A stretch of DNA of 64,000 nt from Liolophura sinensis (Eukaryota; Mollusca; Polyplacophora; Chitonida; Chitonidae): contig NC_088306.1 of NCBI RefSeq assembly GCF_032854445.1, forward strand, positions 21,545,764 through 21,609,763. Direction: 5' to 3'. Below are positions 1-64,000 of the stretch, piece by piece (the stretch's first letter is position 1; every line of letters starts with the position of its first letter). The notes under the pieces are model-generated. The model was not told where the DNA came from. It did no database searches and saw nothing but the letters and a program-made list of their open reading frames with translations. The translations under genes and the position numbers were made by a program.

Positions 1-204
1 CATACATACATGACCACGCCCACACATCTTTACACACAAAGTGGTAAATAAGTGCTTTGGAGCGTCAAGGTAAACTTTTGCTCAGGTGTTAGAGACAACA
101 AAATAAACTCTATATTTTATAACTCTACGTGAAGTAGTTCTGTGTAAATAGTAATGGTAATGTCACCAATTTAACAGACAGACAGATGGACACACCTCAT
201 ACCA

Positions 205-280
205 TAATTTCGTCGTCATATGACTGAAAAATTTGTTAAGTACGACGTTAAACCCCAAGCACTCACTCACTCACTCATAC
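205..280 (+). mobile_element. SINE family 2, tail fragment
   Basis: CGTCGTCATATGACTGAAAA, TTAAGTACGACGTTAAACCC and CACTCACTCACTCACTCA; ends 76 bp from SHIP-like exon 9. Confidence 0.78.
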
Positions 281-355
281 CATAATTCAACCCAAAAGAT
301 GGAGCTATAAAATCACAACAATTTTCTAACAATGTAACATGTAACAGATACTCAC

Positions 356-638
356 TTTTGTCATGTGGAAATGTGTTACTGTCGTCTAGGACCTCCTTTG
401 ATGGTTTCACGGCAAACAGCTTCCCCGCTTGGATATCCACAGTCAGGGTCACCCTACCAGCCACTCGCCCGTGTTTGATTGCTTTGACCTCAAACGGCAT
501 CTTGGGAATTTCCAGGGTGCCTCGCTTGCATCGGGAGGACCACTTTTCACGCAGAAGGCTGCTGCAGTTCCCAGCCTCCTCTGAGGAAGGCTGTAAGTCC
601 TGCAGAGCACCCCCCATGTCCTTTACCACTACCTCGGC
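356..638 (-). CDS. SHIP-like exon 9, pre-phosphatase (PH-like) region
   Basis: A 283-bp exon. Its C-terminal half (EIPKMPFEVKAIKHGRVAGR, VTLTVDIQAGKLFAV, NTFPHDK) parallels the SHIP segment between the helical linker and the 5-phosphatase, with the same F-V and T-L-x-V-D pattern and a terminal T-F-x-H-D. Acceptor TTGTGTAG, donor GTGAGT, phase 1 at the end. The phosphatase exons would be left of the window. Confidence 0.75.
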
Positions 639-663
639 CTACACAACACAGTAACACAGCATA

Positions 664-701
<38 letters not shown>

Positions 702-3700
702 CTATTTACTAACTGAACAATATTTTACTTCCTGGTGAGAGGGAACTTGGCAGATGCCCCGGGAACTCCTGACTATCCGCAGGTTGCTGGAAGACTTTCA
801 CATGTGTGGCCAGAGAGAAAGCCAGCATGAGCTGGACTCAGACTTTTGGGTCATTGCACTGCACTAACACACTAACCATCAGGCCACAGAGGCGACCCAT
901 AACATGCAATATATTACTAAGGATGCCATGTTTTCACAGGCATTTATTTGTCAGAAACTTGACAGAAAAATCTATGCATGGATTAAAATGAAGTTTTGTG
1001 CACAGGTAGGCCTTGGCTCAAGTGATTTGGATGACAAGCAAAATTTTTTGAACGATGCTTTACCATTGCCTGATAGGACCCACATCCATGTTCTCCTGTG
1101 ACTTGTCATTGTGCTTACCAGAGTATTGTCCCTTTAATGTAACTCTTCATACGGCCACGGGTGGCTTGGCTGTAGTTGTGGGAATCTTTACATTTCTAGT
1201 TTCATTTGGTTGTGCTTATTCACTTATTTGATTTATTGTTTTTAATATATGCTCTAGAATTTTTCACTTCACATACAATGATGTTGGTCACATACAGTGA
1301 TGTTGGTCATATACAGTGATGTTGGTCATATACAGTGATGTTGGTCATATACAATGATGTTGGTCATATACAGTGATGTTGGTCATATACAGTGATGTTG
1401 GTCATATACAGTGATGTTGGTCATATACAATAGATATGCAATAGATAAATTGCTAAATTATTCCAGTCCACAATTTGTTCACAAATTTATTTTAAATGCT
1501 CTTTAATACCACCCCTTTCTAGGCATGTAACGATATGGTTCTGTCACGATACGATATGATAGGATACAGGAGTCGGGAGATGACACGTTCACAATACGTT
1601 TATGACACGCCCACTTTATACAGTGCCTTGTCTGGCCATTGGGCTGGAGAATAAATGATTATTCAATTTTACCTAGGTGAAGCCGTGCATATTTTATTAT
1701 TTGGTAGGTATGGTTACTGTAGAATGGAAAATAAAATCACATCACAGTCATTTCAATTTTATAAATGAAAACATAACTTCATTAATCTTATTTGAATCTC
1801 CAAAAATAAAACATAATCAAGTTTCTTTGGTTAAATTAAATAAATCTACCTGGGAATGAGTCATTCTTAATAAATAAAAAAAACATGGCACTACAATATG
1901 TGATAAATGAAATGAAACATATTACCTTATGAGTTTCAAGTCTTATGAATATCAATGAGTCTTCAGTATCAAATTACATTATCGGAAAAAAAGCAATCAA
2001 TTATTCCATGTTTCTCTTCAAAAAGATTAAATGGTCAACATGCACACTCTTCAGCTGTGCTCTCTGAGCACTAACCACATCACACACCGTAGAAAACACA
2101 CGCTCGTTAGGCACAGAAGTGCCTGGGGCCCCCAGGTAGGTTTTGGTGAGAGCAGCAAGCAGCAGATAACTCTGCTCATTGAATTTCCACCAAAGCAGAA
2201 TGTGGAGATCATGTGTGGAGATCGGTGACTCAGATTTGTACCTTGCCCCTTCATCAGTAGCGCAAGTATTGGAAGACTTCCCCGTTACCACTTTAGTTAC
2301 AAAAATGTCTCCAAAAAACATTTCCCATAGCAGTTTTTTTTTTTGCAGAGGGTTCGTACTTTTCTTCATCCTGGCATTCAAGGGACTTGTATTGTGGCCT
2401 TTCACAGAGTGAATATGGAACCTCACATGACAAGTCTGAATCAAATGGTAAGTGTGGAATCTCACATGGTAAGTCCAACAGAGTCTGCAGAGTGGAGGTT
2501 TCAGGATCTGTTTTAATAGCAATCTGAGCTGTGAATCAAATGGTAAGTGTGGAATCTCACATGGTAAGTCTGAGAGTCTGCAGAGTGGAGGTGTCAGGCT
2601 CTGTTTTTATAACAATCTGAGCTGTGAATCAAATGGTAAATGTGGAATCTCACATGGTAAGTCCAACAGAGTCTGCAGAGTGGAGGTTTCAGGCTCTGTT
2701 TTAATAGCAATCTGAGCTGTGAATCAAATGGTTAATGTGGAATCTCACATGGTAAGTCCGACAGAGTCTGCAGAGTGGAGGTTTCAGCATCTGTTTTAAT
2801 AGCAATCTGAGCTGTGAATCAAATGGTAAATGTGGAATCTCACATGGTAAGTCCGAGAGTCTGCAGAGTGGAGGTTTCAGCATCTGTTTTTAATAGCAAT
2901 CTGAGCTGTGAATCAAATGGTTAATGTGGAATCTCACATGGTAAGTCCGACAGAGTCTGCAGAGTGGAGGTTTCAGCATCTGTTTTAATAGCAATCTGAG
3001 CTGTGAATCAAATGGTAAATGTGGAATCTCACATGGTAAGTCCAACAGAGTCTGCAGAGTGGAGGTTTCAGCATCTGTTTTAATAGCAATCTGAGCTGTG
3101 AATCAAATGGTAAATGTGGAATCTCACATGGTAAGTCCGACAGAGTCTGCAGAGTGGAGGTGTCAGGATCTGTTTTAATAACAATCTGAGCTGTGAATCA
3201 AATGGTTAATGTGGAATCTCACATGGTAAGTCCGAGAGTCTGCAGAGTGGAGGTTTCAGCATCTGTTTTAATAGCAATCTGAGCTGTGAATCAAATGGTT
3301 AATGTGGAATCTCACATGGTAAGTCCGAGAGTCTGCAGAGTGGAGGTTTCAGCATCTGTTTTAATAGCTATCTGAGCTGTGAATCAAATGGTAAATGTGG
3401 AATCTCACATGGTAAGTCTGACAGAGTCTGCAGAGTGGAGGTTTCAGGATCTGTTTTTATAACAATCTGAGGTGTGAATCAAATGGTAAATGTGGAATCT
3501 CACATGGTAAGTCCGACAGAGTCTGCAGAGTGGAGGTTTCAGGCTCTGTTTTAATAGCAATTTGAGCTGTGAATCAAATGGTAAGTGTGGAATCTCACAT
3601 GGTAAGTCCAACAGAGTCTGCAGAGTGGAGGTTTCAGGTTCTGTTTTTATAACAATCTGAGGTGTGAATCAAATGGTAAATGTGGAATCTCACATGGTAA

Positions 3701-6700
3701 GTCCAACAGAGTCTGCAGAGTGGAGGTTTCAGGCTCTGTTTTAATAGCAATTTGAGCTCTGAATCAAATGGTAAGTGTGGAATCTCACATGGTAAGTCTG
3801 ACAGTCTGCAGAGTGGAGGTTTCAGGTTCTGTTTTTATAACAATCTGAGCTGTGAATCAAATGGTACATGTGGAATCTCACATGGTAAGTCCGACAGAGT
3901 CTGCAGAGTGGAGGCGTCAGGATCTGTTTTAATAACAATCTGAGCTGTGAATCAAATGGTAAATGTGGAATCTCACATGGTAAGTCCGAGAGTCTGCAGA
4001 GTGGAGGTTTCAGCATCTGTTTTAATAGCAATCTGAGCTGTGAATCAAATGGTTAATGTGGAATCTCACATGGTAAGTCCGACAGAGTCTGCAGAGTGGA
4101 GGTTTCAGGATCTGTTTTAATAACAATCTGAGCTGTGAATCAAATGGTAAATGTGGAATCTCACATGGTAAGTCCGAGAGTCTGCAGAGTGGAGGTTTCA
4201 GCATCTGTTTTAATAGCAATCTGAGCTGTGAATCAAATGGTAAATGTGGAATCTCACATGGTAAGTCCAACAGAGCCTGCAGAGTGGAGGTGTCAGGCTC
4301 TGTTTTAATAGCAATCTGAGCTGTGAATCAAATGGTAAATGTGGAATCTCACATGGTAAGTCCAACAGAGTCTGCAGAGTGGAGGTGTCAGGCTCTGTTT
4401 TAATAGCAATCTGAGCTGTGAATCAAATGGTTAATGTGGAATCTCACATGGTAAGTCCAACAGAGTCTGCAGAGTGGAGGTTTCAGGATCTGCTTTAATA
4501 GCAATCTGAGCTGTGAATCAAATGGTAAATGTGGAATCTCACATGGTAAGTCCGACAGAGTCTGCAGAGTGGAGGTTTCAGGATCTGCTTTAATAGCAAT
4601 CTGAGCTGTGAATCAAATGGTTAATGTGGAATCTCACATGGTAAGTCTGACAGAGTCTGCAGAGTGGAGGTTTCAGGCTCTGTTTTAATAGCAATTTGAG
4701 CTGTGAATCAAATGGTAAGTGTGGAATCTCACATGGTAAGTCCAACAGAGTCTGCAGAGTGGAGGTTTCAGGATCTGTTTTAATAGCAATCTAAGCTGTG
4801 AATCAAATGGTAAATGTGGAATCTCACATGGTAAGTCTGAGAGTCTGCAGAGTCGAGGTGTCAGGCTCAGCTTTAATAGCAATCTGAGCTGTATAAACAG
4901 CATCATGAAGTGCTGCAGCTTTTGTTCCTGTACTGTTGTACACATGGACCCATGTAACATCATCTTCCTGAGTCAACGAACGAAACCTCGGGTCTAAAGC
5001 TGAGCACAGCAGGAGGAAGTCTTGGATTTCATTACCAGTGTAGTGTTTTTTAATATCCTTCCTGACGGCAATTTTGATACTCTGTACAAAAGCAGAGTAT
5101 GTCTCTTCATCCACTGTCATGACTTTTGGTATGACCTGTTTTAACGGACCAATGAGTGACGCTGTAGGATGTCGCTGGCTGCACAGAAGTGTTGTGACTG
5201 CCTTGAGAGACTTTGTAACTCCCACGGCTTCCTCTGCCTAGTTCCCTATCATCCAATCACTTTTAATGAAGAGGGCTGTTATTGTGATTAAGCTTTCTGT
5301 GTCTCGTGATGTCCATCCATCAATGGTGATTGCTATGGCTGTGACTTTGTCTAATTCAGAAATAACTCTGTCTCTCACCTCTGAATACAAACAAGGGATC
5401 ACTTTTTTACTGAAGTGAGGGCGGGAGGTCCTGGTGTCTCTACAAGTCGAGGTTGGTCCTAGCTTTGAATGTAGCGTCTGTGCTAAAGAAAGTTGACATT
5501 TTGGTTTGACTCAGTGCGCAGTCTCCGCTGTTATATCAGGGTGGTGCCTCTTCAGGTGAGTAGACATATTTGTGATACGTCCCGTATATCTGCTAGCGAT
5601 TTTGCAAGTCTGACATATTGTTACCGAGCGGTTACCTGCTAGCAGATTTGTAATTCGATCCCTCGCATGGCTCAGGGCATCAAGTTCTGGACGCGATGCC
5701 ATTTTGGTTGTTGGTCTTTCAGGGAGACCAACAGCCTACTATGGGTCATTTGATTAGTTGTACTGCTGACCAAGAGCCAATTAGAGCAAGGCTTCGGGAA
5801 ACGGGCTGACTTCCGCCGGTAGCCGAAACACAGATTTAAACCTGGCAAACTAAAGATTTGTGAGTTCATTCACACCTTCGCATAATACCTTATACATAGA
5901 CGTTGCACGATTTATTGAGAATAAACCAACCATTATGAAATCTGTATCGTGATACGTGTTTTCGTGTATCCATAGGCATATCGTGGGACAACGAATCTCA
6001 ATTCACCGATATAGTCGTGTATCATTACATCCCTACATTTTCCCCCCAATGATACCAGTGGTATCCAGAATCTATACGCACGGTATTGAAAGATAAGCAC
6101 TTGACCATTTGACAAAACGTGCAGATCACTGTGTGGATTTTGTGCTCAATAATATTTCATTTATGCAGTCAGGTTTATATGAAAGGTAGAGCTTAAGAAG
6201 AGTAGAGCCTAAGAGGAGTAGAGCCTACTGCTCTTCACCACGTGACAAATCATCTAATTCAATAAAGCTGCAACTGGAGACCAATCTCCTGTGGCATGTT
6301 TGACGCTTTACCAGAGTTAACCACAAAAAGCTCAATAATTGTCTGTAAACACAGCTATTTGCCATTCAGAGGACATATCTTACACAAGTGTTCTTGTCTC
6401 AAACAATGTTGGCAAATCTATGGGTGTGATTTGAAGTTAAATTTTTATTTGTTTTATGACACACCTTGAAAAGGCCTACTTATCTGATGCATCAAAAAGC
6501 CACAGCAAACACAGCCAGATTTAACTTTTACTTTATTTCAAAATGTGCTTCTCTTGTAAAGGAAGGTTTATGCAAATTATGTCAAATTGAGTAGTATGCC
6601 ACTTGTTAATAGTAGTGTGTACTCACTTTTTGCTGCAGCTTTCTGATTTTCAAAGCACATCTTGACATTTTCCGCTCTATGATGGACAGAAGTGTGCTGT

Positions 6701-9700
6701 CACCTGCCTAGAATATCAAATAAAAACAATAATTACGTATTGTCACAATTGTCAAGGCCAATAAATTATGATTTTTGGGGAGCGGGGGGGAGGGGGGGGT
6801 GGTATACAGGAAAGCTAAATATATCATACATTAGCTGACAATAATTGTGGTTATACAGCACCACGGGCAGATTCCATAAAGCCATTTGTAACTTAAGTCA
6901 AAATTGATGACCTTGTCACAAAGGTTAGTTTCTGATATTGGAGGATGAAATTTTGACACAATTTACAGTTTATGAGGTGGTCAACGTATTGTATTCCATG
7001 GTCCTACCCTAAATGGAACAAAAGATAAACATCTTGTCTGACATTCATGTTTTCATGATCTTCCTGTTTTTCAAGGTTTTCAGACCATGAAAATACCCCA
7101 TTACTACTGTGCTAAGCTGTACAAAATGACAATGTCAGACATCTTTGTCACCTCAACAACATGCTCCTCCTCAGGTTTGCCAGAGAACAGCTCATAGCAG
7201 ACGTTTAGTTTGGACATGAATAAATCCAGCTCCCTGAAACACAAAACAGAGACTGTGTCAGTCTTTAATCAATCAATCTTTAATCAATCAAACACATCAT
7301 ACTATACATCTACATACTTTTGATTTACACTCACAGGTGCCAGTGAGGGAGCGGTAGATCCAAAGTCAATCCCGGGTCGAGGCACACAAGGAGGCACATT
7401 ACATTTACATGCACTCTAACGATTCCTTTGTCAACATATGACTGAAAAACCGTTAAGTATGATGTTAAACCCCAAACACTCACTCACTCACTCACTCAGA
7501 TGGCAGAGACACAGTCAACCAAATTAGGGTGTAGAGAGAATACCGTTGTGAATATACAGGATTCCTTTCAGAAATGCTCTTCAATGTGCATTTTAATCCA
7601 GCTTAATTCCTCAACCATTACTGCGACCAATATTTTGGAACATTCCGAGAGGACTATGGGATGTACACAAATAATTTACCCAGGTTTATGAAGCTCGCAG
7701 TGACACAAAAAAGCATCGCTTACATAGTAACTATGCATAAAGTTTATTGAAAAAAAAGTGCTTTAGATGTTGAAACGGTTGAACACTTACAGTACATACA
7801 TATGTAATTTGATTTATTTTATTTCTTTATTTGATTGGTGTTTTACGGTGTACTCAAGAATATTTCACTTATTTGACGGTGGCCAGCATTATGGTGGGGG
7901 GAAACCCGGCAGAGCCCATGGGAAACCCACGACCATCCGCTGGTTGCTGGCAGACCTTCCCACGTACGGTATGTAATTTGAGAACTTCACTGTGATTCAA
8001 TTTGGTTATCCAGAACATAATATGGGATTCTGCTAAATACAGATCCATTCTGCTAAATTCAATTTGATCATGGCAGTGGATGAAGAACATGATTCCCCAT
8101 GCAATACTTAAAGCATTCAGTACCCTGATGCCATTGGGAAGGAATTCCCACCAAAAAAAACGTTTTTAAACAGCAATGATTTGCACTGAATGGCAGTCTG
8201 TCAACACAAAATCTATTCCTACTGAATGTGAATTGATTCGAATTGCATAAAACCACATAGATTTGGTGAGCTACCATCATAATAACTGAGCCATCATATT
8301 TTAATGCTCCAATTACTAATCCAATTACAAATCCATTTTAATGTTCCAATTAAAACATTTTAATGTTCATTTCCAAAATTCTTTTATTTTTACAATTAGA
8401 AATTAATTCCACAATTTGACGACAAAGGAGTCCTTAAGGCGCATGTACATGTAATGTGCCTCCTTGTTGTAGGACGGATTTCCACCACTCTTTTATCTAG
8501 TGCAGCTTCACTGAGATGACCTGCCAAAGGCAAGTAAGCCGCCCAGCCTGAGCCATTATACTGATACGGGTCAACCAGTCGTTGCCCTATCCCCTTAACA
8601 CTGAACGCCAAGTGAGGAAGTTACAACTTCCTCTTTTAGGGAAAATATTATCATATTATCTGTGAAATATATGACAATATGTCCATGAGCCAGCAAGGGC
8701 CCTCCAAGGAATAACACCTGTTATTGAAATGTTATAGAATTAAACTCTGTGTTCTTACTTTTGAAAGCTGGCTGCTGCCGTAGCTATGATCCCATCCAGG
8801 TGCTTTAGTGACCCCTGACCATTGGGGTCATTCAATAATTGAGCGTCTTTGTAAACTTCACTGTCAACATAATGTCTAATACTGGTAATGAACTCTCCAT
8901 CCAATCTGTCAAAAAACAGTCAAATTTTATTTATTTCATTAATATTGTACAATGCTCTAAAAAAGACGGTATTTCACCTGGCTTGTTTTGTAAAAATGCA
9001 CTTGTGTAAGTACATAAAGACCTTAAAACGATATCTTTGATGCCAACATATCAGTTTGATTAAGAAATTAATTAACTTAAACTCTTTAAGTGGTCCTTTT
9101 AGGTGGATCCATCAATCAGTAACAAGCAAATGCACTGTTTGAAAAATGTTATACTTAGATTGAAAGATGAACATCTGAACTATTTAACCATGACCTCACA
9201 CTTGTTTATGCTGTCATGAGTGAAAGAAGGTCACTGGGGAAAACGAAAGTGAAAGTAAACAAGGTGATGCATGTATATGCCCTACCTTGACAAGTCAAGC
9301 TGTGAGAAATGATGAAGAAGTTTTTCTTTGGCAAGGACTGACTGTGACTTAGCCACAGCCGCTGTGTGAACTTCTGAGGACTGGTTGTGGCCCGACCGCG
9401 GAACTTCAAAGTCCTCCTCATCATCTGAAATTCATCAAAACTAACGATAAGCTTACATGTACATGTATGACAGGCTTAGTGCTGCGCAGCCACTGTAGTT
9501 CACAGAAATGTCTTGAAATGTATTGGTGACAGGTTTCTGGGTAATTACTAGTATGTTGCATAAGCACACTGACACCACAGTGCATATTTACAGCTCCATA
9601 AAATATTACATTTCGTGCTGAAACATTCTTCCAGCAGATGATTTTATTTATTTATTTAATTGATAGGTGTTTTAGGCCGTACTCAAGAATATTTCACTTA

Positions 9701-12700
9701 TACGACAGCGGCCAGAATTATGGTGAGAGGAAACCATGCAGTGCCTGGGGGGAAACCCACGACAATCTGCAGGTTGCTAGCAGACCTTCCCACGTATGGT
9801 CCAGCAGATGATCATCCTGCCTACCAAACAAACCTCAGAACGCATCTGTAAGATGGATAAATCTCTAAGAATATGGCCAAAGTGGGTAGCTTTGTAATGG
9901 ACAAAACTCAAATACAGTACTTTACAGTGAGCTTTGTTTATTTATATACGTATCTAATTGGGGTTTACGTTGTACTGAAGAATATTTCACTTATACAACC
10001 CAAGCCAGCATCATGGTAGGGGGAAACCAGGGAAAGTCCGGGAGAAACCACGACCATCTGCAGGTTGCTGACAGACCTTCCCATGAAGGATGAGTTGGAA
10101 TTGAACCCAAAGTGACCGCACAGTGAGCTTTGTGTCATAACAGACACCAATCATGAACCATCACTGACATCCCAAGTCCTTGACCAATTTCCAAAGTAAC
10201 ATTCAATATAAGCCACAGCTTTTTATGATGCCGGAAAGGTGCAAAGTACGTTCAAGGTGCTTAAATTTAATAAGTTACTTCAAAAGTTGTCAGTAAACCC
10301 CAAAAACAGTGTTGTCAATCAAAAACATGTAATTCTTTGATGGAGTATAAATGTAGATGCAACATGCACAAAAACATAGATGATAGGACGGAAATGTGCT
10401 GCCAGCTGGATGCGACTTCAACATCTTACCGGATTCACGGTCTCCCTCCTCTAGACCCTCAGCTTCCACGGCTGTTTTTAGTGCACAGGCAAGGCCATTT
10501 TTCTCCCCACGCTGGAGGTATTCTGTCACAAGCTGGATAAGATCTGAGAACTTCGGGCCACTGACCCCTGCCTCTGACTGTACAGAAATGAAGAACAAGT
10601 GAAATTTTTGTATTTATTTTTAAATTTAAAAAAATTTACACGCAACTCATATAATGCAGTAACGGTAATATTGTTATTAAGGACTACACTTAAGAATTCC
10701 GCACAGATTACAGTCCTGAAAATTGGCCGAGACCACTCTGGGTTTTGAATCAGCGACCTACGAGCCAGACACCAAATCTCCAGCAACACTCAATGGCTGG
10801 GATATCTAAGAGCATGTTAAGCACAACATAAACCCAAATTCAACAAATCAAATGCATTACAAACAGATGGCCAATGTTGAGTTATGCTATGCTAGTTTGT
10901 TTTATCAACTTGTCAAAATGTTTTCATAAACACATAGGAAAATCAAAATAATGACATGAATTAATTACTGTGTATTTAAAGTCTTACAATCAGAATGTAA
11001 AACAATCTAGACCACTCGACCAACAGGCCTTCCACAAAAACGGAAGGCATCCGATTGTAGGTAGGTTTTACTGTCTCAATTAATTTCCAGCACAAGAACC
11101 TGTAGTAGATCCTTGAGACAATGTAATCCCCAATAACAATAACGTTACCTAGATCCACTTTCTACACATCTTAGGCAGATTCCTTTACATGCATATATCT
11201 GACTTAAGCCAAAAATTAAAACCTCTTTTACAATGTTTATTATTTTTTTTTTTGGTATGGAAGTTGAAATTTTGACACATTTATCTTAAGATAACAATTA
11301 TTATTAAACTTTTAAATATAAGGTTCCAAAAATATGCTTTTAAATCATATTTCAAATTTTGACTTAAGTTAGAATCGGCCCCACATCTACCAATTTGGTG
11401 TTTCAGAATATTTGACTAGCTCCTCACTGTTATGACCTTGACAAAAATTGATTGACTGACTGACTGACAAACTGACTGACTGGTGATTGTTGCCGTGCTA
11501 ATGAATTTTTTCACTTATATGATGGCAGTCATGTTTACGGGTGGAGGAACACAGAGTGCCCAAAAATAAAAACAAACTCAGATATGGTAGCAAGGCTACC
11601 GAAAAGCTTGCCTGTAGGAGACAAATAAACGGAAATCTCGAGCTCAATACATGAAGTACTGAAATCGTGAAGTTGGTAATTTACAGTAATCAATATGCAC
11701 ACTGAGCACCAGCGATGGAACATCCCTCTTGTGTCACTGTGCTTGATATATGCATGTAAAACATCAGGTTAATACATGGTCCACTTATTGAGATACCATC
11801 GTTAATATTTTGTTTAACTTTGAATCTAATACACTAAGTCAGGAATTTGGTAATTTATAGTATTTATTACGCACACACCATATCAATGATGGAACATTCC
11901 ATTATGTTCTTGTGCTCAGCCTCTACATGTATCCAAACCCTGAACTCAACGAATCCAGTAAGTTTGGCGATAATACACCTAACGTTTTGTTCAACATTAA
12001 TTTTAATATACAATATACAAGTCAGGAATTCATTAATTTATGGTATTTATGTACACACCGAATCAGTGATGGAATATCCCCCTTATGTTCTTGTGCTCCA
12101 CATGTGTGCAAAACTTGATCTCAATATGTGCATCTCTTTTTAAGATACCACTCCTAACATCCTGTTTAAGACTACTTTCACTATTATTGGACGCTGATGC
12201 TAACACGCATGCTCATGGTACGAGGTAAGCTACATGTACACCTGTATTTGTATAGGTAAGCTAAAAATGAGGTCAAATGTGATTGTAAGGTGTGAAATGT
12301 ATAAGATATCAACACTGTTCCTAAACAACACAGAAACAAGTACTATACAAGGAATCATATTGAAACTGGTCCTAACAGCAAAGACTCGATTTGATGTCAA
12401 TAATTTCATTTTGATCTCATGTAAGTGAATAAATGACCACATATGTCAATCCCTGTAATGTACATTTCTATTCTTCAGAAAAAATATATTCTTTCCAAAT
12501 TTTCTCTTATGTTGCCTTGGCTACCAAAAATTGAAACCTTTTGATACATTAATACCATCATTTCTTACAAAAACATTACAGAAAGTCACAATACCAAGAC
12601 GAACACTGTGCTGTTAAATTTAAGATAATTTTAAGCATAATCTAAACCCAAACCAGGCAAATTCAAAACAAATTCAGCAACTCAAATGTATTTCACAGAG

Positions 12701-15012
12701 GTGGTCAATGTACAGTTATGCTATGCTACTGTACAGTTTGTTTTATCAACTTTCCAAAATGTATCATAAACATGTAAGAAAATCACAATAATGACATGAG
12801 TTAATTGGTGCTTTTCAGTCTTTATATTAGAATCTATTCATCAGGGCGTACAACGATTTCATAGCAAGTAATTTTTCCAGTACTTTAAGCAATAATTACA
12901 GCAGTACCAATCAATATTTCATCCAGTTACATGACCCTATCATATTGCTAAATGTTAAAATAACTCTATTTAATGCCTCTAAACCCATATATATCCGTGT
13001 TGAATACATAGAAGTGCGTGTATTTCATAATTTTGTGAATGTTATACAACAATTTGAGATTGTGTTTGATTTACAGTAAATCAGCATTGCTTTATCTTAA
13101 CAAAATCTTACTTTACATGATGAAAGAATGTTTCACTTGACAGTTTTTGCCCTAAAAATTTGCTGGAAAACATAACTGCATTTTTAGAAAGAAATAAAGG
13201 TGAATAAGTTCATAACTCTGACAAATGCATTTTTTCACTTGAATTTTTAGGGCAAATACAACACGCAATATAATCCTGAAAGATAACAATGGCTGACAAA
13301 CTGCACATGTACAAGGCATGCAGATGAGGTACCTTTTATTCAAAGAAGCGGCGGTGATTAAAACAGCCAACACTTGTTCTACCAGGAAATGACGGCCTAT
13401 AATTGGTTATAATGAGGAGCTAAGGGAAAAACAGGGATGTTTTGTGTGAACGAGTAGATCTACTTACAGCGACCGTAAGCTTGCCATCTCCAGTAGGCAG
13501 GATCCTGTACTGGTGAACCCGGCCCTTGTACCTGTAATTAGCACAGGTAAAAATACACACATGTAACACCATTGATAGTAACTGGCCAAGAAAACATGAC
13601 TTGGCAGTCATTACAAGGCCCTTGAAGTCTATAATAAACATTATGACAAAAGATCACTCATACATACATATTAATACAACCCTAATTTCTCAACCTTTTT
13701 GGTGTATGAAAGAGCAACTTTCACTGCAATCTATGTACATTTTAAGTTGATTTTGAAGCCAAAACTACACTGGTTAGATTGGTCAATTTCAGTACTACAC
13801 AAAGAGTGTAATTTTATTAGTCTACACAGAATAATGCCTTTACAATATGCTTGAAACATGCGAAAAGGTTGAAAAATTCCAGTATTTGGGACACACAACT
13901 AAGAAAAAATCCCACAAATCTACAAAAAAAAAAAAACCCATAAGCACTAAAAATACAGGGTTATACAGGTTAGCCATTTCAGAAGGTAATTATGCCATAA
14001 TGATTTGATGTTAGTCTTCGATGTGGTAATGAGTTAAAGAATTCCAAGTACATGTTTAAAATAAATCATTTTAAATACAATAAAGCAAGCTATTCAGATG
14101 AGGATAAATTATTTCCATATTCAAAAAAAATCTAATAAAATCAGTTTTCATTTTCTTACATTAACTTGGACATTTTATTTCATTGTCTTAGATTAAACCT
14201 TTTGAGCAATAAACCATGTAGATGTAAGCATGTATGTGTACCTGTCGGCTTCCATGCCTGGGGCTAGTATAGACTGTGAAACAGTTAATTGCTCTTGATT
14301 TGCCTACCATTTATCCAAGTGAACATACATTTACTCTAATGAAATTCAGCTGAGCTTTTCATTTAAAATATGTGGTTTACTTAAATTTGATGACTTGCTC
14401 TTTGCTGAGGCTTAAGATGTAAACTTAAAACACAAAACAAAGATGTAAAATACATGTACTGTATATAATGACATTATATATCGTCACTGATAAATTGCTC
14501 ATTTTGTCTGAACCTTAAAAGTTCTATTCAGTCTTACAAAGGCTTTTTAAGGTTTGTTTGGACGGTATAATGATATTCTACCTAAAAATGTAACATCATT
14601 TATTTATTTGATTGGTCAGCATTATGGAATATATTATGGGAAAACCCACCACCATCCGCAGGTTGTTGACAGCCCTTCCCACATACCACGATGTCACCAG
14701 AAAGGAAACCAGCATAAGCTAGACTTGAACTCACAGCGACCCCACTGATGAGAGGCTCATGAGTCAATATGCTGTACTACCACGCTGACCTCTAGCACAT
14801 GCAAGCCCCAAAAACTAAGTTCCAACTCCAAAATTTATATTTTACAACATTTATTAGCCTCTGAAAAGGCTCTTTTTGGGGACAAAAAGTAACAATGTCT
14901 TTAAATAAAAGTGAAAATCTAGACCTCACATGTGGAAAAGTTTGTCATTTACTTGTTCTGTCCCTGAAAATGACAGCAGATGTCAAAGGGGTGAAATTTG
15001 CCATGGTCTGTG

Positions 15013-15052
<40 letters not shown>

Positions 15053-18000
15053 GTGTAGGTATTCCAAATACATGCATTTTACATGAAAAGAATTCGTTTT
15101 ATACATGCATGCAACATAATGCAGGCATGGCTGCACATCAGACAAAATATAAATGTAGTCTTACATGCATCTATGCGTCTTCTTGGTACAGCCTGTATTC
15201 ACAGTATTAAAATAAATTTATTATAATATCCTGCTTGACATGTCTCGCTTAACAATTAAATTTCTCTCTCTCTTTTTAACACTTGCTTACTTGATGACCT
15301 TAGACAAGTTAGACCCTGTAATTCATCATCAATGTATTTCTGCATGTTAACGGCGTTTAGGCATTTTCTGACAAAATTTAACAGGCTTGACGAAAGAAAT
15401 TTATTGTGTTTGGAAGCCCTAAAGTTGACAACTCAACTATTGTACATTTACCTCCAAAACTAGATTGAGAAAGATGCATAAATTGCATTAAAAGTTGATA
15501 TTTTATTTGCAGAAAGGTCAAGGAAATAGACAGAAAGGTATTAACACAACATAATGACATTTTTCTTTCCATTTTTTTTTCCTTTCTGTGGATAAATTTG
15601 AAAAGGTTTAAGATTTAGAATTCATGTAACCTGTGCAAGGGTGGCATACATGTACATATATATATATATATATATGTTTATGTACAAGTCTGCTCACAAG
15701 GAAAACACCTTTGGCCTTGAAAAAATGTTACTAAAGCTCACAGAATTGCTACCATTTGCTGTGAACACTTCTTCACATGCATCTGTTTTCTTTGGGCTTT
15801 CTTTCCCATGGAATAAGGAAGCTATTCTAGATAAGGGTGAGGGCCCATAATGTTTTAAGAACCAGGATAGGGAAGATGGGGTTAAGCTACTACTCTAATT
15901 CCTCAAACTTTTCGCACCTGAAAGAACAATTTACAGAGCAATTTACACACATTTTTACTTCACTGGTTGGATTGGCTAATTTCAGAGCTTCGCAAAAAAT
16001 ATAATTTGATCCGTCTGCACAGGACAATGACTTCTGAATATGACTGAATAGACACCTTGCAATTATGCGAAAAGGTTGAAGAATTACAGTACTGTGAGCA
16101 ACTCTCTCAGTTTAATTCTAGACCACCTGGATCACTCTATTTCATTTATATATATACATATATCTTTGATTTGGTCTCCACCCTGTATTTAGCAATATTT
16201 CATTTCATAGATAAAGACAAGCCAGCATCTGGAATAAACCACAGGCCTTTGGCAAGGATCAAAACCAAAGGAAAGCTTTTTAAAAACTAAGCAACATTGG
16301 TGGAATGCACCAAAAGTTACAAAACTGGTGTAAGACATAGGGCCAGTTTTATGAAGCATACTTAGTGTTAAGTTGCCCTTAGCTAAGTGCACTTTATATC
16401 TCTACAACATACGTTGTCATGGTAGTTGTGGGCAAACTTAGCTAAGTGAGCGTCATGAAACCGGCCCCAGGTGTTGCAGATAACACTATCACAGCCCCAA
16501 GAACAGCTGAGGCAGTGGTATGTGTACAGGGCTACATCTAAAACACATTACAGGTTCTGATCCCAAACTTAAATGGTAACATTATGACTGAGCATAAAGA
16601 AATTTCAAAAATGCAACTCGAAATGATGCTTTCTAAGAGCTATTAAAATCTGTGAATGAAAGAAATTTGTATGAAAGCAAGTTTTTGTTGCTAAACCATC
16701 ATATTTTTGTTTAATTTAATTGTTAGCTTCAATATAGCTTGTTTAGTTTGGCAGCCAACAATTCGGGAGCCTGACTGATCTCCTGAACTGAAATGATCTA
16801 AAAGTTTGCCGACACACAGACAGACAGACATACAACCCCATACTACACAACTCATAGAGTAATATAGCCTATAGAAATAGGTAACAAAAGTCAAATATGC
16901 CGTCATGGGCCACTGGCTTTCTTAACTTCCTTTTACCTTTGAGACCTTTCAGAACACACATGGTATCTATTTAGTGCTATCTGGACATATTTCTCTAATA
17001 TGTGTCATTTGTCATGCATTGAAGAGCAACTATGAAAAATTGTGTTCACTGTTAGGGTGTGAAATGTACCCTTTTGTGGTGAAATAAACATGGAAGAAAT
17101 TTGGAAAAGAAGAGAAAAAATGTAACTTAAACTAGTACGCTGTGTTTCAGAATCTGGCCAAATCTAGGAGTCACACATATCCAGGGCTACTGAAAAGTAG
17201 ACAAATACATATACAGGTACTCTTGATGAGCATAAATATCCTCCACAAGTAACTTGCCCATATTTCCTGATTCTGAGAGTTGCACTGATTTTAGATAGGT
17301 GTTTGAGGTTTGCTTGGAACATGGGATGATATTCTACTGGAAAATTTTTAAGTTTCAGCACCAAAAATAATATTTTGTTACATTTATTTCCCTTAAAAAA
17401 TTAACTTTATGGGTCATTTTAAGGTAGGTACTTCAAATAAACATCAAAATTGGACTGATTTCTACAACTTATTTGAATGAACTGTAAAAGTTCACCTCTT
17501 AACGTAGATCTGAATAAGTTTGCCTGAACATACATCTACGTGTACTTAGTAAGTACTTTATATAAACTCACAAAAAAAAACATGATAAAAAAAATATATA
17601 CATGCACGACTGGTCAAAACTCATTTATAAATAGTCATTCAGATACAATCTCTTATTACAAACAAGACAGAATAAGACAGGGTGAAGTCAGCAATATGAT
17701 CATTTCTTTAGTTCATTATTTTAAATGTATTTACCAAAAACCGCCTCGATATTTTGGTCTCCTCTCTGAGGACCCCAAAAAGACTATATTAGCACTGAAA
17801 AAATAGACAGGTGTCACAGATATCAGTAACCTGCAACTTGTTTCATAAATACAATATAAATGTCATTCTAACATACATGTACCCACTAAGCACTCGGTGC
17901 TTTTATTGTGGGTACACACTTGCACCGGATGTGAACAAGGCCTGCTGCCTCGTGCTCAAAAAGTGGACGCATCCTGTACCGGTATAACAAATGTGGTCTA

Positions 18001-21000
18001 CTCAACATACATATGTATATCATACATCTTATTTCTCAATATTACTGAACCTTCTCAATAATTACTGACACTTGCTAATTGAGACACACTGAAAGTAAGC
18101 AGGTAGATCAAAGAAGTCTCCTGCAAAGCACTCGCCGCGGGTGACATCGCCGTGCCATAGGCCTACACTGGCCTATAAAGCCAACCTTTCCTGACAGCTT
18201 GTACAAGGCAACTCACAATGTCATGTTTCAGTATATTAAAAAACAGAAAAAACAGGTGGGGGGTGGGTAGTGGGTGGTGGCAACACTCTTTCTAGGTTAA
18301 TTTTAAAAAGATACTTTGAAATATATTATCACAGGCATTTCAAGAAAAAGTTAGTAATACATGTACATTCATCTATATGTGTCATTAAATAAGCTAGACG
18401 GGGCTTTAAACTTTACCATACAAATGTCTGCAAAGCCCACTGATATACCTTCCAGGCGACCTTGAGAGAATAACAAGCTCTGAGAAGTATGTGCTGCTGT
18501 TAATAGCGTCGCTAATTTCACAGAAAATATATGAACAATGCTCATTCTGAAAACAAGTGGTTAGATCCAACTGGAAGGATGAAAGGCCTGATTTCCCAGC
18601 TTCCCAACAGAATCCAAACCTGCAGTAACCTGCGGATGGTTGTGGGTTTCCCCCGGGCTCTGCCCGCTTTCCTCCCACCATAATGCTGGCCCCGCCGTTG
18701 TATAAGTGAAATATTCTTGAGTACGGCGTAAAACACCAATGAAGTAAATAAATAATAAACAAATAAATAGAATCCAAACCATGTAGATTTCCTCTGGCAC
18801 CGCAGGTCTGGGATATGCAAGGCTCTGGAAGGTCATTTGCAGACACAAAACCATACATACCATTTGTTCAGTGTCTTAATAAATGTCCTAATAAATGTCC
18901 AATTAAAGAGAACAATTGTCAAATTTGAATGTGTATTTATCTACGAATGATGCACGGTATGACATGGCCTCAGTAAATACACTACCAGGTACCCAAACAT
19001 CTATCCCTTGGAAACCTCAGTTCATTCTGACTTCAATTAAACTGAAGTGTCTTGACAAACTTCTCAGCTGAACATGAGTGAAAATATGCAATGTGTATGT
19101 GGATTACAAAAATGCACAACACCTGCAACAGGTACTGGTTTTACAAATTACTATCAGATAACAAACTCACAACAAAAAGAATCATTAAAATATAATAGAA
19201 ATTCACAGCTTGTATGTGTCCCACTGATAATATATTTTTAAGGAGCTTTCCCAAATCATCGGCGGGCTTACAGGTACACAAAATGGCTAATAAATGAACG
19301 ATTATCTACTGCGAAAAAAACTTTTGAATGAGGTTTTACTTTTAATGTGGCAATGAAAGCTTTTAAACAAGGCTTGATCAGAAGGAGAAAACACCAGATG
19401 CCTCTGGCCACATCAAAGTCCCAAGAATAGACACAAACTATTAACATTGGTATCCTTAATTAGATTCCAAGACAAGATTTCCTCATTTTTGGACAAACAC
19501 ACATTACACAATACAGCATTCAACACCGAGTGCACTCTGACACCTGCCGGCATAAAACCTCCACAACTGTCCAAGCCTGGTATGCCTTGAAACACGTGTC
19601 CGTTACTGACGTTGGCCTACATACATTAAGTATGTCACGCCACATAACAAGGCCAATATTATGGGCTTAGGAATATCATGAAATAAGTAAGTAGCTATGT
19701 ATATGTGTCAAACTGTGCAAAACTTTAATTTTCTTTAAGAAAAGGTTTTTATCGAGTCGTTTCCCTGTTGTTGTCATTTTTCCAGAATTATTTCTGGTGT
19801 GTGCTCGTATTGTGTTTTAATGCCCACCGGTTTCTACAACAATGTTTAAAATAAACTTAATTTTTTCAGATAGTCATCGTGTAAGTTGTAAATGCCACTA
19901 GTTATAAATGACTAATAATAAGCTTTCAAATTTTGAGAATCACACATTTTGACAACATGTCATGTATATCTAATAAGAGATTCTATTGGCCGACGTTCAG
20001 TTGAACAAGCTAATCAATACATGTTACAACTACGATGTACCCATGTGTTTACAAGCGAAAATTCTGGAAAGGTCTGTTTTTCTGCAATTTTGTAGTTAAT
20101 ATAGGTCTACCAATGTGTGAAGAGTTTTAAACGATATTGGCATGATTGAAAAACAGCCGTCCAATCACACAACAAGTTAAATCCTAAAACCTTACAAATT
20201 TAAACCCGACAGTGTCTCTCCTCGTTCTCCAAACTGGTGAGACTCATGGAGGTGTGAGGGAGATGTGAACTACTATCACTGATCATCAATTGGTAATCCC
20301 CTACGCCCCTGCAAGGCATCATGGTATACATTTTCTAAAAATGCATCTGAAATTACTGAAAACATACGGTTCACTTTTTCTCCTTGCACAGGATTACGCA
20401 ATAAACTAAGAAACATTATCTCTCACACATACAGAAATAAAATAATGAAATATGAAATCTCACATTTGACAATGAGAATAAGTTTTCCTATTAGATGAAA
20501 TAAAGTCACTTTCAAATGTGTTTTTACTGGTTTCTTTACAAGAATAGAAGCTATAAATTTACTTATTTGACTGGAGTTCTACACTGTACTTAAGAACATT
20601 TCACTTACACGATGGGGGCCAGTGTTATGACATGTACGGTTGGAGGCAGAGCCAGAGGAAACCCATGACCATATATGGACAGGTGGCAGATCTTCCCATC
20701 AACAATGTACGGAGGGGAGGGGAAGCCAGCTGGACTTGAACTCACAGCAACCACATTAGCGAGTGGCTCCTGAACCACTGTGTTGCACCAGCACACTAAC
20801 CACCAGGCCACTTTCTTGGGTGTATTTTGGGAATAGAAAAACAAGCCTGATGTGATGTGGTTTTCAAAAGTTAAGATGTCAATGAATAACCAGGACTTAC
20901 AGTAGACACAGAACATGAGCCCCGGGGAAGGTCTCGCTGTCACGTATCAGAAAGCGTCCATCCTCGTTAACCGCTAACAGCAGATCCTCTGCTTTCATAC

Positions 21001-22780
21001 GGGAAATAGCTTTGTGGTGGAACATGGCCGTCATGTTGATGGGCCACACGGCAGGTCCCGGCACCCGCCTCCACAGCTGTAACACAAGAGACAGACAGAC
21101 GGACATGAAGATAATATACATGTCAGATACACAGTTATCACAAGGATAAAGCTCATCTGAAGAAATCATGTCAGGGCCCGTTTACACAAAGGGGTCGTTG
21201 CTACAAAAGACCACTGGGTTTACAGTTGCATGTAAAAATAAGTGGTGCTGCTTGCACAAAGGAATTGTAAGGTGCTTGGAAATTTTTACAATAGCGATTG
21301 TAGGCCAAATTTGACTTGTACATAAAGAAGGCCTTTGTAAATGGACAATGTTCCGGTCAATAAGTTTTCTTGCCTTCATTTTCAAAAGAGTTCTACATCA
21401 AAATGATTCAGCAGCTAAAAACAATAACGTGAAAAAATTGTTGTTTTAGAGCTTTTTTGAGACAATTACATTGCACATTTTTGCAGTCCAAGTCAAAAAT
21501 GATTAACTAATAATATACCTAAGGCAAGTATTTGTAATTAATGTTCATTTTCTGGGCAACCATAAATATTTACAACTGGATTGACCTGATTGCAATTTCT
21601 GATTGTACGTTACAACTATCTTAGTTTACGATCCCTCTATGCAAGTGCATTCTCATTGTAAGTTAAGGCTATGATCGTGATCCTAGTGATTTACAATCAA
21701 CTTAGGCTTATGATCCTTTTGTGCAAGCGGCCCCTGGAAAGTTAAGTACATGCACATGAACCTCTACAGTCACAACATTCAGCCAGCCCACCAGACAGAC
21801 AGACAGACAGACATGAAGATATTATACATGTGAGATACGCGCTTATCTGTCAAGGGTAGGCCTCATCTGAAGAGAGCATATATGAGGAAAAAAACATGTG
21901 CATGTACCTTCACGCCTGCAAAAGACAAAGGCGATAAAGACGATAATATACATGTGACATATATGTGATATACAGAGCTATCACAAGAGGAGATGTCAGC
22001 ACAGCAAACAGCATCAGGGAAGTAAATGTAAAGTCAACAGACTGAAAAATTGTAAGATATACAAACACAATCACGTTTTCATCAAGACATGTATATCAGC
22101 AAAGCATAAAAACAATAAATTTCAAGGCAGGAACCTAGAACATACCAACACCTGTAATGTAGAGCAAACCAGTTTTAACCCAAATTGAGTGCTTAAAGCA
22201 CTACAAACAGACACAGTTCAGTGCATCTTATTCATGGGTTATGTGCTGTTCTGAAATGTATTAGCTAATACTGTATTAAGTCATAATATATTTTTAAAAT
22301 TTTAGACAAACTCAGCAGCCAAAACAGTTGTCAGTGTCATCCATAGTCAAAGCATGACACCAACAGATGTAGTTCAGATTTAATGAACTGTTACGGACTT
22401 GTTTTGGACCAAGTCCAAAACTGAACACCTCAGGGATTAAAGAAAAATCTGGTATTAAATCTTATAACAGTTTTGAACAACTTGGCCCAGGTTAAACTTG
22501 TTTTCTCCATCCATCAACAGGTGAAATATTCTTCTGAAGGTTGGAATCTGAAGGGTTACATGATGCTGTCATGTTTATCTCTAGAAACTCTGATTTCCTC
22601 CACACAAGAAACTCACTGCCATCATTATGCATAAAATATTGCTGGGCATGGTGTTTAACATCATTACAAAGTAAAATCCAATGAGGTGATTACCTCACAC
22701 TGATCAACTTACCTCTTCAAAGGCATCAAAAATGAATGACATTCTGAATGGCATCAGGGTAGGTGTACACTCGCTCATGA
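356..22780 (-). CDS. SHIP/INPPL1-like SH2-containing inositol polyphosphate 5-phosphatase, N-terminal part (spliced, runs off left edge)
   Basis: Nine coding exons on the minus strand (22713-22778, 20901-21076, 13468-13531, 10430-10577, 9286-9424, 8759-8905, 7152-7233, 6627-6707, 356-638) join in one frame with GT/AG borders and give 395 codons plus one base. Residues about 40-130 form an SH2 domain (FLIRDSE is the phosphotyrosine-binding FLVRES motif; YRILPTGDGKLTV matches the SHIP SH2 core). An acidic stretch and helical linker follow, and exon 9 (MPFEVKAIKHGRVAGRVTL) resembles the segment preceding the 5-phosphatase in SHIP proteins. SHIP enzymes dephosphorylate PtdIns(3,4,5)P3 at the inner plasma membrane. 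The catalytic domain would lie left of base 1. The family call rests on SH2 plus linker similarity; another SH2 adaptor is possible but less likely. The long introns hold a hAT element, SINEs and MITEs. Confidence 0.8.
735..899 (-). mobile_element. SINE family 1, tail missing
   Basis: CTATCCGCAGGTTGCTGG, GCCAGCATGAGCTGGACTC and ACCATCAGGCCACAGAGGC identify the head half; no 3' tail. Confidence 0.7.
1268..1432. repeat. 19-bp tandem array, about 8.5 copies
   Basis: Unit CATATACAGTGATGTTGGT, nearly perfect. In the SHIP-like intron 88 bp left of the hAT element. Confidence 0.95.
2001..2330 (-). pseudogene. hAT transposase fragment: C-terminal dimerisation domain
   Basis: Carries HILLWWKFNEQSYLLLAALT, YLGAPGTSVPNERVFST and VDHLIFLKRN, the conserved hAT C-terminal blocks. 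The N-terminal part of this reading frame comes from the minisatellite. Confidence 0.85.
2400..4890. repeat. 95-bp minisatellite inside the hAT element, about 26 copies
   Basis: The unit contains CTGAGCTGTGAATCAAATGG, GTGGAATCTCACATGGTAAG, CAGAGTCTGCAGAGTGGAGG and TTTCAGGATCTGTTTTAATA; some copies are 91 bp (GTCCGAGAGTC). At its right border the unit runs smoothly into the unique transposase sequence coding for AQIAIKAEPDTSTLQTL, so the unit includes transposase codons. 95 is not a multiple of three, so the array breaks the frame. Confidence 0.95.
4824..5420 (-). pseudogene. hAT transposase fragment: catalytic core pieces
   Basis: ITIDGWTSRDTESLITIT (first catalytic Asp) stops shortly after; a second piece (LKAVTTLLCSQRHPTASLIG ... 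FLLLCSALDPRFRSL) follows in another frame. The intervening portion of the RNase H-like fold normally found in hAT enzymes is missing. Confidence 0.8.
5511..5702 (-). pseudogene. hAT transposase fragment: BED zinc finger
   Basis: Begins MASRPELDALSHARDRITNL; the finger is C-x2-C (ICQTC) followed by H-x4-H (HLKRHH). It ends in a stop at ITAETAH and the rest of the transposase continues in other frames. BED fingers bind the element's ends. Confidence 0.75.
6627..6707 (-). CDS. SHIP-like exon 8, linker helix
   Basis: Twenty-seven codons in phase 0: AGDSTLLSIIERKMSRCALK then IRKLQQK, a basic amphipathic helix. The corresponding human SHIP2 stretch (a Leu/Lys-rich helix before the PH-like region) looks similar. 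Acceptor ATTCTAG, donor GTGAGT. Confidence 0.65.
7152..7233 (-). CDS. SHIP-like exon 7, linker
   Basis: An 82-bp exon encoding ELDLFMSKLNVCYELFSGKP followed by an acidic EEEHVVE end. Acceptor TGTTTCAG, donor GTGACA (weak but GT). Reads on from exon 6 without a break. Confidence 0.65.
7327..7499 (+). mobile_element. SINE family 2, internally deleted
   Basis: Head piece GGTAGATCCAAAGTCAATCC, then GGAGGCACATTACATTTAC and GTTAAGTATGATGTTAAACC, ending in CACTCACTCACTCACTCA. Confidence 0.8.
7810..7972 (-). mobile_element. SINE family 1, head missing
   Basis: From TTTATTTGATTGGTGTTTTA to CTTCCCACGTACGGT. Confidence 0.85.
8401..8640 (-). mobile_element. SINE family 2, body only
   Basis: On the minus strand: GAGGAAGTTGTAACTTCC, GACTGGTTGACCCGTATCAG, GGAGGCACATTACATGTACA, GGACTCCTTTGTCGTCAAAT. 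Head and CACT tail missing. Confidence 0.75.
8759..8905 (-). CDS. SHIP-like exon 6, linker helix
   Basis: It encodes LDGEFITSIRHYVDSEVYKD and on to AATAAASFQK. Phase 2 at both ends, acceptor TTTTGACAG, donor GTAAGA. Predicted mostly helical; SHIP proteins have a helical segment here that scores poorly in domain searches. Confidence 0.7.
9286..9424 (-). CDS. SHIP-like exon 5, linker
   Basis: Phase-1 start completing an Asp codon. It begins acidic (DDEEDFEVP) and then has a Ser/Gln-rich and Leu-rich stretch (KEKLLHHFSQLDLS). Acceptor AATTTCAG, donor GTAGGG. There is no catalytic motif; this is the region between SH2 and phosphatase. Confidence 0.7.
9640..9801 (-). mobile_element. SINE family 1, head missing
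   Basis: GCCGTACTCAAGAATATTTC to CTTCCCACGTATGGTC. Confidence 0.82.
9935..10125 (-). mobile_element. SINE family 1, old copy
   Basis: GTTGTACTGAAGAATATTTC through CTTCCCATGAAGG and a diverged B-box part GAATTGAACCC. Confidence 0.72.
10430..10577 (-). CDS. SHIP-like exon 4, end of SH2 domain
   Basis: It encodes FSDLIQLVTEYLQRGEKNGL, the SH2 helix B and loop, followed by an acidic tail (EGLEEGDRES). SHIP SH2 domains end with a similar Leu-Ile helix, then a Gly-Leu and an acidic run. Acceptor TGTACAG, donor GTAAGA. Confidence 0.8.
10817..10975. repeat. Intronic duplicate of 12632-12815
   Basis: Both contain GTTATGCTATGCTA, GTTTGTTTTATCAACTT and ATCAAAATAATGACATGA-like sequence in the same order and orientation. 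Confidence 0.7.
11174..11382. mobile_element. Inverted-repeat element with GGCxGATTC ends
   Basis: Left GGCAGATTCCTTTACATGC then CTGACTTAAG; right inverted GGGGCCGATTCTAACTTAAG. A related half copy lies at about 6866-6980 (GGGCAGATTCCATAAAGCC, AACTTAAGTCAAAATT, GAAATTTTGACACA). Confidence 0.55.
11670..12170. repeat. Three tandem copies of a ~180-bp sequence
   Basis: GTAATTTACAGTAATCAATA (11674), GTAATTTATAGTATTTATTA (11850) and TTAATTTATGGTATTTATGT (12033) each start a copy with GATGGAACATTCC-like and GTTCTTGTGCTC-like parts. Confidence 0.75.
13468..13531 (-). CDS. SHIP-like exon 3, central SH2 strands
   Basis: A 64-bp exon completing the split Leu codon and encoding YKGRVHQYRILPTGDGKLTV, close to the SHIP SH2 strand D/E region (YRILP is a family hallmark). 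Acceptor AATTACAG, donor GTAAGT; phase agrees with both neighbours. Confidence 0.85.
13683..13883 (+). mobile_element. MITE family 2, copy 1
   Basis: Ends AATTTCTCAACCTTTTTGG and, inverted, AATTTTTCAACCTTTTCGC. The internal sequence (TTGATTTTGAAGCCAAAACT; AGTCTACACAGAATAAT) is shared with the copies at 15.9 and 57.9 kb. No coding capacity. Confidence 0.65.
14597..14793 (-). mobile_element. SINE family 1, internally deleted
   Basis: TTTATTTATTTGATTGG joins GTCAGCATTATGG directly; head half kept to about 14793. Confidence 0.75.
15015..15052. repeat. TA microsatellite
   Basis: About 18 TA units. Others at 661-697 and 15656-15676. Confidence 0.95.
15892..16091 (+). mobile_element. MITE family 2, copy 2
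   Basis: Ends CTAATTCCTCAAACTTTTCG and, inverted, ACTGTAATTCTTCAACCTTT. Same internal order as the 13.7-kb copy, about 75% alike by eye. Confidence 0.65.
16340..16467. mobile_element. Inverted-repeat element with GGGCC ends, 128 bp
   Basis: Arms of about 26 bp: GGGCCAGTTTTATGAAGC at the left and GGGCCGGTTTCATGACGC inverted at the right, both followed by TACTTAG or CACTTAG. MITE-like, non-coding. Confidence 0.7.
17241..17425 (+). repeat. Unclassified dispersed repeat D1, copy
   Basis: TTTCCTGATTCTGAGAG, GAACATGGGATGATATTCTA and AAGTTTCAGCACCAAAAATA; very close to the 53.6-kb copy. Confidence 0.7.
18621..18768 (+). mobile_element. SINE family 1, 5'-truncated, 12-bp target duplication
   Basis: Only the 3' half is present; AGAATCCAAACC flanks it at 18609-18620 and 18769-18780, so it inserted already truncated. 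Confidence 0.9.
18800..20555. other. SHIP-like intron stretch with no recognised feature
   Basis: AT-rich, no exon-like open frame with splice sites, no repeat recognised. Confidence 0.5.
20556..20812 (-). mobile_element. SINE family 1, old copy next to SHIP-like exon 2
   Basis: CACTGTACTTAAGAACATTT to CTAACCACCAGGCCAC; ends 88 bp from exon 2. Confidence 0.75.
20901..21076 (-). CDS. SHIP-like exon 2, first half of SH2 domain
   Basis: Codons 23-80 plus two bases. It carries AISRMKAEDLLLA (SH2 helix A) and GRFLIRDSETFPGAHVLCL, with the conserved Arg of the FLVR motif. Acceptor TTACAG, donor GTAAGT. Confidence 0.85.
21174..21734. mobile_element. Inverted-repeat element with GGGCC ends, about 560 bp
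   Basis: Left GGGCCCGTTTACACAAAGGG, right (inverted) GGGGCCGCTTGCACAAAAGG. The interior carries further pairs of GATTGTA/TACAATC-like motifs. Non-coding. Confidence 0.6.
22713..22780 (-). CDS. SHIP-like exon with start codon
   Basis: The ATG is at 22776-22778, two bases after a TTTTGTAACAG acceptor; the exon ends in GAAGAG before a GTAAGT donor. It encodes 22 residues (MSECTPTLMPFRMSFIFDAF then EE) in phase 0 with the next exon. The short leader before the SH2 domain fits SHIP proteins. Because an acceptor precedes it, at least one 5' non-coding exon must lie upstream. Confidence 0.65.
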
Positions 22781-23243
22781 CTGTTACAAAATTAGCACAG
22801 AACCACTATTACATGTGCATAACAGAACAATTATGATGAATTTACTTGTGTCTTATCAGCAGAAATATTATCACCTAACCCACACATGATCACCAACAAA
22901 ACCAGATCAGGGGAAGATAACCCCATTTATTAGAAAATACACTTATGTTAAATTGAACACATGTGAACTACAGAAGTCAAAATAGTAATCATGCAAGACA
23001 ATCACAATCGTGAATAGTGACCATTTTCAACCAGGGACACTGTGATCCTTTCAGGTGACACTCAACCCATCAAGTTTCAGGTTTCATGGAACAGGTGTTC
23101 AACAAATATGGCATTGCTACTAGTCTAGTGACTTTCTTGGTATGGTCCACAGACCACTATCAATCTTGCCAGCGTAACCTCACAACCGATGAAATATGTA
23201 TGTATGTATATAGGAGTCGTTATGTGTGTGTACATATACTGTG

Positions 23244-23345
23244 CCCGGGCTCTGCCCGGTTTCCACCCACCATAATGCTGGCCGCCGCCGTATAAGTGAA
23301 ATATTCTTGAGTATGGCGTAAAACACCAATCAAATAAATAAATAA
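23244..23345 (+). mobile_element. SINE family 1, 5'-truncated, 10-bp target duplication
   Basis: 3' hundred bases only; ATATACTGTG at 23234-23243 and 23346-23355. Confidence 0.88.
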
Positions 23346-23418
23346 ATATACTGTGTCTTTTGAGGCAAGGAAAGACCATACCACCTAAAGTCTCATGCTG
23401 AAGACACCAGACATGACA

Positions 23419-23672
23419 TTTATTTATTTATTTATTTATTTATTTGATTGGTGTTTTACGCCGTACTCAAGAATATTTCACTTATACGACGGCGACCAGC
23501 ATTATGGTGGGTGGAAACCGGGCACAGCCTGGGGGGAAACCCACGGACCATCTGCAGGTTGCTGACAGACCTTCCCATGTACGGCCGGAGAGGAAGCCAG
23601 CATGAGCTGGACTTGAACTCACAGCGACCGCATTGGTGAAAGATTCCTGGGTCATTATGCTGCGCTAGCGCG
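23419..23672 (-). mobile_element. SINE family 1, head-truncated, 15-bp target duplication
   Basis: Lacks the first ~35 bases of the tRNA head; ACACCAGACATGACA at 23404-23418 and 23673-23687. Confidence 0.92.
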
Positions 23673-24135
23673 ACACCAGACATGACAGCCCACCCAGTCA
23701 GATTATACTCAGACACTGCCAACTAGTCCTGTTTCCCTGCTCTAAACTCTAATTGCTACACTCAAAGCAAGGTAGCAACAAGTACTATTTTTAAAGCCTT
23801 TGATATGACCCAACCTGGGATTGATACCTGGACCTCCTGACTTCCCTCTAACCATTAGGTCACCAAAGTGGTCCAACAACGGCCAATGAAAACTGTTGTC
23901 ATTAGTTTTTATGTACTTCATTCACAGTATAAAAGTAAGCAGTATTTGGTAAAAAAATAAGCAAACAAAATACAAAAACAATTCTAAATTGTAATAAAAA
24001 ATACAACAGATGCTTTGATATCTTCACTATTTAAGACACTTCCTAAAATACTTGTACCTGTCTTTCATTGTTGATTTCACTGCTACATGTACATATAATT
24101 TACATCATCTCCTGCAACATGCATTACTATTCTAC

Positions 24136-24309
24136 TATTTATTAATTTATTTGATTGGTGCTTTACCCACAACCATCTGCAGGTTGCTAGCAGACCTTCC
24201 CACTTACGGACGGAGAGGAAGCCAACATGAGCTGGACTTAAACTCACAGCGACCGCATTGGGTCATTACGCTGCGCTAGCGCGCTAACCGACTGAGCCAT
24301 GGAGGCCCC
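24136..24309 (-). mobile_element. SINE family 1 with internal deletion
   Basis: Tail and head are present (GCGCTAACCGACTGAGCCA at the head end), but about 100 bases between GGTGCTTTA and CCCACAACCA are missing. Confidence 0.85.
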
Positions 24310-24554
24310 CTACTGTTAATAGGAAGTAATGAACATAATTACGCTGTTACAAGTTACAGTCGCTACTTCCCTGATCTGAAAGATAATGGGAGGCTGTGCA
24401 TTTCAGCTTACTGAAAACTGTGCCTATCCAGGCACTCACTTGCCTGCAGCAATGGGGAGAAGACGATGAGGTGAAAGATAACACAGGAAGGTGCATGTGT
24501 TTGTAAGGAAATAGACTACTGGACAATGGGCAACATTTTAAAAGATATGACTGA

Positions 24555-24725
24555 TAACATTTGTCTGACAAGAAATTAATCACAACTTCAGAAAAAAAGT
24601 CTTAAGTGGCTGAATCAATGAGAATCAAGCAAAATACCGGCATGTCACTTGATAAGAGCTAAACTTTAGGTGAAATACAATTCAGACGATATTTTCACCT
24701 ACAGCTGCATGTGTGAGAAGATAAA
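24555..24725 (+). repeat. Unclassified dispersed repeat D2, copy (other copy 54665-54815)
   Basis: Shared order: GACAAGAAATTAA, CTTAAGTGGC, GAATCAATGAGAATC, GTCACTTGATAAG, CTAAACTTTAGGTG and CATGTG; the 54.7-kb copy has CTTAAGCGGC and CTAAACCTCAGGTGGC. Confidence 0.5.
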
Positions 24726-25510
24726 AGCCTGTAGGCACAAGCAAACAGCAAGCACCTGGTTGTCTTGAAACTCAACTCTCAAAACTCACTAAGAACAGTC
24801 TAGGATGTAGATATAACTAGAAAAAAAAAAAACTGATGTCACCTCTGATCATAATGTAAAGATTTTTTTTCATAAAATGCAAATCAAAACTGTACTTCCT
24901 TAGACCTTTTATGTCTGTGAATGGAAGAAATTTGTATGGCAACGAAACTTTCAATGGTTAACCACTATACGTTCATTTAAATTACACATAAGTTTTTAAT
25001 AAGCCTAATTAATTTAGATGCTCAACAATATAGGAGTTCAAACATTTTCCACAACTTAAAGGGGGGGATAATGAATCGACACTGACTAAATGAGATACAT
25101 GTAGTGGAGATAAATGTAGGGTTTTCTGGTTTAAACCCAGCAGATTTGGTCACGCTTAAACAAATCTGCCATAGGTAAAATTTAGCTGAATCTTGGCATA
25201 TCCTCCACTTACCTATCTCTCGCACCAGCCACTCAGAAACGATTCTGTATCCCTTTAACTGGCTGTCAAATATTGCCATGGGTGGTATGTAGAGCAACTA
25301 ATATCTTTTCTTTTAGCCATGTCTACCATAGTCATTTTCCAAAATGTATGAAACATACATCACCAAACTCAAGATAGTTCCTGATAAGGCAGTAGACATT
25401 TAGAGTAATACTAACTGTTATCTTTTGTACACATGAAAAGCTAAGCATTTACCATAAATGGAGATTGGGTGGGGTTGTGGTATAGGTAGCCTGTCTAGAA
25501 CTGACAACCT

Positions 25511-25566
25511 TTGTTATATAAGTGAAATATCCTAGAGTACGGCTTAAAATACTTATCAAATAAATA
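25511..25566 (+). mobile_element. SINE family 1, tail fragment
   Basis: TATAAGTGAAATATCCTAGA followed by GTACGGCTTAAAATACTTAT and an AAAT end. Confidence 0.7.
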
Positions 25567-26039
25567 TAAGACAAATTTTATGCTGGTCAACTGCTTCATA
25601 AGTTGTTTATAATGCTTAATTCTGATCAATTTTTAATACTGAGCCTACGAATAGAACCAAAGGCACTGACAGTATTGTTTTCTTTTCCTGTTGTATATTT
25701 ATAATAATGTTGTGTTTTTCATGGTTTTCAAAATAACAATAATATTTCAATCATAACTCCATTCACATATCTACCACAGATATATCCTCAAATCTAATGC
25801 AATGTACATCACGAAAAACGGAATCAATGGGTTCACTACATTGCACTTCCTTTTCTCATTTATTTACTTTTTGAAAATAAAGATACCATGTTCAATAGGG
25901 CTTCTATCTACATTTCCACATATGATAAAATCTGCACTAAACAAGTGTTCAGTACACAAGAAAGTATAGGCACAAACAAAAAATAAACGTTCATCTCTAG
26001 GAATATAGGTTACAGGTACAAATGGTACATTTGAGTCAA

Positions 26040-26720
26040 ATGGCTAGGGGTCACAAATGGATGTTGGGGAAGAGCAGCTTAGAGCGAGTGTTCAGCAGCT
26101 CTCGATGCGTTGTAATAATACCTCGTTTACATCACAACAGACATCTTCCCATCCAGACAGCGAGTCTATTTTTAGAACAGCCACCAAATGACACATTATC
26201 CCGACGTGTTTTCATCACGATTTGAGCGAACAACATCAACACGCTGTGAAATAATCAAAGGCGACAAAATCTCTTGCGTTCTGATGCGTTTTTACGAAGA
26301 ACGTCTTGAAATAAATTTCGACAACTGGCAAAACTGGGTGACAGACTGGCTGTCTGTATCTTGGTCAGAAGCTTTTGTGTTGTCGACAATGAACGAACCA
26401 GATCTCACCGTCTTGTCTGCCCAACGCAAGGTGGTTCCATGTACATCTCGAGAATGATATCAATTCAGTCGCGTTTTGCCCCACGACCCTCTAAATACCT
26501 CTGCGGCTGCTTTATGGATAATGCTGTTGAATGTCAAAGCTTTTCAATATCAAAACATACCTACCTTTCATTTATTTGTTGGGAAGGAGATTCAAAGAGG
26601 AAGCTACTTTAAGTCTTTGCCTGACCTCCGCCTGACGAAATCTGCGGAGCTAGCCGGCGATTCCTAGCCGCCCTCGTTCGCGAGATTTGCATGGTGCCCG
26701 TTACTTCGCTCCACGTGTTT
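26040..26720 (-). promoter_or_regulatory. Candidate first (non-coding) exon and promoter of the SHIP-like gene
   Basis: CpG dinucleotides are frequent here and scarce in the surrounding introns, which suggests an unmethylated start region. On the minus strand a donor-like AAAG|GTAGGT at 26565 would end a 5' non-coding exon starting near 26.7 kb. Apparent open frames on the plus strand have no recognisable product. Inference from base composition only. Confidence 0.35.
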
Positions 26721-28273
26721 TTTTTTTTTTTTTTGCAGCACTTGCGCGTTGAGGCGTTTAATAGAATTCATAAGTGATGTTCTGTGAAAAACAGCGTTAT
26801 TTCTTTTGCACGGTACAAGTCATTTATATCGCGTAATCATGTTCATAACAATTTCAACATAGAAATGGCAACGCGTGAATAAAATTTGTCAATGTGTAAT
26901 AAACATAAGCGTGTTTTTCACTCAGGTGCCAGTCTTACATATTTAAGTCATATATCCTATATGTATATCATATTTAGTAGATTATCACTTTTCAAGGACG
27001 TAATGCATATAGACAGGCTTAAGTGGTTGATCACATTTTAACACAGATAATAGAACACTGAGCAAGCAAGGGCTAATAAAATCACTGGCTTCATCGATAC
27101 CTTGGCGTTAAGCTATAATCATTCATTCATTCATCGATATCAGTAAATCCCCCCCCCCCCCCCCCGCCCCCTTATTTTTTGGTTTATACCGGTCGGAATA
27201 AAAATATACATCTAATGCGTACACGCAAACGACACAAAGCAAAACATATATCTCACAAATATATGTCAGCCGAAAACTATCACCAGTTTCCTCCACGGCT
27301 GTCATTCATAGCCGACGATTGAAAGGTTTGTGTGTACCGGGCAAAACACCAACCTAATAAATAAGTTAAACAAAAAATTGGAATTAAAATTGAGATAAGA
27401 ATATCATGATTTTTTGTGTTTTGGTCGCTTTATTCAGTTTATGTTATTGTTTACAGATAGAAGAGGGCGTTAAACGTACTCGCGGATGAGGAAAAAAGGC
27501 TATAGGCCTAATATATGCGTCCGATAGAATTTGTCTTGATTAGTAGTTGACTAGTTTTACATGTATATCACCGCTAGGGGTGCAGGTGTATATTTTGCTT
27601 TATTTATTCAGTTTCTGCTTTTATTAGGCTGCTATCATATTATGTTTGCTGTACATGTAGTTAAATGACGAAATACCGTATGCAATAATTTACTTTGACA
27701 GTTTCTGTACACCATTTTGCACAAGATTGCTTGTCAGTTTTATAACAAAATTTACAACCCAAATACACTCGAGATGTATATGTATGTTTACTTTGCACCT
27801 CATCACCCGCTTCAACATGTACCATTCTATGTTCCCATTAAAATTGTTAAGCAGTCTCAGTGGACTGAACGATGTGATGCACACAAATCAGGCTCGTGGG
27901 CAGTATTACGTTTATGTAACCAAGTTTTGTAATCATTGCTTCGCGTCAGCTGTAAATAGAAACAAGTTGACTGCCACGAGGGTCGTGATGGGGGTGTCGA
28001 TTAATTTTTCTTCTCTACATAGATTATTAGTGTGTTGAACTTATAAAAACGAATAATTCAGTATAGTAATAATTTAATATTGGTTCATTAGATGAAAATG
28101 AGTAAAATTATGTTTGTTTTTAATTATAACCTTTCTTTGAAATTTTAGGTCAACCTGGGATTAAGGGTCAACTTATATTTCCTCACACCTTTCGAGCCTC
28201 ACAAAGCTCTGACATTCGCACTTTGGACCTCTGTGGAATTCTTCTGTGTTTGGAGGTCAGAAGTGTTACAATC
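26721..28273. other. Intergenic region between divergent SHIP-like gene and ACADS
   Basis: Holds a poly-T run (26719-26736), a run of about 16 C (27148-27163) and no recognised repeat. The last 300 bases before the ACADS start are the likely 5' leader and promoter. The two genes diverge here, so a shared bidirectional promoter region is possible. Confidence 0.4.
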
Positions 28274-28334
28274 ATGGCTGGCGTGAGAAGTTTTTGTCGA
28301 GTTCGTCGTCTGCTAAAATGCAATTTAGTTAATA
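28274..28334 (+). CDS. ACADS: ACADS exon 1, mitochondrial presequence
   Basis: Starts ATGGCTGGC and encodes [20 protein letters not shown]: four Arg, one Lys, no acidic residue, as in matrix-targeting peptides. Donor GTAAGT, phase 1. No upstream in-frame ATG extends it convincingly. Confidence 0.8.
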
Positions 28335-31300
28335 GTAAGTTTTTGTTTTACTCTAGATACTATGTTGCGTTATTTGTCTTTAACTTACCGTCCGTTTCCA
28401 AAAGGAAATAGCATAGTTTCCTCATAATATCCTTCAGTCAGTCATTCCCAGATGTAAACAACCGGCGAGTCCTGTCAGTTGTTTGGTTACACAACTAACT
28501 ACATGTCGAAAGTCCATAGCAGTTTAAGTTTACATTTGAAGGTATTTGAAATGTCTTTAAAACCACTGTTGTTATTGAAGCTTATGATTACCAGTCATCT
28601 TATACATTGTAAGTTCACTCTGCAATGTAAGGTAAAACTGATTTTGTGTACGGTAATAGTCCATCTAGATGCACTAAGTGTGTTGTTTTAAAATTCTGAC
28701 ATTCGTCGTAACACTGAGTCCATCCCTACCTCTGAAAAAAAGATGACGGGGATTTCTTCACATCTCATTCCCACTCATCGCAATCTAAATCACCTCCTCT
28801 GCTCCTTTCTGTGTAATTTTCAGGTGGAATCTCGAATACTATCCTATTGAATTATTATCCTCACAGATCAAACTAATTAAATCACTGCCTTGTTGTTACA
28901 TTGACTGCTGAACTTTGGCGATACCGAATGCCTCACCGTGAACATTGATTTCGAGGTGTCACATGACCTACTGAGTTTTGGCATTTAAATCCACCAGAAA
29001 ACTATTATACTGTAAATGCTTTTTTATTCACAGGCACAAACCTTTGCGGATTGGTAAGAAGACACATTCGCAGGAATCAACTTCCGCAGATCTTAACAGA
29101 ATTTTTGGATTTTTGGGCGACTGATAAAAATGAAATTCAATCTTCAATAAGAAACATCAAGTAATAAAACAACTCAAGCATTTAAGTAATAATGTTATCA
29201 TTTAAACTTGTTAGTACCTGTAAGATGTGGCAAAAATTCTATACAATACAGTAACTTGATCAGACAAAGGAAGTTAATCCTCCTAAGCTTTTAATCTTTA
29301 GGAGACTTTTAATCTTTATAAGACGAAACCCTTACCTGCTGTGTGAGCAAATATTTGTGTCTCTCACTCCGGGAGACTACGAAGGATTAAATATGATATA
29401 AATAAATCCACTGTTTAATTCTCATGCATCAGCAGTGTGAGTGAAACTTTGAGTGAACTGTGACAGATTTGAGTAAATTTCTCAGAAATCATCATTATGA
29501 AAAGGATGTTTGAAGTGCGGAAAGCCCTGAGCGATGTATCGCGCGAGTCGTAAAGGTGGACTGACTGGAAAGCAAGTACAGTAGATAAAAAAACAGCCTG
29601 TCTCATTGTATGCATATAGCGTATCATGTACACACGGCCAGTATAAAACTATCGATTTGTATGTCTAACCGCGGCAATAAATCAACAACAACAACGTCGA
29701 AATGTGTTTGCCACGAAATCCACGAATGTTAGTACCACGCAAACAAAAAGGTGTTTACAGTATATTCATTTGCCATCTGCAAGAACAACTTTAGTCTTCT
29801 TAATTTATTGTGGAAGGGCATAAAAAAGAACATGTATTTTGTGCAGCTAGGTTTGGGTGCCTTCAATGCGGGCCTCATTGAGGTCGGTTCCATCGAGTTA
29901 GAGTTTGGAAGTCTGCGTCACTCCATCTGGAAGGACTAGTACAGCACATATTTTTTTGCATTGCCATGCAAAATTTGACAGGAGCTCTCAGCAGCATGCA
30001 TGTGGCTCACCAGCTGAAAGTAACAACACACTAACGTGCCAAGCAGTACTAAGCCAAGTGATCTGTGACATTTAATGATAGGCCCAAACATCTGTGACTA
30101 TCAGCTCCTGAAAATTAGTTTTAGTAAATTTTATTTGTTATGGCTCATTAAAATGTTTCAATCAGACTTTGAATGTTGTGGTTTATGTCTGTAATCTCTC
30201 AGGGAATGGACATGACAGGTCAATTGTCAGCCTGGTGTCACTTCCAGAAACTCATCAGATGTTACAGAAAACATGCCGAGATTTTGCTGACAATGAACTT
30301 ATTCCGATCGCCGGTCAGCTGGACAAGAATCACACTTACCCCAAAGAGCAGGTAACTGTCTGGCATACAATTGTATTTATTTATTTATTTGTTTTCTTAA
30401 AAAAGCGTTCAAGAATTTTTCACATATATCATGGTTGTCAATTTCATGGGTCTTTTGTGAACAATGAAGAATGAAGATGAGGTAATCTTGAAATGCCCAT
30501 GTCCAAGGCTGGATTGAACTCACACTCTATGTGCCATAGATTGGGCGTTTTACATGTCTGACACATCCTTCTTTTTAAGAATCAGATTTATTTATTTATT
30601 TATTTGATTGGTGTTTTATGCCGTACTCAAGAATATTTCACTTATACGACGGCGGCCAGCATTATGGTGGGTGGAAAACGGGCAGAGCCCGGGGGAAACC
30701 CACGACCATCTGCAGATTGCTGACAGACCTTCCCACTTACGGCCGGAGAGGAAGCCAGCATGAGCTGGGCTTGAACTCAGAGCGACCACATTGGTGAGAG
30801 GCTCCTGGGTCATTACGCTGCGCTAGCATGCTAACCGACTGAGCCACGGAGACCCCCTTTAAGAATCAGAGCTCAGATATACCATTTTCTAAATTTCAGG
30901 TCAAGAAGCCGGGTGGGTATAAGGACTGGTTGGCCCGGTTTCAATATATTTTGACTGGGTAGGGTGTCATGTTTGTTGTCTTCAGCATAATACTTCATTT
31001 GCGGAAGGACTTTGGCAGCATGGTCTTGCCCTGTCACAAGGAGACACAGTATGTGTACACACACGTTATGACTCCTCATTGTCAATGTACAATGTTAAAT
31101 CCCAAGCATTCATTCTTTGATTCTAAAGGCCATTGAAAGAAGAGCAATATGCCGTTGTTGTTGCAGGTGAAGAAGCTTGGTGAGCTGGGGCTCATGTGTG
31201 TGGATGTCCCAGAGGCTGAGGGAGGGACGGGCCTGGACTACCTGGCCTATGCTATAGCCATGGAGGAAATCAGTCGGGGCTGTGCCTCTACCGGAGTTGT

Positions 31301-34300
31301 GATGAGTGTCAATAATGTGAGTTTAAGTACAGGACTTGTCATGAGTGTCAACAGTGAGTCAGTACTGAGTATGTTGGTTGCCATGAATGTCAGTAATGTG
31401 AGTCCAAACTAAGAGTAACGGTCATCTTGAGATTAAAAAATGTGAGTCAAAGCTAAGTATGGGGGTTGTTTTAAGTGTCAACATTGTGAGTCAAAACTGT
31501 ATTGCTGTATTCTGTGTTATGTGTTCATTAATTTATTCAGATAACTATGAAATATAACTACTTAGCATTTCTAAATTGCTTCATTTGCTTCTCTTACAGT
31601 CTCTTTACCTAGGTCCAATTTTGAATTATGCTACTAAAGAACAGAAAGCAAAATATTTAACCCCTTTCTTGGATGGAACAAAAGTTGGTTGTTTTGCACT
31701 CAGTGAACCAGGTATGCATACATGATATCTGCAATTGTTTTTCTTACATGTATATAGGATATATTATGTATTTATGTTTGGTCTGAGTAATGCCTGGCTC
31801 GCGTAGGCTGACAGGAGTAATCTCCCTAGTTCAATCCAGTGGTCCTTGCCTGCCAGGTCATGTGTTCTCCCTTATTACAATGGAGTGATTTTTCACCAGT
31901 GAGGTTGGATGCCTACATGACCTAAGTTAGCATGTTAGTGCAGTACAGTGGCCCATGAACCTCTCACCAGTGCAGTAGCTGTGAGTTCAAATGCATCTCA
32001 TGCTGGATTCCTTTTAAGACTCTAGACTGTACCCGGTTTCTTCCCATGATAATGTTGGTGCCCTATAAGGAAATATTGGTGTAAAACAGCAATCAAAACC
32101 GTATTAAATTTTTTCGAAACGAATCAGAAACGAGGCTATGTATTTGCATGGGAGTATTCTCCCTTGGAGTACTCCAGAAGCGCATGTGTTTGATTGGTAC
32201 ACCTACTCACTGGCTGTACAGTAGTCCTATGACAAGAGGGTTGTCGATTACCTATCCATGATCCAGCTACATGTAGGCTTTGGCCATTCTCTGTCCACGA
32301 AATATTTTTTTCAGTTCTGCATAAGACACACATCAAATAAATAAATAAAAAGTATACATTGTTGAATCTTTACAATTTGCCAATACAATAATACGTTAAA
32401 TGAACTAAAATTTTGCCCATAACAAAATTGCACATTTTGACGGATCCGGAGAGTTCCGTTGATCATAGAAAGGTAATTTGAGCTTTGTTTGGAAGGAAAG
32501 GGGATATCCTACTGGAAAGTGTAAGTTTAAGGATCAAAAGAAATACTTCATGACATTTATTTGCTTCTTTATGTACAATCGGACCAAGTAGCACAGTTGG
32601 TAGAGCGTCCGCTTCATGAGTGGTAGATCCAGGGTCAATCCTGGGTCAGGTCTCACCTAAGACCTTAAAAGAGGAAGCTGTAACTTCCTGGCTTGGCGTT
32701 CAGCATTATGGGGATAGTGCACTGACTGGTTGACGCATATCAGTATAATGACTCTGGTGGGACGACTTAATTGCCTGTGGTAAGTTGTCTCAGTGAAGGA
32801 GCATCAAGGAGGCACATTACAAACACTTTAAGGACTCCTTCGTCGTCATATGGCTGGAAAACTGTTAAGTATGACATTAAACCCCAAGAACACACTCAAT
32901 CACTTTGGATGAAAGTTTAGGTCATTTACTTACTGTGTGTAAGTATTTAAACAAAATGAAACATTGACTTAAACTGATTCTATCCGCCAGGTAACGGAAG
33001 TGATGCAGGAGCTGCCTCCACAACGGCCATGTTGGATGGCAAAAAATGGATCCTGAATGGGACAAAAAGCTGGATAACAAATGGTTACGAAGCAGAGGCA
33101 ACAGTTGTGAGTGCTCAGATGCCAATAGGCTATCTGAAAAACTACATAGTGTCGAAAATTAAACTTTTTACTTGTTTTGGAAATGCTTTTTAGCACATGT
33201 ACTTTTGGTCAGGGGTTTTGTATACATTTATGTATTATGAAATATGTTGTGATGGGAATACTGATAGCAGGCTTTCTTGTCAGAAGTTAATTTGAAAGCA
33301 TCAAAAAGTGGCATTATTGAGATACTGATGTGATAAGATATATTTCAAACTTTTTATTAAAGGTGGAATTTTAGATTATTCTGTGATGTTTATTTCTTAT
33401 TCCTTGATACATGTATGCGTCTGAGATAAAAATACTCACCCTTACTATATAAATGTACATGTAGTAATATTGAAAGCAGTCACCTTTATCACTCAGAGAA
33501 AGGACAGGACTGTTGTTGCACTTTTACTGGGGATGTAATGGTTGTCCATTGAATTTATAAAGAGAAAAACAAATTGATTCCAAATGAAATTTTGTTTGTA
33601 TAAACCATCATGTTTCTATTATTAAGCTTGTATAAGGATCAGATTGTTGAAAGAGGGATGCCAATCTGTTTTTTTACCTGTGTCTGACAGTTACAGTCTT
33701 TGCTATATCTGTTGCAGGTGTTTGCAACGACAGATAAGGCTAAGAAACACAAGGTAAGTTATTCATTTAACAGTCACATCTTAAATTTCAGGCATAGTCC
33801 TACGTTTATGGTCATTTTTGTACAGAGTAAATGCAACAAATAACAAACCAAGTTTAGTTCAAAAGATGCTTTGCTTTGCAAACATGCTAAAAGAGACATA
33901 CTGCCCAAAGAAATTTAAAACTTTTGAGTTGGATCAACTAAATACAAAACTGCATTGCATTTGACTCCTAACTAAAGGGGCCTCTGTGGCTCAGTTGGTT
34001 AGCGCGCTAGCGCAGCGTAATGACCCAGGAGCCTCTCACCAATGCGGTCGCTGTGAGTTCAAGTCCAGCTCATGCTGGCTTCCTCTCCGACCGTATGTGG
34101 GAAGGTCTGCCAGCAACCTGCGGATGGTCGTGGGTTTCCCCCGGGCTCTGCCCGGTTTCCACCCACCATAATGCTGACCGCCGTCGTATAAGTGAAATAT
34201 TCTTGAGTACGGCGTAAAACACCAATCAAATAAATAAATAAATAACTCCTAACTAACATGTAAACAGTATGATTGAAAGGAAATTATAAGTCTAGGTAAG

Positions 34301-37300
34301 CAAAGACGATCTTCCTTTCTGTTGATAATATATTATAAAGTATGTGTTATTCCCAATGATTTGTTTGGCAAAACTGGAATAGGTAGGCCTCATAATTACA
34401 ACTCAGGGCCATGTCTGACATATGAAGTCCGCTGAACATCTCCCATTGTGTGGACAGCAAGGGGAGGTAACCCTGTAAAAAAAAAAAAGCCAACCTTTGG
34501 CCATGTTTCTAAATGTAGCAAATGGAGGGTGAGGATGGTGAAAAGGAAACTTTGGATAAAAACTTGGATAGAAACTTTCCAATAAAGGTTAAACACATCG
34601 GTAGTCACCTGGAAATCTTAACTTTATGTAGATGACGTTTAAAAAAACCGCACAATTTTTTGCCATTGGCATGATGTCTCTTTAAGATTTACACATATGT
34701 GGTTTAGAGTACGCATAAATATTTAACTACAGCAACAGATCAAGTCATTTGTTAGTTATGTGGAAAAGAAATCTGGTTTGTGTCTGGCTCTCTCCAGTAT
34801 CCTTCCCCTATAAACCTGGCCGGAGCCTCTTTTTAAAGAGAAATACTCTTGAGAAGGATATTAAACCACAGTCAAACAAACAATAATTAACATTCATAGC
34901 TGTTACAGAATTTTACCAGCTATACTTTTGTTTTTGGTTTGTAGGGTATTAGCGCATTTCTTGTACCCAAACCCACAGATGGTCTGTCATTAGGAAAGAA
35001 GGAGGACAAACTGGGTATCAGAGCATCATCAACATGTAATCTGATATTTGAGGACTGTCAAATTCCACAGGAAAACATCTTAGGGGAACCAGGAATGGGT
35101 TTCAAAATTGCCATGGTAAGAAAAAGATAAACTTTAAAATGGTAAATAGCACTGATATTTGTAGTCCTTATGGAGACTGTTAATAGGGTACAGCACGGTA
35201 AAAAGCTAAGTTTATAAATATACAGTGTGTGATATCTTTGCAGTAGGGTTTTGATTGAGTAGACCAACAACAGTTTGGTTCACAAAGGAAATAAATTTTG
35301 CATAAGTTTATTTAAATAAATGCTGTCATGTATGGGAAGGGTAGAGTTCAGCTATGTTTTGTGAATGTATTTAATGAGGTGGAGTGGGTACCAAACTCTA
35401 ACCAGTGACCTCTTCTGCCTGAACTATTAAGTCAGTACTCTTCAAAATTGTGGAAAAATTCAGGCAGTAATATAATTAAATGAATAGACCCAAGAATATT
35501 CCTGGAAAGGGATTTAGACATGTTCTGATGGATGTGTAATTTACAAAATATCTCTTTTTTAATTTTTGTTTTAGCAAACATTAGACGCTGGTCGCATAGG
35601 TATAGCTAGCCAGGCATTGGGGATAGCCCAGGTAAGTGGGAAGCCAGTGTTTGATTTCAGAGTTGTCTCATACAATAAATGTTACAAATGCAACAGAGGC
35701 CTTCGTTGGCTTCAACTATTATAAAGTGGTTGCTTGCTGCCAGGATCAGGCCCATGTTTGCCAATGGGATTGCTTGTTTGAATGGAGCTCTCGCTGCTTG
35801 GGCTAGGGCTCTTAGCCAGGAGGTTCGTCAGGTACCTGGTGGGCGGTGATTTATTGCCATTTTGGCTTCCTCCCATAAACCCAACACTGGCCAATGTATG
35901 TGAAAAGTCATGACAAAAACATTACTGATCATTCGGTAGAGTGGTGGGGCTTGAAACTGTAAGTTATGAATCCGAGCCTCACACGAGCCAATTTTTTCCA
36001 CTGGTCTAGAGAGAGTTATTTTGGTGTCGGCAGTTCAATATAATGTTGTATATTGATGCATAACTGATCAGTGGCATTAATTATATTTTCCAGGCTTCCA
36101 TTGACAGTGCTGTTGAATATGCTGCCAAGAGAAATGCATTTGGAGCACCAATAACAAAACTACAAGCTATACAGGTAAAATAGTGTGGTTATTGTCATGG
36201 GTGGAAAGGTTTGTCAGAAACCTGTGGATGATCGTGGGTTTTTCCCTCGGGCTCTGTCTAGTTTCCACTCGCCATAATGCTGGCCACCGTCGTAAGTGAA
36301 ATATTCTCGAGGACGGGGGAGAACATAGATCTAAATAAATAATTTAAATTAAATAACGTGTTTATTTTGGAAAGGCATTACAGTTAACAGTTGAGTCAAG
36401 TTGATAATGTCTACTGGTTTGGAATTCACGAGTTATACTTTTTTTTAGGTCATTTGATCTCATTTTGCTCAGCCTCAGTTATTTCAAGAAGATTGTTTGG
36501 AATCATAAAGGAAGTTACAGGAAGCTTTACAATTGCAGCGAACAATTGAAAAGTGAAAATAAACATTTTGTTTGTGTCCAGATGAAGCTGGCTGACATGG
36601 AAGTCAAAGTTCACAGTGCACGGCTGCTGACCTGGCAGGCTGCTGTTCTCAAGGACAAGGGACTCAGTTTTACAAAGGTTTGTAAATTGTAAAGGTGAAG
36701 AATTCTTGTTTATGGAATAAAGCAACAATCAAATAAATGAATAAATTCATGAAAGTTTACCACTGCACTGTTACTTGATTCAGGAAGTTCCTGTATGCAT
36801 CTACATCTATATACATGTACATATACATGCAAATCTGAATTCTGTAAGCTTATGTCATCTCAACCACTTTCACTTTTGCTTTACCTCCTACCAGGAAGCT
36901 GCCATGGCCAAGTTAGCTGCCTCAGAAGCTGCCACGTTCTGTGCTCATCAGGTATGTTTGTTCTCTGGGAACTGTTAATAGAAAATAATTAACCATCTGC
37001 GTTTATGCTCACATTCACAAAACATTCACTACGGTGTCATTATGGAGAGTGAAAAAAAAAAGGCCATTGATGAAGCTTGCCTGGCCATGTGTGCAGGCAG
37101 TCTAAAACCATTTGTCACTATGATGTGCATATCTGTACATCAGGTTGGTGGGTTACATGTGCCACCATGAGTACATCAGGCTGGTGGGTTACATGTGCCA
37201 CCGTGAGTACATCAGGTTGGTGGGTTACATGAGCCACCATGAGCACATCAGGTTGGTGGGTTACATGTGCCACCATGAGTATATCAGGTCGGTTGGTTAC

Positions 37301-40300
37301 ATGTGCCACCATGAGTACATCAGGTTGGTGGGTTACATGTGCCACCATGAGTACATCAGGTTGGTGGGTTACATGTGCCACCATGAGTACATCAGGTTGG
37401 TGGGTTACATGAGCCACCATGAGCACATCTGGTTGGTGGGTTACATGTGCCACCATGAGTACATCAGGTCGGTTGGTTACATGTGCCACCATGAGTACAT
37501 CAGGTTGGTGGGTTACATGTGCCACCATGAGTACATCAGGTTGGTTGGTTACATGTGCCACCATGAGTACATCAGGTTGGCAGGTTACATGTGCCACCAT
37601 GAGTACATCAGGTTGGTGGGTTACATGTGCCACCATGAGCACATCTGGTTGGTGGGTTACATGTGCCACCATGAGTACATCAGGTTGGTGGGTTACATGT
37701 GCCACCATGAGTACATCAGGTTGGTGGGTTACATGTGCCACCATGAGTACATCTGGTTGGTGGGTCACATGTGCCACCATGAGTACATCAGGTCGGTTGG
37801 TCACATGTGCCACCATGAGTACATCAGGTTGGCGGGTTACATGTGCCACCATGAGTACATCAGGTTGGCGGGTTACATGTGCCACCATGAGTACATCAGG
37901 TTGGCGGTTTACATGTGCCACTGTGAGTACATCAGGTCGGTTAGTTACATGTGCCACCATGAGTACATCAGGTTGGTGGGTTACATGTGCCACCATGAGT
38001 ACATCAGGTTGGTGGGTTACATGTGCCACCATGAGTACATCAGGTTGGCGGGTTACATGTGCCACCATGAGTACATCAAGTTGGCGGGTTACATGTGCCA
38101 CCATGAGTACATCAGGTTGGTGGGTTACATGTGCCACCATGAGTACATCAGGTTGGTGGGTTACATGTGCCACCATGAGTACATCAGGTCGGTTGGTTAC
38201 ATGTGCCACCATGGGCACATCTGGTTGGTGGGTTGGTTACATGTGCCACCATGAGTACATCAGGTCGGTTGGTTACATGTGCCACCATGAGTACATCAGG
38301 TTGGCGGGTTACATGTGCCACCATGAGTACATCAGGTCGGTTGGTTACATGTGCCACCATGGGCACATCTGGTTGGTGGGTTGGTTACATGTGCCATCAT
38401 GAGTACATCAGGTCGGTTGGTTACATGTGCCACCATGAGTACATCAGGTTGGCGGGTTACATGTGCCACCATGAGTACATCAGGTTGGTGGGTTACATGT
38501 GCCACCATGAGTACATCAGGTTGGTGGGTTACATGTGCCACCATGAGTACATCAGGTTGGTGGGTTACATGTGCTACCATGAGTATATCAGGTCAGTTGG
38601 TTACATGTGCCACCATGAGTACATCAGGTTGGTGGGTTGGTTACATGTGCCACCATGAGTACATCAGGTTGGTGGGTTACATGTGCCACCATGAGTATAT
38701 CAGGTCGGTTGGTTACAGGTGCCACCATGAGCACATCTGGTTGGTGGGTTGGTTACATGTGCCACCATGAGTACATCAGGTTGGTGGGTTACATGTGCCA
38801 CCATGAGTACATCAGGTTGGTGGGTTACATGTGCCACCGTGAGTACATCAGGCTGGTGTGTTACATGTGCCACCATGAGTACATCAGGTTGGTGGGCTAC
38901 ATGAGCCACCATGAGTACATCAGGCTGGCAGGTTACATGTGCCACCATGAGTACATCTGGTTGGTGGGTTACATGTGCCATCCCTTGACCCATGAAAACA
39001 TGAGTGTATCAGTAAACAACAGTCTGTTAAATCAGGTCAGATCATGAAGTAATGTTTTTTGGATTTTTTATGAGAAAAGTTGCAAAATTTATTTGTGCTT
39101 TGTTAATGTGGATTGTCTAGGCTAGAAAATTCACCTTCAGGGATTGGTGAGAAAGGATTTTATGTTGTCATACATGTACAGATGGGGAGGTTCTGTGCTT
39201 TGCTCCTCACACAAGCCTACAAAATGGTTACACATCTGATGGGGTAATGCAAATACAAGCATTTTTTGAATAAAGTTAAAGAAAACAGTAGTAACAATCA
39301 TGCCTGAATCAAATATGTTTGTTTCTGAAATAAAGAATATGGATAAAGTCCCCAAAAATGAATATCACAAGCGAAATACACGCTATCCAATTCTCTGTCT
39401 TGGAAAATTGTGGAAGCAACCATTGTCTCGTTGGATTATCTGCCATGGACCTGAGGTCTTTAATTCCCAAAGTAAATCAAATGAGTCAAGCCCTAATGCT
39501 CAAACAGGCAATGGTTGGGAGAGTGAAAATTGAAGCAATATGATTGGCCAAAAGTAAGACATCAACTGAGGAATGGAGTCAACATTTGGTTGTATGGCAT
39601 ACCCTATTTCTTCTAATATTAGGGACACCTGGCTTGCTCATTTAGGTCAGTATATATGTAATTGTAGCAGGAATATTGAGTTTCTCTCACGTGGTTAGAC
39701 CATCTAATGAACAGCATACTCATAATTATCTTTATTTTTCCAAAGGGTGGTAGAGAACTGTAATATTCTTCTATTCTACACCACTAATATGTCCTAAAAA
39801 TTAGAAGAATTAGGGTACACATAAGAAATTTTGTTGACTATTATTGGTTTTATGAAGACCTTGTTTTCAGCAAACAGCATGTTCTTCTTTAATAATACAA
39901 AGACGTGATCTTTGAATTTTTCTTTCCTTTAACGATTGAATTCATTTGGAATTAACTGGTTGTGTTTTCATTGCAGTGTATCCAAATCTTGGGTGGTATG
40001 GGTTAGTAACAGAGATGCCAGCCGAGCTGGAATTAACTGTGGTTGTGTTTTCATTGCAGTGTATCCAAATCTTGGGTGGTATGGGTTAGTAACAGAGATG
40101 CCAGCCGAGCTGGAATTAACTGTGGTTGTGTTTTCACTGCAGTGTATCCAAATCTTGGGTGGTATGGGTTAGTAACAGAGATGCCAGCCGAGCTGGAATT
40201 AACTGTGGCTGTGTTTTCATTGCAGTGTATCCTAATCTTGGGTGGTATGGGTTACTTAACAGAGATGCCAGCCGAGCTGGAATTAACTGTGGTTGTGTTT

Positions 40301-40881
40301 TCACTGCAGTGTATCCAAATCTTGGGTGGTATGGGTTACATAAGAGAGATGCCAGCTGAGCCGGAATTAACTGTGGTTGTGCTTTCACTGCAGTGTATCC
40401 AAATCTTGGGTGGTATGGGTTACGTAAGAGAGATGCCAGCCGAGCTGGAATTAACTGTGGTTGTGTTTTCACTGCAGTGTATCCAAATCTTGGGTGGTAT
40501 GGGTTACATAAGAGAGATGCCAGCCGAGCTGGAATTAACTGTGGTTGTGTTTTCACTGCAGTGTATCCAAATCTTGGGTGGTATGGGTTAGTAACAGAGA
40601 TGCCAGCCGAGCTGGAATTAACTGTGGTTGTGTTTTCACTGCAGTGTATCCAAATCTTGGGTGGTATGGGTTACGTAAGAGAGATGCCAGCCGAGCTGGA
40701 ATTAACTGTGGTTGTGTTTTCATTGCAGTGTATCCAAATCTTGGGTGGTATGGGTTACGTAACAGAGATGCCAGCTGAGCGCTATTACAGGGATGCTAGG
40801 ATAACAGAAATTTATGAAGGCACCAGTGAGATTCAACGCCTTGTCATAGCTGGTAATCTGCTGAAGGAGTACGGTGTGTGA
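28274..40881 (+). CDS. ACADS: Short-chain acyl-CoA dehydrogenase, mitochondrial (complete, 12 exons, 412 aa)
   Basis: Exons 28274-28334, 30203-30351, 31167-31316, 31600-31711, 32991-33106, 33718-33753, 34945-35115, 35575-35631, 36094-36174, 36582-36677, 36895-36951 and 40729-40881 join in frame to 412 codons plus stop, the length of human SCAD. The enzyme is an FAD flavoprotein of the mitochondrial matrix that makes the first oxidation of butyryl-CoA-size substrates in beta-oxidation and passes electrons to ETF. Visible are an Arg-rich acid-free presequence, acyl-CoA dehydrogenase signature 1 ([12 protein letters not shown], about 152-163), signature 2 (QILGGMGY, about 365-372) and the catalytic Glu392 in IYEGTSEIQ. 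The intron before the last exon holds two tandem arrays, one of which multiplies the last acceptor. A polyadenylation signal follows at 41402. Confidence 0.95.
28335..30202. other. ACADS intron 1, no recognised feature
   Basis: CpG-containing near its start, otherwise no repeats or exon-like frames recognised. Confidence 0.5.
30203..30351 (+). CDS. ACADS: ACADS exon 2
   Basis: Acceptor CTCTCAG, donor GTAACT; completes the split codon and encodes the N-terminal helical domain ([36 protein letters not shown]). Confidence 0.93.
30587..30857 (-). mobile_element. SINE family 1, full length, 13-bp target duplication
   Basis: Same structure as the 34-kb copy on the opposite strand; TTTAAGAATCAGA flanks it at 30574-30586 and 30858-30870. 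Confidence 0.92.
31167..31316 (+). CDS. ACADS: ACADS exon 3
   Basis: Fifty codons in phase 0 ([40 protein letters not shown]). Acceptor TTGCAG, donor GTGAGT. After the donor the sequence GTGAGTNNNANNN with ATGAGTGTCAA recurs three more times to about 31500, a small degenerate repeat of the exon's own 3' end. Confidence 0.95.
31600..31711 (+). CDS. ACADS: ACADS exon 4
   Basis: Encodes [20 protein letters not shown] then [18 protein letters not shown], the first half of acyl-CoA dehydrogenase signature 1. Acceptor CTTACAG, donor GTATGC, phase 1. Confidence 0.95.
31927..32099 (+). mobile_element. SINE family 1, degenerate
   Basis: CATGAACCTCTCACCAGTGC, TGTGAGTTCAAATGC, GTACCCGGTTTCTTCCCA and GTGTAAAACAGCAATCAAA in the expected order. 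Confidence 0.65.
32577..32903 (+). mobile_element. SINE family 2 (CACT-tailed), full length
   Basis: tRNA-like head with A box GCACAGTTGGTAGAG and B box region GGTAGATCCAGGGTCAATCC. The body contains GAGGAAGCTGTAACTTCCTG and the tail TGTTAAGTATGACATTAAAC, with CACTC-rich end. Lies in ACADS intron 4, 88 bp before exon 5. Confidence 0.82.
32991..33106 (+). CDS. ACADS: ACADS exon 5
   Basis: Completes signature 1 ([10 protein letters not shown]) and continues with [20 protein letters not shown], the flavin-contacting WIT strand of the middle beta-domain. Acceptor CCGCCAG, donor GTGAGT. Confidence 0.95.
33718..33753 (+). CDS. ACADS: ACADS exon 6 (36-bp micro-exon)
   Basis: Twelve codons, [12 protein letters not shown], flanked by GTTGCAG and GTAAGT; phase 0 at both ends. 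Too short to be found as an open frame, but needed to join exons 5 and 7 in the SCAD order. Confidence 0.9.
33976..34243 (+). mobile_element. SINE family 1, full length, 12-bp target duplication
   Basis: tRNA-derived head with A box TGGCTCAGTTGG and B box GAGTTCAAGTCC (34054-34065). The body follows (GGGTTTCCCCCGGGCTCTGC), then the GAGTACGGCGTAAAACACCA tail and AAAT repeats. ACTCCTAACTAA flanks it at 33964-33975 and 34244-34255, a perfect duplication. Reference copy for this family. Confidence 0.93.
34945..35115 (+). CDS. ACADS: ACADS exon 7
   Basis: Fifty-seven codons: [40 protein letters not shown] and on to GFKIAM, the end of the middle domain. Acceptor GTTTGTAG, donor GTAAGA. Confidence 0.95.
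35575..35631 (+). CDS. ACADS: ACADS exon 8
   Basis: Nineteen codons, [19 protein letters not shown], the first helix of the C-terminal domain with the [10 protein letters not shown]-type family motif. Acceptor TTTTAG, donor GTAAGT. Confidence 0.95.
36094..36174 (+). CDS. ACADS: ACADS exon 9
   Basis: Twenty-seven codons: [20 protein letters not shown] then TKLQAIQ, carrying the R-x-x-F-G flavin-site motif. Acceptor TTCCAG, donor GTAAAA. Confidence 0.95.
36199..36345 (+). mobile_element. SINE family 1, 5'-truncated
   Basis: GTGGATGATCGTGGGTTTTT, CATAATGCTGGCCACCGTCG and GTGAAATATTCTCGAGGACG. Confidence 0.78.
36582..36677 (+). CDS. ACADS: ACADS exon 10
   Basis: Thirty-two codons: [20 protein letters not shown] then [12 protein letters not shown]. 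Acceptor GTGTCCAG, donor GTTTGT. Confidence 0.93.
36895..36951 (+). CDS. ACADS: ACADS exon 11
   Basis: Nineteen codons, [19 protein letters not shown], with the AMAKLxASE motif of the family. Acceptor CTACCAG, donor CATCAG|GTATGT. The 36-bp array begins about 190 bp downstream and its unit contains CATCAGGTTGGT. Confidence 0.94.
37139..38980 (+). repeat. 36-bp minisatellite in the ACADS intron 11, about 50 copies
   Basis: The unit is roughly GGTTACATGTGCCACCATGAG plus TACATCAGGTTGGTG, with variants (GAGTACATCAGG or GGGCACATCTGG; GGTCGGTTGGTTAC). A few units carry an extra GGTT. Since 36 is a multiple of three, several frames on both strands stay open for over 300 codons; these are not genes. 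Confidence 0.97.
39950..40790 (+). repeat. 83/84-bp tandem array made of the ACADS exon 12 acceptor and exon start, ten copies
   Basis: Acceptor AG|TGTATCC recurs with exon-like starts at 39977, 40060, 40143, 40226, 40310, 40394, 40478, 40562, 40645 and 40729 (spacing 83 or 84). Each unit holds a pyrimidine-rich GTTTTCAYTGCAG, then codons for [10 protein letters not shown] and TEMPAEL, then AATTAACTGTGGTT. Copies 1, 2, 3 and 8 read TTAGTAAC (stop after GGMG); copies 4-7 and 9 stay open. 84 bp is 28 codons, so open copies read through in frame. Confidence 0.95.
40729..40881 (+). CDS. ACADS: ACADS exon 12 (terminal, catalytic Glu)
   Basis: Fifty codons plus TGA. Begins [20 protein letters not shown] (signature 2) and contains [18 protein letters not shown] with the catalytic Glu392. 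Its TTTTCATTGCAG acceptor and first 50 or so bases are the last and only complete copy of a ten-unit array; only this copy continues into the [10 protein letters not shown] sequence. Confidence 0.95.
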
Positions 40882-41401
40882 CGAGACAAAGATCAGCTAA
40901 TTTACATGCTCAACACAGCTGACCAGTCATAAATAACAAGTCGAAGGTCAGATACTAAAACCAGCCAATCCAAACAACAGAACAATAGTCATAAACAGTT
41001 AATCAATGAAAACTTTAGACTTGCTGCCACAAGCCTAGAAGATGACCAATCAGAACAAGGGGTCTGAGGTTGCAACAATAGTTTGACCAATCAAGATAAG
41101 AGGGCAAAGATTTTTTCAGTTGACCAATCAGAACAGGAGGTCAAAGGTTGTGAACCCAGTTGAGGAATTAATTAAGAGGGCACTGGTTACAAAGCTGGTT
41201 AAAGTATTGTGAGATATCACTACCAGCTGTGTGGTTAGATCAGAATTCAAGTGCATGTATCTGCATACAATGATACAAACACATTTAATGTCTCAAGAAA
41301 TTTAAAATAATGTATAATACATTTAAATATCCATTTATAACCTTGTAAATATGAGGCGGTGTGCAGTATAATCAGGTAAACCATGTTGTTATGTACAGCA
41401 A

Positions 41402-41407
41402 AATAAA
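41402..41407 (+). terminator. ACADS: Polyadenylation signal of ACADS
   Basis: AATAAA about 520 bases after the stop codon, followed within 25-45 bases by a T-rich stretch suitable as a downstream element. Inferred, no transcript evidence. Confidence 0.5.
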
Positions 41408-41604
41408 GAAACTTTTTTGTGTGAAGTCTTTTTTTTTTTCCAAGTCTTGGTTTTGTGTTGGTGAGTATTACTTTTCTGTACACGCTGTACAATTCAGCTG
41501 CAAAAACCAGCGCTATGTCAAGTAGCTTTGTCTGGCACAGGCAGTCAGATATTCTACCTCTTAGCTTTTCATATGGGCGAATGATTCACTTTAACAATGG
41601 GCTT

Positions 41605-41808
41605 AATTTTTTTTTTTTTTTTTTTGATTGGTTTTTTACGCCATACTCAAGAATATTTCACTTATACGACGGCGGCCAGCATTATGGTGGGTGGAAACTG
41701 GGCAGAGCCCGGGAGAAACCCACAACCATCCGCAGGTTGCTGGCAGACCTTCCCACGTACGGCCGGAGAGGAAGCCAGCATGAGCTGGTCTTGAACTCAC
41801 AGTGACTG
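41605..41808 (-). mobile_element. SINE family 1 with oligo(A) tail, 10-bp target duplication
   Basis: The tail is a pure T run on the plus strand instead of ATTT repeats; CAATGGGCTT flanks it at 41595-41604 and 41809-41818. Head truncated. Confidence 0.88.
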
Positions 41809-42009
41809 CAATGGGCTTGAGTGCACGGCACCAGCTTTTGGCAGTATAATACAGCTGCTGGGAACGTGTGCTTCCGTTAGGGCACTTTGCATTCCACTGA
41901 ATGTTTTCCAGATGTTATGTTGTTGGAATTTATCAGTTGGACCGTCATGGTAATGACTGCACAACCTGTCTCTATGCATCAGTGTGGAGATACAGGTACA
42001 TGTAGATGA

Positions 42010-42274
42010 TTTCTTTTATTTTTTTTAATTGGTGATGTATGCCGTACTCAAAAATATTTCACTTTTCACGGTTGGCAGTCAGCATTAAGGTGAGAGGAGA
42101 CTGCACAGAGCCTGAGGGAAACCCACGACCATCTGCAGTTTGCTTGCACACCTTCCCACTTACCACCAGATAGGATGCATGAGCTGGACATAAACTCACA
42201 GTAACTGCATTGGTAAGAGGCTTATGGGTCATTGTGCTGGGCTAGCACTCTTACCACTGGGCCACGGAGGTCAC
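42010..42274 (-). mobile_element. SINE family 1, old full-length copy
   Basis: Whole length recognisable (GCCGTACTCAAAAATATTTC to CTGGGCCACGGAGG) with many substitutions. Confidence 0.8.
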
Positions 42275-43440
42275 CAGAAGTAGATGAGGAAAGGTTAAAC
42301 AATGCTTGTAAGTTTTAGGCAGTGATATTGTGGTACGGTGCCAATTTCCAACATTCGGTAGTCATATTTGTTGTAAAACCTGAAAACTGAATGTTTACGA
42401 TTTGCTCTCAACAAAAACATCAGATCTATGTATAATCCCGTTGTATGCGTACCCACATTGCAGTATAACTTTGACCACAGTACGTTGACACGGTATCCTA
42501 ACACCTGACTAATTATTGCCTGGTACATTCACGCTTGTGTTAGGTTCAAACTCGAGTAGTACCAACATTGATTTATGTATTTATTGAATATGTACTTTAA
42601 ACTTTTTCGCTTATAATATGTGATGATGATCATTTATATGAGTTGGGGAAGGGGGGGGGGAGCGGTGAAAAGGAGTGCCAGGCATAAACCACTGACCTTT
42701 GTGAAGTAAACTGATGCCCTTTCTCACGTGACAAATATTTACGTCATATTGGTGATAGGCAAGTGGTTTTCAAGGAATGCACAAACAGTCCCATGAGTGT
42801 CACTGACTTCTGCATAATTGTCACTAAAGACCCCCCCCCACCACACCCCCCACTGGAAAAAATGGAAGTGAGGGAACAAAGAAAATCTCCATCTAAGGCC
42901 GGGATTGCTCTAGCCTCTGACTGGTGAGCAGCAAGCGATGCAGCAACAAGTCTTTGTGTATGACCAGAATCAGGTTTGATCTGGGGGTCCCTCGACTTCA
43001 AGATTCTAACATTAAGCTAAGGCCACCGAAGAGGTCGGTCGGGCACGTTGTAGCGCTTAACCTAACAGATACTGCTGTCAGATTATATGGGATTACTGTT
43101 TTAAATCCATATCAAGCTGGAATGGCTGCAACTGTTTGCGTCCCAGGTAAATTGTTAATTGATGAGTGTTAAATGTTGTACTCAAGAATGGTTCATTTAC
43201 ATCACCATTATCAGAATTACAGGTAAAGAAAACCAGGGGAAAACCACTATCCTTTTTACCTGGCACCTGATGAAACCTCTGACTTAAAGCCCGAGCTAAA
43301 AGTTGCTAGAATGTAATGCTCATTATCAAATAAGAACTAAAGTCTGTCTTGTAGCAGGAAATAGTTTATTGATTTCTATGAATTTCTTTCATACACTTTC
43401 AACATTCCACGAATAACTTTACAATCCAAACTTACGATCC

Positions 43441-43790
43441 AAAGTACACATACTACCAGAAGTCCATTAACTAATGGGCATACCACCAGAAGTCCATTAA
43501 CTAATGGGCATACTACCAGAAGTCCATTAACTTATGCCAACACTACAAGATATTTATAAACAGAATGCCATACCAGAGACCTAATACTAATGGACATCTA
43601 CCCCTACCAGAGGTCCATTAATAAATGGTCATACTAATGGAAGTCCATTAGCTCATTGGCACACTACCAGAGGTCCATTAACTCATGGGTATTCTACTAC
43701 AAGTCAATTAGCTTATAGGCACACTACAAGAAGTCCATTAGCCAACAGGCATGTTAAGAGAAGTCCATCCAGAATTTCATTAACTAATGG
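43441..43790. repeat. Degenerate ~30-bp tandem array, about 11 copies
   Basis: Unit like CATACTACCAGAAGTCCATT then AACTAATGGG, strongest at 43450-43540. Confidence 0.85.
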
Positions 43791-43957
43791 CTATTCCGAA
43801 AATGCAGCCATATCTTTGGTGTGTGAGGTGACATGAATGTTCAGTCAGGATAGTATTTTACAGGTATGTATACTTAGGATCGAGCTGTACTTTAGGCCGG
43901 GAGTTAAGTCCAGAGCCAATGAACACCTTTATATATACATGTATACATATATATTTA

Positions 43958-44181
43958 CAGGGTGGAGCTAAAGTCTGGACCCACAGACACTAAAAGATAA
44001 CATCACACAAGAAATTGAAACCATAAGAGGGAATAACTCTGCTTCGAAATGTGCAAAGATCACGTGTCTCCCGAATAGGAAAGTGTTTAGAGGAAGGTGG
44101 AAGTCAGTTTGAACACATAATGTAAATTGTGAATTGTTACATAGTAAACTGTCTATGGGTCCAGACTTTTGTTCCACCCTG
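43958..44181. mobile_element. Tc1/mariner-like MITE, 224 bp, TA target duplication
   Basis: Terminal inverted repeats of about 33 bp begin CAGGGTGGA and continue AAAGTCTGGACCCA, with a few mismatches between arms. TA flanks both ends (43956-43957 and 44182-44183). No coding capacity. Confidence 0.85.
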
Positions 44182-44587
44182 TATACATTCTGGCATCAGA
44201 ATTGTACACAGATATACATGCTTTATACATATATGTACACATAACTTAAATATGAAATACTGTACAGTTATTCATCGGGTTTCTCTGATCAAATTTCCTC
44301 AATAAAATCCATATTGCAAGTTTTAGAAATGATACGCTACATGTACATGAATTAGGTAAATGACAAATGTATAATGACAATATCATGATGACAAAGTTTT
44401 CTGTCATCATAATTACCTTTTCTCTAGAGTTACTTCCCTTGCATGAATTGCTGCACATACAAAGAATACAAAATGTAACACTAAATATTCCTACATGTAC
44501 TGGCACATGTTTAACATTGTATTGATTTTAACATTGTATTGATTTAAGAGCTTAGTTATACCTATAGATCAAAACACAGGAGATACT

Positions 44588-44712
44588 GATCTATTTACTT
44601 GACTGGTATTTCACATCCTACTCAAGAGTACTTCACCTGTATGACAGTGACCAGCATTATGGAGGGAGAAAATTAGACAAAGCCTAGGGCCAAACCCACG
44701 ACCATCTGCAGC
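44588..44712 (-). mobile_element. SINE family 1, degenerate, head missing
   Basis: TCCTACTCAAGAGTACTTCA to CCACGACCATCTGCAG. Confidence 0.7.
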
Positions 44713-45257
44713 AGTAAAAAGTATCTACCTGCACAGATGATGGCACCTAGATGATACCAATCAATCAGAAATGCAAACACAGATCTGAATACTTAGCAAT
44801 GACAACATGAATGACAGAACTGATGAAATGTGTGTGACAAAAAACACAATAATTGCACGTAACATTCACTTTTCCCTTTACATGGATTACACTTGTAATC
44901 TCTTACACAAAATTTAATGTAAAAGTATAGTATTTAGAGGCAAATAAATGACATAAAATATTACTTTTGGTGTTGAAACTTTCTTCATTCTTCCTTCCAA
45001 GCAAACTTCAAAACACCGTTTGAAGACAAACACAATTCTAAGAATCCAGCAAATTGTGCCTCTTAGTATTAATACTAGGCTTGCCATATAAGGTCAGGTG
45101 CTATATCAACCTTTGTAAGAGGTTTACCCTGCGTTTTTGATGGAGATAATGTTCTGTGAATTTAAGGCCCAGGTCACAGGCTGTGTTGAAAAAGTCATGT
45201 TTACAGAGACCAAACATATGTATTAAGTTTTCTGCACTCATTGCACTGTGCAGTTAC

Positions 45258-46095
45258 AATGGAAAGTGTGGGCAACACTGGAGGAAAAACACAGTACTGT
45301 GGGGATAAGGAGAATGGAAAATAGGCAAGGCACTAAAGACAATTCATCAGGCTAATGGATAACCAGTACGGAAAAGATGGGGCATACTGGAGACAAAACA
45401 CTAGCCTGAAGGGTAACCGCTATGGAAAAGATGGATCACATTCAAGACAAACACCAGGCTGAATGGTAACCGGTATGGAAAATGTGGGCAACACTGGAGG
45501 TAGAACTCTGCTGGGGAGAAGTAGACTGAAGAGAAAACCAGTATGGAAAAGTAGGAGTACACCGAAGACAAAAAACAAGGTTGAAAGGTAACCAGTGTGG
45601 AAAATTTGTGGCACACTGAAGACAAAACACTAGCCTGAAGGGTAACCAGTATGGAATAGTTGGGGACAAACAGCAGTCTGAGGGGTAACCGGTATGATAA
45701 AGTTGGGGTGCATTGAAGTAAAAACTGCAGGCTGAAGGGTAATCAGTATGGAAAACATGGAACACTGAAGAAAAAACACCAGACTGAAAGGTAACCAGTA
45801 TAGAAAAGTTGACTCACACTGAGGACAAAACACTAGGCTGAAGGATAACCAGTATGGAAAAGTTGAGGCACACCAATGATAAAACACTAGGCTGAAAGTA
45901 ACCAGTATGGAAAAGTTGGGGCACACTGAAAACAAACACTAGGCTGAAGGGTAACCAAAAAGGAAAAGTTGGGGCACAATAAAGACAAAACACTAAGTTG
46001 AACAGTAACCAAAATGGAAAAGTTGGGGCACACTGAAGGCAAAACACTAGGTTGAAGGGTAACCAGTGTGGAAAATGTGGGACACACTGAACAAT
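45258..46095. repeat. Degenerate ~55-bp tandem array, about 15 copies
   Basis: Unit pieces: GGCTGAAGGGTAACCAGTAT, GGAAAAGTTGGGGCACACTG, AAGACAAAACACTA. Lengths vary 52-60 bp. Downstream of the ATG16L1 stop. Confidence 0.9.
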
Positions 46096-46399
46096 TTATA
46101 CACAAAACACAAGGCAGCATACAAATAGCTAAAACTAGCATACTTGGACAGGTAAACGGTACCTAACTGAACATTCCGTCCATGACAAAGCTGCAGATTT
46201 TGCCTGATTCCAAGAGTTCTTCTCATATTAGAAAGGCATTTTTGAAGTTCGCTTGGAAAGTAGGATGATATCCTGCTTGAGAAATGAACATGTAAGGTTT
46301 GGCAATATATATTTTTACGAAGTTTATTTGCCTCAAAAAGTGAAATTATTTTGCAAAATTTTTAGACCATTTAGACATTTACCGTAACACAATAAGAGT

Positions 46400-48390
46400 A
46401 GCACACACATTAATCCATGTGAATGTTCACAGTGTCCCTGGACATACAAAAGGTGTGAGAAGCTTAACAATAATGCTGGAAATCAGTGACAGATGTGTTG
46501 AGCAAACACCATCTGGTTGTTTTCTGTATAACAGCCGGCTGAATACAAAGGTAAGAGTAAGAGGAGTAAGTTGTACATATCCCCAGCCCTATCAACGGTG
46601 CCAAAAAAAGCCCTACTGAGCACATCAGGAATCATTTCCTCCTATAAAATCTTAGATCAGCTACATTCAAAAAAAAATTAATCAGTTAATATTAACAGAA
46701 AGTCGGTTGTCTGAGTGATGCTAGAATGTTTTCTGTTATTATAACACAATATTCTGTCATATTCAACGTAATATTCTGTTAGTCTAACAGAATCTTTATG
46801 TTTAATTAATAGAAATGTGTGTTGCTCTTAACAGAATAATCTGCTGCAATAGCACTATACCTTCAAGACAACAGACATTCTGTTAAATTTTACAGATTAT
46901 TACACAGATTCCGTGCTAACATTTTGTTGATGGATATGCCATAAAAGGCGTATCTGTACTTGCTGACGATGTTTGTCAAAGCTATGCCTAAAGCCCAAGC
47001 TATGCCTAGTCTAAGCTGAATTTTAGGTGTGCCACATTTATTCAAGCGTGACCAAGGCTGCAGAGTTTAACCCAGAGAACCCTATCTCCACTCTCAGCCA
47101 ATCAGCATCAATTCTGTATCCCTTTAACCACATATAATTATTCACTGTCAAAGCTATAGAGGGAAATTCTAGTACACTTTCATCAGGGTCACTAATGTTA
47201 CAGTAAATGACCAACAATTTTTCTCCCGAAACTGCATTTTCACAGGCAAATAAATCATATAAAACATTAGAGGATTTCTCCGATATTTGAAAACCATTTG
47301 ATTCTGTCTGTCTTCACTCATTCCAGCTGCTCTAGTAGCCTACTATCTAGGGAAGCACTTTTTAACTCAAAATTACCAAAAAAAAGTAGTACCAGCAGTC
47401 AGGTTTTCACCGTTTGCCTTCAACCAACTTTTGAAAACTGGATACAAATGGAGGTGAACAGGCCAAAGAATGCCTGACTGGGTGAGCAGCTTTTAAACTC
47501 CAGCAAAACACCATTCTGTCTCATTAACTGTTAGCGTGGGCAATTTGGGATTTCAATACATTGGTAAAATTCGTCACAAAAAAAAAAAATAAAATAAACA
47601 CAATACAGAGGATATTAAAGTCATAGCACTTATACACATAATATTTACAGCAGAAATAAATACTTCTACAATGGATATCACATTGACAGTCAACACTTCA
47701 GAGAATTGCACATCACATCAGGGGAAGACAACTGTGTCAACGATCACTCATCACATGATCACAAATCAAGCTTATGAATTGATGGCCTGACTTAACATTG
47801 CAAATCTGCAATCTGGCAATCTTACGGTGACAACGCTGTTAATGTGTGTTATGAAGTATTTGTTTGTGTTTTGGGTTTTATGTCACACACAAGAAACATG
47901 ATGTATTTCGATGATTAAAATGGAATCATTTTGTTGCATATTAGGTCTTAATTGAAAGTTTCCAATTTATATGTAAAAACACTTCAAAGTTGAGGGTGTA
48001 GTTCAGCACTAGTTGTTACGGTAACAGTGATTTTGGAACTTTCCGAATTTGTCTGTTGTCACATCAATGTAACCGAAATGAATAATTTCATTAAAATTGT
48101 ACGGCTAAAAACGCCAATTTCTAAAGTACATGTATATGATAATTTTATCCATGTTATTCCACGCAGAAAAGTAAGGGAGCAAACTAATGAATGAGCCTGG
48201 TTTACACAATAAAGATAGCTGTCTTGAAACTGTATGATTGGCTTTCATTTTTAATCAATGTTTGTGGACATGGTGGATGGATTTGATCTTCGTGTAAAAA
48301 AAAAAAAAAAAAAAAAAAGGAAAAGGTGGAAAAATGATACTTCAAATATTTTCACCCCACTTTTCAGCTGTAGTCTTCAACAGTCAGTCA
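46400..48390. other. Stretch downstream of ATG16L1 with no gene
   Basis: A sequence at 47033-47135 shares two blocks with 25100-25265 (GGTCACGCTT with its flank, inverted; ATTCTGTATCCCTTTAAC, direct). Runs of A at 47578-47590 and 48296-48317. Nothing else recognised. Confidence 0.45.
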
Positions 48391-48396
48391 GTCACA

Positions 48397-48545
48397 TGAT
48401 TGATTGATGTTCACGTCGTACTCAAGAATATTCCATTTATACGACGTTGGCCAGCATTATGGTGGGAGAAAACCGTTTTGAGCCCGGGGGAAACCCATGA
48501 CCATCCGCAGGTTGCTAAAAGACCGTCCCACGTACGGCCGTAGTC
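48397..48545 (-). mobile_element. SINE family 1, head missing
   Basis: GTCGTACTCAAGAATATTCC to CCCACGTACGGCCG; 100 bp from the ATG16L1 stop. Confidence 0.8.
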
Positions 48546-48646
48546 AGACACATGAAAAAGGTGGGATGCAAAATTGTCTTGATATTGCATGGCATCTCAT
48601 TATTCATTCATGACATATCAGAAACTGGCCTCCTAGTGATGCCTTG

Positions 48647-63909
<15,263 letters not shown>

Positions 63910-64000
63910 CTTTCAAATAATAAAAAAAAAAAAGTTTTTAAAAAGTCTTATAAAATGGCTTATTTTTGTTTTACTTTACAAAGAGCATATCTCCCTTTTC

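Follow-up and report, generated by a model that had tools for sequence, protein, structure and literature searches.

Tandem copies of the last ACADS splice acceptor in the chiton Liolophura sinensis, a probable mirage-type minisatellite

The last intron of the short-chain acyl-CoA dehydrogenase gene (SCAD, ACADS) of the chiton Liolophura sinensis ends in ten head-to-tail copies of its own 3' splice site, each of them followed by the beginning of exon 12. This array is most probably (probability of about 0.8) a mirage-type expansion whose upstream copies are removed with the intron, and an instance of something more widespread in this chiton. An ordinary tandem-repeat expansion would have started from a segment that happened to straddle the boundary between intron 11 and exon 12; the nine upstream copies would normally be removed within a longer intron, the spliceosome treating the terminal exon as one unit and preferring the acceptor nearest the exon body. 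Only the copy adjacent to the exon has kept the coding sequence. Repeated junctions were also found in a sample of other genes of Liolophura, where they concern donors as well as acceptors, so that the ACADS array would belong to this wider set. Positions are those of the window, i.e., the whole stretch of 64,000 nucleotides that was analysed.

The host gene and its repeated acceptor

The whole coding gene extends from 28274 to 40881 on the plus strand (12 exons, 412 aa). Exons 2 to 12 are intact and open, with GT-AG introns, and exon 1 (28274-28334, plus strand), which resembles a targeting peptide, is predicted. The best PDB match is a short-chain acyl-CoA dehydrogenase (1jqi, 6.8e-157, with a query devoid of exon 9), which confirms the assignment to ACADS made in an earlier sequence-only reading. 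Exon 11 (36895..36951, plus strand) ends with the donor CATCAG/gtatgt and is followed by the 3777-bp intron 11 (36952..40728, plus strand), which holds both a 36-bp array and the decoy acceptors, and then by the coding part of exon 12 (40729..40881, plus strand; stop codon at 40879-40881). The NCBI protein of L. sinensis, here P0001, has 373 aa, is 100% identical to the translation, starts at a Met located inside exon 2, and lacks exon 1; its gene model may rest on protein homology. This protein uses the tenth acceptor.

Among the best 120 of 7999 scored proteins, only P0001 exceeds 81% identity and no second L. sinensis form of SCAD was found. A search of the genome (E up to 0.001) found no second SCAD gene, the other matches sharing at most 58% identity over short pieces or 42% over the length. 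Two long uninterrupted acyl-CoA dehydrogenase matches, L006 and L007, are neighbours on contig C4; they are 42% and 40% identical to SCAD and intronless across the match, and their frames are open over 433 and 331 aa, with one stop in the second.

The array occupies positions 39948 to 40781 of the plus strand (period 84, 96% matches according to TRF, and direct reading). Its unit joins the end of intron 11 (29-31 nt with TTAAC, a pyrimidine tract and AG), which reads GGAATTAACTG..CAYTGCAG, to the first 52-53 nt of exon 12. The nine decoys (39948..40697, plus strand) precede the authentic 3' splice site of copy 10 (40698..40728, plus strand; AG at 40727-40728), which is the one used by P0001. 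The AG is kept in 10/10 copies and ends at 39976, 40059, 40142, 40225, 40309, 40393, 40477, 40561, 40644 and 40728, i.e., with a spacing of 83 or 84 bp. The sequence-only reading had described ten tandem copies of the acceptor and exon start of the last ACADS exon, nine of them extra and 83 or 84 bp apart, in an array that begins in intron 11 and stops in exon 12 just before ERYYRD; the acceptor positions and both boundaries agree with this description. When the 29-nt exon start was searched in the window with up to 3 mismatches allowed, ten matches were obtained (nine exact, one with 1 mismatch), against a mean of 0.00 in 100 shuffles. A whole-genome search with 199 bases of array and exon, which skips common words, found no second place.

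The copies are similar in length (81 bp for copy 1, 83 bp for copies 2, 3 and 8, 84 bp for the others) and vary at 11 columns in a mosaic pattern, with a mean difference of 3.84 of 84. No difference separates copies 3 and 8, whereas copy 10 differs from each other copy at 3-5 columns, ten units being few for comparing the edge copies with the others. Close to its left edge, copy 1 is devoid of two bases that all the other copies have (again few, n=10), and it also lacks one base in its exonic half. This last shortfall, located after GGGTTA, is shared by copies 1, 2, 3 and 8 and turns GGT TAC into GGT TAG, which accounts for the TAG that had been noticed right after GGMG in four of the ten copies (at 40004, 40087, 40170 and 40589). 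Copies 2 and 10 are identical across the whole intronic half of the unit and the last 18 nt of the intron, AG included, are common to copies 1, 2 and 10. The spliceosome indeed faces, as had been proposed, ten near-identical 3' splice sites.

Translation from each acceptor gives very unequal products. Copies 1, 2, 3 and 8 would add nine residues before TAG. Copies 4 to 7 would be read through by steps of 28 residues, as had been announced, but they all meet the TAG of copy 8, and every acceptor from copy 1 to copy 8 would thus truncate the protein. Only copy 9 would give a full-length protein with one 28-residue insertion, and only copy 10, which alone is joined to the full exon, the normal protein. 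The earlier expectation that an early acceptor leads either to truncation or to repeated halves thus stands for its first part, whereas the second is restricted to copy 9. Given the position of the catalytic Glu, eight of the ten acceptors would truncate SCAD before its catalytic region.

The exon-start peptide is not repeated as uniformly as had been thought, since copies 5, 6, 7 and 9 encode REMPAE rather than TEMPAE and copy 5 ends with PAEP. At this position, the 120 listed homologues mostly carry Thr (62) or Ser (49), more rarely Lys (5), Ala (3) or Arg (1). The Gln of CIQ is found in 120/120 of them and is replaced by Leu in decoy copy 4; the stretch from CIQ to ERY shows no length change in the same 120/120 homologues, P0001 included. 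Judging from these comparisons, constraint is apparent in copy 10 only, which would be expected of an array whose other copies are intron.

Choice of the splice site and rival readings

In ACADS, copies 2 and 10 have identical intronic halves and cannot be told apart by local sequence; what decides between the acceptors must therefore be their position or the remainder of exon 12. RNA accessibility was considered as a discriminator and rejected, the modelled mean unpaired value of copy 10 (0.45) being equal to that of copy 2 and close to that of copies 4 and 8 (0.44); with a shorter window, the local structure model predicts the highest unpaired value for copy 1. For short introns, the closest pair of splice sites wins (Reed and Maniatis, via PMC9225289), and when the flanking introns are long, preference goes to the sites that lie nearest to each other across the exon, introns over 200-250 nt being held to favour exon definition (PMC9225289). 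Given the 3777 bp of intron 11, exon definition would favour copy 10, although data on human acceptors leave this less than certain: the upstream site has a general advantage, which exon definition lessens without clearly reversing it (PMC9225289). This upstream advantage counts against an account based on exon definition, and so does the terminal position of exon 12, since no donor follows that could define this exon. The tolerance of mirages would probably stem from the advantage that exon definition gives to the copy nearest the exon. By analogy, the best direct precedent for normal splicing would be the acceptor mirage BflGb6 of amphioxus.

It could also be supposed that splicing makes real use of the decoys, with a substantial part of the transcripts joined to copies 1 to 9 and giving truncated or insertion-bearing SCAD, and with an array length that tunes the enzyme dose. 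Such use would benefit from the fact that stops located in a last exon escape junction-dependent decay, and the intron end common to copies 1, 2 and 10 is compatible with it, as is the overall advantage of upstream acceptors in human competition data (PMC9225289). However, the 120 listed proteins include one form only from this species, spliced to copy 10, and coding constraint is fully maintained at copy 10 in the single SCAD gene that was found; the decoys have diverged in their exonic halves. Furthermore, amphioxus mirages are reported with regular splicing, which Adh3 data and the RT-PCR of the authors suggest to be undisturbed (PMC3087553). We thus consider this reading as unlikely, although the decoys may be used at some level. 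No support was found for an effect of the array on splicing, nor for the importance for the protein that had been attributed to the early acceptors.

The array could, in another reading, act as a nursery for new exons or introns. The hexamer GTAAGA, which ACADS exon 7 uses as donor, is present in the exonic half of copy 6 (40424..40429, plus strand), where copy 10 has GTAACA, and in copy 9 (40675-40680, plus strand); with the upstream AG, it brackets in both copies a potential in-frame microexon of 30 nt that could be spliced in. The model of intron gain proposed for amphioxus mirages needs such a pair of sites (PMC3087553). However, the intron from copy 9 to copy 10 would measure 54 nt, when the other introns have at least 217 nt from intron 2 on and the predicted intron 1 is also longer, and the added residues would fall inside the motif from CIQ to ERY, whose length is constant in the listed homologues. 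No record of such a form was found, and this reading is very improbable.

An error of assembly, in copy number or in the repeat itself, is the least probable of all these readings. The published genome, first released under the name L. japonica and then corrected to L. sinensis (PMC12441733), comprises 609.5 Mb in 632 scaffolds and was obtained from PacBio HiFi reads at a coverage of only 14X, which leaves some room for it, but the mean HiFi read of 8347 bp spans the array (PMC11068029). Since its 834 bp are far below read length, misassembly is unlikely; besides, the mosaic differences between copies and the presence of similar arrays at other genes on other scaffolds argue against it. A mirage-type minisatellite whose upstream copies leave with the intron is the preferred reading, and three features of the array fit it: the unit spans the exon-intron boundary in each of the ten copies, its 81-84 bp lie within the 10-160 bp of the amphioxus cases (PMC3087553), and the gene is otherwise intact (its exon 1 being predicted), with the authentic boundary at the exon-side edge.

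Repeated junctions elsewhere in the genome

The window contains a second mirage, located at a donor of an ATG16-like gene on the minus strand (51987..52750). Its 45-bp unit, made of the exon tail (..VTSLDLTP) and gtcagtttgtac, is found in 18 copies that are 35-46 bp apart and keep GT in 18/18 cases. The authentic exon with the repeated donor encodes a part of the WD40 region (52715..52888, minus strand); its boundaries were inferred visually from the reading frame, the splice signals and the match to 5nuv, Autophagy-related protein 16-1, which is the PDB match of the gene (1.2e-74). The 36-bp array of intron 11 (37135..38980, plus strand, about 51 copies) was examined as a possible old mirage of the exon 11 donor and rejected, because its likeness to this donor is within chance (best match of 8 bp, score of 16, reached by 355/4555 control windows). 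A 95-bp x 26 array (window positions 2437-4892) lies between minus-strand pieces whose motif resembles that of a hAT-type transposase; repeats thus seem to arise elsewhere too.

Kinesin genes provided a sample that was not chosen for repeats. From 132 kinesin-domain exon matches, 42 regions were planned and 25 analysed, i.e., 250,000 bases with 99 exon matches and 198 exon ends, all from one gene family. They contain 67 arrays that cover 41,914 of the 250,000 bases. Arrays whose unit includes a kinesin exon junction were found in 6/25 regions and at 6/198 ends, with two acceptors and four donors; the exon boundaries are visual estimates based on reading frame and splice signals, and copy counts include the authentic copy. 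The acceptors are those of L018 (39 copies, AG kept in 30) and L020 (13 copies, AG kept in 12), and the donors those of L022 (28 copies, GT kept in 25), L027 (46 copies, GT kept in 40), L031 (2 copies, GT kept in both) and L036 (30 copies, GT kept in 25). When the motifs of these junctions were searched in 24 other 10-kb loci, no more than 1 match was obtained per equal length.

Some other arrays of these regions deserve mention. The L022 array also contains a longer, re-duplicated piece of exon. A 122 bp x 11 array of L031 (928-2316) combines a coding piece resembling a coiled coil with CAGGTAAGT and is possibly another repeated exon boundary, one of a kinesin stalk; it was left out of the count. 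The array of L035, three in L037, the one at 7028-8043 of L027 and a microsatellite of L025 are only near an exon and were not counted either.

The presence of arrays at junctions is thus shown, while the evidence that repeats prefer splice junctions, or are targeted to them, is weak. Array ends lie near kinesin exon ends in 9 cases versus 4.40 expected by circular shift (301/10000 shifts reach 9), a statistic that mixes spanning and neighbouring arrays, since only four of the 9 were seen to span a junction on inspection and the spanning arrays of L022 and L027 are left out. The junction-spanning arrays number 6 versus 2.62 under uniform seeding (P = 0.051). The motif GGTRAG occurs in 9 repeat units versus 2.43 for 57 arrays (0/500 shuffles), and in a larger set of 71 arrays 11 times versus 3.34, 9/119 anagrams being as enriched; for the same 57 arrays, the longer MAGGTRAG shows no clear excess (1 versus 0.56, reached by 130/500 shuffles). 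It may be conjectured that chiton mirages form a standing, junction-biased system independent of that of lancelets, in which 2-46 near-copies of the local splice site accompany a few percent of exon ends, the exon-proximal donor or acceptor is reliably taken, and some copies mature into exons or introns, but this whole picture is doubtful at present.

Relation to known systems and meaning for chiton genes

Mirages were described in amphioxus at BflGb6, BflGb9 and Adh3 (PMC3087553; founding Adh paper in Nucleic Acids Res 2002, via the same source), and also at troponin C and PGBD5 (PMC3902484). In BflGb6, the 3' end of an intron and the start of exon 2 are duplicated in units of 150-160 bp, six and three in two haplotypes; AG or GT is kept by many but not all amphioxus units (PMC3087553), and edge copies escape homogenisation (PMC3087553, PMC3902484). 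Like these cases, the ACADS array is a tandem repeat in the size range of minisatellites, with a unit that straddles the limit between intron and exon. It differs from them by its host, a mollusc and not a cephalochordate, by its location in a last exon and by the in-frame stops of four decoys; in the kinesin sample, unlike the amphioxus cases, a junction can reach 46 copies.

Intron gain by tandem genomic duplication (AGGT) likewise copies splice signals inside a gene (PMC4974935, PMC3443670), whereas the ACADS copies lie within an existing intron. As with the closely spaced tandem acceptors known as NAGNAG, several AGs compete in one intron of ACADS, but they are 83 or 84 bp apart and each copy has its own TTAAC and tract. 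With such a spacing, the choice would fall in first-step recognition, which concerns sites at least 20 nt apart (PMC9225289).

The term mirage was not found outside cephalochordates in the literature searched, which mostly lacks subscription papers, so that other reports may exist in print; two further papers that matched the word use it in another sense. No hit for tandem repeat or minisatellite was obtained in a chiton genome paper (PMC12005716). The accessible parts of an earthworm metallothionein study report intronic minisatellites and exon duplication but no repeated junction (PMC12783039), and those of a paper on Conus gene introns only mention microsatellites. The kind is already known from lancelets, and its presence and frequency in chitons are not described in the literature searched, as far as its available text goes.

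How the spliceosome chooses among near-identical sites is a long-standing question that was classically probed by artificial duplications (Reed and Maniatis, via PMC9225289). Liolophura offers natural competitions between splice sites, in which 2-46 copies take part. The test is sharper with acceptor mirages, whose authentic site is transcribed last and is the farthest across the intron, so that a rule of first come or of intron proximity predicts mis-splicing, whereas exon definition predicts the exon-proximal site. The donor mirages of the same genome provide the mirror control. As RNA-seq data from five tissues are deposited (BioProject PRJNA973839; PMC11068029), this question could be answered without new samples. 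Mirages appear unexpectedly frequent in a mollusc, as judged from one gene family and the window. This widens the phenomenon beyond lancelets, the sole hosts named in the literature searched, and is a warning for gene predictors and variant callers applied to mollusc genomes.
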